Shown in pieces: positions 1-64,000 of a stretch of DNA of 64,000 bases. The position numbers and the translations under genes are program-made. The stretch is from Dietzia aurantiaca (GTDB lineage Bacteria > Actinomycetota > Actinomycetes > Mycobacteriales > Mycobacteriaceae), in contig NZ_JAIFXZ010000005.1 in assembly GCF_021033825.1 (NCBI RefSeq), forward strand, positions 62,001-126,000. Direction: 5' to 3'. Positions within the stretch are counted from its first letter, which is position 1, and every line of letters starts with the position of its first letter. A model generated the notes under the pieces. It had not been told where the DNA came from. It saw nothing but the letters and a program-made list of their open reading frames with translations, and did not search any database.

Positions 1-2747
<2,747 letters not shown>

Positions 2748-2751
<4 letters not shown>

Positions 2752-4049
2752 AGCGAAACCCCACTTCCGGTATCGGTGTCGCGGCTGTCGCCGTCGTCGT
2801 CGTCATCCCCGCCGCTGCCCGGGCCGCCCACGTCATCTTCCCGGCCGCCGCCCGGGTCACCCACGTCGTCGTCCCGCCGTCGTGACAGTGTCATCCCGGA
2901 GTGACGATCGGCTCCCTCGCCCGTCATCACGACGTCATGACGCGCCCCGCGTAGCCCGCTCGGCACGTCCTCACCGACCGCCGCGGTGATGAGAACCTGC
3001 TCCACGCCGGCCGCCACATCGGCCAGTGCGGCGCGGCGGTGACGGTCGAGTTCGGCGAACACGTCGTCGAGCAGGAGAACCGGTTCGATGCCGTCGGCAC
3101 GGAACAGTTCGAGCGATCCGAGGCGCAGCGCGAGCGCGAACGACCATGTCTCGCCATGGCTCGCGAAGCCCTTCGCCGGCTCCTCGCCGAGGGCCAGGGT
3201 CAGGTCGTCCCGATGCGGTCCGACGAGTGACTGGCCGCGCTCGATCTCCTCACGGCGGCGCCGCCCGAGTTCGCTCAGCAGGAGCGCCTCGACGAACTCG
3301 GGATCGGTCAGCTCCGACTCCGCGGGGGGAGACGCGACCCGGAACCGGTAGTCGAGGGCGGCCGGGCGGGACTCCGGCGCGAGGGTCCGATAGGCGTCGA
3401 CGACGAGGGGACGCAGCTGCTCGAGGAGAGTCACTCGCCCGGCGACGATCCGCGCCCCCAGACCCGCCAGACGGCCGTCCCAGACGTCGAGGGTGTCCAG
3501 GGCGGCGGCGGATTCCTCCGGTCGGCTCCGGCGAAGTGCGCTCGACGCCGACTTGAGAAGAGCCGTGCGCTGGCGGAGCACCGAGGCGTAGTCCGCGAGA
3601 TCGCCGCCGAGTGCGGGCCGACGCTGGGACATCAGCTCGTCGAGCAGCCTCCGACGTTCGGCGGGCTCGCCCCGGACCAGCGCGAGGTCCTCCGGTGCGA
3701 ACAGCACGGACCGGACCACGCCGAGGATGTCACCGAGCCGCCGGCACGGCGACGTGTTCAGCCGCGCACGGTTGGCCTTGCCCGAATTGAGCGCGAGCTC
3801 GACGGTGAGCTCGCGTCCGGCGTTGTGGGCCAGTGCCCCGACGAGGGCGGTCTCCGCTCCCGTCCTGATCATCGGCGCGTCGGCGGCGACCCGGTGCGAA
3901 CGCAGGGTGGCCAGGACGCCGATCGCCTCGAGGACGTTCGTCTTGCCGTGTCCGTTGCGCCCGATGAGGGTGGTCACCCCCGGCTCCAACTCGAGCTCGA
4001 GCAATGGCCAGGAGCGGAAATCCAGAAGTCTCAGATGACGCAGGTGCAT
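2748..4049 (-). CDS. recF: DNA replication and repair protein RecF with C-terminal tail
   Basis: SMC-like ATPase that helps load RecA at single-strand gaps. Walker A is GRNGHGKTN (about residues 30-38), near the N-terminal MHLRHLRLLDFRSW. The signature region GPHRDDL and Walker B PVLLLDDVFAELD are in the C-terminal half. At 433 residues it is about 50 longer than usual: the canonical end (GLRGARHDVV) is followed by a low-complexity tail with DDDVGDPGGG, REDDVGGPG and a DDDDDGDS acidic run. The tail is in frame and runs to the dciA overlap. The gene begins 18 bp after dnaN ends. Confidence 0.95.
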
Positions 4050-4067
4050 GCCGGCTCGCGGCTGACG

Positions 4068-5243
4068 TCAGCCCGGCAGGCGCACGGGCATGAGGAGGTA
4101 GGTGTGGTTCGAGTCGACAGGGGCGATCGCGCCTTCCGCGTCGGGCTCCGGGAGCGTCTCGGGCGCGGGGCGCAGAACGGCCGGCCGGCTGGCCTGGGTG
4201 AACCCGAACGCCACGCGCGAGGAGTGGACGCTGCCCAGACCGTCGAGCAGGTATCCCGGGTTGAAGGCGATGGTCAGCGGCTCCCCGACGAAGTCGACCG
4301 GGAGCGTCTCGTTGGCCTGCGCGGCGTCGTCACCACCGGCGGAGAGCGCGAGTTCACCTTCGCTGAACGCCAGCCGGACCTGGACACCGCGGTCCGCCAC
4401 CAGGGCGACACGCTTGATGGCCTGGATCAGGGCGTCGACCTCGACCACCGCGATCGAGTTGTGCTGCGGCGGCAGAAGCTGACGGACCTTGGGGAACTCC
4501 GCGTCGAGCAGGCGGGTGGTGGTGCGCTGGCCCGAGACCAGGACACCCAGGATTCCCTCGGCGCCCACCTCGGACCCGGCCCCCAGGCTCAGGTCGACGC
4601 GGCCGCCGGAACCAGCGGAACGCGTGACCTCGGAGAGCGCCTTTGCCGGGATGAGCACCTCCACCGCCACGTCATCGCGCGCCGGCTCCCACTCGAACTC
4701 GCGGATGGCGAGGCGGAAGCGGTCGGTGGCGATGAGCGTGACCCGCGGACCCTCGATCTCCATCCGGATACCGGTCAGCATCGGCAGCGTGTCGTCCTTG
4801 CCGGCCGCGACGACGACCTGCGAGACCGCTTCGGAGAACGCGTCCACCTGCGCCGAACCGGTGACCTCCGGCATGGTCGGCAGCTGCGGGTAGTCCTCGA
4901 CCGGCATGGTCGGCAGCGTGAACTTGGCGGACCCGCAGGTGATGTACATCTTCTGCGCGGTCACGGTCACCTCGACAGGGCGATCCGGGAGCGCCCGCGC
5001 GATGTCGGCCAGCAGTCGACCGGAGACGAGCGTGCTACCCGGCTCGGAGACCTCGGCCGGGACCGAGACCTGGGCCGACGTCTCGTAGTCGAACCCCGAG
5101 ATGGTCAGTCCCGAATCGGCTTCGAGCAGCACCCCGCCGAGGATCGGAACCGACGGGCGTGACGGCAGTGTGCGCGCCACCCAGGCCACGGAATCCGCGA
5201 AGTCCTCGCGGGTGACGCGGAACGTCGGATCCGTGATCTCCAT
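4068..5243 (-). CDS. dnaN: DNA polymerase III beta subunit (sliding clamp)
   Basis: Ring-shaped clamp that tethers DNA polymerase to DNA. The 391-residue length and three consecutive clamp folds are normal. Family features include the N-terminal [23 protein letters not shown], the central [11 protein letters not shown] and [13 protein letters not shown], and the C-terminal [10 protein letters not shown] ending. The start at 5243 is preceded by GAAAGAGGTCATCG, a usable ribosome-binding site. It lies directly downstream of the oriC-like region and upstream of recF; dnaA, normally its neighbour, is separated from it by an esterase gene. Confidence 0.98.
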
Positions 5244-5399
5244 CGATGACCTCTTTCAGGCAGGGCTGACACCGCTTCGGGTATCTGGACGAGTGGTCTT
5301 GTAGGGCGGTCGTGCGGCGCGTCCCGTCGCCGGGCGGCGAGACGTCTCCATGAGAGTAACCGCTCGCACCGACACGGGTCACACGGAAGGGGTGTAACC

Positions 5400-5660
5400 C
5401 GGTCAAGCGGACTCGCCGTTCCACATCCCTACTTCTAACAAGAACTATCTAAAGAGATAAGAGGTAGTAGTAGGTCCTGTGAAATTGTGAGCCGAGACTT
5501 GTCATTACAGGTCCGGCGCGATTTCGTGGTGTGGACGCGTCCGTTGATTCTTGTGATTTGGTTCGGAGCCGCGGTGGAATCACAAGAGTCGGTCCACCCC
5601 TTGTCCACCGTTGGTCCACAAGATCCCACAGCTTTGTCCACAGCTGTGAAAGGTGTGGTT
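5400..5660. other. oriC: Probable origin of replication (oriC)
   Basis: Between dnaN and the esterase gene lies a 453-bp non-coding stretch (5244-5696). It holds an unusually A/T-rich segment (about 5428-5480, including TATCTAAAGAGATA), a good candidate for the unwinding element. Beside it is a cluster of DnaA-box-like 9-mers: TGTGGACGC (5530-5538, reverse), TTGTCCACC (5601-5609), TGGTCCACA (5612-5620) and a perfect TTGTCCACA (5634-5642). In mycobacteria oriC lies between dnaA and dnaN next to dnaN, consistent with this placement. The rest of 5244-5400 shows no gene. Confidence 0.75.
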
Positions 5661-5696
5661 GGTGGTCAAGAATGCGTGATCCGGGGCGCGGGTGAG

Positions 5697-6800
5697 TCAG
5701 TCCTCGTCGCTGCCGATGTCGATATACCGCCGTGACCGGACGTGCGAGTCGACGAATTCGTCCAGTTCCTCGAAGACCCGGCGGGACACCTCGAGCCACG
5801 GCATGAGGATCGGGAAGACGTGGAACATGCCCTCGGCCTCGATCGGGTGGACCTCGATGTCCGCGTCCCGCAGATGGGCCACGAGCTCCCGGATCCCGTC
5901 CCGGAACATCTCGTTCCCGCCCGAGGTGACGAAGGTGGGCGGGAACCAGTCGGGGCTCAGCGCCGCGTTGACGGTGGAGACCAGAGGATCACCCGGGGCG
6001 ATTCCCTGGAGATAGGGGGCCGTGGGCACGTTCCACGGCAGGATGTCGTACCGCGCGTTGTCGGAGACGGACGGCTGGTCCAGTTCGAGATCGGTCTCCG
6101 GGGAGAACAGGGCCAGTGCCGCCGGCACGGGCATGCCGGACACGTTCAGGTGCGAGATCAGGGAGGCTGCCAGTCCGCCGCCGCCGGAGTCCCCGGCGAT
6201 GATGAGGTTCTCGGGCTTGATCCCCTGCTCCAGGAGCGCCTCGTACACGCTCGCGGCATCGAGGACGCCGGCGGGGAACGGGAACTCCGGGGCCATGCGG
6301 TAGTCGGCGATGAAGACGTCGCAGCCGGTCCGCTTGGCGGTGGCCGAGGCGAAGGCCGCGTACATCATGGGCGAGGTTCCGATGTAGCCACCGCCGTGCA
6401 GGTAGAGGATGGTGCCGTCGACCTGCTCCCGTGAGTTCTTGCCGGCGCTGCGGCGGCACCACAGGCCGGGGACCCCCCCGATGACCTCCCGGGTGATCGT
6501 CACGCCGTCGATCCCGCGGACATACGGTGGCAGGACGACGGAACAGATCCCGTCGATCACCTGCTCCATGGACCGGAACTCCTCGATCGGGAGTCCGAGT
6601 GAGTAGCCCATGAACGACCGGATGGTCTGGCGGGTCACGGACTGGCCCAGATTGTCGACGATGTTCCCCGGGCCCTGCCACGGTCGGACGAACGGGACGC
6701 GGGCGAGCCCGGTCAGGAGATTCTGACCCAGACCCACCATCGTGATCGCGGCGACAGCCGGCGATGCGGTCTGAACTTCTGGACGATCGGCCATGACCAT
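5697..6800 (-). CDS. Alpha/beta-hydrolase, hormone-sensitive-lipase (family IV) esterase
   Basis: Carboxylesterase of the HSL family, 367 residues from the ATG at 6800 (MVMADRPEV); an ATG two codons on (6794) is equally possible, and the reading frame stays open further upstream without a better start. The oxyanion-hole motif LHGGGYIG (HGGG at about 135-138) and nucleophile motif GDSGGGG (Ser about 205) are present. A histidine in EGMFHVFPI near the C-terminus completes the expected triad. No signal peptide is evident. It is inserted between dnaA and the oriC-like region, an unusual place for a metabolic gene; the substrate is unknown and may be a lipid or steroid ester, judging only from family breadth. 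Confidence 0.9.
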   Translation of the reverse strand: MVMADRPEVQTASPAVAAITMVGLGQNLLTGLARVPFVRPWQGPGNIVDNLGQSVTRQTIRSFMGYSLGLPIEEFRSMEQVIDGICSVVLPPYVRGIDGVTITREVIGGVPGLWCRRSAGKNSREQVDGTILYLHGGGYIGTSPMMYAAFASATAKRTGCDVFIADYRMAPEFPFPAGVLDAASVYEALLEQGIKPENLIIAGDSGGGGLAASLISHLNVSGMPVPAALALFSPETDLELDQPSVSDNARYDILPWNVPTAPYLQGIAPGDPLVSTVNAALSPDWFPPTFVTSGGNEMFRDGIRELVAHLRDADIEVHPIEAEGMFHVFPILMPWLEVSRRVFEELDEFVDSHVRSRRYIDIGSDED

Positions 6801-6924
6801 TGGTGCCGGGGAGTCGCGGAGCCCGAGATCACGGCCCTGACACCCCTTCCCCCCTCGGGTGAAAGAACGGGCGCGGGCCACCCCGCGCGGAGCATGTGCC
6901 GTCGAGGTTAGCGAAAAAACTTCT

Positions 6925-8430
6925 TCACATCGCGCGGGAGCGTTCGCGGATGCGAGCGGTCAGTTCCTGGATCTGGTCGTAGGTACGCCGATCGTCCTTG
7001 ATCTCCTTGAGGATCTTGCGCTGGGCGTACATGACGGTGGTGTGGTCCTTGCCGCCGAACGTCACGCCGATCTTGGGCAGCGACAGGTCGGTGAGCTCCC
7101 GGCACAGGTACATCGCGATCTGACGCGCCCGTGACAGGGACCGCGTCTTGGACGATCCGCACAGCTCGTCGATGCTCGTCGAGAAGAACTCCGCGGTCAC
7201 CGCCATGATCGTCGCGGCCGAGATCTGGAGCGAGTCGTCGTCCGAGACGACATCACGCAGGACGACCTCGGCGAGCGGGACGTCGATCTCGTGACCGTTG
7301 AGAGAGGCGAACGCGACGACACGGATCAGCGCGCCCTCGAGCTCGCGGATATTGCGTTGGACACGCGTCGCGATCAGCTCGAGAACGTCGCGGGGAACCT
7401 CGTAGCCCTCGGATTTGGCCTTCTTGTCGAGAATCGCGATCCGCGTCTCGAGCTCGGGTGGCTGGATGTCGGTGATCAGACCCCACTCGAACCGCGTGCG
7501 CAGCCGGTCCTCGAGAGGTTGCAGCTGCTTGGGCGGGCGGTCCGAGGAGATCACGATCTGCTTCTGGGCGTTGTGGATCGTGTTGAAGGTGTGGAAGAAC
7601 TCCTCTTGCACCTGCTCCTTGCCGATCAGGAACTGGATGTCGTCCACCAGGAGGATGTCCGCTTCGCGGTACCGCTTCTTGAACATGTTCTGGCGGCCGT
7701 CACGGACGGAGTTGATGAAATCGTTCGTGAATTCCTCGGTCGAGACGTACTTGACCTTCTGTTCGGAGTACATCCGCAGGGAGTAATGACCGATCGCGTG
7801 GAGTAGGTGGGTCTTGCCCAGCCCGGATTCGCCCCAGATGAACAGCGGGTTGTAGGCGCGGGCCGGTGCTTCGGCCACGGCCAGGGCCGCCGCGCGGGCG
7901 AAGCGGTTGGAGTTGCCCTGGACGAACGCGCTGAAGGTGTACCGCTCGTTGAGTCCCGGAGCGGTCGCGGCGGACAGCGCCTCGTCGCGATCGCTCCCGT
8001 GGAGCAACCGCTCGGCGGCGATCTGCTCCTCGGTCATACGGGCGGGTCGCGGCGCCGAGGGGGTCTCCTCGTCCTGAGGCTCGGGGCGGTGGATCTCGTC
8101 CACATCGATGTCCGGCTCGCCCGCGTCATCCGTCGGCTGCTGGGCGCCGGCGAGCGACGTGTCCACCTTCACCGCGAGATCGACGGGTTCGCCCAACTGC
8201 GAGCTGAGCGCTCGGGTGATGGGGCCACGCAGCACGGACTCGATGTTGTCGCGCGCGAATGCCGATGGTGCCGCGAGCATCGCGAACCCGTTGACCACGG
8301 CGATGGGCTGCACCAGCCGGAGCCAGGCCTGTTGTTGGCGGGACAGGGCCGGGTTGTCGTCGCTCGCGAGGTCCGGATCCGTCAGTCTGTCGAGAACGGC
8401 GCTCCACACGTGTTCGAGCTCAGGAGACAC
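6925..8430 (-). CDS. dnaA: Chromosomal replication initiator DnaA
   Basis: AAA+ initiator that binds DnaA boxes and opens oriC. I place the start at GTG 8430 ([13 protein letters not shown]), giving 501 residues, the normal length; AGGAG lies about 10 nt upstream. Domain I is residues 1-90, a variable acidic linker 90-155, Walker A GESGLGKT about 200-207, Walker B ILLVDD about 258-263. Domain IV carries the box-recognition signature [11 protein letters not shown] near 460. The upstream intergenic region contains its own DnaA boxes, so autoregulation is likely. A longer in-frame reading up to 8748 crosses those boxes and is rejected. Confidence 0.98.
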
Positions 8431-8510
8431 GGTGAGCGGTCTCCTCTCGTTTGGTGTCGATGATCGTAGGGTCCGGCGGACTGTCGTCCTTCTCGTGCGG
8501 GAACCACACT

Positions 8511-8573
8511 CTATCCACAGGCGTGATCCCAGGTCCACTGGGATATCCACACGGTTGTCCACAGCTGTGGGTA
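8511..8573. promoter_or_regulatory. DnaA-box cluster upstream of dnaA
   Basis: Four DnaA-box-like sequences lie in 63 bp of the dnaA-rpmH intergenic region: CTATCCACA (8511-8519), ATATCCACA (8543-8551), a perfect TTGTCCACA (8555-8563), and a reverse CTGTGGGTA (8565-8573). The 15-mer TTGTCCACAGCTGTG at 8555 recurs exactly at 5634 in the oriC-like region. The likely role is DnaA autoregulation or an accessory origin element. In 8574-8818 I see no gene or clear structure. Confidence 0.7.
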
Positions 8574-8818
8574 AACAGACCTCTCCCCTGGAGGTCTGGG
8601 GGTTGTGATTCGTCGACGACCGGGTCGGGTGGATCTGGGACGCCTGGGTTCTCGGTTGCGCGGCCCTGTAGGGCTCGATGATGAACGACGGTAACAACAC
8701 CGTGAACGACTGGGCAACCCTCAAGATCAAGTGGAGACCGGAAGTCAAGCATCATCGCCGTTGGCGTGTCGCGATGGCCTGCAAAGTGGTACGGGAGAGA
8801 CGAATGTGATCACTCGGT

Positions 8819-8848
8819 TTGGTGCCGAGCGGCTACTGCGCGTAATCT
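8819..8848 (+). promoter_or_regulatory. Likely rpmH promoter
   Basis: TTGGTG (8819-8824) and TAATCT (8843-8848) are separated by 18 bp and lie about 130 bp before rpmH. They fit a housekeeping sigma promoter. No other convincing -35/-10 pair was seen between the DnaA boxes and rpmH. Confidence 0.5.
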
Positions 8849-8976
8849 TGAACAGTCTGTCGCGCGCCTGAAGGGCGTGCGGCGCGTCGTGGTGCCGCCG
8901 TCATCGGTGCGTCGACGACGTCTCGAACTCGATCGCGTGCCGGTTTCGGCGCCGACATCAATGTGAGGAGCCAACC

Positions 8977-9120
8977 ATGGCCAAGGGCAAGCGGACCTTC
9001 CAGCCGAACAACCGTCGTCGTGCCAAGGTGCACGGCTTCCGTCTGCGTATGCGGACCCGTGCCGGTCGCGGCATCGTCGCGGCTCGCCGTCGCAAGGGCC
9101 GTTCCGCGCTGACGGCCTGA
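8977..9120 (+). CDS. rpmH: 50S ribosomal protein L34
   Basis: A 47-residue, very basic ribosomal protein beginning [20 protein letters not shown] and ending GRSALTA, the invariant L34 pattern. The ATG at 8977 follows GTGAGGAG at 6-7 nt spacing. It is the first gene of the conserved rpmH-rnpA-yidD-yidC-jag run and is divergent from dnaA. Confidence 0.98.
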
Positions 9121-9138
9121 TTCCGGCCGGGTCGGCGG

Positions 9139-9501
9139 GTGCTCCCCGGGCGGCACCGGCTCCACCGTTCCGCTGATTTCGCGACGGTGGTGCGTCGGGG
9201 TGCCAGGAAGGGCCGCCGGACCATGGTCGTACACGCCCACGTGGACTCCTCGGAGATCCGCGTGGGCGGTCCCCGTTTCGGGCTCGTCGTGAGTAAGGCC
9301 GTCGGCGACTCGGTGACCCGTCACCGCGTCAGCCGGCGGCTTCGTCATATCGCGGCCGATCTCATCGACGGGCTCGAGCCCGATCTCATGGTCGTCATCC
9401 GGGCCAACCCGGCATCGGCCACTGCGACGCACGAGGATCTCGTACGCGATCTTCGCTCCGGCCTGGAGACGGCGTCCGCCCGGGCGAGAGGCTCGCGGTG
9501 A
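9139..9501 (+). CDS. rnpA: Ribonuclease P protein component
   Basis: Protein subunit of RNase P, which matures tRNA 5' ends. The 120 residues contain the family motif around VTRHRVSRRLRHI (basic helix, residues about 60-72, the usual RNR-type segment) and RFGLVVSKAVGDS. The start is GTG 9139 (MLPGRHRLHRSADF), 18 bp after rpmH. The end overlaps yidD in a GTGA. Confidence 0.96.
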   Translation: MLPGRHRLHRSADFATVVRRGARKGRRTMVVHAHVDSSEIRVGGPRFGLVVSKAVGDSVTRHRVSRRLRHIAADLIDGLEPDLMVVIRANPASATATHEDLVRDLRSGLETASARARGSR

Positions 9502-9797
9502 TGGCCGGGCCCCGCCCCGGACCCGTTGCCCGGGTCCTTCTGTGGATGCTGGACTTCTACCAGAAGGGCATCTCACCGCTGACGCCCCCGAGCTGTCGGT
9601 TCGTGCCGTCCTGCAGCAGCTATGCGGTGGAGGCGGTCCGGGTCCACGGTGCCTGGTACGGTACCTGGCTTTCGGTCTGGCGCATCCTTCGTTGTGGCCC
9701 GTGGACCCCGGGCGGCTGGGATCCTGTTCCCGAGCCGCGCGCGCCCGATCCCGGTTCCGAGCCTCCCGAGCATCCCACTTCTTCCGAACGTAGCTAG
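9498..9797 (+). CDS. yidD: Membrane protein insertion efficiency factor YidD
   Basis: Small membrane-associated factor that aids YidC-dependent insertion. The sequence FYQKGISPLTPPSCRFVPSCSSYAVEA with its cysteine-containing PSCRF-PSCS core is diagnostic, followed by WRILRCGPWTPGGWDPVP. The GTG start at 9498 overlaps the rnpA stop. The last 20 residues are Pro/Glu/Ser-rich and look disordered. Confidence 0.95.
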   Translation: MMAGPRPGPVARVLLWMLDFYQKGISPLTPPSCRFVPSCSSYAVEAVRVHGAWYGTWLSVWRILRCGPWTPGGWDPVPEPRAPDPGSEPPEHPTSSERS

Positions 9798-9809
9798 GAC
9801 TTCCCACCC

Positions 9810-11018
9810 ATGTCGTTCATCACGGACCCTCTGGTCTATTACCCGATCTCCGGGATCCTCTGGTTCTGGCACAAGATCTTCGCGTTCCTCGGCGGACTCC
9901 TGCCGTGGGTGAACAACGCCGATTCCAACGGCATCATCTGGGCGCTGTCGGTGATCTTCCTCGTCGTCACGCTGCGGATCATGCTGTTCTGGCCGGCGGC
10001 CAAGCAGATCCGCTTCTCCCGCAAGATGCAGGAGATGCAGCCCAGGATGAAGGAGCTGCAGAAGCGGTACAAGAACGACCGCGAGAAGCTGGCCGTCGAG
10101 ACCCGCAAGCTGCAGAAGTCCGAAGGGTTCAACCCGCTTCTCGGTTGCCTGCCGATGTTCATCCAGATCCCCGTGTTCCTCGGGCTGTTCCACGTGCTGC
10201 GGTCGTTCAACCGGATGGGCACCCAGTTCAACGCGCTGGGGATGACGGCCGAGGAAACCCGTAACACCGGCAACTACGTCTTCAGTGCGGATGGGGTGCA
10301 GAGCTTCCTCGACGCGCGTCTGTTCGGCGCGCCGCTGTCGTCTTTCATCTCGCAGCCGGTCGAGCAGTTCCAGGCTTTCGTGGAGCCGGGGGCGATGCTG
10401 GACTTCGCCCGCTGGAACATCCTCCTCGTGGCCATCCCGCTGATGGTCGTCTCAGCGGTGACCACTCACTTGAACGCGCGCGTGTCCCTGTCCCACCAGT
10501 CGCCGCAGGCCGCCGCCAATCCACAAGCCAAGATCATGAACCAGCTGATGCTGTGGGCGTTCCCCATCGGCATTCTGGTGACCGGTGCATTCTGGCCGAT
10601 GGCGATCCTCGTCTACATGGTCACCAACAACCTGTGGACCCTCGCGCAGCAGTACTACCTGTACGAGAAGATGGCCAAGGAGGATGACGCCGCTGCGCTG
10701 CAGCGTCGCGAGGAGCAGAAATCGCTCGCGCCGAAGGTCGGTGTCAAGCCGGTCAAGGCCAAGAACGCCCGTGCGGCCGGGTCCGCCCAGGGGTCGGCGC
10801 CGCGTGGTCAGGAGGGCGCGACCTCCACGATCGAGGTGGATGGCGGCGTGCCTTCCGCAGCCGACGGGGAGGCGGCGCCTGTGGGCGCGGCACCGACGCC
10901 GGGGGCCAAACCCCGTCCCGGCCAGAAGCCGCACGCTCCGGGTGGGCAACGCAGCAGGCCCGCTCAGAAGGCCTCCGGCTCCAAACCGAAGAGCAAGAAA
11001 AAGAAGAAGAAGCGCTGA
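9810..11018 (+). CDS. yidC: Membrane protein insertase YidC
   Basis: Insertase and foldase for membrane proteins, Oxa1 family, 402 residues. The typical first helix region is followed by the cytosolic coiled segment (KMQEMQPRMKELQKRYKNDREKL), then LLGCLPMFIQIPVFLGLFHVL and a conserved C-terminal helix pair (NPQAKIMNQLMLWAFPIG and MVTNNLWTLAQQYYLYEKM). The last about 120 residues are a long Ala/Gly/Pro-rich cytosolic tail ending SKPKSKKKKKKR; a basic tail is thought to contact the ribosome. It starts 12 bp after yidD. Confidence 0.97.
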   Translation: MSFITDPLVYYPISGILWFWHKIFAFLGGLLPWVNNADSNGIIWALSVIFLVVTLRIMLFWPAAKQIRFSRKMQEMQPRMKELQKRYKNDREKLAVETRKLQKSEGFNPLLGCLPMFIQIPVFLGLFHVLRSFNRMGTQFNALGMTAEETRNTGNYVFSADGVQSFLDARLFGAPLSSFISQPVEQFQAFVEPGAMLDFARWNILLVAIPLMVVSAVTTHLNARVSLSHQSPQAAANPQAKIMNQLMLWAFPIGILVTGAFWPMAILVYMVTNNLWTLAQQYYLYEKMAKEDDAAALQRREEQKSLAPKVGVKPVKAKNARAAGSAQGSAPRGQEGATSTIEVDGGVPSAADGEAAPVGAAPTPGAKPRPGQKPHAPGGQRSRPAQKASGSKPKSKKKKKKR

Positions 11019-11038
11019 CCCGAACGGACTGCGCACAC

Positions 11039-11078
11039 GGACAAGGTCCCCGATGCCCCGGCATCCGGGACCTTGTCC
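11039..11078. terminator. Strong hairpin between yidC and jag
   Basis: GGACAAGGTCCC (11039-11050) pairs perfectly with GGGACCTTGTCC (11067-11078), and inside it GATGCC pairs with GGCATC around a 2-nt loop. No T-tract follows. It may act as an intrinsic terminator or a processing site that separates yidC from jag expression. Confidence 0.6.
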
Positions 11079-11147
11079 CATACTTGGGGTAGGTACTCGC
11101 CGCTCGGAGCATGTGCGGCGATCGGCGTTCACGACGGAGGCAGGTCC

Positions 11148-11636
11148 ATGTCGAAGAGAAACATCGAGGTGTCCGAGGAGCGTTTGGTCGAGGAGGGCGA
11201 GGTCGCCGGTGACTACCTTGAACAGTTCCTCGACATTCTGGACTTTGATGGGGACATCGATCTGGACGTCGAGGGTGATCGCGCCATGGTGAGTATCGAT
11301 GGCGGCGAGGATCTCGACTCTCTCGTCGGGACGGATGGCGCTGTGCTCGATGCTCTTCAGGAGATGACGCGGCTCGCCGTGCAACAGGAGCTCGGCGACC
11401 GGAGCCGGCTGATGCTGGATATCGCAGGCTGGCGCGCGAACAAGCGGGAGGCGCTCTCCGAAGCCGGCCGCGCGGTGGCGCACCGTGTTCTCGAGGCCGG
11501 TGATGCCGAGGAGATGGAGCCGATGAGTCCGTTCGAGCGGAAGATCATCCATGATGCGATCGCCGAGATCGAGGGTGTCTCCTCCGATTCAACCGGTGTC
11601 GAGCCGAATCGCCGGGTTGTCGTTCTTCCGGCGTAG
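11148..11636 (+). CDS. jag: Jag/KhpB-type R3H single-stranded nucleic-acid binding protein
   Basis: RNA-binding protein of the Jag (KhpB, SpoIIIJ-associated) family, 162 residues from ATG 11148 (MSKRNIEVSEERL), which has ACGGAGG upstream. A KH-like domain (about residues 35-95, IDGGEDLDSLVGTDGAVLDALQ) precedes an R3H domain (about 100-160, MSPFERKIIHDAIAEIEGV). Order after yidC is the standard one. The protein is acidic at its N-terminus. Confidence 0.93.
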   Translation: MSKRNIEVSEERLVEEGEVAGDYLEQFLDILDFDGDIDLDVEGDRAMVSIDGGEDLDSLVGTDGAVLDALQEMTRLAVQQELGDRSRLMLDIAGWRANKREALSEAGRAVAHRVLEAGDAEEMEPMSPFERKIIHDAIAEIEGVSSDSTGVEPNRRVVVLPA

Positions 11637-11655
11637 CGATCGACGATGGCGTTCC

Positions 11656-11683
11656 AGGGGTGCGGGGTGACATCCGCACCCCT
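11656..11683 (+). terminator. Hairpin terminator after jag
   Basis: AGGGGTGCGG (11656-11665) and CCGCACCCCT (11674-11683) form a 10-bp perfect stem with an 8-nt loop, 20 bp beyond the jag stop. No T-run follows, as is common in this GC-rich group. Confidence 0.6.
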
Positions 11684-11756
11684 GAGCTAGTTGGCCGGTG
11701 TCCAGCACTGTGGTGCGGGCCCGGCCGTTAGTCACAGCTGTGTAATTCCCTGTGGA

Positions 11757-11770
11757 GTTTCACGTGAAAC
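11757..11770. promoter_or_regulatory. parS: parS site 1 (upstream of rsmG)
   Basis: A perfect GTTTCACGTGAAAC palindrome, the near-universal ParB loading site, 37 bp before rsmG. Confidence 0.95.
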
Positions 11771-11806
11771 ACCACTCCCCCGACCCGATTGTGAGGCGTA
11801 TCGACC

Positions 11807-12556
11807 ATGACCGAACACACAGGTGTTGAACCGTCACGTGACAGCCTCGGAGCGAATGGGCCCGGCGATGACGCCGCGACCCCGCCACCGCCCCCCGGCG
11901 TCGAGACGGTGTTCGGCGAGAGGTCGGGTCAGGCGCAGCAGTACGTGGACTTCCTCTCCACCGCCGGGCTCGAACGGGGGCTGATGGGTCCACGTGAACG
12001 GCCACGGCTGTGGGATCGACACGTACTCAACAGTGCGGCCGCCGCGTGCCAGCTGGCCGACGGTGAGTCGGTGGTCGACATCGGTAGCGGTGCCGGACTG
12101 CCCGGCATTCCTCTCGCACTGGCCCGGCCGGATCTTCAGATGACGCTCGTCGAGCCGCTATTGCGGAGGGTCACTTTCTTGGAGGAGATCATCGACAGCC
12201 TCGGGATCGACGTCCGGGTGATCCGTGGCAGGGCGGAGGATAAGGCGGTCATCGCTGAGGCGGGAGAGGCGGACGTCGTGACGTCTCGTGCAGTTGCCCC
12301 GCTGGCCAAGCTCGCCGGTTGGTCTGCCCCGCTTCTCAGAGTGGGTGGCCAGATGGTTGCGCTCAAGGGATCATCGGCTGTGGAGGAGATCGAACGGGAC
12401 CGAGTCGCGCTGGCGCGTTTGGGCTTCACTAACACTCGGGTCGAGGTGGTCTCGGCGCCGGATGCGGAAGAGACGAGGCTGGTTATCGCCACACTGGGGA
12501 CTAGGATGGGGGGCCGGGGCGCGCGCTCGCGCGGCTCTGCCAAGCGTCGACGGTGA
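11807..12556 (+). CDS. rsmG: 16S rRNA (guanine527-N7)-methyltransferase RsmG/GidB
   Basis: SAM-dependent enzyme methylating G527 of 16S rRNA; its loss causes low-level streptomycin resistance in related bacteria. The 249 residues show [13 protein letters not shown], the SAM motif [17 protein letters not shown] and [15 protein letters not shown], all family hallmarks. The N-terminal about 35 residues and C-terminal [15 protein letters not shown] are variable. It is flanked by parS sites on both sides. Confidence 0.96.
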
Positions 12557-12615
12557 GTTGGGCGCAGCCGCGTTGGACCATGGACCGATTGAACTCTGCC
12601 ACCCGGACAATGTCG

Positions 12616-12629
12616 GTTTCACGTGAAAC
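12616..12629. promoter_or_regulatory. parS: parS site 2 (rsmG-parA intergenic)
   Basis: A second perfect GTTTCACGTGAAAC, 87 bp before the parA start. With the other two it makes three sites inside 2.2 kb. Confidence 0.95.
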
Positions 12630-12715
12630 ACTGGGCTTGCCGAGTCGGGTGGGACACGGCGCGGTCGACCGACCGTGAAGACCACCAGCTGATCGAGTGA
12701 TTTGAAAGGTGACGG

Positions 12716-13684
12716 ATGTCCGACCACGAGACCCCGATCTTCGCCGCCGCGAGGCAGGCGAGCGAGGTGCTCCGCGGGGACGCGCCTGCGTTGCCGCGCC
12801 CGACCGAGACCAGGATCATCACCATCGCCAACCAGAAGGGCGGGGTAGGTAAGACCACCTCGACCGTCAATCTCGCGGCGGCTCTCGCGATGCGCGGCCT
12901 GGGGGTCCTGGTGATCGATATGGATCCACAGGGCAACGCGAGTACGGCACTGGCCGTAGATCACCGTGAGGGGACTCCGTCCAGCTACGAGCTCCTCATG
13001 TGGGAACAGGCTGCGGAGGACTTGATGCAGAAGAGTCCCCACGCGGAACGGCTCTTCTGCATTCCGGCCACGATCGACCTGGCGGGCTCGGAGATCGAGC
13101 TGGTCGGTCTCGATTACCGTGAGCGTCGCCTTGCCGAGGTCTTGGACAAGGACGACCTGGCGTCGCTGGGGATCGACTACGTCTTCATCGACTGCCCCCC
13201 GTCGCTCGGGTTGTTGACTGTCAACGCGATGGTCGCCGCCCACGAGGTACTGATTCCTATCCAGTGTGAGTACTACGCACTCGAGGGCGTCGGTCAGTTG
13301 CTTCGGAACGTAGAGCTGATCCAGCAACATCTCAACCCGAGCCTCGACATTTCCACCATCATGCTGACGATGTACGACGGCCGCACCAAGCTCGCGGAGC
13401 AGGTTGCCGGTGAGGTTCGAAACCACTTCGGAGACCGGGTTCTCAAAACCGTGATCCCACGCAGCGTCAAGGTGTCGGAGGCCCCAGGCTTCGGAATGAC
13501 CATCCTCCAGTACGACGCCGGTTCGCGTGGAGCGCTCGCGTATCTCGACGCGGCGAGAGAGCTCAATGGCCGGGATCCAGCACTCGGGGGCAACGTGGAT
13601 CAGACAGCGGACCCTGACGCTGAGCGCGGCGCTATGGTCGCTTCGGCGAATGACGGCGAGACCAACGTGGAGGATGGCCGATGA
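12716..13684 (+). CDS. parA: Chromosome partitioning ATPase ParA (Soj)
   Basis: Walker-type ATPase that positions ParB-bound origins, 322 residues. The deviant Walker [10 protein letters not shown] is at 41-49, followed by the A' motif DMDPQGNAS and Walker [13 protein letters not shown] 35-residue N-terminal extension precedes the fold, as in other actinobacterial ParA. GAAAGGTGAC is the ribosome-binding site. The stop overlaps the parB ATG. Confidence 0.97.
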
Positions 13685-14778
13685 GTCAGCAGCGTAAGGG
13701 CGGACTTGGGCGTGGTCTTGCCGCGCTCATCCCCACCGGTCCGGACGAGGGCCCCAGGCTTGGCGACGACGCCGCGGACCTCATCCTCGGACCGCGGTCG
13801 GGCGGCCCGCGCACCACTCCCCCGCGTCCGCGTTCTGCAGGCGGGTTACCTGCTCGTGGTGAGTCGGCGGCGAAGACAGAGCAGCGGGGCTCTGCCACCG
13901 ATGCAGGAACCGAGCCGAACGTTTCACGTGAAACAGCGGAGCTCGTCGATCCGGGTGCGGTGTACCGCGAGATCTCTCCCGCAGCCATCGAGCCGAACCC
14001 CAAGCAGCCGCGCACCTACTTTGACGAGGAAGCGCTCGCCGAGCTGTCCCACTCGGTCAAGGAGTTCGGGCTGCTTCAGCCGATTGTCGTCCGTGAACTG
14101 GGTGACGGTCGCTATCAGCTCATCATGGGTGAGCGGCGCTGGCGGGCGAGTCAGCGGGCAGAACTCGCCACCATCCCCGCTATCGTCCGCCAGACCGAGG
14201 ATGAAGATCTCCTCCGGGATGCGCTCCTCGAGAACATCCACCGGGTGCAGCTCAATCCCCTCGAGGAGGCGGCGGCGTATCAGCAGCTGCTCGACGAGTT
14301 CAAGGTGACGCAGTCCGAGCTCGCTTCGAGGATCGGCCGGTCACGTCCCGCGATCACGAACAGCATCCGGCTTCTCCAGCTCCCCACCGCCGTGCAGCGT
14401 CGCGTCGCAGCCGGCGTCCTCTCTGCCGGTCACGCCCGTGCCCTGCTCGGGCTCGAGGCCGGTGCCGCAGCGCAGGATGAGCTGGCGGCTCGTATCGTGG
14501 CGGAGGGGCTCTCCGTCCGGGCCACCGAGGAGATCGTCACGATCGCCAATCGTGAAGGCGACAGCTCGGAGAGAAAGCCCCGTCCGGAGCCCCGGGGTCG
14601 TCAGCGAAATCCGGAGCTGGAGGCCGTCGCCGGTCGGCTCTCGGACCGCTTCGAGACCACGGTCTCCGTCTCGATGGGTCGCCGGAAGGGGCGGATCACG
14701 ATCGACGTGGGCGACACAGATGATCTCGAGCGCGTCCTGGAATTACTCGAGGGTGGGTCGGCCGGAACCTCGCGATGA
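13681..14778 (+). CDS. parB: Chromosome partitioning protein ParB
   Basis: CTP-dependent clamp that loads at parS, 365 residues. The N-terminal [13 protein letters not shown] box (ParA contact) is at 6-18, the CTP-binding motif GERRWRA at 150-156, and the parS-reading HTH around [20 protein letters not shown]. The dimerisation domain is C-terminal ([17 protein letters not shown]). Codons 80-85 (NVSRET) are written by an intact parS, so the gene carries its own binding site. It overlaps parA by 4 bp at the start and the GNAT gene at the end. Confidence 0.97.
13921..13934. promoter_or_regulatory. parS: parS site 3 (inside parB)
   Basis: A perfect GTTTCACGTGAAAC within the parB coding sequence, 240 bp from its start, encoding part of NVSRET. 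Confidence 0.93.
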
Positions 14779-15446
14779 TCTCCCTCCGCACACTCAGTCT
14801 CGCCGCAGTGGACCAGCTCGGGCCGAGGAGCCGACGCTGTGTCTACTGGCAGACCGACGGGGTCGACGCCGCTACAACGCCCGGCGATCCGCAGTTCGAG
14901 AAGGAGGCATGGATCTCCCATGTCAGTCTCGAATGGGGGGCGTGCGGACAGATCGCGAGCGAGGGGGACCATGCTGCAGGCGCCGTGTTCTACGCGCCGC
15001 CGGGAATGGTGCCCCGGGCAGCCTGCTTCCCCACCGGGCCTGTAGGCGCCGACGCCATACTCCTGGCGGGAATGACGGTCGAGTCCGGGGCGCCCGCCGG
15101 CGTCCTCACCGCCCTGCTGGATTCCGTCGTGGTGGACCTACGTAGTCGCGGAATCAAGGCGATCGAGGCCTTCGGGGTCACGAACGAGAACCCCGACCCG
15201 GAAGCGTCACGTGACGGGTGCGGAGCAGACGCATGCGTGCCACCCGCGAGCTTCCTGGTGGAGCACGGGTTCACCGTGGTCGTCGACCATGAGACCTACC
15301 CCCGACTGCGCCTGGACATCGACAGTGAGCATCAGTGGAAGGCCGACGTCGAGCACGCGTTGGACAAGCTCTTCGCGGAACGCGGAATTGTCACCCGAGA
15401 GCTCGGAGTCCTCTCCGGCGCCTCGGCGATGATTCGGAGCCTCTGA
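14775..15446 (+). CDS. GNAT-type acetyltransferase-like protein downstream of parB
   Basis: A 223-residue protein overlapping parB by ATGA, where mycobacteria have an uncharacterised GNAT-fold gene. Segments [46 protein letters not shown] and a late [23 protein letters not shown] resemble the acetyl-CoA-binding and C-terminal strands of GNAT enzymes. [15 protein letters not shown] carries two cysteines. The acyl acceptor is unknown. Conserved linkage to parAB suggests co-expression but not a proven role in segregation. Confidence 0.8.
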
Positions 15447-15550
15447 CGGCCGTTCAGAGAAGCGGCAGGACACCGGGGTAGCCCGGGGCACCGATCTGTG
15501 CGCTCACGCACGGAGCGAGCGAATCAGGCCGGTAGTGCGCGCGTCAGCCC

Positions 15551-15603
15551 GGGCGGTGACGAGCGGGCTAGCTCGGGCGGTGACGAGCGGGCTAGCTCGG
15601 GCG
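15551..15603. repeat. 24-bp tandem direct repeat
   Basis: Two exact 24-bp copies (15551-15574 and 15575-15598), each beginning GGGCGGTGACGAGC and ending GGGCTAGCTC, followed by a partial third (GGGCG). It lies between the convergent GNAT and cwlM genes. Confidence 0.9.
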
Positions 15604-15615
15604 AACAAGAGCCGG

Positions 15616-16806
15616 TCAGCCCCGCTGGCCCTGCTCGTAGTTGATGAGGTCGTCGACGGACATCGACCCGGTCGTGTGATCGTCCTCGTCGAGGAGGTAC
15701 AGGCGCTTGACGCCCACCAGGATCGAGTCGATGATCGTGTCCTGTGCGGCCCGGTCCCCGAGGATCTCCAGGTCGCCGGCGTTATTGGCATAGCCGAGGT
15801 AGATCTGCACTGACGGCATCCGGGTCATCCGCAGCAGTTGCCAGCTCCGGCCGTGCGTGCGGCAGTCCCGCAGGCTGGTGCGGCTCACGATCTCCCGCTG
15901 CACGAAACCCGACAGTGCCTCACCGAGCATCGACTCGGAGCCGAGTGAGTTACCGAAGTAGAACGTGGCCACGCCGTTGCCGACGGGATTCGGATGACGG
16001 TCCAGGCGCAGCGAGATGATGAGATCCGCGTTGAAGGCGTTGGCGATCTCGGCGCGCTCGGGGTCGGTGGGGATCATCGCCTCGGGACGGGAGAGGAACA
16101 CCTCGACGCCCGCCTGGTTCATCCGCTCCGATAGCCGCCGGGTGATGTCCCACAGCAGTTCCGCGTCGGTGATGGTCCCGTAGGGGGTGTCGATCCGGAT
16201 CGGGTTCTCCGAACCGCTCGGGCCCGGATCGAGGACGATGCGCTTGCCGGCGAGCATCGGTCCGGAGGTCCGTGCCCGCTCCTTCTCCACGAGCGATGCC
16301 ACGTCGCCGCCCTTGAACAGGGTGGAGAAGCGGCCGAGGGTGTCGAGGGTCTCGACCTCGACGACGCCGTCCGCGGCCAGCCCACAGTCCCGCTGGAAGT
16401 CGGTGACCGCCCCGTGGGTGAGGGCACCGAACGTGCCGTCGACGAGTCCGGCGTAGAACCCGAGCTCACCGAGCCGCCGCTGGAGTTGGGCGACATCGTC
16501 CCCGGCCATCGGCTTGGAGACGATGAAGCTGAGATCGCGGGTGCCCAGGACATGGCTGGCGTCGGCGAGCGCGGCCTGGGTGGCGGGGCCGACGATCCCG
16601 TCGGAGATGAGGCCCCGGGCCTGCTGGAACGCCAGAACCGCGGTCTCCAGGTCGGCGTCGAATACGGCGTCCGTGCGGGCGAGCAGGGAGCCGGCCTCGG
16701 GCTCGGTCAGGCCGACGGAATCGATGTTGTGCAGCAGTCCCATACCCGCGAGCGTGGCCCGGATAGCGGCCACCTCGGGCCCGCGGTCACCACGTCGCCA
16801 CGCCAT
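15616..16806 (-). CDS. cwlM: CwlM-type peptidoglycan-binding pseudo-amidase
   Basis: Homologue of mycobacterial CwlM, which (when phosphorylated) activates MurA and thus peptidoglycan precursor synthesis instead of cutting the wall. Two peptidoglycan-binding repeats (about 5-80 and 95-160) precede an amidase_3 fold (187 to end). The zinc-binding histidine of active amidases (DPGHGG) is replaced: LDPGPSGSE at 192-200; the SIH-type motif reads IISLRLDRHP. This supports a non-catalytic regulator. No signal peptide is present, fitting a cytosolic role. GGAGGACCCCC precedes the ATG at 16806. Confidence 0.9.
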   Translation of the reverse strand: MAWRRGDRGPEVAAIRATLAGMGLLHNIDSVGLTEPEAGSLLARTDAVFDADLETAVLAFQQARGLISDGIVGPATQAALADASHVLGTRDLSFIVSKPMAGDDVAQLQRRLGELGFYAGLVDGTFGALTHGAVTDFQRDCGLAADGVVEVETLDTLGRFSTLFKGGDVASLVEKERARTSGPMLAGKRIVLDPGPSGSENPIRIDTPYGTITDAELLWDITRRLSERMNQAGVEVFLSRPEAMIPTDPERAEIANAFNADLIISLRLDRHPNPVGNGVATFYFGNSLGSESMLGEALSGFVQREIVSRTSLRDCRTHGRSWQLLRMTRMPSVQIYLGYANNAGDLEILGDRAAQDTIIDSILVGVKRLYLLDEDDHTTGSMSVDDLINYEQGQRG

Positions 16807-16872
16807 GGGGGTCCTCCTGCACGTCTACTGATGGGTACCAGGACGAACCTACCGGTTCGGGCGCCCAGATGC

Positions 16873-16918
16873 CGGGGCCGCACCGGTCGGGTGGGGACAC
16901 CCGGCCGATGCGGCCCCG
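16873..16918 (-). terminator. Terminator hairpin of trxB-trxA
   Basis: CGGGGCCGCA (16873-16882) pairs with TGCGGCCCCG (16909-16918); a second stem forms inside (GGTCGGGTG with CACCCGGCC, one mismatch). It lies 30 bp beyond the trxA stop and separates trxBA from cwlM. Confidence 0.65.
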
Positions 16919-16948
16919 AAGTGCTCGCAGATGCGAAAGACGCGCTGA

Positions 16949-17293
16949 TCAGCTCCCGAGAACGTCCCCGAGCTCGGTGCGCAGAGCGGACTTGGACTTA
17001 GCGCCCGTGATGCGCTTCACGACCTCGCCCCCGGAGAAGAGCAGCATCGCCGGGATGGCGGTGATCTGATACTCGGCGGCCAGCTCCTGGTTGGCCTCGA
17101 CGTCCACCTTGGCCACCGTCAGCTTGTCGGCCTCGGCCCCGGCGAGCTCGTCCAGAACCGGCGCCATCATGGTGCACGGGCGGCACCAGGTCGCCCAGAA
17201 GTCCACCAGCACGGGCTTGGAGCCGCTGGCGGTGAGCACGGAGTCGGCGAAGTCCGCCTCGGTCACGTCGACGATGTTGGGGGTGGCGGCCAT
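16949..17293 (-). CDS. trxA: Thioredoxin with CRPC active site
   Basis: Small disulfide reductase, 114 residues from ATG 17293 (MAATPNIVDV). The thioredoxin fold motifs VLVDFWATWC and the cis-proline loop ITAIPAMLLF are present. The active site (37-40) reads C-R-P-C instead of the usual C-G-P-C; the codon is CGC, so a single base change from GGC explains it. It follows trxB by 32 bp and is presumably reduced by it. A longer upstream reading enters trxB and is rejected. Confidence 0.96.
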   Translation of the reverse strand: MAATPNIVDVTEADFADSVLTASGSKPVLVDFWATWCRPCTMMAPVLDELAGAEADKLTVAKVDVEANQELAAEYQITAIPAMLLFSGGEVVKRITGAKSKSALRTELGDVLGS

Positions 17294-17325
17294 GGTGGTG
17301 GTCCTTTCGGGGATGCGGTGGGTGG

Positions 17326-18258
17326 TCAGGCCTGCTCGGCGAGCCAGCGCTCGGCGTCGATGGACGCGGAGCAGCCGGAGCCGGCTGCGGTGATCGCCTG
17401 GCGGTAGCGGTGGTCGACGAGGTCGCCACACGCGAAGACGCCGGGGATGGAGGTGACGGTGGTCTCGCCGGTGAGGACGTAGCCGTCCTGGTCGATCTCG
17501 ACCTGGTCGCGGACCAGTTCGGAGCGCGGATCGTGACCGATGGCCACGAACATGGCGGCGGTCTCCAGCTCACGGGTCTCGCCGGTCACGGTGTCGCGGA
17601 GTCGCAGCTTCTCGACCGAGCCGTTCTGGCCGGCGATGACCTCGTCGACGGCCGCGTTGAGGATGAAGTCGATCTTCTCGTTCTCGCGGGCGCGCTCGAG
17701 CATGATCTTGGAGGCGCGGAACTCCTCACGACGGTGGACGATCGTCACCGACGAGCCGAACTTGGTGAGGAAGGTGGCCTCCTCCATCGCGGAGTCTCCG
17801 CCACCGACCACGACGATCGGCTTGTCGCGGAAGAAGAAGCCGTCACACGTTGCGCAGGAACTCACGCCGCGCCCGAGGTACTCCTGCTCCCCCGGGATGC
17901 CGAGGTAGCGGGCGGCGGCGCCCATCGCGAGGATCACGGAGCGGGTGCGGTACTCGTCCTCGCCCACGCGCACGATCTTGACGTCGCCGGCCAGGTCCAT
18001 CCCGGTCACGTCCTCCATGCGCAGGTCGGCGCCGAACCTCTCGGCCTGCTCGCGCATCTGCATCATGAGGTCGGGGCCCATCATGCCCTCGGCGAAACCG
18101 GGGAAGTTCTCGACGTCCGTCGTGGTCATGAGCGCGCCACCGAACTGCGAACCCTCGAATACCAGCGGCTTGAGCTCGGCGCGCGCGGAGTAGATGGCGG
18201 CGGTGTAGCCGGCCGGGCCGGATCCGACGATGATCACGTCGTGGATGGTCTCGCTCAT
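17326..18258 (-). CDS. trxB: Thioredoxin reductase
   Basis: NADPH-dependent flavoprotein that reduces thioredoxin, 310 residues from ATG 18258 ([14 protein letters not shown]). FAD motif GSGPAG is at 12-17, redox-active CATC at 135-138, the NADPH fold [13 protein letters not shown] about 156-168, and the C-terminal FAD motif [16 protein letters not shown]. Length and order are canonical. It is co-directional with and upstream of trxA, downstream of sigM. Confidence 0.97.
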
Positions 18259-18459
18259 TGCTTCTTCTGACTCCTTCGGGGCGGCGGTCTGGCGCACGGT
18301 GATCAGACGATCGGAGTCAGAATCACCGCGTCTGAACTCCACCCGGCATAACACCGGGCGCGTTCGCCTTGTTCCCGCCGGGGGTGCCGGGCACGTGGCG
18401 CCGGCACGCGGGCGGTTGGTGACGCCGGCACGTAGGAGGTGGGCGGCGGCGCCTCGCGC

Positions 18460-19074
18460 TCAGCGGGTGACCGCGACACCCTCGAGGAGCACGCTGAGCT
18501 TGGCGCGCCCCCGGGAGCAGCGGCTCTTGACGGTGCCCGGGGGGATGTTGAGGAGATGGCTGGCCTCGGCGACGGAGCACCGGAGCATGTCGACGACGAC
18601 GACGGCGTCGCGCTGATCGCCCGGCAACGCGGAGAGTGCCTCGGCCACGATGATCGCGTAGGCCGGATCCTGATGGAAGTGGTCGCGCAAGGAGACCTGC
18701 TCGTGCAGGGCCGGCGTGAGCTGGCTGTGGGTACGCAGCCGCTGGGCCCGCATCTTGTCCAGGCAGGCGTTGACGACAATCCGGTACAGCCAACCCTGCA
18801 CCGGGCAGGCGTGCCGGAACGAGTCGGCGCGGCGATAGGCCGAGACGAGCGCCTCCTGCAGTGCCTCCGCGGCGTCATCGCGGTTGAAGGACGTCCGGAT
18901 CGCCAGCCGCCACAGGTAGTCGTAGTGTCGGCGGACGAGGGCGGAGAACGCGTCCGGGTCGCCGGCGACGTGGGCGTCCAGCAGTTCGGCGTCGGTCAGC
19001 GGGGAGTCGGCGGCCAGTGGGGTGCGGGTGGTGCGCACACCAGGGGCGACGACGGCAGTGTTCACGGGCGTCAC
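18460..19074 (-). CDS. sigM: ECF RNA polymerase sigma factor, SigM-like
   Basis: Group 4 (ECF) sigma factor, 204 residues, GTG start at 19074. Region 2 is about 37-105 (AFSALVRRHYDYLWRLAI, DAAEALQEALVSAYRR, GWLYRIVVNACLD); region 4 about 140-195 (ALPGDQRDAVVVVDMLRCSVAEASHLLNIPPGTVKSR). Its place between the murJ/pseudokinase genes and trxB-trxA is that of mycobacterial sigM. Mycobacteria have an anti-sigma gene (rsmA) between sigM and trxB; here the 201-bp gap has no ORF for one. Confidence 0.85.
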   Translation of the reverse strand: MTPVNTAVVAPGVRTTRTPLAADSPLTDAELLDAHVAGDPDAFSALVRRHYDYLWRLAIRTSFNRDDAAEALQEALVSAYRRADSFRHACPVQGWLYRIVVNACLDKMRAQRLRTHSQLTPALHEQVSLRDHFHQDPAYAIIVAEALSALPGDQRDAVVVVDMLRCSVAEASHLLNIPPGTVKSRCSRGRAKLSVLLEGVAVTR

Positions 19075-19122
19075 GATATTCCGCCGCCGCGGCGTATGGG
19101 GAGGTCACGTCCCCGCCGCCGG

Positions 19123-20922
19123 TCAGCCCAGCACGTCGACCTCGCTGACGGCGGCCTGGTACGCCTGCGGTCCCACGGTCCCGAGTCGGGTGATCCACAG
19201 GAGCAGGTATTCGGTCTCGTCGGCGTCCTCGATGGTCACGGTCGCCTGCCCGTTCTCGACCCGGCCGGAGCCCAGGCGCGTGGTGTCGTCGAGGGAGGTG
19301 GGCGAGGCGCTCTCGGCGGAACGGATCTCGAAGCGGATGTCCTCGTCGGCGGAGATCTCGAGCTCCCGCACCTTCTCGGCGCTGTCGAGCGTGAACATCA
19401 GGCCGATGCCCGCCTTGTACGACGACGCCGAGTTGCCGAACTGGTTGCGGTAGGTGTCGGTCGACCACGAGGTCGAGGGATTGCCGTCGATCACGTTCGG
19501 GGCGCTCGACGAGTTCTCCGCGGTGCCGTTGGATGACGCCGGCTGCCACGAGATGACGGTGGTGACCGAGAGGGGACTCAACGACGCCTCGTCCTGCTTC
19601 TCGGCGCTGTCGGCCCCGGGTTCACCGGTCCCCTCGTCCTCGGCGGGCGGCGCCGCGGCCTCGGAGGAGCGGCTGGCCTGAGCGGCGCGTTCGATCGCGT
19701 CGAGTTGCTGTGAGAGCGGCGTGTTGTTCCGGTCGTTGCCGAGGGCGCCGAGCATCCAGACCGACAGCAGCACGATGGCCACCACGGCCACCGCGCCAGC
19801 ACCGGCCATGATCTGCCAGCGGCGCCGCAGCACGTCCGGATCCGGCTCGCCGGCCGTGTCGGACCAGGACCGCTCAGAGGTGTCCGCGGGCGAACCCGGG
19901 GCCGGATCCTGCGGCGAGGAGGACCCGGCCCCCGGGGTGTAGGACGACGACGAGGCCGCCGCCGGGCCCCCGCCCACTCCCCCGGCACCCGCCGAGGACC
20001 CGGGATACGCGTCCGCGTCGGCCGCACCAGCCGCACCAGCCGCGACTCCGGCGACTCCGGCGACTCCGGCGACACCTGCGGCGCCGGCGGCCGCGGAGCG
20101 GTTGGCCCGCACCGGCCCACCGGTGCGGTCGGTGACCATAGACCGTACGGTGGCCGCCGAACTCACCGTCGACCCGTCGAGCGAGCGCATGGCCAGCACA
20201 GCCGACTCGGGCGGCACATCCGGGTTGACGACTGTCGGGTCGACGAGCTCGTCGTCGTCGTCCCGTGGGGCGGCCTCCGGCCGGCCGTCGACGTGCTCGT
20301 GCGCGTCGGTACCCACCGGAAGTTCCACGGGCCACGCCCCGGTGAGCAGTGCGTACAGCACCGCGCCCAACCCGCAGACGTCGCTGCGTGCGTCGACGTC
20401 GGGGGTCACGCCGGGGAAGGCCAGGACGGCGCGCCCGTCCTCGGTGAGGCGCACCCGGTCCGGGGAGTCCAGGCCCAGGGCCAGGTTCGCCTCCTCGGTG
20501 CGCGTGGCGGCGTCGGACAGCCCCCACACCGCGCCGACGGCGGAGCCGGGATCAGGGTTCGCGACGGCGGCGGCCAGGCTCGTGCCGGGGATCCACTCGG
20601 TCACCACGATGCCCCCGGCACGGCCGCGGATCACGTCGAGCACCCGCGAGAGACCATCGGAGTAGACGGCGGTCAGCGCGACCGTCCGGTCCAGCACACC
20701 GGTCGCCGAGCCCGGCGGGGTCTCCCCCGGCAGCGGATCGACGAACGTCAGGGCGACCGTCCGGCCCAGGCGCTTGTCCCGCGCCTTCCAGAACGACTGA
20801 CCAGCCACCCCGCCGTGGCGCTCCAGCAGCTCGTAGCGGCCGCCCGCGACGAGTCCCCCGACCGTCAGCCGCGGCGGGGTGGGGACGTCGCCGCGCGCCG
20901 GACCCTCTGTGTTCTCGCCCAC
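19123..20922 (-). CDS. MurJ-associated pseudokinase with transmembrane and extracellular domains
   Basis: Corresponds to the C-terminal half of the mycobacterial MviN/MurJ fusion (pseudokinase, one membrane helix, extracellular domain), here a separate 599-residue protein. Residues about 24-215 are kinase-like (GRYELLERHG, VTEWIPGTSLAAAV, DVDARSDVCGLGAVLYALLTG) but the usual HRD and DFG motifs are not visible. A collagen-like AGVAGVAGVAGV stretch lies near 275-290, a membrane helix about 370-392 (AVAVVAIVLLSVWMLGAL), then an Ala/Glu linker and a C-terminal beta-rich domain with ASSNGTAENSSSAPNVIDGN, resembling discoidin-type folds. Inferred role: phosphorylation-dependent control of MurJ. Confidence 0.8.
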   Translation of the reverse strand: MGENTEGPARGDVPTPPRLTVGGLVAGGRYELLERHGGVAGQSFWKARDKRLGRTVALTFVDPLPGETPPGSATGVLDRTVALTAVYSDGLSRVLDVIRGRAGGIVVTEWIPGTSLAAAVANPDPGSAVGAVWGLSDAATRTEEANLALGLDSPDRVRLTEDGRAVLAFPGVTPDVDARSDVCGLGAVLYALLTGAWPVELPVGTDAHEHVDGRPEAAPRDDDDELVDPTVVNPDVPPESAVLAMRSLDGSTVSSAATVRSMVTDRTGGPVRANRSAAAGAAGVAGVAGVAGVAAGAAGAADADAYPGSSAGAGGVGGGPAAASSSSYTPGAGSSSPQDPAPGSPADTSERSWSDTAGEPDPDVLRRRWQIMAGAGAVAVVAIVLLSVWMLGALGNDRNNTPLSQQLDAIERAAQASRSSEAAAPPAEDEGTGEPGADSAEKQDEASLSPLSVTTVISWQPASSNGTAENSSSAPNVIDGNPSTSWSTDTYRNQFGNSASSYKAGIGLMFTLDSAEKVRELEISADEDIRFEIRSAESASPTSLDDTTRLGSGRVENGQATVTIEDADETEYLLLWITRLGTVGPQAYQAAVSEVDVLG

Positions 20923-21011
20923 CCGGAGCCCTCCTCGCCTGGCGTGGCCGCCCGCCCGCCGCTACCGCTCATGACGTCCCGAGTGTACGTACCGCCCGGC
21001 CCCCTAATCGA

Positions 21012-22859
21012 CTATCGCCGCAGACGCCCCACGAGTCCGCGCACGATGGGGGCGACGGTGTCGAGCTCGGGTAGTCGCGAGCGGGACAGGATCAGTCCGG
21101 TCACGAGCAGTGTCACGACGCCGGCCACCCCCGCGCGGATCACGAAGCCGATGCTGCCCATCGCGTCGGTGAGGGCGTCCATCGGCAGGATCCGGTCGAC
21201 CAGGAGCGCCACCAGGGCACCGGCGACCGAGGCGCCCAGCGTCCAGGCCGCCGAGCGCAGGGTCTCGCGGCCCCGCAGTGGGCCCAGGCCACGGCGCAGC
21301 AGGATGTAGCCCGCCGCCGCGCCCACGACCCAGCCGATGCCGTTGGCCAGGGCCAGACCGACCACGACGTGGGAGCGCTCGTCGGCCACCATCGGCACGA
21401 TCAACGACAGCACCACGCGTACGACGGTGATCGCCAGGATCATGATCGTGGGCGTCCAGTAGTCCTCGCGGGCGTAGAACACGCGTTGCTGCAGCAGGAC
21501 CACCGCGTACGGGATGAGGGTGAACGCGCCGAAGGCCAGGGTGAGGCCGAGGATGTCTGCATTCTGGGCGTCGAAGTTGCCGTAGCGAAACAGACCGGTG
21601 GCGACGACGGGACCGAACGCGGTCATGAACGCGATGATCGGCAGCAGGCCGAACATGGACAGGCGGGTGCCGAGGGAAGTGTCACGGACCACCGCGTCGT
21701 TGCGGCCGGCCACGCCGTTGTCCGCGAGCCGCGGGTTGATCGCGGTGAGCAGGGTGACGCCGATGATCCCGTACGGCACCTGGAGCAGGAGCCAGTAGGT
21801 CTGATAGATCGCGATGGCGGCCTCGTCCGCGGCCGCCCCGATGCGGTTGGTCATGACCAGGCCGACCTGCGAGACGAGCACGTACGTGACGCCGGCCAGG
21901 GCGTGCCCGCCGAACTGCTTCATGCGGGGATCCAGGCCCCACTGGGGGCGCAGGTCGACACCCGCGCGGCGCAGGGCGGGGACGAGCACCAGGGCCTGGA
22001 TGACCACACCGAGGGTGGTGCCCAGACCGAGTAGCAGGATGGGCCCGCTGAGCAGGTTCACCGGTGCGTTCGCGTCGATGCCGATGCCGACCACCGCGAA
22101 CAGGGCGAGCGTGGCGATGGCCACGAGGTTGTTCCACACCGGCGCCCACGCCCCGGGCTTGAACACGCCGTTGTAGTTGAGGACCGCGAGCATCACGGAG
22201 AACACGCCGTAGAAGAAGATCTGCGGCAGCAGCAGGAAGGCGAACGCGGTGGCGAGGGAGGTGTTGACCTCGCCGTCGCCGAGGTTGAGTTCGGTGAGCA
22301 GCGGCGCGCACGCGACCGCGATCACCGTCACCACCAGCGCCAACACCGACGTGACGGTGAGTAGTCGTCGGATGAACGACACTCCCCCGTCCGGGTCCTC
22401 CTGGGCGGATCTGGCCAGCAGCGGCATGAACATGGCGGTGAGCACCGAGCCCAGGACGAGCTCGGTGATCATGTTCGGAAGCGTGTTGGCGGTGTTGAAC
22501 GCCGAGGCGATGGCCGGGCCGAGCACCGTCAGGATGAGGATCATCCGCACGAAGCCGGTGACGCGGCTGGCGAGGTTCGCCACGGCCATCGAGCCGGTGG
22601 ACCGCATCAGCGAGGCGTCGGAGGAGTCGCGCGTCCGACGCCCGATCCCGCCACCGGGGGGTTCGGAGGGATCCGCGGCCTCGCGGGCCGGGGCCATCCG
22701 CTGCGCCGAGAAGGCGTCCGGGGAGAACGAGTCGGCGACGGGTGGCGGGGCCAGGGGGTGCGACGGCACCACACTGCTGCCCGCCTCGCGCCGCCGGCCC
22801 CGGAGGCCAGGGTCGGGTCTGCGCAGTCCGGGCTCGGGGGGACCCTGCTCGTCGTTCAC
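21012..22859 (-). CDS. murJ: Lipid II flippase MurJ (MviN)
   Basis: MOP-superfamily integral membrane protein that flips lipid II, 615 residues. A disordered 80-residue N-terminus (rich in Pro/Arg) precedes about 14 helices; ASRVTGFVRMILILTVLG and NTANTLPNMITELVLGSVLTAMFMP are family signatures. It stops after the last helices, without the fused pseudokinase of mycobacterial MviN, which is the next gene 89 bp downstream. The ATG overlaps the DUF6049 stop. Confidence 0.95.
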   Translation of the reverse strand: MNDEQGPPEPGLRRPDPGLRGRRREAGSSVVPSHPLAPPPVADSFSPDAFSAQRMAPAREAADPSEPPGGGIGRRTRDSSDASLMRSTGSMAVANLASRVTGFVRMILILTVLGPAIASAFNTANTLPNMITELVLGSVLTAMFMPLLARSAQEDPDGGVSFIRRLLTVTSVLALVVTVIAVACAPLLTELNLGDGEVNTSLATAFAFLLLPQIFFYGVFSVMLAVLNYNGVFKPGAWAPVWNNLVAIATLALFAVVGIGIDANAPVNLLSGPILLLGLGTTLGVVIQALVLVPALRRAGVDLRPQWGLDPRMKQFGGHALAGVTYVLVSQVGLVMTNRIGAAADEAAIAIYQTYWLLLQVPYGIIGVTLLTAINPRLADNGVAGRNDAVVRDTSLGTRLSMFGLLPIIAFMTAFGPVVATGLFRYGNFDAQNADILGLTLAFGAFTLIPYAVVLLQQRVFYAREDYWTPTIMILAITVVRVVLSLIVPMVADERSHVVVGLALANGIGWVVGAAAGYILLRRGLGPLRGRETLRSAAWTLGASVAGALVALLVDRILPMDALTDAMGSIGFVIRAGVAGVVTLLVTGLILSRSRLPELDTVAPIVRGLVGRLRR

Positions 22860-25552
22860 GGTCGGTGCCCTTCATCCGCGGGATCGAGGATCCCCCGACG
22901 GTAGCGCAGGTACCGGCGGCCTCCGAGGACGAGGGCGAGCGCCGCCGCGGCGAGGGCGAACCCCTGGGCCACCGGGTAGCCGCCGGTCTGCACCGACAGC
23001 TCCACCGGCTGCGACAGCGGCCGGCCGTCGGGGGTGGTGAGGGCGAAGGACACGGCGCGGCGGGCGCCCCCGCCGGCATCGGACTGGGTGGGCGCCTGGA
23101 GAGTCCGCGATCCGGCGGTCGGCAGCTGGACCGTGCCCACGGGGTCCACGTGCAGGTCCTCCGGCGCGGCGACGTCGACATCGACGCGCACCGGGAACGG
23201 CAGTCCGTTGCGGATCACCAGCAGCAGCGGGCTGTTGGGGCTGGCCATGGTGAACACGCTGCCCGGCGGCAGCAGGTCCACGCGGGCGAGCGAGGCGTCG
23301 ATGGTGTCGCGCAGCCGGTCGAGCCGGTTCACGATACGCAGCCGGGCGGCGGATCCGGTCCCGGATTCGACGGTCACCCCGTCTCCCCCGGCCCGCCGGC
23401 CCGTCGCCGAGATCGCGCGCAGGGCGTCGCCCAGGAGGGGATCGAGGTGGTCGGCGGCACCCGAGGAGGTGGGATCCGAGGTGTCGACCAGCGAGCGCAG
23501 CGTGCCGATCCCGTCGAGCGCCGCGGTCAGACGCTGCGCTGTCGATCCGCCCGGGTCCTGGGCGAACGGGTCCACCTCGCCGGGGTCCGTGGCGCCGGTC
23601 GGGTCCGGGGCCAGCGAGCCGTCCGGCACGGTGACCGGCCCGCTCAGCCGGTCGGGCAGTGGCGTCGCGCGCATGCGGCCCGCGCTGAGTTGCTCGTCGA
23701 GCGTCTCCAGCAGCGAGCCGGCGGAATCGCGGTCGATCGACCACACCTGCGGCGGCACCGCCAGCACCCCCTGCTCGACCGCCTCGGCGGCGGGGGTCCC
23801 GGGGACGAACGTCGTCGGCTCGGAGGTGTCCGACGCATCCTCACCGGCTGCCGGGGCGGCCCCGGCGGCGTCGGCCAGCGTCCCGGCGGGGTTCGCGGCG
23901 CGGTCCCCCGGGGACCCGGCGTTGCTCGGGGTGGCATCGGCCACGTCCACGAGCGGCGCCAACAGGCTGGCGCGAGCGTCCTGCAGGCGGGCCTGCGCGG
24001 AGTCGGCGGTCAGCCAGTACCGCGTGGTGGGATCCGAGTAGCGGGGGTTCTCCGGCACCTCGCCGGTCGCGGCCAGCGCCGAACCGACGGTGTCCGAGTA
24101 CGTCAACGCCCGCTCCCCGGGCGTCCCGGCAAGGCCGACCATCCCCGGAGGCGGGACCAGCCCGGTGTCGGTGCGGGTCGAGGCCGCTGCCACGATCGCG
24201 GTGGACCCCTGGCCCGTCAGCGCGGTGGCCGCGTCCGGTGTGAGCGTGCCCGAGGCCGGGACCAGGACGTTCGGCAGGGGCTCCACCCCGATGATCCGCT
24301 CGATCATCTCCCCGCGGTCGAGAGCGGCCCGCGTCAGGTCGGGCGAGCCGACCTCCGCGACCGTCTCGAGGTCGGCCTGCGCGGCGGGCAGCGCCACCAC
24401 GCAGCCACCGTCCGCGAGCGCCCGCAGCTCGTCGAGCCAGCGCCCGGCGTCGGCGGCGATGGATCCGGGATCCGCCGGGGTCGAGGGACGGCGCTCGCCC
24501 TCCCTGCCCGAGCGGGACCGCTCCTCCTCGGGCACGACGGGTCCGTTGCCGTCGTCGATCAGTACCGTCCGCCCGTCCGCGATCTGCGACACGGTGCCCA
24601 CCAGGTCCGGGTCCACCGCCAGGCAGGTCGCGCGCCGGAGCTCCTGGCCGCCCGGCCCGGAGAACGCCTCGTCGGCCGCCCGGACCAGACCCGTGAGCCG
24701 GCCCGTGTCGGACAGCTCGTCGAGCAGCGAACCGTTGGTGAGCATCACCACCGGGTCCGGCCCGTCCGCCCCCGGGACCGCGGCGATCCGGGTCGGCGCC
24801 GAGGCCAGCGGCCAGAGGATGGTCAGCGGGACCGACGCGGGGGCCGGTCCGGGAGTCACCGCGGGCGGGGCGGGGGCGATCTCGTCGTCGTCGTCGATCC
24901 CTGAAAGCCCCGAGGGACGGGGGGCCTCGAGCACCGGGAGGAGGGTGCGGGCGTCGTCGAGGCGCGCCGGGGCGGCGCCCTGCGGTGTGCCGTTGAGATT
25001 GACCAGAAGCGGATAGACGCCGGGCTCGGTGAGCTGCAGATCGGGGTCTGTGCCGCCCGGGACGGCACTGGCCGGCATGGACAGGGAGAACGGCACCGAT
25101 TCCCCCGGGGCCAGCGACTCCGAGACCCGCACGAACTCGCCACGCACCCCGAACGACGGCTCGGACCACACGAGCGCATCGCGCGCCGCCGACGCGTCGG
25201 CGGCGCGGGGGCCACGCTGGAGCCGCACGTCCACGGCCTCGAGAGGGGTGTCACCGACGTTGGTCACCGTGCCGGACACCGTCACCACCGGCACGCCGGA
25301 TTCCGTACCGGCCGCCATCCCGCCGCCGGAGGTGTTGTCGGCCAGCACGCGCGGTGTGACCTCGTCGATCGCGATGCGCGCGAACGCGGGGGCCGGGTTG
25401 GGGATGTAGCCAGCGGCCGTCGCCTGTTCCGGGGTGATCGCCTGCGCGGAGGGGATCGGCGACACGCCCCACAGGGGCGCCGCGGCCAGGGCGGCGCTGA
25501 GCGTCACCGGGACGAGCGCCCGGATGACGCGCGCTCCCGGACTGCGGGTCAC
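22856..25552 (-). CDS. DUF6049 family secreted/membrane-anchored protein
   Basis: An 898-residue protein in the position of mycobacterial Rv3909, a conserved exported protein of unknown function. A signal peptide (about 1-38, [23 protein letters not shown]) is followed by Ig-like regions ([23 protein letters not shown] near 85), a large central domain, another beta region ([17 protein letters not shown]) and a single C-terminal helix ([14 protein letters not shown]) with a basic cytosolic end. Topology is therefore mostly extracytoplasmic. It overlaps both nudix and murJ genes by 4 bp, which implies one operon and a link to envelope assembly; the biochemical role is unknown. Confidence 0.85.
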
Positions 25553-26901
25553 GGCGTCGACTCCTCCGGCGCGTCGTCGCGGGGCGCGGACGGTCGGGGC
25601 GCCCGGGGGTGCGGCTTACCGCGGCGCCCGCCGCCACCGCCATCGTGCCGGGCGTTGTTGCGGTTGTTCTGGGCGCCGCCGGGGCTACCGTGGCCGCGTC
25701 CGGAGTGCCGCACCGGCTCGGGTCCGTCGGCGCGACGCGACGGGTCGACCACCTGCGCGGCCCCGGCCCCGGGGTTCCGGCCGGCGAGTTCGGCGCGGGC
25801 GAGGTCCGGCAGCAGCGTCCGCGCGGTCTCCACCAGGCGACGCTCGTCCGGGTAGGCCAACCGCCGCGGGAGGTCCTCGAACGGCACCCACGCGACCTCG
25901 GTGATCTCAGGGTCCTCGTCGCACAGCTCGCCGTGGTCGAACCGGATGAGGTGGTGGTGAACCGTCTTGTGGATGCGGCGGCCCTCGGCCACGAACCAGT
26001 AGTCGATCGTGCCCAGCGGTGCCAGGACCGTTCCGTCAACGCCCGTCTCCTCGAGCACTTCGCGCCGGGCCGTCTCCGCCACGGTCTCGTCCGGCTCGAT
26101 GTGCCCCTTGGGCATCGACCACAGCATGCGGCCGCGCCGGTCGAGCCGACCGATGAGCGCGACCTCCAGCAGCGACAGATCCGGATCGGGCTCGACGCCT
26201 CCGGCCCGCGCGAGGCCGCGCACGACGAGGCCGCCGGCCGAGGTCTCGAGTACCGTGCGCAGGCGCTGGCCGCTGCGCGGGTGCCGCCCTCCCCCGCGTC
26301 CGCCGCGGGGATTCTTGCCGGTGTTCTTACCACCGGGCTTGGCCCCGGCCTTGGCGCCGGAGCGCGCGGGCGGACCCGACCGGGTGGTGCTGGCGGAGGC
26401 GGCTTGGACGGAGCCCGAGCCCGAGCCCGACTTGGGCCGGTTGGAGTTGCGGGGGTGCCGGCCGGTCTGGCGGGAGGTCGAGCCCGCGGTGCCGTCGCCG
26501 GACTTCACCGTATGGGTGCTGTCGCCACCCTGCTGCTTCTGGGTGTCGAGCGGGCGGTTCTGACCGCGGCCACCGCGACGGCCCCGACCGCCGCGCCGAC
26601 GCCGCCGCCCCTGGCGGGGCTGGCCGTCCGCGCCCGCACCGGACGAGGCGCCTTTGCCGGGCTGGCCGGCCTGTCCGCCCTTGCCGGACTGCTGCGCGGA
26701 ACTGCCGGCGGCGTTCTGTGCGGACGGGTTCTTCTTCTCGCCCTGCTGGGCACGCTGGCCCCCGCCGCCCGAACCGGAGCCGCGATCAGTGCGCTGAGCT
26801 GCGGAATTACCGCCGCCCGTTCCCGGACCTGCGGGCCGACGGGCACGGCGCCGCCGCGACGCGTTGGCACGCGGTTCGGAGGGACGATCGGCTTCGGACA
26901 C
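25549..26901 (-). CDS. Nudix hydrolase with long Arg/Gly-rich N-terminal region
   Basis: Positional counterpart of mycobacterial MutT4. The Nudix box GX5EX7REUXEEXGU is complete: [22 protein letters not shown] (about 262-283). The catalytic domain spans about 215-370. The first about 215 residues are low complexity: Ser/Gly/Gln stretches, [17 protein letters not shown] and a [18 protein letters not shown] segment; the C-terminus is also Gly/Arg/Pro-rich. GTG at 26901 is supported by a TAGCAT hexamer 6 nt upstream (leaderless). It heads the nudix-DUF6049-murJ-pseudokinase run. Substrate (nucleotide or capped RNA) cannot be told from sequence. Confidence 0.88.
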
Positions 26902-26907
26902 CCATCG

Positions 26908-26913
26908 ATGCTA
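26908..26913 (-). promoter_or_regulatory. -10 element of nudix operon (leaderless)
   Basis: TAGCAT on the minus strand, 6 nt before the GTG at 26901; transcription would begin at or next to the start codon. Confidence 0.5.
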
Positions 26914-27026
26914 CCGGCCCCGGTCTGAGGTTCGGCAATCCCGGCCGGTGGGTCACACGAACGCATCATCCGCGCGCACGGAGGCCCGATACGCTCACCG
27001 GTTCGGCCGCGGCCCGGGCCGGGATC

Positions 27027-28091
27027 TCAGGCGCCCAGCGCCGGCCCGACCACCCGCCACGAATCCCGCAGCTCCCGGTTGAACAGGGCGAACGTGTGGG
27101 CGCCGTTGTCGTATCGGTCGTAGGTGAACGGCACGCCGCCCGCCCGCAGCGCGTCGGCCATGTGGCGGGTGCCCAGGTCGGAGGCGAGCTCGGTCCCGGC
27201 GCCTATGGAGAAGGTCGCCGAGCCGATCTCGGGATGGTCGTTGGGGCCGGGGTTGCCGGGCGCGGACGCCAGGTACAGCGCGGTGCCGCGGAGTCGCTCG
27301 ACGTCGTGGGACGGATCGCCTGTCACCCACGCCGGGTCGCCGGGCGGGCCCCACGCGTTGAGGACGTTGCCGCCGCCGCGGGCGACCATCGCGGTCGTGG
27401 CGGCGCGACCGAACGGGGTGGAGACCTCCGGGAACCCGGAGAGAGAGGCGGCCGCCGCGTAGTGGTGCCGGCTGGTCGCGGCGAGCGTGAGCGCGGGCCC
27501 GCCCGACATGGACACGCCGATCACCCCGCGGGTGCCGTTCAGGGCGTATCCGCCGGCGAGGGCGGCGGGCAGCTCGTCGTCGAGGAAGGTGTGCCACCGG
27601 TTCACGCCGAGCACCGGGTCGGGCCGCTGCCAGTCGGTGTAGAGGCTGAAGCGCCCGCCCTCGGGGCTGGCCACGAGGACCTGCTTGTCGGCGAAGAAGT
27701 CCTGGTAGTCCGTGTGATAGGCCCAGCCGACGTGGTCCTCGCCGCCGCCGACGCCGTTGAGCAGGAGCAGGAGCGGCGCCGGCCCGGGGTTCGGCGGGAG
27801 TATCAGGAAGGTGGGCACGGCCTTGTTCATGGACGGCGACCACACGTCGGCGAGAACCTTGCGGCCCTCGATCGGCTGGACGCGCAGGATCTGCGGCCGG
27901 GAGGTGTCGGCCGGCGGCGCCGCGGTGGGGCGCGGGGAGGTGGTGAAGCCGAGCGCCGTCGAGGTGTCGACGCCGCGGGCGGACTGCGCGCCGGCGGCGG
28001 GCAGACCCGCGCCGGTCAGGGCGAGGGACGCCGCCACGGTGACCGCGACGGTGGTGGGAACGGAGAGGAGAGAAGGACGACGACGAGACAC
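27027..28091 (-). CDS. Secreted mycolyltransferase-like (antigen 85 family) esterase
   Basis: A 354-residue alpha/beta-hydrolase of the antigen-85/Esterase-D type. GTG 28091 (MSRRRPSLLS) is chosen because a TAGAGT lies exactly 7 nt upstream; GTG 28100 is the alternative. A signal peptide follows (TVAVTVAASLALTGAGLPAAGAQ). The nucleophile motif is GVSMSGGPAL (Ser about 192), resembling GLSMA of antigen 85; an acidic residue in the SAPGNPGPNDHPEI region and His in DNGAHTFALF complete the triad. LLLLLNGVGGGEDHVGWAYHTDYQDFF matches the substrate-loop region. Expected role: transfer of mycolates to trehalose or arabinogalactan. This supports a mycolic-acid envelope. Confidence 0.85.
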   Translation of the reverse strand: MSRRRPSLLSVPTTVAVTVAASLALTGAGLPAAGAQSARGVDTSTALGFTTSPRPTAAPPADTSRPQILRVQPIEGRKVLADVWSPSMNKAVPTFLILPPNPGPAPLLLLLNGVGGGEDHVGWAYHTDYQDFFADKQVLVASPEGGRFSLYTDWQRPDPVLGVNRWHTFLDDELPAALAGGYALNGTRGVIGVSMSGGPALTLAATSRHHYAAAASLSGFPEVSTPFGRAATTAMVARGGGNVLNAWGPPGDPAWVTGDPSHDVERLRGTALYLASAPGNPGPNDHPEIGSATFSIGAGTELASDLGTRHMADALRAGGVPFTYDRYDNGAHTFALFNRELRDSWRVVGPALGA

Positions 28092-28098
28092 ACCCGTC

Positions 28099-28104
28099 AC
28101 TCTA
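28099..28104 (-). promoter_or_regulatory. -10 element of mycolyltransferase gene (leaderless)
   Basis: TAGAGT on the minus strand, 7 nt before GTG 28091. It decides that start over the GTG three codons upstream, which it overlaps. Confidence 0.55.
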
Positions 28105-28177
28105 GTTGCAACCCCGTGGGGGTCGTATCCCGTCTCGTCATGGCGAACGGCGACGCAACGTCCGTGGTCAGTACGGC

Positions 28178-28183
28178 TAGAGT
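28178..28183 (+). promoter_or_regulatory. -10 element of ABM monooxygenase gene (leaderless)
   Basis: TAGAGT exactly 7 nt before ATG 28191, in the 99-bp region shared with the divergent mycolyltransferase promoter. Confidence 0.55.
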
Positions 28184-28190
28184 CCGAAGT

Positions 28191-28559
28191 ATGAGTTCCG
28201 CTCCCCCGGCGCACGCCCTGGTCCTTCGCCACCGCGCCATCTCGGGCAGGCGGAACGAGCTGATCGAGGTGTGGCGCAGGAACATGCCGGAGGCGGTGAC
28301 CGAGAACGACGGTCATGTGGCCTACGTCCTGTGTGCCTCGTACTCGGATCCTGACGAGCTGCTGATCTTCCAGCACTACCGCGACGCCGCGGCGGCCCAG
28401 CAGTTCCTCGGAAACCCGGCCTACCTGCGGTACCTCGAGGAGTCCCGGCATCTGCTGAGCGGGCCGCCGGAGGTCGAGCCGGTCGAGCCGCTGTGGTCCA
28501 AGGAACCCGGGCCAGATCTCGGGGAGCACGGAACGGGTGTTGACGGGGTGACTCGGTAA
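28191..28559 (+). CDS. Antibiotic-biosynthesis-monooxygenase (ABM) domain protein
   Basis: A 122-residue protein with a dimeric alpha/beta ABM fold, a family that includes quinol monooxygenases and heme-degrading enzymes. LVLRHRAISGRRNELIEVWRR, VAYVLCASYSDPDELLIFQHYRDAAAAQQFLGNPAY match the domain pattern. The last 25 residues (EPVEPLWSKEPGPDL) are an extension. It is divergent from the mycolyltransferase gene, and its TAA stop is part of the cca -10 hexamer. Confidence 0.75.
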   Translation: MSSAPPAHALVLRHRAISGRRNELIEVWRRNMPEAVTENDGHVAYVLCASYSDPDELLIFQHYRDAAAAQQFLGNPAYLRYLEESRHLLSGPPEVEPVEPLWSKEPGPDLGEHGTGVDGVTR

Positions 28560-28562
28560 AGT
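28557..28562 (+). promoter_or_regulatory. -10 element of cca (leaderless)
   Basis: TAAAGT 7 nt before GTG 28570; its first three bases are the stop codon of the preceding gene. Confidence 0.55.
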
Positions 28563-28569
28563 CTGCACT

Positions 28570-30189
28570 GTGACAGCCCGAGATCCTTCCCCCGACCGCC
28601 GCGCCCTCTCCGACCGACATGACGCCGCGGTGTTCTCGGGATTGCAGGACGGGCCGGGTGCTGCGCCGGATCCCACCAATGCGGAGGAGCTCGAGACCCG
28701 CCGCCTGCGGCTCCTGGCCGGTGCCCAGAGCACGATCAACGAGCTGGCCGACGTGTTGTCGCCACTCGCGAAGGCGTTCGGTGAGGCCGGGCACGACCTG
28801 TACCTGGTCGGCGGCAGCGTACGGGACGCGGTGCTGGGCCGGCTGGGCACGGACCTGGACTTCACCACCGATGCCCGTCCGGATGTGGTCCGCACGATCC
28901 TCGACGAGTACGCGGACACGGTCTGGGACACCGGCATAGAGTTCGGGACCCTCTCGGCGGTGAAGCGGGACGAGTCCGGGATCGAGCAGCAGATCGAGAT
29001 CACCACCTACCGTGCCGATACTTATGACGGCGTGAGCCGCAATCCCGAGGTCGTGTTCGGTGACACGCTCGAGGGCGACCTGGTCCGGCGCGACTTCACG
29101 GTGAACGCCATGGCGGTGCGGCTGTTCCCCGACGGGCGACACGAGTTCGTCGACCCGCTGGGCGGGATGGACGCCCTCCTGGTGGGTGTGCTCGACACCC
29201 CGGCCACCCCGGAGCAGTCGTTCGCCGACGACCCGCTGCGGATGCTGCGGGCCTGTCGATTCGTCTCCCAGCTGGGCTTCACCCTCGCGCCACGCGTCTT
29301 CCGGGCCATGACCGAGATGACGGCGGAGATCGACAGGATCACCGTCGAGCGGGTGCGGGTCGAGCTCGACAAGATGATCCTCGGCGACTACCCGGTCGAC
29401 GGGATCAACATGCTGTGCGAGACCGGGCTGGCCGACCACGTACTGCCCGAGGTCCCCGGCATGAAACTCGAGCGCGACGAGCACATGCAGCACAAGGACG
29501 TGTACTGGCATTCGCTGACCGTGCTCAAGCAGGCGATCGACCTCGAGCCGGAGGGTCCGGACCTGGTCTTGCGCTGGGCCGCCCTGCTGCATGACATAGG
29601 AAAGCCGGCCACCCGCGCGGCCAAGCCGGGCGGCGGCGTGACGTTCCATCACCACGAGGTGGTGGGCGCCAAGATGGTCCGCAAGCGGATGCGCACGCTC
29701 AAGTACTCGCGGCAGATGGTCGAGGACGTCTCCGGCCTGGTGTTCCTGCACCTGCGGTTCCACGGTTACGGCGACGGCCAGTGGACGGACTCGGCGGTGC
29801 GGCGCTACGTCTCGGATGCTGGCGATCTGCTGCCCCGCCTGCACCGGCTCGTGCGCGCCGACTGCACGACGCGCAACAAGCGGCGCGCGGCCAAGCTGCA
29901 GGCCACCTACGACTCTCTGGAGAACCGGATCTCGGAGATCGAGGAGAAGGAGGATCTGGCCAGGGTCCGCCCGGACCTCGACGGCAACGAGATCATGAAG
30001 CTCCTCGATCTGAGACCCGGACCGGACGTCGGCCGCGCCTGGGGGTTCCTCAAGGAACTGCGGCTGGACCGCGGACCGCTCGACCGGGACGAGGCCGAGG
30101 CCGAACTCCTGCGCTGGTGGGCGGAACAGAACGGCGGAGCGGACGCGGGCGGGGCGGATGCCTCCGACCGTCAGAAGGGTGACTCGTAA
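28570..30189 (+). CDS. cca: CCA tRNA nucleotidyltransferase
   Basis: Adds or repairs the 3'-CCA of tRNAs, 539 residues. The polymerase-beta-type head has YLVGGSVRDAVLG (about 78-90) and DLDFTTDARP carrying the catalytic acids. Neck motifs FADDPLRMLRACRFVSQLGF follow. A C-terminal HD domain is present (LLHDIGKPATR, about 338-348, and HHHEVVGAKM). A 55-residue N-terminal extension precedes the head. This is the gene called pcnA in mycobacteria, and it ends the conserved origin-flanking block. Confidence 0.95.
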   Translation: MTARDPSPDRRALSDRHDAAVFSGLQDGPGAAPDPTNAEELETRRLRLLAGAQSTINELADVLSPLAKAFGEAGHDLYLVGGSVRDAVLGRLGTDLDFTTDARPDVVRTILDEYADTVWDTGIEFGTLSAVKRDESGIEQQIEITTYRADTYDGVSRNPEVVFGDTLEGDLVRRDFTVNAMAVRLFPDGRHEFVDPLGGMDALLVGVLDTPATPEQSFADDPLRMLRACRFVSQLGFTLAPRVFRAMTEMTAEIDRITVERVRVELDKMILGDYPVDGINMLCETGLADHVLPEVPGMKLERDEHMQHKDVYWHSLTVLKQAIDLEPEGPDLVLRWAALLHDIGKPATRAAKPGGGVTFHHHEVVGAKMVRKRMRTLKYSRQMVEDVSGLVFLHLRFHGYGDGQWTDSAVRRYVSDAGDLLPRLHRLVRADCTTRNKRRAAKLQATYDSLENRISEIEEKEDLARVRPDLDGNEIMKLLDLRPGPDVGRAWGFLKELRLDRGPLDRDEAEAELLRWWAEQNGGADAGGADASDRQKGDS

Positions 30190-31488
30190 ATGATCGGCAA
30201 CGCGGTCGACCGCTACCTCTCGTCGATGGTGGCGCGGGCGACCGTCGTCGTCGTCGCCCTCCTGGGCACCTTCGTGCACACCTTCGGCATCCCGGGCCTG
30301 CAGAAACTCCCGCCCTACCGCATCGACCTGGACGTCTACCGCGTCGGCGGGCAGGTCTTCCGCGATGGTGGTGACCTGTACGGCGAGCTGCCGCAGCTGG
30401 CCGAGGGCGCGCACCTGCCCTTCACCTATCCCCCGCTGTCCGCGCAGATCTTCTCCCTGCTCACGCTGGTGCCGCTGCCCGTGGCATCGGTGCTCATCAC
30501 GCTTGCGACGCTGATCGTGCTGGCGTTCGTCGTGCAACTGGTCCTCACCCGCACCTGCGACCGGCCGGTCGCCCAGCTGTGGTGGATCACGCTCGCCGTA
30601 ATGGCGGTCGCGATGTGGTTCGGACCGGTGCGCGAGACCATCGGGTTCGGTCAGGTCAACGTCTTTCTGATGGCACTGGTGCTGGTCGACGTGATCCGCG
30701 GCCGCGGGCGCTGGTGGTCAGGCACGCTGGTCGGGCTGGCGATGGCCATCAAGCTCACGCCGGCGGTCTTCCTGCTCTATTTCTTCCTGCGGCGCGACTG
30801 GCGGGGGCTGGCCACCGCGATCGTGTCCGCGCTGGCGTTCACCGGCATCGGGCACCTGTTGGCGCCCGACGACTCGGTCCGCTACTGGACGTTCGCGATC
30901 CGCGATCCGGGCCGGATCGGCGGTTTGGCGTTCACGTCCAACCAGTCGGTCAACGGATTCGTGCACCGGATCGGTCTCGAGGACACTGCTGCGTCGGTGG
31001 TCTGGTTCCTCGTCTCGTGCGTGATCGGGCTCGGTATCGCATGGGTCGCGTGGCGGCTGCTGCGGGCCGGCCAGGAGGTCGCGGCGGCGATCGCGGTGGG
31101 CACCGTGGCGCTCTTCTGCTCGCCGGTGTCGTGGGGCCACCACTGGGTGTGGGCCGTGCCGGCGGTGGTGCTCGCCCTGGTGTGGGCGGATCGTGCGGCC
31201 AGCGGTAGTGCCGGGGACGGTGGCGATCGCAACGGTGAACGGATCTGGCTGGCGTTGGGCATCAGTGGACTTCTGATCTTCCTGAGCACCCCGCAGTGGT
31301 GGTTCCCCAACCACGCCGACGCCGAGCTCGGCTGGGGTCCGATCGCGCATCTGATCGGCAACTCGTACCTGATCTGGGGGCTGATCCTGCTCGTCGTCAT
31401 GGGCGTCCGGGCGTTCCGGCTCGGCCGGCCGGACCTGGGTGGGGATCCCGCCAGGTCGGCGCTGCTCGACCACGCAGTCGCGCGCTGA
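30190..31488 (+). CDS. GT87-family polyprenol-dependent mannosyltransferase-like membrane protein
   Basis: A 432-residue multi-pass protein (about 10 helices) of the GT87/DUF2029 family, which includes PimE and other alpha-(1,2)-mannosyltransferases of lipoarabinomannan and PIM synthesis. The acidic first-loop motif RIDLDVYRVGG and the segments PFTYPPLSAQIFSLL, GFGQVNVFLMALVL and GLAMAIKLTPAVFLLYFFLRRDW are characteristic. ATG 30190 abuts the cca stop (TAAATG), so the two are coupled. The exact sugar acceptor cannot be assigned. Confidence 0.82.
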   Translation: MIGNAVDRYLSSMVARATVVVVALLGTFVHTFGIPGLQKLPPYRIDLDVYRVGGQVFRDGGDLYGELPQLAEGAHLPFTYPPLSAQIFSLLTLVPLPVASVLITLATLIVLAFVVQLVLTRTCDRPVAQLWWITLAVMAVAMWFGPVRETIGFGQVNVFLMALVLVDVIRGRGRWWSGTLVGLAMAIKLTPAVFLLYFFLRRDWRGLATAIVSALAFTGIGHLLAPDDSVRYWTFAIRDPGRIGGLAFTSNQSVNGFVHRIGLEDTAASVVWFLVSCVIGLGIAWVAWRLLRAGQEVAAAIAVGTVALFCSPVSWGHHWVWAVPAVVLALVWADRAASGSAGDGGDRNGERIWLALGISGLLIFLSTPQWWFPNHADAELGWGPIAHLIGNSYLIWGLILLVVMGVRAFRLGRPDLGGDPARSALLDHAVAR

Positions 31489-31630
31489 CCTCCGGGCGCT
31501 GTTTCTCTCGATCCCGACCCGCCCGGTCGTCTGTCAAGGGCCGCCGCGCATCTGTGGATAACCGATCCGCATTCCACAGATCCGGAAACGGGGCTGGCTC
31601 GGAGCCTGCGGCCGCGACACGATTCGGGGC

Positions 31631-32776
31631 ATGGATTACTTCTTCGGAGATGGCGTCGGTGAGCCGACGCAGTGGCAGAGCGAGCCCGACTTCACCCTCG
31701 GCACCGGTACTGCGGACGCCCTGTGGTTGGACTTCGACGGCGACGGTCACTCGGACGATGCCCTGTGGGATTCGGATCTCGACGGTATCGCCGATCGGGT
31801 GGTGACGGACGTCGGCGCCGAGGTCCAGGCGGTCTATGCCGATGACGGCGGTCAGGGCGTGTGGAACGCCTACGCGGGCGGGGCCGGTGCGCTCGCCGCG
31901 GGCTCGGTCGGGGCCGGCTCTGCCGGTGCGGGTTCGCTGGGCGGCGGCTCTGTCGGCGGCGGCTCGGTCGGCGCGGGATCCGTGGGCGGCGGGTCCGTCG
32001 GCTTGGGCTCGGTGGGGGCCGGCTCGCTGGCAGCAGGGTCGATGGCGGCCGGGTCCGCACTCGCCGGTGCCGGAGCGGGCGACTTCGAGGGCGCGCTGGT
32101 CACGGGATCCGAGTCGCTCGGGCACCTGCCGGACTGGGGATCACTCCTCGCGGATGCGATCGGCGGAGTGGAGAGTGGATCGGCGGCGATCGGCGACTCG
32201 TCCCGCTGGTTCGCTCCCCCGGTGGTCGAGCCCGAGCCGGGCCCGCCCCCTGCGGCCCACACCCCGCCGCCGGTCCAGGGAGGCACGGTCTCCGAGCCCG
32301 CTGAGCCGGTCATCGAGGACGACGGCTCGATCACCGTGGACAGTGATGACGGCTGGATGTCGGTGACGGACGTCGACGGCGACGGTCTCCTCGACGCGGC
32401 CCTGCCCTTCGATCCGCCCGCCCTGGAGCTGCCGAACATCGAGCTGCCCCACGTCGAGCTCCCGCATGTCGAGGTGGGCTCCATCGACGCGGGCGCGCTC
32501 GGCGGCATCGACCACGGTGCGGTCGCGGGTTCCGCCGCGGCCGGGTCGGCTGCCGCCGGCTCCGCCGCTGCGGGCTCGGCTGCGGCCGGTTCGGCGGGTG
32601 CGGGCTCGGTGGGTGGCGGCTCTGATGCCGGTGGCTCGGTCGGTGGAGGGTCTGTCGGCGGCGGATCCGTGGGCGTGGGTTCGGTGGGCGTGGGTTCGGT
32701 GGGTGGCGGCTCTGTCGGGGGCGGCTCAGTGGGTGGTGGCTCGCTGGCCGCCGGATCGCTCGGCCTCGGCCTCTGA
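31631..32776 (+). CDS. GSVGx pentapeptide-repeat protein with acidic calcium-loop-like N-terminus
   Basis: A 381-residue protein I place in the actinobacterial family often mislabelled pullulanase, on the basis of its N-terminus (MDYFFGDGVGEPTQWQSEPDF, then LWLDFDGDGHSDDALWDSD). DxDGDG loops at about 34-55 and again 248-256 (DVDGDGLLD) resemble calcium-binding dockerin/EF-hand loops. Two repeat blocks of the five-residue unit G-S-(V/A/L)-(G/A)-x follow: 11 units at 91-145 and 16 at 300-380, joined by an acidic, proline-rich linker with ELPHV repeats. No signal peptide is visible. The regular period of five suggests a beta-solenoid like mycobacterial PPE pentapeptides (NxGxx). A weak CACGAT lies 7 nt before the ATG. 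Confidence 0.75.
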   Translation: MDYFFGDGVGEPTQWQSEPDFTLGTGTADALWLDFDGDGHSDDALWDSDLDGIADRVVTDVGAEVQAVYADDGGQGVWNAYAGGAGALAAGSVGAGSAGAGSLGGGSVGGGSVGAGSVGGGSVGLGSVGAGSLAAGSMAAGSALAGAGAGDFEGALVTGSESLGHLPDWGSLLADAIGGVESGSAAIGDSSRWFAPPVVEPEPGPPPAAHTPPPVQGGTVSEPAEPVIEDDGSITVDSDDGWMSVTDVDGDGLLDAALPFDPPALELPNIELPHVELPHVEVGSIDAGALGGIDHGAVAGSAAAGSAAAGSAAAGSAAAGSAGAGSVGGGSDAGGSVGGGSVGGGSVGVGSVGVGSVGGGSVGGGSVGGGSLAAGSLGLGL

Positions 32777-34132
32777 GCGCGTGGCAACCACGACCGCGAT
32801 CGACGCGGAGACCCCGTACAGCACCGCCGGGACCAGCATCAACGACACCGAGCGCCCGTCCGCCGGCACCAATGGCAGCGCCGCGACCATTCCCACGACG
32901 AATGCCGAGTTGAACAACGCATCCTGCAGCGCGAAGACCCCGCCGCGCCGGGTATCGGGCACGTCGGTCTGCATCGCGTTGTCGGCGACGAGCTTGACCA
33001 CCTGCGTCCCCAGTCCGATCGCGATCGCGCCGAGCACGAGTGCGGTGGGGTTCAGTGTCGGGCCCACCACGGCCTGGGCGATCGCGGCCAGAACGGCCCC
33101 GGCGGCCACGACAAGGATCCGGCGGGCGCGGGCCATGGCCCACGGGGCCACGACTGCGGCCACGCCCATTCCGGCCGCCACTGTGGCGGACATCAGTCCG
33201 AAGCCGCCCATTCCGGCGATGACCGGGCCGCCGCCCGCGCCGGCGGATTCCACGTCACGCAGGAGCAGGATCGCCAGCATCGTGGTGATACCGAACGCGG
33301 CCCGGCCGAGTGTCACCCCGGTCAACGACACCCACACGAGCGCCGAGGACCGCGCCGCCCGGACGCCCTCGGCAAGTCCACCGCCGAATGCCCGGACAGC
33401 ATCGCCGGTCGTGCGGGCATCGTCGTGTCGGCCGATCTCGTCGTCGTCGGGTCCCAGGTGGCGGCGTGGCAGCGCCAGGATCGCCCACACCCCCACCAGC
33501 GCCGTGATCACCGACGGCGCCAGTGTCCACGACACGGCGGCGTCCCCGGCGCCCAGTACGGCGAGCACGGCGAACGCGGCGACGGCACCGACCGCCGTGA
33601 TCACCGACCCCGCGGTGACCAGAACCGAATTGGTGGCGGCGAGAACGCGATCGGGCACCACCTTGGGCATGGCCGCGGTCATCCCCGTGTTGATGAGGCG
33701 GCCGAGGCCGATCGCGACCAGCGAGAGCCCGAACAGTGCCGCGAGACCCGGGCCGGTCCGCACCGCTCCGGCGGCGATGAGGACGATGGTCGCGACGATC
33801 GCCAGGGTCCTGACCAGGGCCGCGACGGCCACGACCACCCGTCGGTCCCATCGATCCAGGGCGGCGGCCGCGAACGGGCCGACGATCGAGTACGGCAGCA
33901 GCATCACCGCGAACCCGCCGGCGATCGCGGCCGGCGTGGTCGCGGCCTCCGGGCTGAACAGCACGACCCCGCCGAGAGCGGCCTGGTGGATTCCCTCGCT
34001 GAGCAGGGCGGCCAGCCGCGCGGTGGACAGCCGGCCCAGGCCATCGGATTCACGAAGGGCTGCGGACAGGCGGCCGCGCGGAGGCTCGACCGGATCCGAG
34101 GGCTCGGCCGGATCGGCGGACAGGGAGGTCAC
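32726..34132 (-). CDS. MFS transporter
   Basis: A 468-residue, about 12-helix major facilitator protein from GTG 34132 (MTSLSADPAEPSD), supported by TACCGT 6 nt upstream. Helices include GGFAVMLLPYSIVGPFAAAAL followed by the DRWDRR loop typical of MFS helix 2-3. AMQTDVPDTRRGGVFALQDALFNSAFVVGM resembles the multidrug and siderophore-export branch (EntS-like). Its last 16 codons overlap, antiparallel, the end of the repeat-protein gene (51 bp). Substrate unknown. Confidence 0.85.
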   Translation of the reverse strand: MTSLSADPAEPSDPVEPPRGRLSAALRESDGLGRLSTARLAALLSEGIHQAALGGVVLFSPEAATTPAAIAGGFAVMLLPYSIVGPFAAAALDRWDRRVVVAVAALVRTLAIVATIVLIAAGAVRTGPGLAALFGLSLVAIGLGRLINTGMTAAMPKVVPDRVLAATNSVLVTAGSVITAVGAVAAFAVLAVLGAGDAAVSWTLAPSVITALVGVWAILALPRRHLGPDDDEIGRHDDARTTGDAVRAFGGGLAEGVRAARSSALVWVSLTGVTLGRAAFGITTMLAILLLRDVESAGAGGGPVIAGMGGFGLMSATVAAGMGVAAVVAPWAMARARRILVVAAGAVLAAIAQAVVGPTLNPTALVLGAIAIGLGTQVVKLVADNAMQTDVPDTRRGGVFALQDALFNSAFVVGMVAALPLVPADGRSVSLMLVPAVLYGVSASIAVVVATRSEAEAERSGGQRATTH

Positions 34133-34138
34133 CCGCTC

Positions 34139-34144
34139 ACGGTA
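34139..34144 (-). promoter_or_regulatory. -10 element of MFS gene (leaderless)
   Basis: TACCGT on the minus strand, 6 nt before GTG 34132. Confidence 0.45.
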
Positions 34145-34218
34145 TCCAGGAACCCGCGGCGAAACCCGTTCGAGGGGACGCGGGTGTGAGAGCGCGGTCG
34201 CAGGGGCATCATGGGGGC

Positions 34219-34851
34219 ATGGACACGGGACCGGACGATCTGGGCGGCGGTGGCCTCTTCGGCGACCGCCTCTACGACGCGCTGGACAAACGCGACCCGA
34301 TGGCCGGATCACTGCTCATCGCCGCGCCCGACATGCCCGACCCCAATTTCCGGCGGGCCATCATCTACGTGATCGAACACGACCATTCCGGCTCGCTCGG
34401 CGTGGTGATCACCCGGGCCAGCGAGACCGATGTCGAGACGATCCTGCCCGGGTGGGCCGACCTGTGCGCGGCGCCGCCGGTCTTCCACGTCGGCGGGCCT
34501 GTCAAACCCGACACCGGGATCGCGCTGGTCGTGCTCTCCGCGGGCGTCGACCTCTCGCGTAACCCCGGGTTGCAGCAGATCGAGGGCCGGGTGCACGTGG
34601 TGGACCTGGACAGCGACCCCGACCTGCTGCGCGATCGGATCGACGGGATGCGCGTGTTCGTAGGCTACACCGGCTGGGCACCGGGACAGCTGCAGGATGA
34701 GCTCGACCGCGGTGACTGGTACGTGGCGCCCAGCCTCCCCAGCGACCTGCTGGCCCCCGCGCGGGTCGACGTGTGGGGAGCGGTACTCCGGCGTCAGGAC
34801 ATGCCGCTGCCGCTGTACGCGACATACGTGGACGACGGAGACGTGAACTGA
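34219..34851 (+). CDS. YqgE/AlgH family protein
   Basis: A 210-residue UPF0301 (DUF179) protein, function unknown despite wide occurrence. Family signatures: GSLLIAAPDMPDPNFRRAIIYVIEHDHSGSLGVVITR, the VFHVGGPV segment, and RVFVGYTGWAPGQLQDEL. ATG 34219 (MDTGPDDLGGGGLFG) fits the domain boundary; a start 11 codons earlier is possible. The stop is 8 bp before the next gene, so they may be co-transcribed. Confidence 0.92.
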   Translation: MDTGPDDLGGGGLFGDRLYDALDKRDPMAGSLLIAAPDMPDPNFRRAIIYVIEHDHSGSLGVVITRASETDVETILPGWADLCAAPPVFHVGGPVKPDTGIALVVLSAGVDLSRNPGLQQIEGRVHVVDLDSDPDLLRDRIDGMRVFVGYTGWAPGQLQDELDRGDWYVAPSLPSDLLAPARVDVWGAVLRRQDMPLPLYATYVDDGDVN

Positions 34852-34859
34852 ACGCGACC

Positions 34860-36125
34860 GTGACCACCGAAGCGGCGCCGGTGACGGCCCGGACCTGGCT
34901 GATCCTGGCGGTCGCGACGTTCGTCGCCGCGTCCGGGTCGGCGTTCGTGGTGGGCGTCGGCTTCCTGCTCCCCCACCTCAACACGGACATGGGTATGTCG
35001 TTGTCCCGGGCCGGCGTGCTCGTGGCGATGCCGTCCGTGGGCATGGCGTTGGCGCTGATCGCGTGGGGCTGGCTCGTCGACCGCGCCGGCGAGAAAGTGG
35101 TGCTGGTCTCCGGCTCGGTCGCCGCCGCCGCGGCACTCACCGCTCTCCTGTTCACCCATTCGTTCGGAGCGATGGCGGTGTTTCTCCTGCTCGGCGGAGC
35201 GGCAACCGCCTCCGGGAACTCCGCGAGCGGACGTCTGGTGGTGGGGTGGTTCCCACCGCATCGCCGCGGGCTCGCCATGGGCATCCGGCAGATGTCGCAA
35301 CCGGTAGGGGCCGCCATCGCCGCGATGACCATGCCACTGCTGGCACAGTCGTACGGCCTGGCGGCGGCGTTCGCGATGCCCTTGGCGATGGCGGTCGTCT
35401 CGGCGGTGGCGGCCTTCGTCGTCGTCACCGACCCGCCTGCCGCCCCGGCTTCGTCCCGCGTGCCCACCGACCTCGACCCCGCCGGGGTGTCGCCTGGCGG
35501 CGCATCGGCCGCCCCGGCGGGTGGTGCGACCGCGACGGCCGACCGCTCGCCCTATCGCGGCGCGGACTACCTGCAGCGCGTGCACGGCGTCTCGGTGCTG
35601 CTGGTGTTGCCACAGGGGATGCTGCAATCGTTCCTGCTGGCGTGGCTCGTGCTCGGGCACGGGTGGTCGGCGGTGTCCGCGGGTGTCGTGGTGACCGTGA
35701 GCCAGATCCTCGGGGCCGCCGCCCGGATCGTGGCCGGAGCCGTGTCGGACCGGGTCGGGTCACGTATGAGACCCATTCGCGGCGTGGCTATCTCGGTGAC
35801 CGCCGGCCTTGCGGCGCTCGCCGTGGCCGAGGCGCTCGGCGCGCCCGGTGCGGTGGCCGTGACGCTCGGTGTGGTGGCCACCGTCCTGTCCGTCTCGGAC
35901 AACGGCCTGGCCTTCACCGCCGTGGCCGAGTACGCCGGGCCGCGGTGGGCCGGGCGCGCGCTCGGGGTGCAGAACACCTCACAGTTCGTGACGATGTCGC
36001 TGGCGACTCCCCTGATCGCTGCCGTGATCGAGGCGTTCGGTTACTGGCCGGTGTTCGCCGGCGCGGCCGTGATCGCGGCGGTGGCGATCCCGCTCGTGCC
36101 GCGTGCGGACCAGCGCAGGGACTGA
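34860..36125 (+). CDS. MFS transporter
   Basis: A 421-residue major facilitator protein from GTG 34860 (MTTEAAPVTARTW). Helix 2-3 loop GWLVDRAGEKVVLVSG, then SGRLVVGWFPPHRRGLAMGIRQMSQPVGAAIAA, is typical of the oxalate/formate and cyanate (CynX/NarK-like) branch. A Pro/Ala/Gly-rich central loop (TDPPAAPASSRVP to about 235) separates the two six-helix halves. The C-terminal half repeats the pattern SDRVGSRMRPIRGVAI. Substrate unknown. Confidence 0.85.
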   Translation: MTTEAAPVTARTWLILAVATFVAASGSAFVVGVGFLLPHLNTDMGMSLSRAGVLVAMPSVGMALALIAWGWLVDRAGEKVVLVSGSVAAAAALTALLFTHSFGAMAVFLLLGGAATASGNSASGRLVVGWFPPHRRGLAMGIRQMSQPVGAAIAAMTMPLLAQSYGLAAAFAMPLAMAVVSAVAAFVVVTDPPAAPASSRVPTDLDPAGVSPGGASAAPAGGATATADRSPYRGADYLQRVHGVSVLLVLPQGMLQSFLLAWLVLGHGWSAVSAGVVVTVSQILGAAARIVAGAVSDRVGSRMRPIRGVAISVTAGLAALAVAEALGAPGAVAVTLGVVATVLSVSDNGLAFTAVAEYAGPRWAGRALGVQNTSQFVTMSLATPLIAAVIEAFGYWPVFAGAAVIAAVAIPLVPRADQRRD

Positions 36126-36139
36126 CCGGCGCCCGGTGG

Positions 36140-36559
36140 TCAGGGAGCGGGTTCGCCCCGGTACTGCCCCACCGACCACACGTTGCCCTCCGGATCGCGC
36201 GCGGAGAAGGTGTGATCGCCGTAGTCCGTGTCGTGCATGGCCATGACGATCTCGGCGCCGGCGGCATTCGCCCGCGCATAGACGGCGTCGGCGTCCGCGG
36301 TCACCACGTACGCCAGACCCGACCCCGGGGGCGCGGCGTGCGGATCAGCGGAGCCGCGGCCGGAATCGCCGAGCATGACCCCACCGCCCTCGGGCCAGAG
36401 CAGTTCGGCATGGACGATCTTCCCGCCGTCGGTGTGGCAGGCGGTCTCGACGAATCCCAGGGCTTCGACCAGCCAGCCGATCACCCGGCGAGAGTCCGAG
36501 CACCGCAGACAGTGCCAAACTGACGGGACGGGTGGAGAGCCGGCTTCGTGTGCGCTCAT
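36140..36559 (-). CDS. VOC (glyoxalase/bleomycin-resistance fold) protein
   Basis: A 139-residue vicinal-oxygen-chelate protein from ATG 36559 (MSAHEAGSPPVPSVW). Two beta-alpha-beta-beta-beta modules are visible: CSDSRRVIGWLVEALGFVET with HAELLWPEGGGVMLGD, then DAVYARANAAGAEIVMAMHDTDYGDHTFSARDPEGNVWSVGQY. The last stretch with D/H/E is the usual metal or ligand face. Such proteins are dioxygenases, glyoxalases or drug-binding resistance proteins; no choice can be made. It is convergent with the MFS gene and divergent from azlC. Confidence 0.85.
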   Translation of the reverse strand: MSAHEAGSPPVPSVWHCLRCSDSRRVIGWLVEALGFVETACHTDGGKIVHAELLWPEGGGVMLGDSGRGSADPHAAPPGSGLAYVVTADADAVYARANAAGAEIVMAMHDTDYGDHTFSARDPEGNVWSVGQYRGEPAP

Positions 36560-36630
36560 TGACCAAGTGTGCGCCGGTGCGGCCGCCGACGGAAGACCCT
36601 TGACGGGGGTGATCGCGAGTCGCCGCTGGA

Positions 36631-36636
36631 TAGACT
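36631..36636 (+). promoter_or_regulatory. -10 element of azlCD (leaderless)
   Basis: TAGACT 7 nt before GTG 36644. It decides that start over longer readings. Confidence 0.55.
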
Positions 36637-36643
36637 GCCCGGC

Positions 36644-37348
36644 GTGTCGACCGCCCCCTCCACCAGCGCAGAGATCCGCAAGGGACTCGTCGACGCCGCG
36701 CCGGTGGGCCTCGGCCTGATCCCGCTGGGGCTGGCATTCGGCGTCCTCATCACCCAGGCCGGTTTCGACTGGTGGTGGGCGCCGGTCTTCTCGATCCTGA
36801 TCTACGCCGGATCGATGGAGTTCCTGGCAATCGGACTGCTCACCGCGGTCACTCCCCTGTACTCGCTGGCCGCTGCCGCGTTCCTGGTGAATTTCCGGCA
36901 CGTCTTCTACGGGCTCGGCTTTCCCATCGAGTCGGTCCGATCGCGCCTGGCTCGCCTGTACGCCGTATACGCGTTGACCGACGAGGTGTACGCGATCACC
37001 GCGACCAAGCGGCACAGCGAGATGACCGGCGCGCGCACGATGACCATCGCGGTCACGTGTCAGTCGCTGTGGGTACTGCCGGGAATTGTCGGTGGGCTGA
37101 TCGGTGCCGCGCTGCCGCCCGGGCTGGACGGGCTGCAGTTCGCGTTGACCGCACTGTTCGCAGTCCTCGCCGTGGACGCGTGGCGCGCTTCCGGCGATCT
37201 GCCCGCGCCGGTGATCGCGCTGCTCTGCGGTCTGGTAGCGGCGTGGCTCGCTCCCGACCAGATGCTGCTGGTCGGGCTCGTGGCCTACGTGGTGCTGCTC
37301 CTGGTTCGGTTCGCGTGGGCAACACGATCCGGGCAGGAGGCGGCGTGA
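36644..37348 (+). CDS. azlC: AzlC-family branched-chain amino acid exporter subunit
   Basis: Large subunit of an AzlCD/BrnFE-type exporter, which pumps branched-chain amino acids or methionine out of the cell. 234 residues from GTG 36644. Family motifs GLIPLGLAFGVLITQAGFDWWWAPVFS, YAGSMEFLAIGLL and FLVNFRHVFYGLGF, then LTDEVYAITATKRH, are clear. About 5-7 helices. The stop overlaps azlD in GTGA. Confidence 0.92.
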   Translation: MSTAPSTSAEIRKGLVDAAPVGLGLIPLGLAFGVLITQAGFDWWWAPVFSILIYAGSMEFLAIGLLTAVTPLYSLAAAAFLVNFRHVFYGLGFPIESVRSRLARLYAVYALTDEVYAITATKRHSEMTGARTMTIAVTCQSLWVLPGIVGGLIGAALPPGLDGLQFALTALFAVLAVDAWRASGDLPAPVIALLCGLVAAWLAPDQMLLVGLVAYVVLLLVRFAWATRSGQEAA

Positions 37349-37680
37349 GCGCCCCGGTGCCACCGACCGGCTACCTGCTGGCCGGACTCGGCGTGATGTT
37401 CCTGGTGACGGTCGCTCTGCGTGCGGCTCCGTTCGTAGCCTTGACCCGGCTTCGGGACTCGCAGGTGGTCCGCTACCTGGGCCGCACCATGCCCGCAGGC
37501 GTGATGGTGGTGCTGGTGGTCTACACGCTGCGCGACACCACGACCGAGTTCGGATCGTGGGTGCCGGCTGCAGCCGCGCTGGCACTCACCCTCGGCGTGC
37601 ACTTGGCATTTCGACGCGCTGCTATCAGCATCGTGGTCGGTACCGCGACGTTCATGCTGCTGCAGGCCTGGCTGGCCTGA
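37345..37680 (+). CDS. azlD: AzlD-family branched-chain amino acid exporter small subunit
   Basis: Small partner of AzlC, 111 residues, four predicted helices (YLLAGLGVMFLVTVALRAAPF, MPAGVMVVLVVYTL, AAALALTLGVHLAF, ISIVVGTATFMLLQAWL). RAAPF and GRTMPAGVMVVLVVY are typical of AzlD. GTG 37345 overlaps the azlC stop, so the two are made together. Confidence 0.9.
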   Translation: MSAPVPPTGYLLAGLGVMFLVTVALRAAPFVALTRLRDSQVVRYLGRTMPAGVMVVLVVYTLRDTTTEFGSWVPAAAALALTLGVHLAFRRAAISIVVGTATFMLLQAWLA

Positions 37681-37700
37681 GCTGCGTGCCAGCTCCCGCC

Positions 37701-38945
37701 TCAGCTCGCGACGGGACAACTACCCAGATCGACCTTCCACTCGGTGAGTCCGTTGAGCCACCCCGAGCGAAGCCGTTTGGGGTCGCCGAGCGAGGTGAGG
37801 TCCGGCAGGTGGTCGGCGATCGCGTTGAAGATCAGCTCCAGCTGCATCTTCGCCAGGTTGGCGCCGATGCAGTAGTGCGGGCCCTGGCCACCGAAGGTCA
37901 CGTGCGGGTTCGGGTCGCGCAGGATGTTGAAGGTGAACGGGTCCTCGAACACCTCCTCGTCGAAGTTCGCTGAGCCGTAGCAGAGCAGTACGCGGTCTCC
38001 CTTGGGGATGGCCACTCCCCCGATCTCCACGTCCTCCATGGCGGTGCGCTGGAACTGGGTGATCGGCGAGGCCCACCGCAGGATCTCGTCGTAGGCCGTC
38101 TCCGGGCGCTCGGCCTTGAACAATTCCCACTGGTCAGGGTTCTCGAGCATCGCGACCATGCCGTGGGTGGTGGCGTTGCGGGTGGTCTCGTTGCCGGCCA
38201 CGGCCAGCAGGGTGACGAACCAGCCGAACTCCTCGGGCGAGAGGTGCTCACCGTCGATGTCGGCCTGGACGAGCTTGGAGACGATGTCGTCCTGCGGGTT
38301 CTCGGCGCGGTCCACGGCCATCGTGTGGAAGTACTCGATGAGCTGCATGGACGCCACGGCGGCGAGGTCCATGCCGCCGGGCGCGTCGTAGCTGGTCATG
38401 GTGTTGGACCACTCGAAGATCTTGTGGCGGTCCTCCTGCGGCACGCCCAGCAGGTCGGCGATCGCCTGGAGCGGCAGCTCGGAGGCGACGGCCGTCACGA
38501 AGTCGTCGGCGTTGTTCTCGGCGGCCTCGGTGACGATCTTGCGCGCGCGCTCGGAGAGTTCGTCGCGCATGCCGGCCACTCCGCGCGGGGTGAAGCCGCG
38601 CGAGATGATCCGGCGGTGCTTCTTGTGGATTTCACCGTCCTCGTTGACCAGCATCTCGCGCTGGGCCTCGATGATCGAGCGGTCGGTGCCCTCGGCGAAG
38701 CGCGGGATCATGGTGTTCTCGCCGGCGGAGAAGGTCTCTCCCGTGACGCGGGAGATCTCCTTGACATCCGCGTGCTTGGTGGCCAGCCAGTAGTGGTCGT
38801 CGTCGAATCCGTCGATGCCGCGTGGCTTGTCGACGCGTCGGATCGGCTCGGACTGGCGCAGCTGGCGCCACTCGTCGTGCGGGAGCCGCTTCTCGAAGAG
38901 CTCGGGATCGGTGAAGTCGAACCCCGCGGGGATGGTCACGTCCAT
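37701..38945 (-). CDS. Cytochrome P450, CYP125/CYP142-like steroid-type
   Basis: A 414-residue soluble P450 from ATG 38945 (MDVTIPAGFDFTDPELFEKRLP). I-helix AVAGNETTRN, ExxR in DEILRW, and heme loop FGGQGPHYCIGANLA (Cys about 359) are intact. Long stretches such as ISRGFTPRGVAGMRDEL, ELPLQAIADLLGVPQEDRHKIFEWSN and the end RLRSGWLNGLTEWKVD closely resemble mycobacterial CYP125, the C27 steroid hydroxylase. Unlike CYP125 genes in the cholesterol regulon, no KstR-type operator is seen upstream; a divergent MarR gene is adjacent. Electron donors are not encoded nearby. Confidence 0.88.
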   Translation of the reverse strand: MDVTIPAGFDFTDPELFEKRLPHDEWRQLRQSEPIRRVDKPRGIDGFDDDHYWLATKHADVKEISRVTGETFSAGENTMIPRFAEGTDRSIIEAQREMLVNEDGEIHKKHRRIISRGFTPRGVAGMRDELSERARKIVTEAAENNADDFVTAVASELPLQAIADLLGVPQEDRHKIFEWSNTMTSYDAPGGMDLAAVASMQLIEYFHTMAVDRAENPQDDIVSKLVQADIDGEHLSPEEFGWFVTLLAVAGNETTRNATTHGMVAMLENPDQWELFKAERPETAYDEILRWASPITQFQRTAMEDVEIGGVAIPKGDRVLLCYGSANFDEEVFEDPFTFNILRDPNPHVTFGGQGPHYCIGANLAKMQLELIFNAIADHLPDLTSLGDPKRLRSGWLNGLTEWKVDLGSCPVAS

Positions 38946-38998
38946 GGTGTCTCCTGCGCCTCGTAGCCCGCCGGGTCCGACGGGACTGAAACCGTGAA

Positions 38999-39029
38999 TA
39001 GTGGTAACTATATACACGTGGCACTATCT
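38999..39029. promoter_or_regulatory. Candidate MarR operator between P450 and marR genes
   Basis: ATAGTG (from 38998) and CACTAT (to 39027) are inverted repeats around an A/T-rich core containing TATATA (39009-39014). A MarR dimer could repress both divergent genes from here. The match was found by eye and is modest. Confidence 0.35.
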
Positions 39030-39470
39030 GCGAGTGAGATTCTCGACCGCGCTCTGATGCTGTCGGAGGAGATGTCCGGCTCGATCGAGCGCGCGGCCGC
39101 GAACTACGGGCTCACCGTGCCGCGCCTGGAGCTGCTGTTCGTCCTGGGCCTGCAGGGTCAGTGCAAGCAGGTCGAATTGGCCGCCTACCTGGACTGTTCC
39201 CCGCGCCAGGTGACCGCGCTCGTGGACGGTTTGGAGGCGAGCGGACATGTGGAGCGCACCATGTCGCCGGAGGACCGGCGGGTTCGCCTGATCGATCTCA
39301 CCGTCGAGTCGCGTCGGATCGTGGATGAGGTGGTGTCGGCGCGCGTCGCCCTGGCGGAGTGGCTGTTCGAGGGGCTCGACGACGACGAGCTGCAGACGTT
39401 CGGAGCCATGTCGGAACGCCTCATCTCACGGATGAGTGGTCGTTCGCTGGTTCGGCTGCCCGAGCAGTGA
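39018..39470 (+). CDS. MarR-family transcriptional regulator
   Basis: A 150-residue winged-helix regulator from GTG 39018 (MALSASEILDRAL); GTG 38994 is a possible earlier start. The recognition region CKQVELAAYLDCSPRQVTALVDGLEASGHVERTMSPEDRRVRLIDLT shows the DRR-x-wing typical of MarR. It is divergent from the P450 gene with 72 bp between the starts, so it probably controls that gene in response to its substrate. Confidence 0.88.
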   Translation: MALSASEILDRALMLSEEMSGSIERAAANYGLTVPRLELLFVLGLQGQCKQVELAAYLDCSPRQVTALVDGLEASGHVERTMSPEDRRVRLIDLTVESRRIVDEVVSARVALAEWLFEGLDDDELQTFGAMSERLISRMSGRSLVRLPEQ

Positions 39471-39471
39471 G

Positions 39472-40029
39472 TCAGACGCTACAGGCGGCGCAACCGGAGC
39501 TCTCGCGGGCGTACTCCACGAAGCCGCGCGCCTTGTAGTTGGGGATCGCGGCAGGGGAGTCGTCATCACACGTGTGCAGCCACACCCGGCGGCAACCCGG
39601 CACGTTCCAGGCGATGCGGCAGACCTCGGACAGGAACCATCCACCCAGGCCATGGCCGGCGAACTCGGGGAGTATGCCGAAGTAGACGATCTCCACGTCG
39701 ACCCCGTCGTCCGTACTCTCATTCGCGCCCGTGGCGAAGGAGTCGACGGCCGGGTCGCAGGGGCTCATACGCAGTTCGGCGAATCCGGCGACCTCACCGT
39801 CGACGGCGGCCCGGAGGGTGCTGATGCACGGGTCCGAGGCGTATGACGCCCAGTGCCCGTCTGACCACTCGAGGCGGTCGATCCAGTTCCAGTCGGCGCC
39901 GATCTCCCGGTACATCCGGGCGTTGAGCGCGGGGTCGGCGGGGAAGACGCGGCTGATCGTGAGATCTGCAGGGGCAGCGGGCCGGAGCTGGTCGGCGGCG
40001 GTCTGCTGCAGGTAGGTCACGCTGGTCAT
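39472..40029 (-). CDS. GNAT-family N-acetyltransferase
   Basis: A 185-residue acetyltransferase from ATG 40029 (MTSVTYLQQTAADQL). The acetyl-CoA-binding region is VEIVYFGILPEFAGHGLGGWFLSEVCRIAW, followed by RVWLHTCDDDSPAAIPNYKARGFVEY, the canonical late GNAT motif. The C-terminus SSGCAACSV contains two cysteines. It ends 1 bp after the convergent marR gene. Substrate unknown. Confidence 0.87.
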   Translation of the reverse strand: MTSVTYLQQTAADQLRPAAPADLTISRVFPADPALNARMYREIGADWNWIDRLEWSDGHWASYASDPCISTLRAAVDGEVAGFAELRMSPCDPAVDSFATGANESTDDGVDVEIVYFGILPEFAGHGLGGWFLSEVCRIAWNVPGCRRVWLHTCDDDSPAAIPNYKARGFVEYARESSGCAACSV

Positions 40030-40049
40030 CGCGCTATTCAAACACCGAA

Positions 40050-40083
40050 CCCTCCCGCGCCCAAGACGTACGGCGCGGGAGGG
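40050..40083. terminator. Bidirectional hairpin after the small-protein cluster
   Basis: CCCTCCCGCGCC (40050-40061) and GGCGCGGGAGGG (40072-40083) form a perfect 12-bp stem with a 10-nt loop, 49 bp beyond the last gene of the small-protein cluster and just before the GNAT gene. No U-tract. Confidence 0.65.
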
Positions 40084-40131
40084 CTCGGCAGCGGACGGTC
40101 ACGAACGCCCCGAGCGGGGTGAGCGCGGCGA

Positions 40132-40422
40132 TCAGTTGAAGTGGAACTCCGCGATTCCCGGGAGCTGGAGTCCGTTGAGCACATTGGCCGAGCCGGAAGC
40201 AAAGTCGTTGTGTCCGCTGACTGCAGCGTTTTCAACGCCCTCGATGACAAATGGGTTGGAAACAGAAGCCGCGACTCCTGCGCCCCCCGCGAGTCCAGCG
40301 GCACCCGCACCGGCTGCGAAACCGCCGACCATCACCGGTGTCACACCGAATGCGGCAGCCGCGCCCGCCGCAGGGCCAAGAATGAGTCCACCCAGTAAGA
40401 CGAGACCTTCGACAATGCCCAT
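40132..40422 (-). CDS. Unrecognised 96-residue hydrophobic Gly/Ala-rich protein
   Basis: Not recognised. ATG 40422 has a clear ribosome-binding site (TAGGAG, 8 nt spacing). Residues 1-55 are hydrophobic and Gly/Ala-rich (GLVLLGGLILGPAAGAAAAFG, VMVGGFAAGAGAAGLAGGAG), enough for two membrane helices with no cleavable signal. The second half is polar (NAAVSGHNDFASGSANVLNG) and the protein ends EFHFN. Codon use is less GC-biased than in neighbouring genes and includes the rare TTA. It is last in a three-gene set on the minus strand; the preceding protein ends QLHFG, a similar C-terminus. A pore or envelope peptide is one possibility. Confidence 0.65.
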   Translation of the reverse strand: MGIVEGLVLLGGLILGPAAGAAAAFGVTPVMVGGFAAGAGAAGLAGGAGVAASVSNPFVIEGVENAAVSGHNDFASGSANVLNGLQLPGIAEFHFN

Positions 40423-40456
40423 TATTGCTACTCCTAGTTGTTAGGTGGCTACTTGA

Positions 40457-40945
40457 CTAACCGAAGTGAAGTTGTCCGGGTTGGACCTGGGGACGAGGAT
40501 TCACCTCGGGCAGGTTCAACTCGATACGCGGCGAAGGGGCCGCAGGTGGTGCCGGTGGCGCGGCAGCGATCGGTGGCGCAACCGCTGGAATTGGGACTGG
40601 AACTGGAGCTCGGACCTGCGCCGGTGGAGGCGGTATGGACACACTCCGTGAGCGAGGACGCACCGACTCGCGCTCTTCCCTGGGGGCAGTGGACGGGATC
40701 GCAGCAATTGATGTGGATGTCGTCAGGACTGCTTCTGTGGATGTAGCCGGTAGGACGGGTTCTCGAAAAACGAGCCCGTCCTGGACGGCGACGCTGGCTG
40801 GCTTGATGGAAGCGCCTGAATGCGCCTTTGAATCCATCGTGATATGGGCAGCCATGGCTCCACCGGTGATCCCGGTGAGGGATAGTGCCCCGGCGGCGAA
40901 AGGGATGATTAGCTTCTTTCCCGTTCTACTGCCAAGGCTCGTCAC
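40457..40945 (-). CDS. Unrecognised exported proline-rich protein
   Basis: Not recognised. GTG 40945 (MTSLGSRTGKKLIIPFAAG) begins a likely signal peptide (basic n-region, ALSLTGITGGAMA). The mature region is Ser/Ala/Thr- then Pro-rich ([34 protein letters not shown]) and ends with ELNLPEVNPRPQ and QLHFG. Such proline tracts are common in wall-spanning actinobacterial proteins. 162 residues. The start is 1 bp after the upstream gene's stop codon, so translation is probably coupled. Confidence 0.65.
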   Translation of the reverse strand: MTSLGSRTGKKLIIPFAAGALSLTGITGGAMAAHITMDSKAHSGASIKPASVAVQDGLVFREPVLPATSTEAVLTTSTSIAAIPSTAPREERESVRPRSRSVSIPPPPAQVRAPVPVPIPAVAPPIAAAPPAPPAAPSPRIELNLPEVNPRPQVQPGQLHFG

Positions 40946-40946
40946 T

Positions 40947-41156
40947 TCACCACCAGCCGTAAGCCATCGCGTTGTTCTTGACCACATCGAGATGATGCGG
41001 GGCGATCCCCGCCTGGGCCCAGGCGTCGTAGGCGTCGTGCTGCAGATCGGTAGAAGCGGCCTGAGCTCCGGGAATCATATTGATCACGCCGGCGAGCGCG
41101 GCGTTGGCCATCACCCAGATCGGGTTCGAGATACTTCCGAAGTAGAAATCTTCCAC
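40947..41156 (-). CDS. Unrecognised 69-residue small protein, first of a three-gene cluster
   Basis: Not recognised. GTG 41156 has AGGGGAG upstream. The sequence begins MEDFYFGSISNPIWVMANAA, has a hydrophobic stretch (VMANAALAGVINMIPGA) and ends NNAMAYGWW. No cleavable signal peptide. Size, acidic aromatic N-terminus and lack of signal are reminiscent of corynebacterial PorA/PorH channel peptides, but no sequence match is claimed. It is separated by one base from the exported proline-rich gene downstream. Confidence 0.6.
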   Translation of the reverse strand: MEDFYFGSISNPIWVMANAALAGVINMIPGAQAASTDLQHDAYDAWAQAGIAPHHLDVVKNNAMAYGWW

Positions 41157-41485
41157 GGGACTCCCCTATGCGATGTGCTGATGCGATCCGCATCAAGTTC
41201 GGCTGTGACGCCTGGGCTTGTCTTAGACCCTGCCGCCACACGGCCTGATCAGCTCGTGCGGCGAGAACGTTAAGGTTTGCCCGGTTGGCGCTCAATGGTT
41301 TCGACCGCTAAACGAAGCGCCGCCGCGAAATGGGCCAGAACTGCTCTGACAGAGAGTTCCGCAGAATATATTTATCTACACAGGTGGCGGTAAGTGCTGC
41401 GCTACTGTTGGCATATCAGCATTAACATAAGAGTAAACTTTCGCGGCTGTATGATGTGACCGATATCACTCGGTCGGGGCCGCGT
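41157..41485. other. A/T-richer promoter region upstream of the small-protein cluster
   Basis: A 329-bp gene-free stretch between the minus-strand cluster start and the end of the MFS efflux gene. Its middle (about 41335-41460) is far more A/T-rich than the rest of the window (AGAATATATTTATCTACA, CATTAACATAAGAGTAAAC). GACCGA (41458-41463) and TCGGTC (41470-41475) form a short stem next to the MFS stop, a weak terminator. Promoters for the cluster most likely lie here. Confidence 0.5.
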
Positions 41486-43057
41486 TTAGTGCTCCAGGTC
41501 GGCGAGCATCGTGCCCTTCGGGGTCAGGTAGAACACCACGAACGCGAACACCAGCAGGATGAGCCCGCCGATCAGCCCTGCCATACCCAAGCCGGAGGTG
41601 AAGGCCTCGCCGGCTCGTGTGGCCAGGTCTGGCAGCTGCGCGGCGTCTGCCACAGCCATGGCCCCGCCAAGGGAGTCGCGGGCCGCTTCCGTGGCCTCCT
41701 CGCCCAGCATCAGCGCCTCGGCCGGGGTGCCGAGGTTCCGCCGGTAGAGGAACGAGGCCAACGAACCCAGCAAGGCGATACCGAGGACGGCACCGAACTC
41801 GTACGAGGTGTCCTCCATGGCGGCGGCGTTGCCGGCCTTGGAACGCGGGACGCCGCCCATGATCATCGAGGAGGCCAGGGCCAGCGCGCCGATTCCTGCC
41901 CCGATCAGGGCGAGTGCGATGAACACTGAAGTCAGCTCCAGGTCCTCGCCCCGGATGCCCAGGAAGAGCATGCCGGCGCCGGCGACGAAGAGCGCCAGGA
42001 AGATCGTGGCGCGCATCCCGATCCGCTCCGAGGCGACGGGTGCCAGGAGCGAGGTCACAGCGGCGGCCAGTGCCAGCGGCATGAGTTGGAGACCGGACTC
42101 GAACGCGGACGCGCCGTTGACAAGCTGCAACCACTGCGCGAGCAATAGCAGCCCGGCGGACATGGAGAAGCTCGCGATGAGCGCGGCCAGCACACCCGCG
42201 GAGAAGATGCGGTGCCGGAACATCGTCACATCGAGCAGAGGAGACGTTGATCGCAGGCAGCGCCGGACGAACCAGCCCAGGGCAACTACTCCCACGACGA
42301 AGGCGATCCACGCCGGGAGGTAGGTCATCGAGGCCTCTTCGCTGAACTTCTTGATGGCCCAGATGGTGGTCGACATGCCGACGAGCGTGAGAGCGGCGGC
42401 GAAGGGGTCCCACGGCCCGGGCTCGGGCACGCGGGACTCGGGAACGGTGAAGATGGCGCTGATAAACGCGATGACCATCATCGGCACGCTGACCAGGAAC
42501 GCGGACTGCCAGTGGAACGTCTCCAGGAGGAAGCCGCCCAGCAACGGTCCGACGGCCGCACCGATGCCGGCGACCGCGGCCCACACGGCCAGGGCTGTCG
42601 CGCGCTCGCGGGTGTCGGTGAATGTCACACGCAGCAGCGACAGGGTGGACGGCATGACCATGGCCGCGCCGATACCAAGGAGGACGCGCAGCGCGATCAC
42701 GAAGCCGGGGGAGTGCGCGAAGAGTACGAGGACCGAGGCGAGCGCGATGAGGGCGTAACCCAGCATGAGCATGCGCTTGCGGCCCCAGCGGTCGGCGATC
42801 GACGACATGGAGATGAGCAGGCCGGCCATGACCAGCGAGTACACGTCGATGATCCACAGCTGCTGGGAGGCGGTGGGCTGTAGGTCCGCCGACATCTGCG
42901 GGATCGCCACGTTGAGGATCGTCATGTCCGTGGTGATGGCCAGCAGTGAGAACGTCAGCGTGACCAGACCGAGCCAGCGGCGCGCCGGATCGTACGAGCC
43001 CACGATGTGCGGGTCGGCCCGCAGCTCACTCCGGGCGGGTGTAGTGGTGTCGCTCAT
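41486..43057 (-). CDS. DHA2-type (14-helix) MFS drug efflux transporter
   Basis: A 523-residue QacA/EmrB-like antiporter from ATG 43057 (MSDTTTPARSEL). Motifs: TILNVAIPQMSADL in helix 1 region, SIADRWGRKRMLMLGY (motif A), LRVLLGIGAAMVMPSTLSLL, and AAVAGIGAAVGPLLGGFLLE (motif C). Fourteen helices fit the length. It overlaps the TetR gene by 4 bp, so regulator and pump form one operon. Likely substrates are cationic drugs or antiseptics, by family. Confidence 0.92.
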   Translation of the reverse strand: MSDTTTPARSELRADPHIVGSYDPARRWLGLVTLTFSLLAITTDMTILNVAIPQMSADLQPTASQQLWIIDVYSLVMAGLLISMSSIADRWGRKRMLMLGYALIALASVLVLFAHSPGFVIALRVLLGIGAAMVMPSTLSLLRVTFTDTRERATALAVWAAVAGIGAAVGPLLGGFLLETFHWQSAFLVSVPMMVIAFISAIFTVPESRVPEPGPWDPFAAALTLVGMSTTIWAIKKFSEEASMTYLPAWIAFVVGVVALGWFVRRCLRSTSPLLDVTMFRHRIFSAGVLAALIASFSMSAGLLLLAQWLQLVNGASAFESGLQLMPLALAAAVTSLLAPVASERIGMRATIFLALFVAGAGMLFLGIRGEDLELTSVFIALALIGAGIGALALASSMIMGGVPRSKAGNAAAMEDTSYEFGAVLGIALLGSLASFLYRRNLGTPAEALMLGEEATEAARDSLGGAMAVADAAQLPDLATRAGEAFTSGLGMAGLIGGLILLVFAFVVFYLTPKGTMLADLEH

Positions 43058-43623
43058 GCGGTGGTGTCCTCGTCGGGCATGGTCGAGATCGCCCGGATGA
43101 CGGCCTCGAGTCGGGCGATTGTGGGCGCGGTGCCGGTGAGCGCGGTGTTGATACCGGCCCCGTCCAGGCACATGGCCAGCACTTCCGAGCGGACCTTCCC
43201 GAAGTAGGGGGACAGGATCTCGGTCAGTCCGGTGAACCAGCGCAGGCTCAGCTCGCGCAGGTCCGCTTCGAACAGTCCCGCGTAGGCGAGGGAGCATTCG
43301 GCGAGCACGGCGCCCCGGTCCTCGAAGCCGGCGGCCGTGGCGGTGGCCAGGTAGGCGATCGGGTCTGGGGTGCCAGCGAGGTCGCGCCGGATCTCGTCCA
43401 GATCACTCTCGACCGATGCGGCCAGGTACTCGAGCGCGTGCCGACGTAAGTCGTCGATCGTGGCGAAGTACCTGGTGGTGGTCCCCACGGCGACGCCGGC
43501 GCGGGCGGCGACCGCGCGGTGGGTCAGTGCGCTGACGCCGGCCTCGGCGATCAACTCCGCCGCGGCGCGTCCGATGTCGTGGATCCGCTGCTCGGGATCG
43601 CGGGTGCGTCCGGCGCTCGTCAC
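43054..43623 (-). CDS. TetR-family repressor of the adjacent efflux pump
   Basis: A 189-residue TetR regulator, GTG 43623. The N-terminal HTH is clear: RIHDIGRAAAELIAEAGVSALTHRAVAARAGVAVGTTTRYFATIDDLRRHAL. The C-terminal ligand domain is variable. It overlaps the pump gene by ATGA, and a large palindrome lies 19 bp upstream of its start, so it very likely represses its own operon. Confidence 0.92.
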   Translation of the reverse strand: MTSAGRTRDPEQRIHDIGRAAAELIAEAGVSALTHRAVAARAGVAVGTTTRYFATIDDLRRHALEYLAASVESDLDEIRRDLAGTPDPIAYLATATAAGFEDRGAVLAECSLAYAGLFEADLRELSLRWFTGLTEILSPYFGKVRSEVLAMCLDGAGINTALTGTAPTIARLEAVIRAISTMPDEDTTA

Positions 43624-43641
43624 AGGTGCTCCTCACGTTGC

Positions 43642-43669
43642 TGTACAAACGTACGCGTACAAATGTACA
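43642..43669. promoter_or_regulatory. 28-bp palindromic operator for the TetR regulator
   Basis: Symmetric layout: TGTACA (43642-43647), 3 nt, GTACGCGTAC (43651-43660), 3 nt, TGTACA (43664-43669). All arm positions are perfectly symmetric; only the 3-nt spacers break the palindrome. It sits directly upstream of the tetR start, in the region shared with the divergent VanZ gene. Confidence 0.8.
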
Positions 43670-43721
43670 ACAACACTACGCGAGCGTGGAATCGGCGCGA
43701 TCACCTGGTAAGACTGTGCAC

Positions 43722-44294
43722 GTGACGCAACCGACGAGTGCCCGGGTCAGAGCATGGGCTGCAGTGGCGCTGGTCGCCTACGGGGCCGTGGTGGCGGCAC
43801 TGACCATGCTCAAGGCCTTCTTCGTGATCGGCATGCTGTGGCGACCCGAGGCCCAACGGAACCGCTCGATGGAATGGGAGCCGTTCGCCCTCTATCGGAA
43901 CTCGACGACCTGGTTCGGGCCGCTGTTCGACTACCTGGGCAATATGGCCTTCTTCATCCCGCTCGGAGTCCTGCTGTTCATCGTGCTGGAGCATCACCGG
44001 CGGGCGACGGCTCTCGTCGTCGTCGTCGGAGCGCTGACCAGCGGCACCGTCGAGACCCTCCAGTACGTCTTCGCCCTGGGCCATTCGGACGTCTCCGACC
44101 TGATGTTCAACGTCCTCGGCGCCCTCGTGGGCGCGACGATCGCCCGCCTGGCCGGCCGGCGCCTCTACGCGGTGTGGATCGGACTCGCGTTGACGGCAGC
44201 GCTCGTGTTCGCCGTCCTGGTGATCCTCGGCCCACGGCTCGGCGACCCGGACAAGGTCGTGGAGACGTCCATGATGATGGGGTTGCCGGGGTAG
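43722..44294 (+). CDS. VanZ-family membrane protein
   Basis: A 190-residue membrane protein from GTG 43722 (MTQPTSARVRAW), with TAAGAC 7 nt upstream as a weaker leaderless signal. VanZ features: NMAFFIPLGVLLFIVLE, SGTVETLQYVFALGHSDVSDLMFNVLGALVGA. VanZ homologues can raise resistance to teicoplanin and other lipoglycopeptides, but most are uncharacterised. Five or so helices. Confidence 0.87.
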   Translation: MTQPTSARVRAWAAVALVAYGAVVAALTMLKAFFVIGMLWRPEAQRNRSMEWEPFALYRNSTTWFGPLFDYLGNMAFFIPLGVLLFIVLEHHRRATALVVVVGALTSGTVETLQYVFALGHSDVSDLMFNVLGALVGATIARLAGRRLYAVWIGLALTAALVFAVLVILGPRLGDPDKVVETSMMMGLPG

Positions 44295-44297
44295 GGC

Positions 44298-45287
44298 TCA
44301 GGAGGCGGCTGGCGCGGCCGGGGTCTCCTCGGCGCGGCCGTAGCGGCCCGCCAGCCACGCGCAGACGATGAGCTGGATCTGGTGGAAGATCATCAGCGGC
44401 AGCACCAGCAGGCCGAGCGGCTGGCCCACGAACAACACCGCCGCCATCGGCAGGCCCGTGGCCAGGGACTTCTTGGAGCCGCAGAACTGCACCACGCGCT
44501 TGTCGCGTTCCTCGAAACCGAGCGCTCGGGAGACGAGCTCCGTCAATCCCAGGACCACCGCCAGCAGGACGCAACACGCGACCACCAGGGCCGCCAGCTG
44601 GGGCACGCCGACCATCGTCCAGATCCCCTCAACGACGCCCTCGGAGAACGCGGCGTAGACCACGAGCACGATCACGGTCTTGTCGAACAGGGCCAGACGC
44701 TTGATCTTGTTGGTGATCGGCAGGATGCGGTCCCGAAAGATCTGGCCCAGCACGAACGGCAGCAGCAGCTGCAGGGCGATCGTGCCGACCGAATCCCATG
44801 TGATCTTCACCGAGCCGTCGGTGGTCATGAGCGCGAACACCAGCAGCGGCGTGAGGAACACGCCCAGCAGATTCGATACCGATGCCGACACCACCGCGGC
44901 GCTGACATGCCCGCGCGCGATGGCCACGAACGTGATCGACGACTGCACGGTCGAGGGCACCAGCGTCGTGAAGAGGAAGCCGGCGGCCAGAGACGCGCCG
45001 AGCACGGGGGTCAGCATCCACTGGCCGAGCAGGCCGAGCAGCGGGAACGCCACGAACGTCGCCACGAGCACCACCGAGTGCAGCCGCCAGTGGCGCAGGC
45101 CCGCGCGCAGCTCCCGCGGCTCGAGCCGGGCGCCGTAGAGGAAGAACAACACGGCGATGCCGATGGTCGTGACCCAGCCCAGCGTCGTGGCGGCGCCGCC
45201 GGTCGCGGGGAGGAAAGCAGCGACGACGACCGCGGCCAGAATCGCCACGATGAACGGCTCGATCCTCAGCCGGCGTAGAATCTCCAT
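44298..45287 (-). CDS. SBF-like (bile-acid:sodium symporter fold) transporter
   Basis: A 329-residue, about 10-helix transporter of the SBF-like/DUF4137 (YfeH, RCH2) type. ATTLGWVTTIGIAVLFFLYGARLEP, TTLVPSTVQSSITFVAIARGHVSAAVVSASVSNLLGVFLTP (the broken-helix crossover region) and VQFCGSKKSLATGLPMAAVLF are family signatures. Substrate unknown; relatives affect calcium homeostasis in other organisms. Convergent with vanZ by 3 bp. Confidence 0.88.
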   Translation of the reverse strand: MEILRRLRIEPFIVAILAAVVVAAFLPATGGAATTLGWVTTIGIAVLFFLYGARLEPRELRAGLRHWRLHSVVLVATFVAFPLLGLLGQWMLTPVLGASLAAGFLFTTLVPSTVQSSITFVAIARGHVSAAVVSASVSNLLGVFLTPLLVFALMTTDGSVKITWDSVGTIALQLLLPFVLGQIFRDRILPITNKIKRLALFDKTVIVLVVYAAFSEGVVEGIWTMVGVPQLAALVVACCVLLAVVLGLTELVSRALGFEERDKRVVQFCGSKKSLATGLPMAAVLFVGQPLGLLVLPLMIFHQIQLIVCAWLAGRYGRAEETPAAPAAS

Positions 45288-45365
45288 CCGTCCATTCCAT
45301 CACTTCGGCGCCCACCGTCGTCGCTCGCCCGAGGCCGGGTAGGGCGGCCGGTTCGGTCCGCCCGA

Positions 45366-45371
45366 TAGGCT
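45366..45371 (+). promoter_or_regulatory. -10 element of the DUF202 pair (leaderless)
   Basis: TAGGCT 7 nt before ATG 45379. Confidence 0.5.
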
Positions 45372-45378
45372 CGGACCC

Positions 45379-45762
45379 ATGACGGGCGATGGTGGGTCGG
45401 GCTGGCGGCCCAGAGCACTGAGAGATGGTCAGGAGCCGGATCCACGGTTCACGCTCGCGAACGAGCGCACGTTCCTGGCCTGGATCCGCACGAGCCTCGG
45501 GCTGACCGCCGGCGCGGTGGCCCTCGAGGCGTTCGCCGGCGACGAGATCCCGGAAATCATCCGCACCCCGCTCGCCTGCATCCTGTTGGTGCTGGCAGCG
45601 GTGCTGGCGATCGTGGCCTTCCGGCGCTGGATCCGGATCGAGTTCGCCATGCGGCACAAGCAGCCGTTGCCCATGCCCCAGGCGTCGATCCTGTTGGCGC
45701 TGGGGATCTCGATCGGAGCCGTGGTCCTCATCGTCGCGATCCTCAGCGGCACGTTCGCATGA
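45379..45762 (+). CDS. YidH-type DUF202 membrane protein
   Basis: A 127-residue three-helix DUF202 protein. The family motif LANERTFLAWIRTSLGLTAGAVALEAF lies at the first helix; two more helices follow (LACILLVLAAVLAIVAF, ASILLALGISIGAVVLIVAIL). Function unknown. Overlaps the next DUF202 gene by ATGA. Confidence 0.9.
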   Translation: MTGDGGSGWRPRALRDGQEPDPRFTLANERTFLAWIRTSLGLTAGAVALEAFAGDEIPEIIRTPLACILLVLAAVLAIVAFRRWIRIEFAMRHKQPLPMPQASILLALGISIGAVVLIVAILSGTFA

Positions 45763-46148
45763 CCGACCCCCGGCCACAGCCGCGCCGGCGCCCGCGGGTG
45801 ATCGGTATCTCGCCCACGGCGGTCCCGCCGGATGCGGGCCTACAGGCCGAGCGCACGAGCTTGTCGTGGGCCCGCACCTGGGCCGTGGTGGGGGTCAACA
45901 TCACTCTCGTGGCCAAGCTGGTGGGCGAGCTCTCGTGGCTGTGGGCGTCGGTGTTCTCCCTGCTCACGGTGGTCCCGCTGCTCGCGTTGCTCCGGGTGCA
46001 GCGCGGGCATGAGCGGCGCGTGGGCCGTTTCGTCCGTGCCGGTGAGGTCCAGCAGACGCAGGCGCTCTACAACGTGGGCCTGGTGGCGATGATCATCGTG
46101 ATCTCCGCGTGTGGGCTCGCCGCGGTGCTGGTGCAGGCGCTGGGCTGA
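45759..46148 (+). CDS. Second DUF202 membrane protein
   Basis: A 129-residue paralogue of the preceding gene: LQAERTSLSWARTWAVVGVNITLVAKLVGEL corresponds to its ANERTFLAWIRTSLG motif. Three helices; the 28-residue N-terminus is basic and proline-rich (RPQPRRRPRVIG). Paired DUF202 genes suggest a hetero-oligomer. Function unknown. Confidence 0.88.
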   Translation: MTDPRPQPRRRPRVIGISPTAVPPDAGLQAERTSLSWARTWAVVGVNITLVAKLVGELSWLWASVFSLLTVVPLLALLRVQRGHERRVGRFVRAGEVQQTQALYNVGLVAMIIVISACGLAAVLVQALG

Positions 46149-46207
46149 GTTTCCGCGCCGGGCGGAGGCCCGGGGGAGTTCGGGGCCCGGGCCCGGGCCG
46201 GGCCCGT

Positions 46208-46678
46208 CTAGCCCTCCGCGGCGGCCGCGCGCCCCAGCGCCTCGAGCCCCTCGTCGATCTGCTGCGCCAACACGTCGTCCACCTTCACCAGGCGCGTCAA
46301 CGCCCGCATCACCGGGCCGCGGGTCCCCGTCATCTGCCACGTGACCTCGGTGCGCTCGGGCCCGAGCGGCTCGAGCGTGATCACCGTGGGGTTGGTGGCC
46401 TTGAACGGCTTGAGGAACCGGAGCTCGATCAGGACCTGCCGCCCCGCCGCTGCCCCGGTGATCTCCATGGATCCCGCGCCGGCCTTGGCGTTGCCCTTCC
46501 ACGCGTAGCGCGCCCCGACGCCCCGCTCGGCGCCGGTGAACGTCCGCTCCATGGAGGGGTCGGTCTTCTCCCAGAAGGACCAGTTCCGCCATTTGCGGAA
46601 GTCCTCGAGCTGGGCGAACACCGCCGGGGCGGGGGCGTCGAGGACGGCGGTGCGGGTGATCGAGAACTCAGCGCTCAT
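46208..46678 (-). CDS. SRPBCC (polyketide cyclase/START-fold) protein
   Basis: A 156-residue helix-grip protein from ATG 46678 (MSAEFSITRTAVLDAP), with TAAAAT 6 nt upstream. Family pattern: VFAQLEDFRKWRNWSFWEKTDPSMERTF, GARYAWKGN, ALTRLVKVDDVLAQQIDEGLEAL. Such proteins bind hydrophobic ligands; no enzyme activity can be assigned. The 59 bp to the convergent DUF202 gene are almost pure G/C. Confidence 0.85.
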   Translation of the reverse strand: MSAEFSITRTAVLDAPAPAVFAQLEDFRKWRNWSFWEKTDPSMERTFTGAERGVGARYAWKGNAKAGAGSMEITGAAAGRQVLIELRFLKPFKATNPTVITLEPLGPERTEVTWQMTGTRGPVMRALTRLVKVDDVLAQQIDEGLEALGRAAAAEG

Positions 46679-46684
46679 GCGGGG

Positions 46685-46690
46685 ATTTTA
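46685..46690 (-). promoter_or_regulatory. -10 element of SRPBCC gene (leaderless)
   Basis: TAAAAT on the minus strand, 6 nt before ATG 46678. Confidence 0.5.
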
Positions 46691-46717
46691 CAGCGCGGGC
46701 GCCCCACGACCGCGCAC

Positions 46718-47275
46718 TCAGGTGTTCTCGATGCGACCGCTCAGCGCATCCCGCAGCCGGTCGACCATCCCGACGCCCAGGCCCACCGTCATGTGGAACA
46801 ACTCGGAGTGGGGCGAGTCGGGGTGCGGCCGGGTCGGCGCGACCTTCTTGGCCGCCTCCACCTTGCGGCCCAGATCCACCAGCTCCTCGGCGGACACGGC
46901 CCGCCGCAGCTTGGGGAACTGGTCGGACTCCTCGTCGTCGACGTGGTGGTCGAGCTGGCCCTTGAGCTCGCGGACCAGGCGCAGGAAGTCGGCGTCCTCC
47001 GAGTCGACGCCCTCGAGCTTGACGAGCGTCTCCTCGAGCTCCTGGTGCTCCTCCTTGTCGTGCTCGACCTCGTCCGCGCCGTCGGTGACCTCCCGCGTGT
47101 AGACGGGGTAGACGAACAGCTCCTCGGCGACGGAGTGCCGCACGATCTCGGCGGTCGCGGCATCGGCGAGCGCGCGCCGTTCGGCGGGGTCGGTGGTCTC
47201 CTCGATCAGTTCGAGGAGACCGATCATCTCGCGGTGGTCGGCGGTGAGGATGTCAACGACGTCGTTCTGGGCCAT
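46718..47275 (-). CDS. Hemerythrin-domain protein
   Basis: A 185-residue protein from ATG 47275 (MAQNDVVDILTADHREM), with AAGGAG upstream. The hemerythrin HHE ligands are recognisable: ADHREM, RHSVAEELFVYP, EHDKEEHQELEE, LDHHVDDEESDQFP. A di-iron oxygen- or redox-sensing role is the family expectation. The C-terminal about 45 residues (RPHPDSPHSELFHMTVG) are an extension found in other actinobacterial members. Confidence 0.92.
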   Translation of the reverse strand: MAQNDVVDILTADHREMIGLLELIEETTDPAERRALADAATAEIVRHSVAEELFVYPVYTREVTDGADEVEHDKEEHQELEETLVKLEGVDSEDADFLRLVRELKGQLDHHVDDEESDQFPKLRRAVSAEELVDLGRKVEAAKKVAPTRPHPDSPHSELFHMTVGLGVGMVDRLRDALSGRIENT

Positions 47276-47372
47276 AGCGAACTCCTTCACGGTCTGGGGC
47301 GGTGAGGATTCACACCGTATGAGCGCGCGCTGGTGGCGGCCACCGGAGGGGTGCTGGCGCCAGCGCGGCGCC

Positions 47373-47487
47373 CACCCTCGGTTGCAAGACACCGCCGTGT
47401 GATTGCCAGACGGAACGTGTGTTCTCAGTGCGAGAAAACGCACCGGGTGTCTTGCGACAGGGAAGGCGTGTCGTGCAACCGGGGGTG
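47373..47487. repeat. Threefold repeated 20-bp motif, inverted and direct
   Basis: CACCCTCGGTTGCAAGACAC (47373-47392) is the inverted counterpart of GTGTCGTGCAACCGGGGGTG (47468-47487), 18 of 20 bases matching. A third, partial copy GGTGTCTTGCGACAGG lies between (47446-47461); its first 10 bases are exactly complementary to 47384-47393. The region 47276-47537 upstream of the hemerythrin gene has no ORF of note. Confidence 0.75.
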
Positions 47488-47537
47488 TGGGTGGGTTGTT
47501 GGGTGGTGACTGATCGAGGTGGGGCGGAAGGCGGGCC

Positions 47538-48137
47538 TCAGCGGCCGGCGGTCTCCGTTTCGCACATGCCCTGCAGGGCGCACGATCCGCAGCCGCCGGT
47601 CACGCCGCAGTCGTCCGCCGGGTCGGCGCCGCGCTCCGCGCCTTCGGCCGTGGCGGGGGCGCAGCCACCCGAGCCGGAGTCGCCGGGGCCGTCCGACTCG
47701 CCGGCCGAGGAGCAGCCCCCGGCCTCCGACGTGCCGGAGTGACCGCCGCAGCCCTCGGGGCCGCAACCGCATCCGCCCCCGTCGCCGTGGTCGGCCTGCC
47801 AGATGGCCGCCGCGCGTGCCCCGGCCATGCCGGCCACGTTGAGCAGGGCGAGGGAGACCACGAGGGCGACGACGACGACGAGCACGCCGATCCAGCCGCC
47901 GATCAGTCCCAGGGCGAGCGTTCCGAGCAGGAGCGTCAGGCCCGAGCCGAGGAACGCGGGCGCGGCGGCCCGGTTGGCCAGCGTCCACGCCTCCAGCGAG
48001 CGCCGGGTCTCCGGGGTGCGGACCCCCAGCACGCCGTTGCCGGGCAGCTTGCCGGTCAGCGCGAGAAGGCCGGTGCCCCCGACCAGGAGGGCGAGCCCCG
48101 CGAGGAGCACCACGACCACCACGAGCACTGCGTTCAC
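47538..48137 (-). CDS. SdpI-family membrane protein with cysteine-rich tail
   Basis: A 199-residue protein. Residues 1-115 are a three-helix SdpI-like domain with the motif GVRTPETRRSLEAWTLANR between helices 1 and 2, as in the immunity/sensor protein SdpI. The C-terminal 80 residues are a soluble Gly/Ser/Glu-rich tail with nine cysteines (GGCGCGPEGCGG, AGGCSS, SGGCAP, DDCGVTGGCGSCALQGMC) and a histidine, a likely metal-binding or redox module. It is downstream of, and overlaps by 4 bp, a MarR regulator. Confidence 0.82.
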   Translation of the reverse strand: MNAVLVVVVVLLAGLALLVGGTGLLALTGKLPGNGVLGVRTPETRRSLEAWTLANRAAAPAFLGSGLTLLLGTLALGLIGGWIGVLVVVVALVVSLALLNVAGMAGARAAAIWQADHGDGGGCGCGPEGCGGHSGTSEAGGCSSAGESDGPGDSGSGGCAPATAEGAERGADPADDCGVTGGCGSCALQGMCETETAGR

Positions 48138-48646
48138 GTCTTAGAGGGTACGCCCGCGGCCGCGGAAGTCCGAGTCGCGTCAGCCTGCTGCGGACCCCCG
48201 CCGCTGCCCTCGACCAGTGCGAGGATCCGACCGAGTTCGCGCTTGTCGTCGTCGTCCAATCGATCCAGGAAGACCCGCCGCACGGTTCGCACGTGGTCCG
48301 GCGCGGCCTGCTCGATCTCGCGCATGCCCTCGTCGGTGGTGGAGACGAACGCGCCGCGCCCGTCCTCGGGGCAGCTCGTGCGCTGCACGAGCCCCCGCTT
48401 GGCCATCCGGGTCACCTGATGGGAGACGCGGCTGCGCTCCCACTGCAGGGCATCGGCGAGGGCGGTCATGCGGAGCGGCCCGTCGGCCTCGCTGAGATGG
48501 ACCAGGACCTCGAACTCGGGCTCGGTCAGGTCGGAGGACATCTTGAGGTCGCGCTGGATCTCCAGGTGGAGGCGACCTTCAAGAGCGAGGTAGGTGCGCC
48601 AGAGGGCCGTCTCCTCGTCGTTGAGCCAATTCACCTGTTCAGTCAT
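48134..48646 (-). CDS. MarR-family regulator
   Basis: A 170-residue MarR protein from ATG 48646 (MTEQVNWLNDEETALW), chosen because TACTAT lies 6 nt upstream. HTH and wing: MTALADALQWERSRVSHQVTRMAKRGLVQRTSCPEDGRGAFVSTTDEG. It overlaps the sdpI-like gene (coupled) and is divergent from doxX, 145 bp apart, so it may control both. Confidence 0.9.
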   Translation of the reverse strand: MTEQVNWLNDEETALWRTYLALEGRLHLEIQRDLKMSSDLTEPEFEVLVHLSEADGPLRMTALADALQWERSRVSHQVTRMAKRGLVQRTSCPEDGRGAFVSTTDEGMREIEQAAPDHVRTVRRVFLDRLDDDDKRELGRILALVEGSGGGPQQADATRTSAAAGVPSKT

Positions 48647-48652
48647 TGGTCC

Positions 48653-48658
48653 ATAGTA
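48653..48658 (-). promoter_or_regulatory. -10 element of marR-sdpI (leaderless)
   Basis: TACTAT on the minus strand, 6 nt before ATG 48646. Confidence 0.45.
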
Positions 48659-48791
48659 GCCCTTAGTTGACATGCCACGTAGCCGATCAGTAGAACTGTG
48701 TGACGTATCATGTATGGCTCGCCGACCCGCGCGGGCCGCCACAACGGCGTTGCTCCGGAACAGACCGGAGAACCCGACGGAAGGAACCACA

Positions 48792-49268
48792 GTGACCACC
48801 ACCGCTACTCGCCCCGCTGCCCTCGAGACCTCGAGCACCCTCGTACCGGTACCCGCGACCGTCCTTGGCATCGGCCTGCTGCTGGCCCGCGTCCTGCTCG
48901 GCGCGGTGCTGATCGTGCACGGCGGCCAGAAGCTGTTCAGCAACGGCGTCGCGGGCACCGGCGCCTTCTTCGAGTCGATGGGCGTCCCCGCCGCCCAGGT
49001 CGCGGCCGCGTTCGCCGGCACGGTCGAGCTGGTCGGCGGCATCCTGCTCGTCCTGGGATTGCTGACCCAGCTCGTGGCGGTCCTGGTCGTCGTCGTCATG
49101 GTCGGCGCCTACTTCTACGTCCACCAGGCCGCCGGCATCTACGCCGCTGACGGTGGCTGGGAGCTCGTCGCCGTGATCGGCCTCGGCACGGCTGTGTTCG
49201 GCCTGGTCGGCCCCGGCCGCTTCAGCCTCGACGCGCTGATCGCCGGCCGCCGCGCCGCCAGGGCCTGA
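48792..49268 (+). CDS. DoxX-family membrane protein
   Basis: A 158-residue four-helix protein from GTG 48792 (MTTTATRPAALETSS), GGAAGG upstream. DoxX pattern: GLLLARVLLGAVLIVHGGQKLF, GVPAAQVAAAFAGTVELVGGILLVLGLLTQL, VVVVMVGAYFYVH. Mycobacterial DoxX partners with SodA and SseA in thiol and oxidative stress resistance; no such partners are adjacent here. Divergent from the MarR gene. Confidence 0.88.
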   Translation: MTTTATRPAALETSSTLVPVPATVLGIGLLLARVLLGAVLIVHGGQKLFSNGVAGTGAFFESMGVPAAQVAAAFAGTVELVGGILLVLGLLTQLVAVLVVVVMVGAYFYVHQAAGIYAADGGWELVAVIGLGTAVFGLVGPGRFSLDALIAGRRAARA

Positions 49269-49310
49269 CCTGCGGTTCTCCCACTCGCCCCTCCTGCCTC
49301 CCATCGATCA

Positions 49311-49356
49311 GAGGGTTCCGCACGCTTTCCTCCCGGGAAACGCGTGCGGAACTCTC
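49311..49356 (+). terminator. Terminator hairpin after doxX
   Basis: GTTCCGCACGC on the left pairs with GCGTGCGGAAC on the right; flanking GAG/CTC and TTTC/GAAA extend the stem around a CTCCCGG loop. TTCT follows. It separates doxX from leuS. Confidence 0.7.
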
Positions 49357-49417
49357 TTCTCGTCGGCCGACCGCCACCCGCGCTCCACGCTGACGTGGCC
49401 CGGCCCGGCCCAGGGTT

Positions 49418-49423
49418 TAGGCT
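49418..49423 (+). promoter_or_regulatory. Likely leuS -10 element
   Basis: TAGGCT 49 nt before the leuS GTG. The gene also has AGGGAGAG upstream of its start, so leuS is probably leadered, unlike many neighbours. No T-box-like leader structure is evident. Confidence 0.35.
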
Positions 49424-49472
49424 GGACACGGCCTGCGTGTGGGCACCGGCGAGACCAGGGAGAGCAGACAAC

Positions 49473-52457
49473 GTGAGCAGCAGCGACCAGACCGTCACCG
49501 GCGATCAGTCCGAGACCGGGCCGACCCACCGCTACGGAGCGGCACTCGCCGGCGCGATCGAGTCGCGCTGGCAGGCCGAATGGGCGCAGCGTGGCACCTT
49601 CGAGGCGCCCAATCCCGTCGGGCCGCTCGCCGCGACCGACGGCTCCGCCCTGCCGGAGGACAAGCTGTTCGTCCAGGACATGTTCCCGTACCCCTCGGGC
49701 GCGGGCCTGCACGTCGGCCACCCGCTGGGGTACATCGCCACCGACGTGTTCGCGCGCTACAACCGCATGCTCGGCACCAACGTGCTGCACACGCTCGGCT
49801 ACGACGCCTTCGGCCTGCCCGCCGAGCAGTACGCTGTGCAGACCGGCCAGCACCCGCGCGTCACCACCGAGGCCAACATCGCCAACATGGAGCGACAGCT
49901 CGGCCGCCTCGGACTGGGCCACGACCGCCGCCGCGTGTTCGCCACCACCGACACCGACTTCTACCGCTGGACCCAGTGGATCTTCCTGCAGATCCACGGC
50001 TCCTGGTACGACCCCGAGGCGCCGGCCCGCACCACCGACGGAGGCGAGCACGCCACCCGCACCGGCCGCGCCCGCCCCATCGCCGCGCTGCGCGAGCAGT
50101 TCGTCTCCGGCTCCCGCCCGCTGCCCTCCGGGTTCGCCGACCGCGCGTGGGACGACCTGAGCCCGGCCGAGCAGGAGAAGGTCCTCGACGCCCACCGGCT
50201 CGTCTACCTCTCCGATTCGATGGTCAACTGGTGCCCGGGGCTGGGCACCGTGCTGGCCAACGAGGAGGTCACCGCCGAGGGCCGATCCGAGCGCGGCAAC
50301 TTCCCCGTCTTCCGTAAGAACCTCTCGCAGTGGATGATGCGGATCACCGCCTATGCCGACCGGCTGGTCGACGACCTGGACCGGCTCGACTGGACCGACA
50401 AGGTCAAGTCCATGCAGCGCAACTGGATCGGCCGCTCGCAGGGCGCCCGCGTCCGCTTCGCCGTGGCCGACCAGTCCATCGAGGTGTTCACCACCCGCCC
50501 CGACACCCTGTTCGGCGCGACCTACATGGTGCTCTCGCCCGAGCATCCCCTGGTCGACGAGCTGGCCGGGCCGTTCTGGCCCGAGGCGCCGGCCGGAGCC
50601 GCGGTAGCCGCCGAGCTCGACCCGCGCTGGACCGGAGGGCACTCCTCACCCGTGGAGGCGGTGCAGGAGTACCGCCGACAGGCCGCCCGCAAATCCGACC
50701 TGGAACGTCAGGAGAACAAGGACAAGACCGGCGTGTTCACCGGTGCCTACGCCGTCAACCCGGTCAACGGCGAGCAGGTCCCGGTGTTCGTGGCCGATTA
50801 CGTCCTCATGGGCTACGGCACCGGCGCGATCATGGCCGTGCCCGGGCACGACGCGCGCGACCACGAGTTCGCCGCCGCGTTCGGGCTGCCGATCGTGCAG
50901 GTCGTCGCGCCGGCCGACGGCTCCCGGATCGACGTGCAGGCCGAGGCGTACTCCGGCGACGGCGTGGCCGTGAGTTCCGCCAACGACGAGGGCCTGGCGC
51001 TCGACGGACTGGGCGTCGACGAGGCCAAGGCCGCCACCATCGCCTGGCTCGAGGGCCAGGGGACCGGCGAGGGCACCGTCCAATACAAGCTCCGCGACTG
51101 GCTGTTCGCGCGTCAGCGCTACTGGGGCGAGCCGTTCCCGGTGGTCTACGACTCCGAGGGCGTCCCCCACGCCCTGCCCGACGAGCTGCTGCCCGTCGAG
51201 CTGCCCGAGGTCGAGGACTACCAGCCCGTCTCCTTCGACCCGGATGACGCCGACTCGGTGCCGTCCCCGCCGCTGGCCAAGGCCACCGACTGGATGACCG
51301 TCGAGCTGGACCTGGGGGATGGGCTGCAGACCTACACCCGCGACGCCAACGTCATGCCCAACTGGGCCGGCTCCAGCTGGTACCAGCTGCGCTACATCGA
51401 CCCCACCAACTCCGAGGAGCTGTGCTCGCTGGAGAACGAGCGCTACTGGACCGGGCCGCGCCCCGATATCCACGGCCCCGAGGACCCCGGTGGCGTGGAC
51501 CTCTACGTCGGTGGAGTCGAGCACGCCGTGCTGCACCTGCTCTACTCGCGCTTCTGGCACAAGGTGCTCTTCGACCTGGGCCACGTGACCAGCGAGGAGC
51601 CCTATCGTCGCCTGTTCAACCAGGGCTACATCCAGGCCTTCGCCTACACCGACGCCCGCGGCGTCTACGTTCCGGCCGCCGATGTGGTGGAGCGGGACGG
51701 GAAGTTCTACCTCGACGCCTCGCCCGAGGCCCCCGAGGTGTTCCAGGAATACGGCAAGATGGGCAAGTCCCTCAAGAACGCCGTCTCCCCGGACGAGATC
51801 TGCGACACCTACGGCGCCGACACCCTGCGCGTCTACGAGATGTCCATGGGCCCGCTCGACACCTCCCGCCCCTGGGCCACCAAGGACGTCGTGGGCGCGC
51901 ACCGGTTCCTGCAGCGGCTGTGGCGGGTGGCGATCGAGGAGAGCACCGGGCAGGCCCGCGTCACCGACGCCGAGCCGACCGAGGACGTGCTCAAGGCCCT
52001 GCACAAGACCATCGCCGGGGTCCGCGACGACTACGCCGGGCTACGCGACAACACCGCGATCGCCAAGCTCATCGAGTACGTCAACACCCTCACCAAGGCC
52101 TACCCGACCGCCGGCCCGGGCGCTCCGCGCTCCGTGGTGGAGCCGCTGGTGCTGATGGCCGCGCCCGTCGCCCCGCACCTCGCCGAGGAACTCTGGTTGC
52201 GGCTCGGGCACACCGGCTCCCTGGCGCACGGCCCCTTCCCCGAGCACGACCAGTCGTACCTGGTCGAGGACTCGGTGGAGTATCCGGTTCAGATCAAGGG
52301 CAAGGTGCGCTCGCGCATCACCGTCCCCGCGGACGCCTCGCCGGCCGACGTCGAGACCGCCGCGCTGGCCGATGCGAAGGTGCAGGAGAACCTCGGTGGC
52401 GCGGCGCCGAAGAAGGTCATCGTGGTGCCCGGCAAGATGGTCAACATCGTCCCCTGA
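49473..52457 (+). CDS. leuS: Leucyl-tRNA synthetase
   Basis: Class I synthetase charging tRNA-Leu, 994 residues from GTG 49473 ([13 protein letters not shown]). HIGH-type motif [16 protein letters not shown] is about 72-87; the KMSKS loop reads GKMGKSLKN (KMGKS, as in mycobacterial LeuRS). A CP1 editing domain lies between ([42 protein letters not shown]). The end [12 protein letters not shown] is canonical. An insert with [14 protein letters not shown] (about 190-205) is group-specific. Confidence 0.98.
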
Positions 52458-52487
52458 TCTCGACGACGCGGGCTCCGGCCCGACGGA

Positions 52488-52877
52488 TCAGCCGACCTCG
52501 ACGAACGCCACCGACGAGGTGAGCAGCAGGCACGCGGTCGTGAGCATCCACATGGCGTAGGTCGCGAACAGCCACGGCCGCCAGCGGATGTGCCGCGACC
52601 ACACCTGGTAGGTCTTCCACGCCGAGAACACCGACAGCAGCAGCGACACCAGCGTTGGGATCGCCACCACCTCGATGCGGCCCGCAGTGAGACACAGCCC
52701 GTCGGCGCCGCCGCACTCGTCCCGGATCCCGCCGACGAGCGTGATGACCAGCGCCGCCACCGCCACCACCACGACAGTCGACACCAGGAAGAAGCGGAAT
52801 GCCAGGGTGCCCTGCCGCTCGTTCCGCTCCAGCCGTTCGAGCGGATCCTCGACCTCGTCGAATTCCTTGGCGCTCAC
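52488..52877 (-). CDS. Small four-helix membrane protein, unrecognised
   Basis: A 129-residue protein, GTG 52877 with GGAGAG upstream. A charged cytosolic start (EFDEVEDPLERLERNERQG) is followed by helices FRFFLVSTVVVVAVAALVITL, EVVAIPTLVSLLLSVFS and WLFATYAMWMLTTACLLLTS; DECGGADGLC carries two cysteines in an outside loop. Not assigned to a family. It begins 2 bp after the SDR stop and is the last gene of the SnoaL-SDR operon. Confidence 0.75.
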   Translation of the reverse strand: MSAKEFDEVEDPLERLERNERQGTLAFRFFLVSTVVVVAVAALVITLVGGIRDECGGADGLCLTAGRIEVVAIPTLVSLLLSVFSAWKTYQVWSRHIRWRPWLFATYAMWMLTTACLLLTSSVAFVEVG

Positions 52878-52879
52878 GG

Positions 52880-53791
52880 CTACTCTCCGGCGAACCCGTT
52901 GTGGCCGCCCGCCGCGGCGACCTCGTCGACGGTCTCGAGACCCAGCTGCTCATCGGTGACCGGCGGGAACAGCGGGCCCCCGCCGAAGGCTCCCCGGTGG
53001 GAGAGGGGCACGGCGTCGTCGTCGTTCCTGATCCCGTGCTTGCGCCCGTACTCGGCGGTGACGACCGTGGCCCCGCTCATCGACGCGAGCTCGGGGTCCT
53101 CGGCGAGGGCGGCGATGACGCGACCGACGAACGTCGGGTCCTCCGCGCGGTCGAGCGGGAAGCCGTTGAAGTCGTCCATTCCCAGCGACAGGATGAGCTC
53201 CGTGCGGATGAGGCCGAGCCACAGCGAGAGCGTGGAGACTCCCGTACCGGCCAGATCGTGCGCCATGTCGGAGGCCATCTTGTCCAGGGCGGTCTTGCTC
53301 ATGCCGTAGAGGACGGTGTGGAACGGCGCGCGCGAGCCGAACGAGGAGATGTTGACGATCAGGCCCGAACCCTGCGGCACCATCACCTTGGCGGCCTCGC
53401 AGGAGGCGACGTAGTGGGCGCGCAGGCCGATGCCCATGAGTGCGTCCCAGTCGTCGGTGGGCCGCTCCCAGAACTTGCCGTCGAACCCCATGAAGCCCTT
53501 GGGGTTGGTCCAGACGTTGTTGACCAGGAGGTCCAGGCGGCCGGCGTCGGCGGCGATCTTCTCGACGACGACGACGATCTCCTCATCCCGCCCGTGGTTG
53601 CATTCCATGGCCCGGATCTCGCCGGGGGCGTCGGAGGCGGTGTCGACGGTCGGCTGCAGGCGCTCGGCGGAGCGTCCGGTGACGTAGACGGTCCAGCCGG
53701 CGGCGGCGAGAGCGGTGGCCACGCCCTTGCCGACGCCGCGGCTGCCGCCGGTGACCAGCGCGACGGGGGCGGTCGAGGTGCTGCCGGTCAT
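52880..53791 (-). CDS. Short-chain dehydrogenase/reductase
   Basis: A 303-residue SDR from ATG 53791. Cofactor motif TGGSRGVGKG is at 14-23, the usual NNAG is NNVW, catalytic Ser in VNISSFGS and Tyr-Lys in YGMSKTALDK. The C-terminus is about 40 residues longer than typical SDRs. It overlaps the SnoaL gene upstream by 4 bp. Substrate unknown; its neighbours suggest a small-molecule, perhaps steroid-like, pathway, which is inference. Confidence 0.88.
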   Translation of the reverse strand: MTGSTSTAPVALVTGGSRGVGKGVATALAAAGWTVYVTGRSAERLQPTVDTASDAPGEIRAMECNHGRDEEIVVVVEKIAADAGRLDLLVNNVWTNPKGFMGFDGKFWERPTDDWDALMGIGLRAHYVASCEAAKVMVPQGSGLIVNISSFGSRAPFHTVLYGMSKTALDKMASDMAHDLAGTGVSTLSLWLGLIRTELILSLGMDDFNGFPLDRAEDPTFVGRVIAALAEDPELASMSGATVVTAEYGRKHGIRNDDDAVPLSHRGAFGGGPLFPPVTDEQLGLETVDEVAAAGGHNGFAGE

Positions 53792-54318
53792 GAGTCGGCT
53801 CCGGCGGTGGCGGCTCCCGGGACCGTGTCGACCTCGGGGTAGGTCACGGTGGCCCCGGTGAGTTCGCGCGTGACGGACCAGCCCGGGGTGAACAGGCACT
53901 CGGCCATGACCCAGCGGCCGTCCTCGACCACGTAGACGTCCGAGTACTCGCCGGTGGACTGGGTCTCGGTGCCCTTGTCGCGGTCGACCTGTCGGAACTG
54001 CAGGGTCCAGGTGCCGGTGGCGCGAGTCGGCTCGCCGCCGTCCGCGGAGGCCGCTACATCTATGGAGGGCATGAAACCGTGGTGCATGTCGAGGATCCTC
54101 GGGCCGCCGTCCTCCGCGGTCGCCAGGGCGATCTTCCGGAAGATCCCCGCCATCGTGTCGGGGTCGGTCCGCCCGAGGGGGCCGAAGTCCAGGACGCCAC
54201 CGGAGGCCACGAAGCACGAACGGAAGCCCTCGGGATCCTTGGCGTCGCAGGCCCGCCAGTAGCGATGCTTGAGCTGCTCGATCGCCGCGCGGGCGCGGGC
54301 TTCCACCTCGTAGTCCAT
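53788..54318 (-). CDS. SnoaL/NTF2-like protein (first of pair)
   Basis: A 176-residue SnoaL-like cone-barrel protein from ATG 54318 (MDYEVEARARAAIEQLKHRYW); GTG 54327 would add three residues. LKHRYWRACDAKDPEGFRSCFV and HHGFMPSIDVA, then RWVMAECLFTPGW are typical. Overlaps the SDR gene. It is divergent from another SnoaL-like gene, 24 bp between the starts. Confidence 0.82.
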   Translation of the reverse strand: MDYEVEARARAAIEQLKHRYWRACDAKDPEGFRSCFVASGGVLDFGPLGRTDPDTMAGIFRKIALATAEDGGPRILDMHHGFMPSIDVAASADGGEPTRATGTWTLQFRQVDRDKGTETQSTGEYSDVYVVEDGRWVMAECLFTPGWSVTRELTGATVTYPEVDTVPGAATAGADS

Positions 54319-54329
54319 GCAGGCCACGT

Positions 54330-54336
54330 TAGCGTA
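54330..54336. promoter_or_regulatory. Overlapping divergent -10 elements of the SnoaL pair
   Basis: TAGCGT (54330-54335, plus strand) is 7 nt before ATG 54343; TACGCT on the minus strand (54331-54336) would serve the SnoaL-SDR operon with a leader of only about 5 nt. The two hexamers share five base pairs, so simultaneous use is unlikely. Confidence 0.5.
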
Positions 54337-54342
54337 GGGCGC

Positions 54343-54777
54343 ATGAGCCGAACACTGGTCGAGCTATCCGACCGCTGGGACCTGCAGGACCTCATGACCC
54401 GCTACGCGACCTGCATCGATTCGCGTGACTTCGACGGGCTGGACCGCGTGTTCACGCCGGACGCGCGGGTGAGCTTCGTGGCGTCCGGCGGGCCCGACGA
54501 CGCCTACCCGGCGATCCGCGCCTGGCTGGCCGAGATGCTGCCGATCTTCGCCGCGACGCAGCACCTCATGGGCAACCTGGCCGTGGAGCTGGACGGGGAC
54601 TCCGCCTCCGGCCGCTGCATGTGTTTCAACCCCATGGCGCTGAAGCCCACCACGGAGAAGGACCAGAAGGTGTTCTTCTACGGCCTCTGGTACGTGCTGG
54701 GCTTCGTCCGCACGGCCGGGGGCTGGCGCATCGCCTCACTGACGCAGGAGCAGGCGTACCACCACAACCTGCCCTGA
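54343..54777 (+). CDS. SnoaL/NTF2-like protein (second of pair)
   Basis: A 144-residue SnoaL-like protein from ATG 54343 (MSRTLVELSDRWDLQDLMTRYA). DLQDLMTRYATCIDSRDFDGLDRVFTPDARV is the family's N-terminal pattern; GGWRIASLTQEQAYHHNLP ends it. Divergent from the other SnoaL gene, with which it shares only a general fold by eye. Members include polyketide cyclases, ketosteroid-isomerase-like and limonene-epoxide-hydrolase-like enzymes. Confidence 0.84.
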   Translation: MSRTLVELSDRWDLQDLMTRYATCIDSRDFDGLDRVFTPDARVSFVASGGPDDAYPAIRAWLAEMLPIFAATQHLMGNLAVELDGDSASGRCMCFNPMALKPTTEKDQKVFFYGLWYVLGFVRTAGGWRIASLTQEQAYHHNLP

Positions 54778-55124
54778 GCGGCGGCGCTGTGTGGCACCAC
54801 AATGCCGCGGCGTTGAGCGGCGGCCCTGACACGCGCCCCGGTCGCGTCAGCGCCGTGAACTTCGGGTGGCCGGTGTCGTAGGTCACTGCTACGGTTGTTC
54901 CGTGCCGAAAAACGTACTGATGTGTTGGCGACGCGAGCCCGTGTGGACCCGCGCCGCCCGCTGCGCCTCGGCGTAGCAACGAGCACTGCGACGGGCCCGC
55001 CGGGGGACGGGTGGGCCGCGCATTCACTCCAGGAGGGCCGGCCCGCGCCGGAACCCGGGTCCATCTCGTCGCGACCCGTGGCCACGACAACAGTCGGGCC
55101 GCCCAACTTCAGGAGAGATCTCAG
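54778..55124 (+). promoter_or_regulatory. Leader region of the methyltransferase gene
   Basis: A 347-bp gap without a long gene. It holds a promoter hexamer TACGGT (54890-54895), a leaderless 24-codon ORF (54902-54976) and, downstream, several GC-rich inverted repeats (for example GGCCC with GGGCC around 54990-55020, and GGCCGGCCCGCGCC near 55040) before the gene's AGGAGA. This layout resembles a translation-coupled attenuator. Confidence 0.45.
54902..54976 (+). CDS. Putative leaderless leader peptide rich in Cys/Trp/Arg
   Basis: A 24-residue ORF that begins GTG 6 nt after TACGGT. It starts MPKNVLMCWRREP, then VWT and ends RAARCASA before TAG: two Cys, two Trp and five Arg in 24 residues. 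Its composition and position, 150 bp before the methyltransferase start, suggest a regulatory peptide that senses charging of a scarce amino acid such as cysteine or tryptophan. No expression evidence is available from sequence. Confidence 0.45.
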   Translation: MPKNVLMCWRREPVWTRAARCASA

Positions 55125-55850
55125 GTGACCGCAAGTCCCCGCACCATCCACCCGCCGACGCTTCGCGACGCGGACGTCCTCGTCAGCGCCCGTTCGCTGG
55201 GCGAGTACGTGGACATGTTCGGCCTGGACGAGGTCGATCTGCGGCGACGGATCGTGGACTGCCCCGGCGGCGCCGCCAGCGCGGTGGCGGAGATCTGCGC
55301 GGCCGGAGGCGACGCGGTCGCAGTGGACCCGCAGTACGCCCGCGGGGCGGACGAACTGCGCGCCCGGATCCATGAGGACGTGGACCGTGCGGTGTCGCAC
55401 CTGCAGCGCCGGGAGGTCCAGTACGACTGGGACGTCCGCGGCGGGTTGGCGGGCCACGAGGAGATCCGGCGCAGGGCCGCCGAGCAGATGCTCGACCACA
55501 TGGCCGTCGCCCCCGAGCGCTACATCGCCGGCGCGCTCCCAGGACTGCCGCTGGCCGATGACTCCGCCGACCTCGTGCTCTGCTCGCACCTGCTGTTCAC
55601 CTATGCGGACAGACTCGACACGGCCGACCACGTGGCGGCGATCGTCGAGATGGCGCGCGTGGCCCCGGAGGTCCGGATCTACCCGCTGGTCGACCACGCC
55701 GGCAACCCGCTGCCGGAGCTGGTGCGCAGCGTGATCGCCAAGCTCAAGAAGGAGCGACTGACGAGCCGGATCGAACCGGTCGTGCGGCCCTTCCAGCTGG
55801 CCGCCACCACCCAGTTGGTGGTGGAGCGCACCGGGCATTGCCGCCCGTAG
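55125..55850 (+). CDS. SAM-dependent methyltransferase-like protein
   Basis: A 241-residue protein from GTG 55125, with AGGAGAG upstream. SAM motif I appears as RIVDCPGGAASAVAEICAAGG with acidic VDPQYARG at the end of the second strand, and DLVLCSHLLFTY matches motif IV-V of class I methyltransferases. The DCPGGAAS variant replaces the common DxGxGxG. Acceptor unknown. Preceded by a leader-like region. Confidence 0.7.
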   Translation: MTASPRTIHPPTLRDADVLVSARSLGEYVDMFGLDEVDLRRRIVDCPGGAASAVAEICAAGGDAVAVDPQYARGADELRARIHEDVDRAVSHLQRREVQYDWDVRGGLAGHEEIRRRAAEQMLDHMAVAPERYIAGALPGLPLADDSADLVLCSHLLFTYADRLDTADHVAAIVEMARVAPEVRIYPLVDHAGNPLPELVRSVIAKLKKERLTSRIEPVVRPFQLAATTQLVVERTGHCRP

Positions 55851-55918
55851 GAGCCTTGGAGGCTTTCAACCCGCGGGCTCGCGCGGGCCGGCCTGCTCGA
55901 TGGGCCTGCTCGACCGTC

Positions 55919-56830
55919 CTATTCGGTCGGCGCGCCGGGCCCCAGCCGCAGGGCCTCCTGGCCCGTGAACGGCGAGACCGCAGCCGTGGCGACCAGCGGC
56001 TCGGGTCCGCCCACCTCGAGGGCCTGACCGGGTAGGAAGATCGTGCCGCTGGCTAGCGCGAACGCCACGATGTCGCACATCTGGCCGTAGACCGCCGCCG
56101 GGGGAGCGGCCACGTCCAGCCGCTCGAGATCCATCCGCCCGAACCTGCCCAGGCCCGTCGTGTACGCGCACGAGGTCGACTCGGACTGCATCCCCGCGCG
56201 GATCCCGACGAGCGCCGGGGCGGGGACGGGGTTCGCGGTCACGAGCTCGCGGTAGGGGCCGGCGGGCAGGGTCGTCGCCGCGCCGCCCACGGTCACGGCC
56301 ACCGAGCCCGGCAGCGCGGTCAGTGCTGCGGCGACGTTCGCGACCGCCAACTCACAGCGCAGTGTCTCCAAGCGTGGGTCCATGTACTCGGGAGCGGTGG
56401 GCTCGCCGTCGTCGCCCGGTGGTCCCCACCGGAACGCCGCCACCACGAGCTGCGAACGGTGCGTGTCCACCACGCCCTCTTGCCCGTTCCACATCGCCAG
56501 GTCAGCGGTGTAGCGGGAGGCCTCGCCGTCGGGGACGGGCGAATCGACCGTGGAGACGATCACGGTGGCGTCCTCGACGTGGACCGCGGTGGCCGGGTCC
56601 TCGTCGGTGCCGGGCTCGACCCTGTAGGCGCCCTCGAAGATCTCCGCGAGCAGCTCACCCACCTCGCGGTGGTCGGGCGCCGGGCGGTCGAGCAGGACCA
56701 GCGCCACGGGGGTCTGCTTCCAGGACAGGTCCTCGCCGGTCTGCGGATCGACGGGCGCGTGCACGGGGGCGGCAGGCTGGCCAGGTTCGGCGGGCTGCTC
56801 GGGCTGGCCGCTGTTGGGCGTCTGGCTCAT
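55919..56830 (-). CDS. DUF4261-like cytosolic protein
   Basis: A 303-residue protein from ATG 56830 (MSQTPNSGQPEQ), decided by TAGCCT 7 nt upstream; a start 20 codons earlier is disfavoured. A 40-residue Pro/Gln/Glu-rich N-terminus is followed by a globular domain (VALVLLDRPAPDHREVGELLAE, RCELAVANVAAALTALPGSVAVTVGG, MCDIVAFALASGTIFLPG) that resembles DUF4261. Function unknown. Convergent with the methyltransferase gene; a CCCGCG/CGCGGG stem lies between. Confidence 0.6.
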   Translation of the reverse strand: MSQTPNSGQPEQPAEPGQPAAPVHAPVDPQTGEDLSWKQTPVALVLLDRPAPDHREVGELLAEIFEGAYRVEPGTDEDPATAVHVEDATVIVSTVDSPVPDGEASRYTADLAMWNGQEGVVDTHRSQLVVAAFRWGPPGDDGEPTAPEYMDPRLETLRCELAVANVAAALTALPGSVAVTVGGAATTLPAGPYRELVTANPVPAPALVGIRAGMQSESTSCAYTTGLGRFGRMDLERLDVAAPPAAVYGQMCDIVAFALASGTIFLPGQALEVGGPEPLVATAAVSPFTGQEALRLGPGAPTE

Positions 56831-56837
56831 GGGAGTG

Positions 56838-56843
56838 AGGCTA
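56838..56843 (-). promoter_or_regulatory. -10 element of DUF4261-like gene (leaderless)
   Basis: TAGCCT on the minus strand, 7 nt before ATG 56830. Confidence 0.5.
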
Positions 56844-57008
56844 ACGCCTGCGGCGCCCGGCGCCCCCGCCGCCTGGTCACTGCCGCTCACGTTCGCCCAA
56901 GAGCCCGACCGGTGGAAACGCGATCTGAGACCACTCGCCGAGGGTGCCCGACGGGCGGGGTAGCGGATCCCGCGAGAGGGCGTGGCGGAGTGCCCGCGTC
57001 CTCCCGGC

Positions 57009-57878
57009 TCAGTGGGTGAAGAAGTCGATCACCAGGCGCTCGAACTTGTCCTTCTGCTCGATCATGGCCCAGTGGCCACAGCGGGAGAACGAGTGCAGCT
57101 CGGCCTTGGGCAGCTGGCGGAATGCGAAATGGGCCTGCTCGTAGGGGAGCATGCGGTCATCGCGGCCCCAGATGAGCAGGGTCTCCTGGCGGATCTGCGC
57201 GGCGCGCGCGTACAGCGGGGTGTAGGCGTTCTCGGGCTTGAGGATCGAGCCGAAGATCGAGTACATGCGCTCCACGGCACCGGGCGCGGTGGCGGCCTCG
57301 GTGCGGGCGCGGATGAGTTCGTCGGAGACGACCTTCTTGTTGCCGACCATCGTGTCGACCCAGGCGGCCATCTTCTCGTCGGTCGGCTCGGCGAGGAACT
57401 CGAACAGGCGGCGCGAGCCCTCGCTGGGCTCCGGGGTGAACAGCGGTGCGGCGAGTCCGCCGGGTCCCATGAGCGCCATCTTGCGGACGCGGTCCGGGTA
57501 GGCGAGCGCGGCCTCGCAGGCGACGTTGCCGCCCATCGAGTTGCCCACGATGTCGACCTTCTCGATGCCCTTGGCCTCGCAGAACGCGTCGACGGCCTCC
57601 GCCGCGATCTTCGGGTACGCCTTCTCCCACTCCAGGTCGCCGCTCTTCCCGAAGCCGGGCATGTCCAGCAGGATGGTGTGGAAACGCTCGGCGAAGACCG
57701 GGAAGTTGCCGGCGAAGTTCGACCAGGCGGTGACGCCGGGGCCGGACCCGTGGAGGAACAGGACAGGCACCGAGTTCTCGGGCTCGGCGACGCTGTTCTC
57801 GCCCGCCTCGTGGTAGTGCAGCTCGAAGCGGCCGGCGGTGATGGTCTTGCTGGTGGACTCGAAGTCGAGGGCGCTCAT
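57009..57878 (-). CDS. hsaD: HsaD/BphD-like meta-cleavage-product hydrolase
   Basis: A 289-residue alpha/beta-hydrolase from ATG 57878 (MSALDFESTSKTITAG). Oxyanion region FLHGSGPGVTAWSNF, nucleophile GNSMGG, acid GRDDRMLP and base CGHWAMIEQ match the C-C bond hydrolases that cleave ring-opened products; in steroid degraders HsaD acts on 4,5-9,10-DSHA. A KstR-type operator directly abuts its -10 hexamer, supporting the steroid assignment. The other hsa genes are not in this window, so the gene is isolated. Confidence 0.8.
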   Translation of the reverse strand: MSALDFESTSKTITAGRFELHYHEAGENSVAEPENSVPVLFLHGSGPGVTAWSNFAGNFPVFAERFHTILLDMPGFGKSGDLEWEKAYPKIAAEAVDAFCEAKGIEKVDIVGNSMGGNVACEAALAYPDRVRKMALMGPGGLAAPLFTPEPSEGSRRLFEFLAEPTDEKMAAWVDTMVGNKKVVSDELIRARTEAATAPGAVERMYSIFGSILKPENAYTPLYARAAQIRQETLLIWGRDDRMLPYEQAHFAFRQLPKAELHSFSRCGHWAMIEQKDKFERLVIDFFTH

Positions 57879-57885
57879 GCCTTCC

Positions 57886-57891
57886 AGAGTA
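57886..57891 (-). promoter_or_regulatory. -10 element of hsaD (leaderless)
   Basis: TACTCT on the minus strand, 7 nt before ATG 57878; the KstR-type operator begins 1 bp upstream of it. Confidence 0.55.
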
Positions 57892-57892
57892 C

Positions 57893-57906
57893 TAGAACAC
57901 GTTCTA
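57893..57906. promoter_or_regulatory. KstR-type operator of the hsaD gene
   Basis: TAGAACACGTTCTA matches the KstR consensus TNNAACNNGTTNNA in all fixed positions and extends symmetrically to CTAGAAC/GTTCTAG. KstR is the TetR repressor of the cholesterol regulon in mycobacteria and rhodococci. Overlap with the core promoter implies repression. Confidence 0.8.
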
Positions 57907-57979
57907 GGTGACTGCGGGATGAGCTGAGCCGCCCGGCGACCCGGCATCGGGCCTGAGGAAAGGCTCCGAAATGAAGTCA

Positions 57980-58015
57980 GCCGCGCGGGGAGTCCCTGAA
58001 ACATCCCCGCGCGGC
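57980..58015 (-). terminator. Hairpin downstream of the secreted lipase
   Basis: GCCGCGCGGGGA (57980-57991) and TCCCCGCGCGGC (58004-58015) form a perfect 12-bp stem with a 12-nt loop. On the minus strand it follows the lipase stop by 175 bp, so the lipase transcript would have a long 3' tail. Confidence 0.6.
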
Positions 58016-58074
58016 GATGTCGTGGACATTACTAGAAAATCCTCAGGTGACAAGTACGTAACAATTATGATTCC

Positions 58075-58095
58075 TGTCACATCCGTGACATGTCA
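58075..58095. promoter_or_regulatory. Nested palindromes of unknown function
   Basis: TGTCACATCCGTGACA (58075-58090) is a 6-4-6 inverted repeat overlapping a second perfect palindrome TGACATGTCA (58086-58095). It lies in the 311-bp gap (57879-58189) downstream of the lipase gene; the A/T-richer stretch 58026-58072 is next to it. No ORF is associated. Confidence 0.45.
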
Positions 58096-58189
58096 GCCGT
58101 GCACCTACCCGCAGCGGCGCGGCCGGGCCCAATTGGACGTCTGTTTCGGACCGCGCCACTGCAGTTCACCTCCCGGATGCCGGGGAAGA

Positions 58190-59407
58190 TCAGCCCATGA
58201 CGCGCGCGAGGAATGCGGTGGCGTCGGGCGTCGCGGCGTAGACGGTGCCGCTGTGGTCCTGGTCGGGGTAGACGCGCAGTTCGAGTGGCTGGCGGTTCAA
58301 CGTCATCTCGGCCGCGAGCGACAGGGCCGAGGGCGCCGGGACATCGAGATCAAGCAGCCCCTGGCCGAGGAACACGGGCCGGTCATAGCCGACGGCCGGG
58401 GTGCCCATGTAGCGCTGCAGCTTGCCGAACACGTCGGGGATGTCCTTGAGCGGGCGCTGGAGCGCCTGCGAGATCTGGAAGCCGCCGACCTTGTCGCGCA
58501 TCGCCTGGTAGCAGAGGGTTTCGGCCGAGTCGACCACGTCTCGGCCCGCTGGGGTGAGCAGCGAGTTGATGTCCAGCTCGGGGTGCTGGTCGCGGAACCC
58601 CGCGAGAATGTAGAACGCGTACAGGTTGAGACCGGTGGGCAGGTTGACAGGCGGGAAGCCCGGCCCGCCCCACTGGAAGATGTGCTCGATGTTGGCCGGT
58701 GCGCCGGTGGCCACGACACCGCGGTAGTCCAGTCCGGCAGGTGCGCCGAGCTCTGTCGCTCGGACCGCGGTGTTGAGCGCGGCGCCGGCGCCCTGCGACT
58801 GCCCGACCAGTGCCCACGTCGGCGAGAGAGGGAGGTCGGAGCTTCGCGCGGCGATCACGGAGTCGACGATCGCCTGTCCGGTGGCCGGCCCGTTGAGGTA
58901 ACTGAGCAGGCCCGGCGTGCCCAGTCCCACGTAGTCGGAGGCCACCACGGCGTAGCCCTGGTCGAGCCAGTGCCCGAGGTACTCGGCGTCGCGCTCGGAG
59001 CGCGGCTGGGTGGAGGGCGCGCAGTCGTCACCGAGGCCGGTGGTGCCGTGGGCCCACGCCACGACGGGCCAGCCGCCGGCGGGTGCCTCGCCGTGCGGGA
59101 GGAACACCGCGGAGGTGGAGACGGCGGGCTGCCCGTGCTGGTCGATGGTGCCGTAGACCTGCCGCACCGACCGCCCGGCCTGCGGCAGCGAGAGCGCGGG
59201 GTCGAGCGGCGTGGTGGCGGCCACGCCGCCGGGCGCGGGGATCGGCGCGGTCCACTGGCGGGTGTCCATGCCGGACCACGTGGGCGCAGGGTTGGGCGAG
59301 GCCGCCGGTGCGGCCGCCGCGGGGAAGGTGAGAGAGGCGACGACGACAACAGCAGCCGCAGAAGAACCGAGCAGCTTCCGGGCGCGGCGGAATGTGAGGG
59401 AGTCCAT
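58190..59407 (-). CDS. Secreted lipase (LIP family)
   Basis: A 405-residue exported lipase of the secretory-lipase (PF03583-type) family. ATG 59407 has TACACT 6 nt upstream. Signal peptide: basic RRARKLLG then SSAAAVVVVASLTFPAAAAPA. Nucleophile motif GQSQGAGA (Ser about 200), Asp in GLLDLDVPAP and His in DQDHSGT form the expected triad. Gene ends with FLARVMG. It would hydrolyse esters outside the membrane; chain-length preference unknown. Confidence 0.88.
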   Translation of the reverse strand: MDSLTFRRARKLLGSSAAAVVVVASLTFPAAAAPAASPNPAPTWSGMDTRQWTAPIPAPGGVAATTPLDPALSLPQAGRSVRQVYGTIDQHGQPAVSTSAVFLPHGEAPAGGWPVVAWAHGTTGLGDDCAPSTQPRSERDAEYLGHWLDQGYAVVASDYVGLGTPGLLSYLNGPATGQAIVDSVIAARSSDLPLSPTWALVGQSQGAGAALNTAVRATELGAPAGLDYRGVVATGAPANIEHIFQWGGPGFPPVNLPTGLNLYAFYILAGFRDQHPELDINSLLTPAGRDVVDSAETLCYQAMRDKVGGFQISQALQRPLKDIPDVFGKLQRYMGTPAVGYDRPVFLGQGLLDLDVPAPSALSLAAEMTLNRQPLELRVYPDQDHSGTVYAATPDATAFLARVMG

Positions 59408-59413
59408 AAGCGG

Positions 59414-59419
59414 AGTGTA
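59414..59419 (-). promoter_or_regulatory. -10 element of secreted lipase (leaderless)
   Basis: TACACT on the minus strand, 6 nt before ATG 59407. Confidence 0.5.
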
Positions 59420-59496
59420 GTCCGTCGTTAATTCCGCTCACAGCCTTCTGGCGTCCGGCCCGGAATCGACCGGTGTCCGGCGTAGTTGACGGAACC

Positions 59497-59502
59497 TAGG
59501 AT
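59497..59502 (+). promoter_or_regulatory. -10 element of the reductase pair (leaderless)
   Basis: TAGGAT 7 nt before ATG 59510, which settles that start over an earlier in-frame one. Confidence 0.55.
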
Positions 59503-59509
59503 CGCCGCC

Positions 59510-60286
59510 ATGCACGTTCTCGAGATCGGCGCAGATGTCCCCGACCCGCTGGCCCCGTATCTGGAGGTGGATCGCTCCTCGCCTCGGCACGAATGTTGGG
59601 TCGCCGGGCACATGGTCGCGGGGTTGGACGGCACGGCCGCGGTCGGCGGCAGGGTCGGTGCCCTGTCCACCCGGCCGGACCAGGCGTTGTTCCGCAGCAT
59701 GCGGCAGATCGCCGACGTCGTTCTGGTCGGGGCCGAGACGGTACGGCGCGAAGGATATGGGCCGGTGCGGCTGTCCGAGGACGCGCAGGCCCGGAGGCGG
59801 GAGTTGGGCAAGCCGGCCACTCCGCCGGTCGCCGTGGTCAGCAGGAGCCTGAATCTGGACGGGGCGGCCAGCGTGTTCGCCGATGCTCCCGAGCACGCCC
59901 CGACGGTGGTCGTCACCTGTGCGGGGGCCGATGCGGGGCGCCGCGCAGAGGTTGCGGAGTTCGCCGAGGTCATCCTGGCCGGCGACGAGCGTGTGGATCC
60001 AGAGCAAGCCATGCGTGTGCTCTCCGGCCGCGGGCACGGTGTCGTACTCTGCGAGGGCGGCCCCACCTGGCTGGGTGAGCTAGTCGCGGCCGACAGGCTC
60101 GACGAGCTGCTGCTGTCCATCTCCCCGATGATGGGCGGCGACCCGTTGCCCGTGTCCGTGACACCTCCCGGAACTGGCATCGCCAGGTTCAACCTGAAGG
60201 GCGTCATGGCCGAGGACGGCACGATCTTCCTCCGGTATGAGGCGGTGCCTGACCAGACGGCGGCTGGCGAGAGGTCAGACCGATGA
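59510..60286 (+). CDS. RibD C-terminal-domain (dihydrofolate-reductase-fold) pyrimidine reductase-like protein
   Basis: A 258-residue protein from ATG 59510 (MHVLEIGADVPDPL). RibD_C features: VAGLDGTAAVGGRVGALSTRPDQALFRSMRQIADVVLVGAETVRREGYG, and late VVLCEGGPTWLGELVAADRLDELLLSISPMMGG. This fold reduces the riboflavin precursor, but stand-alone copies away from rib genes are often of other function. Overlaps a flavin-reductase gene by ATGA, so a joint redox role is plausible. Confidence 0.85.
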   Translation: MHVLEIGADVPDPLAPYLEVDRSSPRHECWVAGHMVAGLDGTAAVGGRVGALSTRPDQALFRSMRQIADVVLVGAETVRREGYGPVRLSEDAQARRRELGKPATPPVAVVSRSLNLDGAASVFADAPEHAPTVVVTCAGADAGRRAEVAEFAEVILAGDERVDPEQAMRVLSGRGHGVVLCEGGPTWLGELVAADRLDELLLSISPMMGGDPLPVSVTPPGTGIARFNLKGVMAEDGTIFLRYEAVPDQTAAGERSDR

Positions 60287-60822
60287 GCACGGACGCCTTC
60301 GGCCGGCTGATGGCGTCAGCGGATCCGGCGATGATCGTGGTCACCACGGTCGCGGAGAACGAGCCGGCGGGATGCCTCGTCGGTTTCCATGCGCAGTCGA
60401 GTATCTCCGCCGAGCACTATTGCCTGTGGCTGTCTAAGGCCAATCACACCTACCGGACCGGGCTGCGTGCCACGCATTTTGCGGTCCATTTCCTCACCGA
60501 AGCCGATCTCGCGGTCGCCGAGTGGTTCGGGACCCGGACGGGGGAGACGACCGACAAGTTCAACTCGGACAAGTTCGCGGGTCGCGGTGCCGACGGACGC
60601 GTGACGGACACCGACGAGCACGGCCTGCCGCTGCTCAGGGACTGCTCCAACCGGATGGTGGCCGAGAGAATCGCGATGCTCGACGACGGGGGCGACCACG
60701 CCTGCTTCACCACTCGGGTGCTCTCGGCGCACACCGAGGGGACGTTCACGCCCCTGCGACTGAGCGACGTGGCGCACTTAGACGCCGGCCGATCGAGCGA
60801 GTCCCGGTCAGTACATCCCTGA
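60283..60822 (+). CDS. Flavin reductase-like domain protein
   Basis: A 179-residue FMN-binding split-barrel protein. MASADPAMIVVTTVAENEPAGCLVGFHAQSSISAEHYCLWLSKANHTY is the domain signature (FMN phosphate-contact region), followed by FAVHFLTEADLAVAEWFG. It may supply reduced flavin to a monooxygenase; none is adjacent. Overlaps the preceding gene by 4 bp. Confidence 0.87.
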   Translation: MSTDAFGRLMASADPAMIVVTTVAENEPAGCLVGFHAQSSISAEHYCLWLSKANHTYRTGLRATHFAVHFLTEADLAVAEWFGTRTGETTDKFNSDKFAGRGADGRVTDTDEHGLPLLRDCSNRMVAERIAMLDDGGDHACFTTRVLSAHTEGTFTPLRLSDVAHLDAGRSSESRSVHP

Positions 60823-60913
60823 TCGCCTCGAACATGGGCCGACCGCCGGCGGAAGATCCACCGACGGCCGGCCTCGTGCTCATCCGCCCGGGACGGGAGC
60901 TCGTCTCATTCAC

Positions 60914-62194
60914 TCAGTCACTCAGCTTGAGCGCCTCGCGGTAGGTGAGCTTGCGGCCGGTCTGCATGATCGAGCGGCGGTAGATCCGCTCGGCCACGCC
61001 GATCACCAGGGCGGCGGCCACGAGCGAGACGATCATCGCGACGATCGGCTCCCACCAGGCTGCGGTGCCCTCGACGAGGCGGATCGGCATGGTGACGGTC
61101 GACATGATCGGGATGTACGAGGCCACGACCTGCCAGGTGCCGGAGACGAACAGCCCGCCGAAGGTGGCGATCATGATGAGCGTCAGCACGGGGGAGGAGG
61201 TGGACTGCACGTCCTCGGCGCGGGTGGCTAGCGCCCCGGCCACGGCGAACAGACAGGCCAGCGCCACGAACCCGATCACGAACAGGGCCAGGTACCAGGC
61301 GGCGGCCCCGGCCATCGCCGGCAGCAGCGCGGTGTACTCGGTGAAGGACAGGCCTATCAGGCCGATGCCGACGAACAGCACCATCTGCCCCATCGCGAGC
61401 ACAGTGGCGCCCACGACCTTGCCCACAAGCAACTGCCGCAGCGGGATGGCGGCGGCGAGGATCTCCACGATCCGCGACTGCTTCTCCTCCACCACGCTGT
61501 TGGCGATCGCGTAGCCGAACAGGATCGCGGCTAGGTAGAACAGGAACACAAAGACGAATCCGGCGATGAACTGCACGCCCTCGTCGGCGGCGCCGTCGGG
61601 GTCGAGGAGCCGCTCGCCCACCTCGGAGCCGGCGGTGAGGTCGCCGACCGTGGTGCCGGCAGCGGCCGCGTTGGTCTCCAGGGCGTCGGCGGCCACGGTG
61701 GCGCCGATCAACCCGGCCAGCGAGCTGTCGACGGAGTCGGTGCCGACGAGGGTCCACTCACCGGGCGCACCGATCAGGGCGGCGTCGGCGTCACCCTCGC
61801 TCACGGCCTGTTCGGCAGCGGCGACGTCCGGGTATTCGCTGATGGTGACCTCGAGGTCCCCGGGGGCGAACGGCCCGGACATCGCAGCGCCCTCGTCGGT
61901 GGTCGCCTGCTCGGCGACCGCCACCGCCTCGGGGGAGGCCACCGCGAGTGTCTTGGACTCGGTCTGGCCACCGACGAAAAACGACACCGCGAACGCGACC
62001 ACCATGATCGCGAGCGTGGTCAGCGTGGAGATGATGAAGTTCTTGTCCCGAAGCTTGACCATGATCTCGCGGCCGGCGACGATCCGCCACGCCGACTGCG
62101 TCTCGGGGGCCGCAGCGCCGGTGCCGACACCAGCGCCGGCGCCGCTGTCGGTGGCCGTATCGGACGGGAAAGGGAACTGGTCGGTGGTGGTCAT
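60914..62194 (-). CDS. ABC transporter permease (ABC-2 / NatB type)
   Basis: A 426-residue integral membrane protein. After a 40-residue Gly/Ala-rich start, one helix (FIISTLTTLAIMVVAFAVSFFVGG) leads to a large extracellular domain (about 85-230), then five helices beginning FIAGFVFVFLFYLAAILFGYAIANSVVEEKQSRIVEILAAA, the ABC-2 signature. The NatAB-type fold exports Na+ or drugs. It overlaps the ATPase gene by 4 bp. Confidence 0.9.
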   Translation of the reverse strand: MTTTDQFPFPSDTATDSGAGAGVGTGAAAPETQSAWRIVAGREIMVKLRDKNFIISTLTTLAIMVVAFAVSFFVGGQTESKTLAVASPEAVAVAEQATTDEGAAMSGPFAPGDLEVTISEYPDVAAAEQAVSEGDADAALIGAPGEWTLVGTDSVDSSLAGLIGATVAADALETNAAAAGTTVGDLTAGSEVGERLLDPDGAADEGVQFIAGFVFVFLFYLAAILFGYAIANSVVEEKQSRIVEILAAAIPLRQLLVGKVVGATVLAMGQMVLFVGIGLIGLSFTEYTALLPAMAGAAAWYLALFVIGFVALACLFAVAGALATRAEDVQSTSSPVLTLIMIATFGGLFVSGTWQVVASYIPIMSTVTMPIRLVEGTAAWWEPIVAMIVSLVAAALVIGVAERIYRRSIMQTGRKLTYREALKLSD

Positions 62195-63081
62195 ACCGTC
62201 ACCTCACGGTAGATATCGGACAGGGTGGGGACGACCTCGGCGAACTCGCGGACGCTGCCGCGGGCCATGGCCTCGCGCAGGACGGCGTCGGTGCCGGCGG
62301 GGCTGCCGCCGCCGCTGAGGTCGAGCAGGGCGGTGGGGCCGTCGACGTCCACCACGTGGACGCCGGGCAGATCGCGCACCCAGCCGGCGTCGCCGACCAC
62401 CACCAGGCGGTGAAGGACACGCCCGCGCCGACGAAGATCCTCGACGGTGCCCTGGGCGACGACGCGGCCGCGCGAGAGCACCACGAGCTGATCGCAGAGT
62501 CGCTCGACCAGATCGAGCTGGTGGGAGGAGAACAGCACGGGCACGCCGCGGGTGGTGTGCTCGCGCAGCAGGTCGACCATCGAGTCCACGGCCACCGGGT
62601 CCAGACCGGAGAACGGCTCATCGAGCACGAGCAGTTCGGGTCCGCCGATCACGGCAGCCGCGATCTGCACACGCTGCTGGTTGCCCAGCGAGAGCGACTC
62701 GAGCTTGTCGTTCAGCCGCTCGCCCAGGCCGAACCGGTCGAGCAGGTCCGTGGCGGTGCGGCGGGCGTCGGCGGCGGAGCGGCCCTGGAGCCGGCCCAGG
62801 TAGACCAGCTGGTCGAGGATCGCCTGCTTGGGATAGAGCCCACGCTCCTCGGGCATGTAGCCGAACGTGCGGCGGTCGGCGACGGTGGCCTCGTGGCCGT
62901 TCCACAGCACGCGACCGGCGGTGGGCTGCAGGACGCCCATGATCATGCGCATGGTGGTGGTCTTGCCGGCGCCGTTGCCGCCCACGAAGCCGGTCATGGT
63001 TCCACGTGGAACCATGAATTCGACGTCGTTCACTGCGACGGTGTCGCCGAAGCGTCTGGTCAGTCCGTCGATGCGGAGCAT
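62191..63081 (-). CDS. ABC transporter ATP-binding protein (NatA type)
   Basis: A 296-residue ATPase from ATG 63081 (MLRIDGLTRRFG), GGAAGG upstream. Walker A GGNGAGKTT (about 35-43), signature LSLGNQQRVQ (variant of LSGGQ), Walker B LLVLDEPFSGLDP, switch His in SSHQLD. A C-terminal extension of about 80 residues follows the domain (LHRLVVVGDAGWVRDLPG). Forms the energising subunit for the permease. An upstream in-frame start at 63141 is not favoured. Confidence 0.92.
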   Translation of the reverse strand: MLRIDGLTRRFGDTVAVNDVEFMVPRGTMTGFVGGNGAGKTTTMRMIMGVLQPTAGRVLWNGHEATVADRRTFGYMPEERGLYPKQAILDQLVYLGRLQGRSAADARRTATDLLDRFGLGERLNDKLESLSLGNQQRVQIAAAVIGGPELLVLDEPFSGLDPVAVDSMVDLLREHTTRGVPVLFSSHQLDLVERLCDQLVVLSRGRVVAQGTVEDLRRRGRVLHRLVVVGDAGWVRDLPGVHVVDVDGPTALLDLSGGGSPAGTDAVLREAMARGSVREFAEVVPTLSDIYREVTV

Positions 63082-63322
63082 GGTGTCCTTCCCTGACCAG
63101 CCGTCCCTTCTGAGGCCGCCGGTCGATTGTCCTGATGACACCCATGACGTTATGGCGCGGCGCGGCGAAGTGGATCAGTCGTGAGGGGGAAATACGCAGG
63201 GGCGCAGCCGAGCCCGTCTCATCCTCAAGGCGGAGAGCCGTCGCTCCGGCAGCCATTCTTGGCCGTCACCCAGTGAGTTTGCTGACCGAACTGACGGCTC
63301 GGCTCCAAACGACGCGGGACGG

Positions 63323-64000
63323 TCAGTCGCCGGGACGGACGAGTCCGGCCTCGTACGCCAGGACCACGGCCTGCACACGGTCGCGAAGGTGCAGTTTGGA
63401 CAGGCACGCCGAGACGTGGGACTTGACGGTCGCCTCGCCCACCACGAGTTCGGCGGCGATCTCCGCGTTGGACAGTCCCCGCGCGACGTGCCGCAGGACC
63501 TCGCGTTCGCGCGCGGTCAGCGCGTCGAGCGTGGGGGAGGACGCGGCCGGGGTGTCGACGGCGAGGCCGTCGCCCGCGATGCCTTCACCGGCAACATCGC
63601 GGAGACCTGCGTCGCCGGAATCAGCCGGCGAGGCGGTCATCTTCTCGATCACCCGGCGGGTCACCTCGGGTGCGAGCAGGGCGTGCCCGTGGGCGACGGC
63701 CCGGATGCCGTCCACCAGGTCATCGGGGTCGGAGTTCTTGAGCAGGAAGCCGCCGGCGCCGGCGCGGAGGGCGTCGAAGAGGTAGTCGTCGCGGTCGAAG
63801 GTCGTGAGGATGAGCACGCGTGCCAGTCCCTCGGCCACGATCCGGGTGGTCGCCTCGATGCCGTCCATCCCGGGCATCTGCACGTCCATGAGCACCACGT
63901 CGGGTCGGAGTTCGCGGCACGCCTCGATCGCGGCCGAACCGTCGGCGGCGTCGCCGATCACCTCGATGTCGTCCTCCGCGCTGAGCATCATTGAGAACCC
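63323..64000 (-). CDS. NarL/LuxR-family response regulator (N-terminus beyond window)
   Basis: DNA-binding response regulator, cut at the right edge: the frame is open to base 64000, where GFSMM continues the usual receiver start, so about 15-20 residues are missing. Phospho-acceptor Asp in DVVLMDVQMPGMDG, signalling Thr/Lys in LILTTFDRD and GGFLLKN, then a LuxR HTH (LTAREREVLRHVARGLSNAEIAAELVVGEATVKSHVSACLSKL). A 35-residue linker (ADSGDAGLRDVAGEG) separates the domains. Its partner kinase is probably beyond the edge. It may control the adjacent ABC transporter, 241 bp away. Confidence 0.93.
   Translation of the reverse strand, partial: GFSMMLSAEDDIEVIGDAADGSAAIEACRELRPDVVLMDVQMPGMDGIEATTRIVAEGLARVLILTTFDRDDYLFDALRAGAGGFLLKNSDPDDLVDGIRAVAHGHALLAPEVTRRVIEKMTASPADSGDAGLRDVAGEGIAGDGLAVDTPAASSPTLDALTAREREVLRHVARGLSNAEIAAELVVGEATVKSHVSACLSKLHLRDRVQAVVLAYEAGLVRPGD

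Follow-up and report, generated by a model that had tools for sequence, protein, structure and literature searches.

What do three closely spaced small genes on the minus strand of a Dietzia aurantiaca contig encode, and do their products act together in the cell envelope? The window analysed here is a stretch of 64,000 nucleotides, in which we call the three genes A, B and C (Table 1). The initial annotation had described three minus-strand open reading frames (ORFs) of 69, 162 and 96 residues ending in AYGWW, QLHFG and EFHFN, and re-reading of the sequence confirmed all of this. A and B are separated by a single base, and B and C by 34 bases.

Table 1. Features at and around the gene set, in window coordinates.
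Feature	Position	Strand	Description
Gene A	40947..41156	minus	69 aa, GTG start, tail AYGWW
Gene B	40457..40945	minus	162 aa, GTG start, tail QLHFG
Gene C	40132..40422	minus	96 aa, tail GLQLPGIAEFHFN
Hairpin, candidate terminator	40044..40089	minus	18 pairs, loop of 10, downstream of C
Intergenic, presumed promoter region	41157..41485	minus	upstream of A, A/T-rich in part
Gene that we take to be GNAT-like (MTSVTYLQQT...)	39472..40041	minus	flank, outside the system; conserved neighbour of the chromosomal locus

The A protein has three predicted helices in an AlphaFold model built from three aligned sequences, at moderate confidence (pLDDT 72). No signal peptide was recognised in A by eye. The B protein has a hydrophobic stretch near its N-terminus (residues 12–30), and the AMA at residues 30–32 was read by eye as a putative cleavage site. 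A QDGL motif follows, then a proline-rich middle and the QLHFG tail. In C, glycine and alanine make up 42% of the residues, and there is no lysine or arginine. C has two hydrophobic stretches (residues 7–25 and 27–45), and inspection by eye did not recognise a signal peptide. Its AlphaFold model, again from three aligned sequences, is all-helical with three helices, at low confidence (pLDDT 52). The Pfam search gave nothing above the cut-offs for the three proteins, and for B no match whatever. We rejected two candidates that fell below the cut-off at chance level, T4BSS_DotI_IcmL for A (E=0.14) and FAD_binding_2 for C (E=0.62). NCBIfam returned no match for A, B or C, and when the C profile was run against PDB sequences, a single match at chance level came up.

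Codon use in the three genes is indeed less GC-biased than in the surroundings, as had been noted. GC3 is 0.77 for A, 0.59 for B and 0.62 for C, compared with 0.82–0.94 for four neighbour genes, and a single TTA codon is located in C. In comparisons with two relatives, dN/dS is 0.10–0.15 for A, 0.12–0.15 for C and 0.25–0.40 for B, at dS values of 1.1–2.7, which are near saturation. These ratios indicate that A, B and C are under purifying selection, and they support the coding status of all three.

The DNA on either side agrees with the initial annotation in part. The strong terminator proposed after C corresponds to a stable 18-pair hairpin, situated just upstream of the GNAT-like gene; the fold of positions 40025–40134 has an energy of −64.3 kcal/mol (z −4.5). 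However, the hairpin is without a T-run, and it was not reported by a terminator scan in which loops of 3–8 were allowed. On the other side of the genes, the lowest GC within 38000–43000 is found at 41000–41499 (0.576), and this minimum includes part of A; the region upstream of A is A/T-rich in part. No sigma-70-type promoter match was found in the intergenic region upstream of A. An inverted repeat, GATGCG-ATC-CGCATC, is present at window positions 41180–41194, 23 nt upstream of A; the aligned relatives are gapped there.

A profile of C matched 22 of 23 Dietzia genomes, the exception being G005 (98% complete). The GTDB family was represented by 301 genomes, and none of its 278 non-Dietzia members was matched. 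When the single C sequence was the query instead, 17 of the 23 Dietzia genomes were matched. We inspected 30 C homologues, which include those of two named plasmids and omit locus L032, the same as L031. A proline-rich B is encoded directly upstream of C at every locus with sufficient upstream sequence (24/24, one B gene lacking its start at a contig end); at the remaining six, the contig ends before the B position. A, in contrast, was matched in 4/23 Dietzia genomes, which rules it out as a core member, and the conserved unit is therefore B–C. In a search of named genomes, relatives of A were found in D. natronolimnaea S-XJ-1 and Dietzia sp. SLG310A2-38A2. The identity of C to the window's C is 70–71% in relatives with A and 28–40% in ten others. 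Of the proposal that three genes are conserved together, B–C across Dietzia is what remains, and A is accessory. The B–C gene pair is well supported as real and conserved, and among the genomes searched it is limited to the genus Dietzia.

The gene after C is GNAT-like at 18 of the 30 loci (at L036 it is broken across two frames). At 11 loci it is a gene that we call v8, and the other loci are of the chromosomal type. Neither gene follows C at L069, whose genome gave no match to the GNAT-like protein. MarR-like and P450-like genes, named by eye, lie downstream at the chromosomal loci that were read. Another small ORF follows C in G001 (L029:6370-6561) and G017 (L030:646-861); these end in GVNV and GIQI, respectively; they have the hydrophobic-x-hydrophobic element and lack the Gly or Asn.

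The C-terminal ends of both proteins are conserved in a general form, in line with the matching tails that the initial annotation had pointed out. B ends in hydrophobic-x-hydrophobic-Gly in 23 of 24 proteins, the sole deviant ending in LHIP. C ends in hydrophobic-x-hydrophobic-Asn in 28 of 30, the deviants ending in KFGN and VHRP; the Asn tail is missing from C of G022. The homologues are mutually related, so these counts are not independent events. As a background set we took from the window and the loci 340 mechanical ORFs with a length of 100 aa or more and a GC3 of 0.85 or more. With "hydrophobic" defined slightly more broadly than for the homologues, the pattern occurs in 4 of these. Three of the four are C homologues, so the count is otherwise 1/337. 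The exact HF tail, which the initial annotation had read as a possible sorting or assembly signal, is confined to this strain. It was dropped, the nearest relatives ending in LQVG (B) and FHVN (C), while the general pattern was kept. More distant pairs of B and C tails are ITIG with LTVN, LHIG with VHFN and IRIG with IVIN.

Seven Dietzia genomes (G003, G004, G010, G011, G018, G020 and G021) have a copy in which C is followed by v8, with B present where the contig reaches. By eye, the v8 protein shows a hydrophobic segment and, at its C-terminus, a domain that is conserved; it gave no match in the family search. On contig C67 of G011 (L077), the genes that come after v8 encode a cutinase (PF01083), DUF6668 and small membrane proteins, and an M23+SLT hydrolase, assigned by family match, lies further along the run. 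By eye, the other v8-type contigs look similar where they are long enough. On contig C39 of G003 (L074, L086), the run continues to an SCO6880-family protein and then to a TraG/VirD4-type coupling protein. A VirB4-like match in this run is weak and far below the cut-off, and a MobF relaxase is encoded on the opposite strand. Relatives of C are also encoded on five Dietzia plasmids in PLSDB, whose records are typed there as "non-mobilizable"; pDK313-83 and pI have the gene order B, C, v8, cutinase, DUF6668. In G022, B–C–v8 is found on a 3.6-Mb contig (L076:5041-6972), and no further transfer genes were recognised by eye within 11.5 kb. This may be a relic arrangement or an intermediate one.

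The distribution of v8 is wider than that of these runs. We found its relatives in 20 of the 23 Dietzia genomes and also in 245 plasmid records, of which Rhodococcus accounts for 164. In five near-complete genomes (G008, G012, G015, G016 and G019), v8 relatives (E 1e-11 to 1e-15) are on the main contig and remote from B–C, so the v8 domain may also act outside conjugation. The window's own genome gave no match to v8. The extra copies of B–C are inside a conjugative gene run whereas the window's copy is not, and secretion genes are absent from its surroundings.

According to PMC6794481, work on a Rhodococcus plasmid showed that its conjugation is promoted by a cutinase; this suggests that envelope-opening functions belong near such genes. 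An envelope role for B–C, as the initial annotation had suggested, is supported by the neighbours of the extra copies (conjugative type IV secretion genes, a cutinase and a cell-wall hydrolase) and by the porin searches. The MspA model (PF09203) matched 0/23 Dietzia genomes; as a positive control, the same model matches 59 of 81 family genomes and 25 of 31 genera, and the five Dietzia genomes among the 81 are unmatched. In Corynebacterium, the small helical proteins PorA and PorH are thought to make a two-part mycomembrane pore (PMC12632848 and PMC5944148). PorH and PorA have 57 and 45 aa, respectively, and neither has a signal sequence, according to PMC12632848.

A longer protein of 403–429 aa is encoded next to v8 in other genera, before v8 in Rhodococcus pRECF1 and after v8 in two Gordonia plasmids. 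It has a signal-peptide-like start, QPGIT/QGGVT repeats, a proline-rich stretch and a motif such as PIAPPPEKIRIGNF. Glycine-rich hairpins and then an amphipathic end make up its C-terminal part, and Pfam gave a glycine-zipper match below the cut-off in one of three. Its plasmid relatives in Rhodococcus and Prescottella carry the annotation "insoluble domain protein". We found no literature under this name, and none that combines "glycine zipper" with "mycomembrane". A profile of the longer protein matched 118 of 251 genomes and 18 of 31 genera, where weaker matches may reflect composition; none of the 20 Dietzia genomes listed was matched. The longer protein lies within ~3 kb of v8 in 11 of the 11 records common to both sets of matches listed (20 of 245 for v8 and 60 of 156 for the longer protein).

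We compared this protein with B and C. All of the 22 B proteins compared have the motif QxG[ILV] early in the exported part; by shuffling, 2.17 would be expected. In the longer protein it is less marked, at 23/33 against 12.31 expected. Using a matrix that held one misplaced motif window, the B tail was the best KIRIG-like segment in 8/22 B proteins, and with the same matrix the tail of the B protein studied here ranks 13th of 163 segments. No B or C protein scored significantly when 2217 Dietzia ORFs were searched with the longer-protein profile (hmmsearch), and common descent is unsupported. Profile–profile alignment with hhalign was weak for B (E=0.0023, probability 5.1%) and for C (E=0.048, probability 0.6%), and A gave no alignment. 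As the profile matches are weak or absent, the case for linking B–C to the longer protein depends on position, on order and on short motifs. We claim that the two appear alike in position and layout; descent is not established.

What, then, might B–C do? Our leading reading, held tentatively and at somewhat less than an even chance, is that B–C is a two-protein envelope complex forming or scaffolding an opening in the mycomembrane. B and C would be two subunits of a single Dietzia envelope complex. Directed by its export signal, B would cross the inner membrane and then extend, as a proline-rich rod, across the cell wall. C, as a Gly/Ala-rich helical-hairpin protein, would be destined for the mycolic-acid outer membrane. 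The matching tails may be a docking or assembly signal that joins B to C, or both to a shared partner. The chromosomal copy would serve a general mycomembrane opening, and the copies near type IV secretion genes an opening for conjugation. Beyond the export signal of B, we infer each step: location, complex, tail function and pore. The features of B and C, the failure to find MspA in Dietzia, the PorA/PorH precedent and the role of cutinase together suggest an envelope-spanning complex with C in the mycomembrane. Counted against this opening are the lack of a significant profile match to the longer protein; the window's copy without secretion genes in a genome without a v8 match; the poor model of C; the lack of a visible export route for C; G022 without the Asn tail and G005 without C; and the weak KIRIG rank, the less marked QxG[ILV] motif in the longer protein and the gene order in Gordonia. 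A bolder form holds that B–C is the missing conduit by which type IV systems of mycolic-acid bacteria pass DNA through the outer membrane, split in Dietzia and a single protein in Rhodococcus and Gordonia. The chromosomal copy would then have been domesticated as a general channel replacing MspA, with the tails as a mycomembrane assembly signal. We regard this form as unlikely.

The main rival to an opening is a structural module without a pore, which we consider somewhat unlikely. B would tether the mycomembrane to the inner membrane or the wall, C would be the outer-membrane anchor, and the envelope would be stabilised where the growth or conjugation machinery opens it. Such a tether would suit the N-terminal hydrophobic stretch, long proline-rich spacer and conserved end of B; C is hydrophobic with a conserved tail, and a cutinase and a cell-wall hydrolase are encoded next to copies of the pair. 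PorH and ProtX, two small proteins of Corynebacterium, are reported in PMC12632848 to be probably attached to the wall. However, no wall-binding domain was found in B or C with Pfam and NCBIfam, and a position near transfer genes would suit a conduit equally.

Two further readings place B–C among mating or peptide functions. C could serve as a subunit of the pilin or mating-contact kind, with exported B as its partner; the two would build a surface contact structure, and the chromosomal copy would be used for adhesion. C is close in size to VirB2-type pilins, has two hydrophobic stretches and stands beside transfer genes. The same runs, however, encode other small membrane proteins that are more VirB2/VirB3-like by eye (one of these gave no Pfam match), a processing site was not recognised in C, and the chromosomal copy is near-universal in Dietzia; we judge this reading very unlikely. 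It is highly improbable that B and C act as peptides of the bacteriocin or pheromone kind, or that they make up an entry-exclusion pair. Such a role would account for small, hydrophobic and fast-varying sequences, and exclusion genes are common in transfer operons. Against it stand the occurrence in 22/23 Dietzia genomes, mainly in one syntenic place and under purifying selection, and the fact that maturation or immunity genes were not recognised by eye near the chromosomal copy. For the "secreted peptide system" of the initial annotation, no support emerged.

B–C, a gene pair with matching C-terminal tails, offers a small testable handle on two questions of mycomembrane biology: how proteins are delivered to and inserted into this membrane, and how plasmids pass across it. 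The pair is near-universal in a genus for which the MspA search was negative, and further copies of it adjoin transfer genes. According to reference lists, a porin of Dietzia maris was first described in FEBS J in 2014, and PMC4901239 mentions that report.

The proposed B–C complex can be compared with several known systems. MspA-family porins are mycomembrane channels of related genera; unlike them, A, B and C gave no match to PF09203 in Pfam. By description, B–C resembles PorA/PorH in being small proteins from adjacent genes. C is the more similar partner, being hydrophobic, helical in its model and with no signal peptide recognised by eye. PorA and PorH are both signal-less, whereas B has a putative export signal and differs by its N-terminal hydrophobic stretch and proline-rich spacer. 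Proteins of the TonB/VirB10 type have an N-terminal hydrophobic stretch, a proline-rich spacer and a short conserved C-terminal part. B shares a hydrophobic stretch, a proline-rich spacer and a conserved end with these by analogy, with no domain match. The "insoluble domain protein" of Rhodococcus and Gordonia differs from B–C in that it is one polypeptide (ORFs of 397–604 aa, starts not curated), whereas B and C are the products of two genes. In Gordonia it comes after v8, whereas B–C of Dietzia comes before it, and a cutinase is not annotated in the two Gordonia stretches read, unlike in the Dietzia runs. Like the extra B–C copies, the "insoluble domain protein" adjoins v8 in transfer runs, with a cutinase nearby in pRECF1. 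Its QxG repeats, proline-rich stretch, KIRIG-like motif and glycine-rich hairpins follow one another in the order of B and then C, and B–C supplies a working hypothesis for this plasmid protein.
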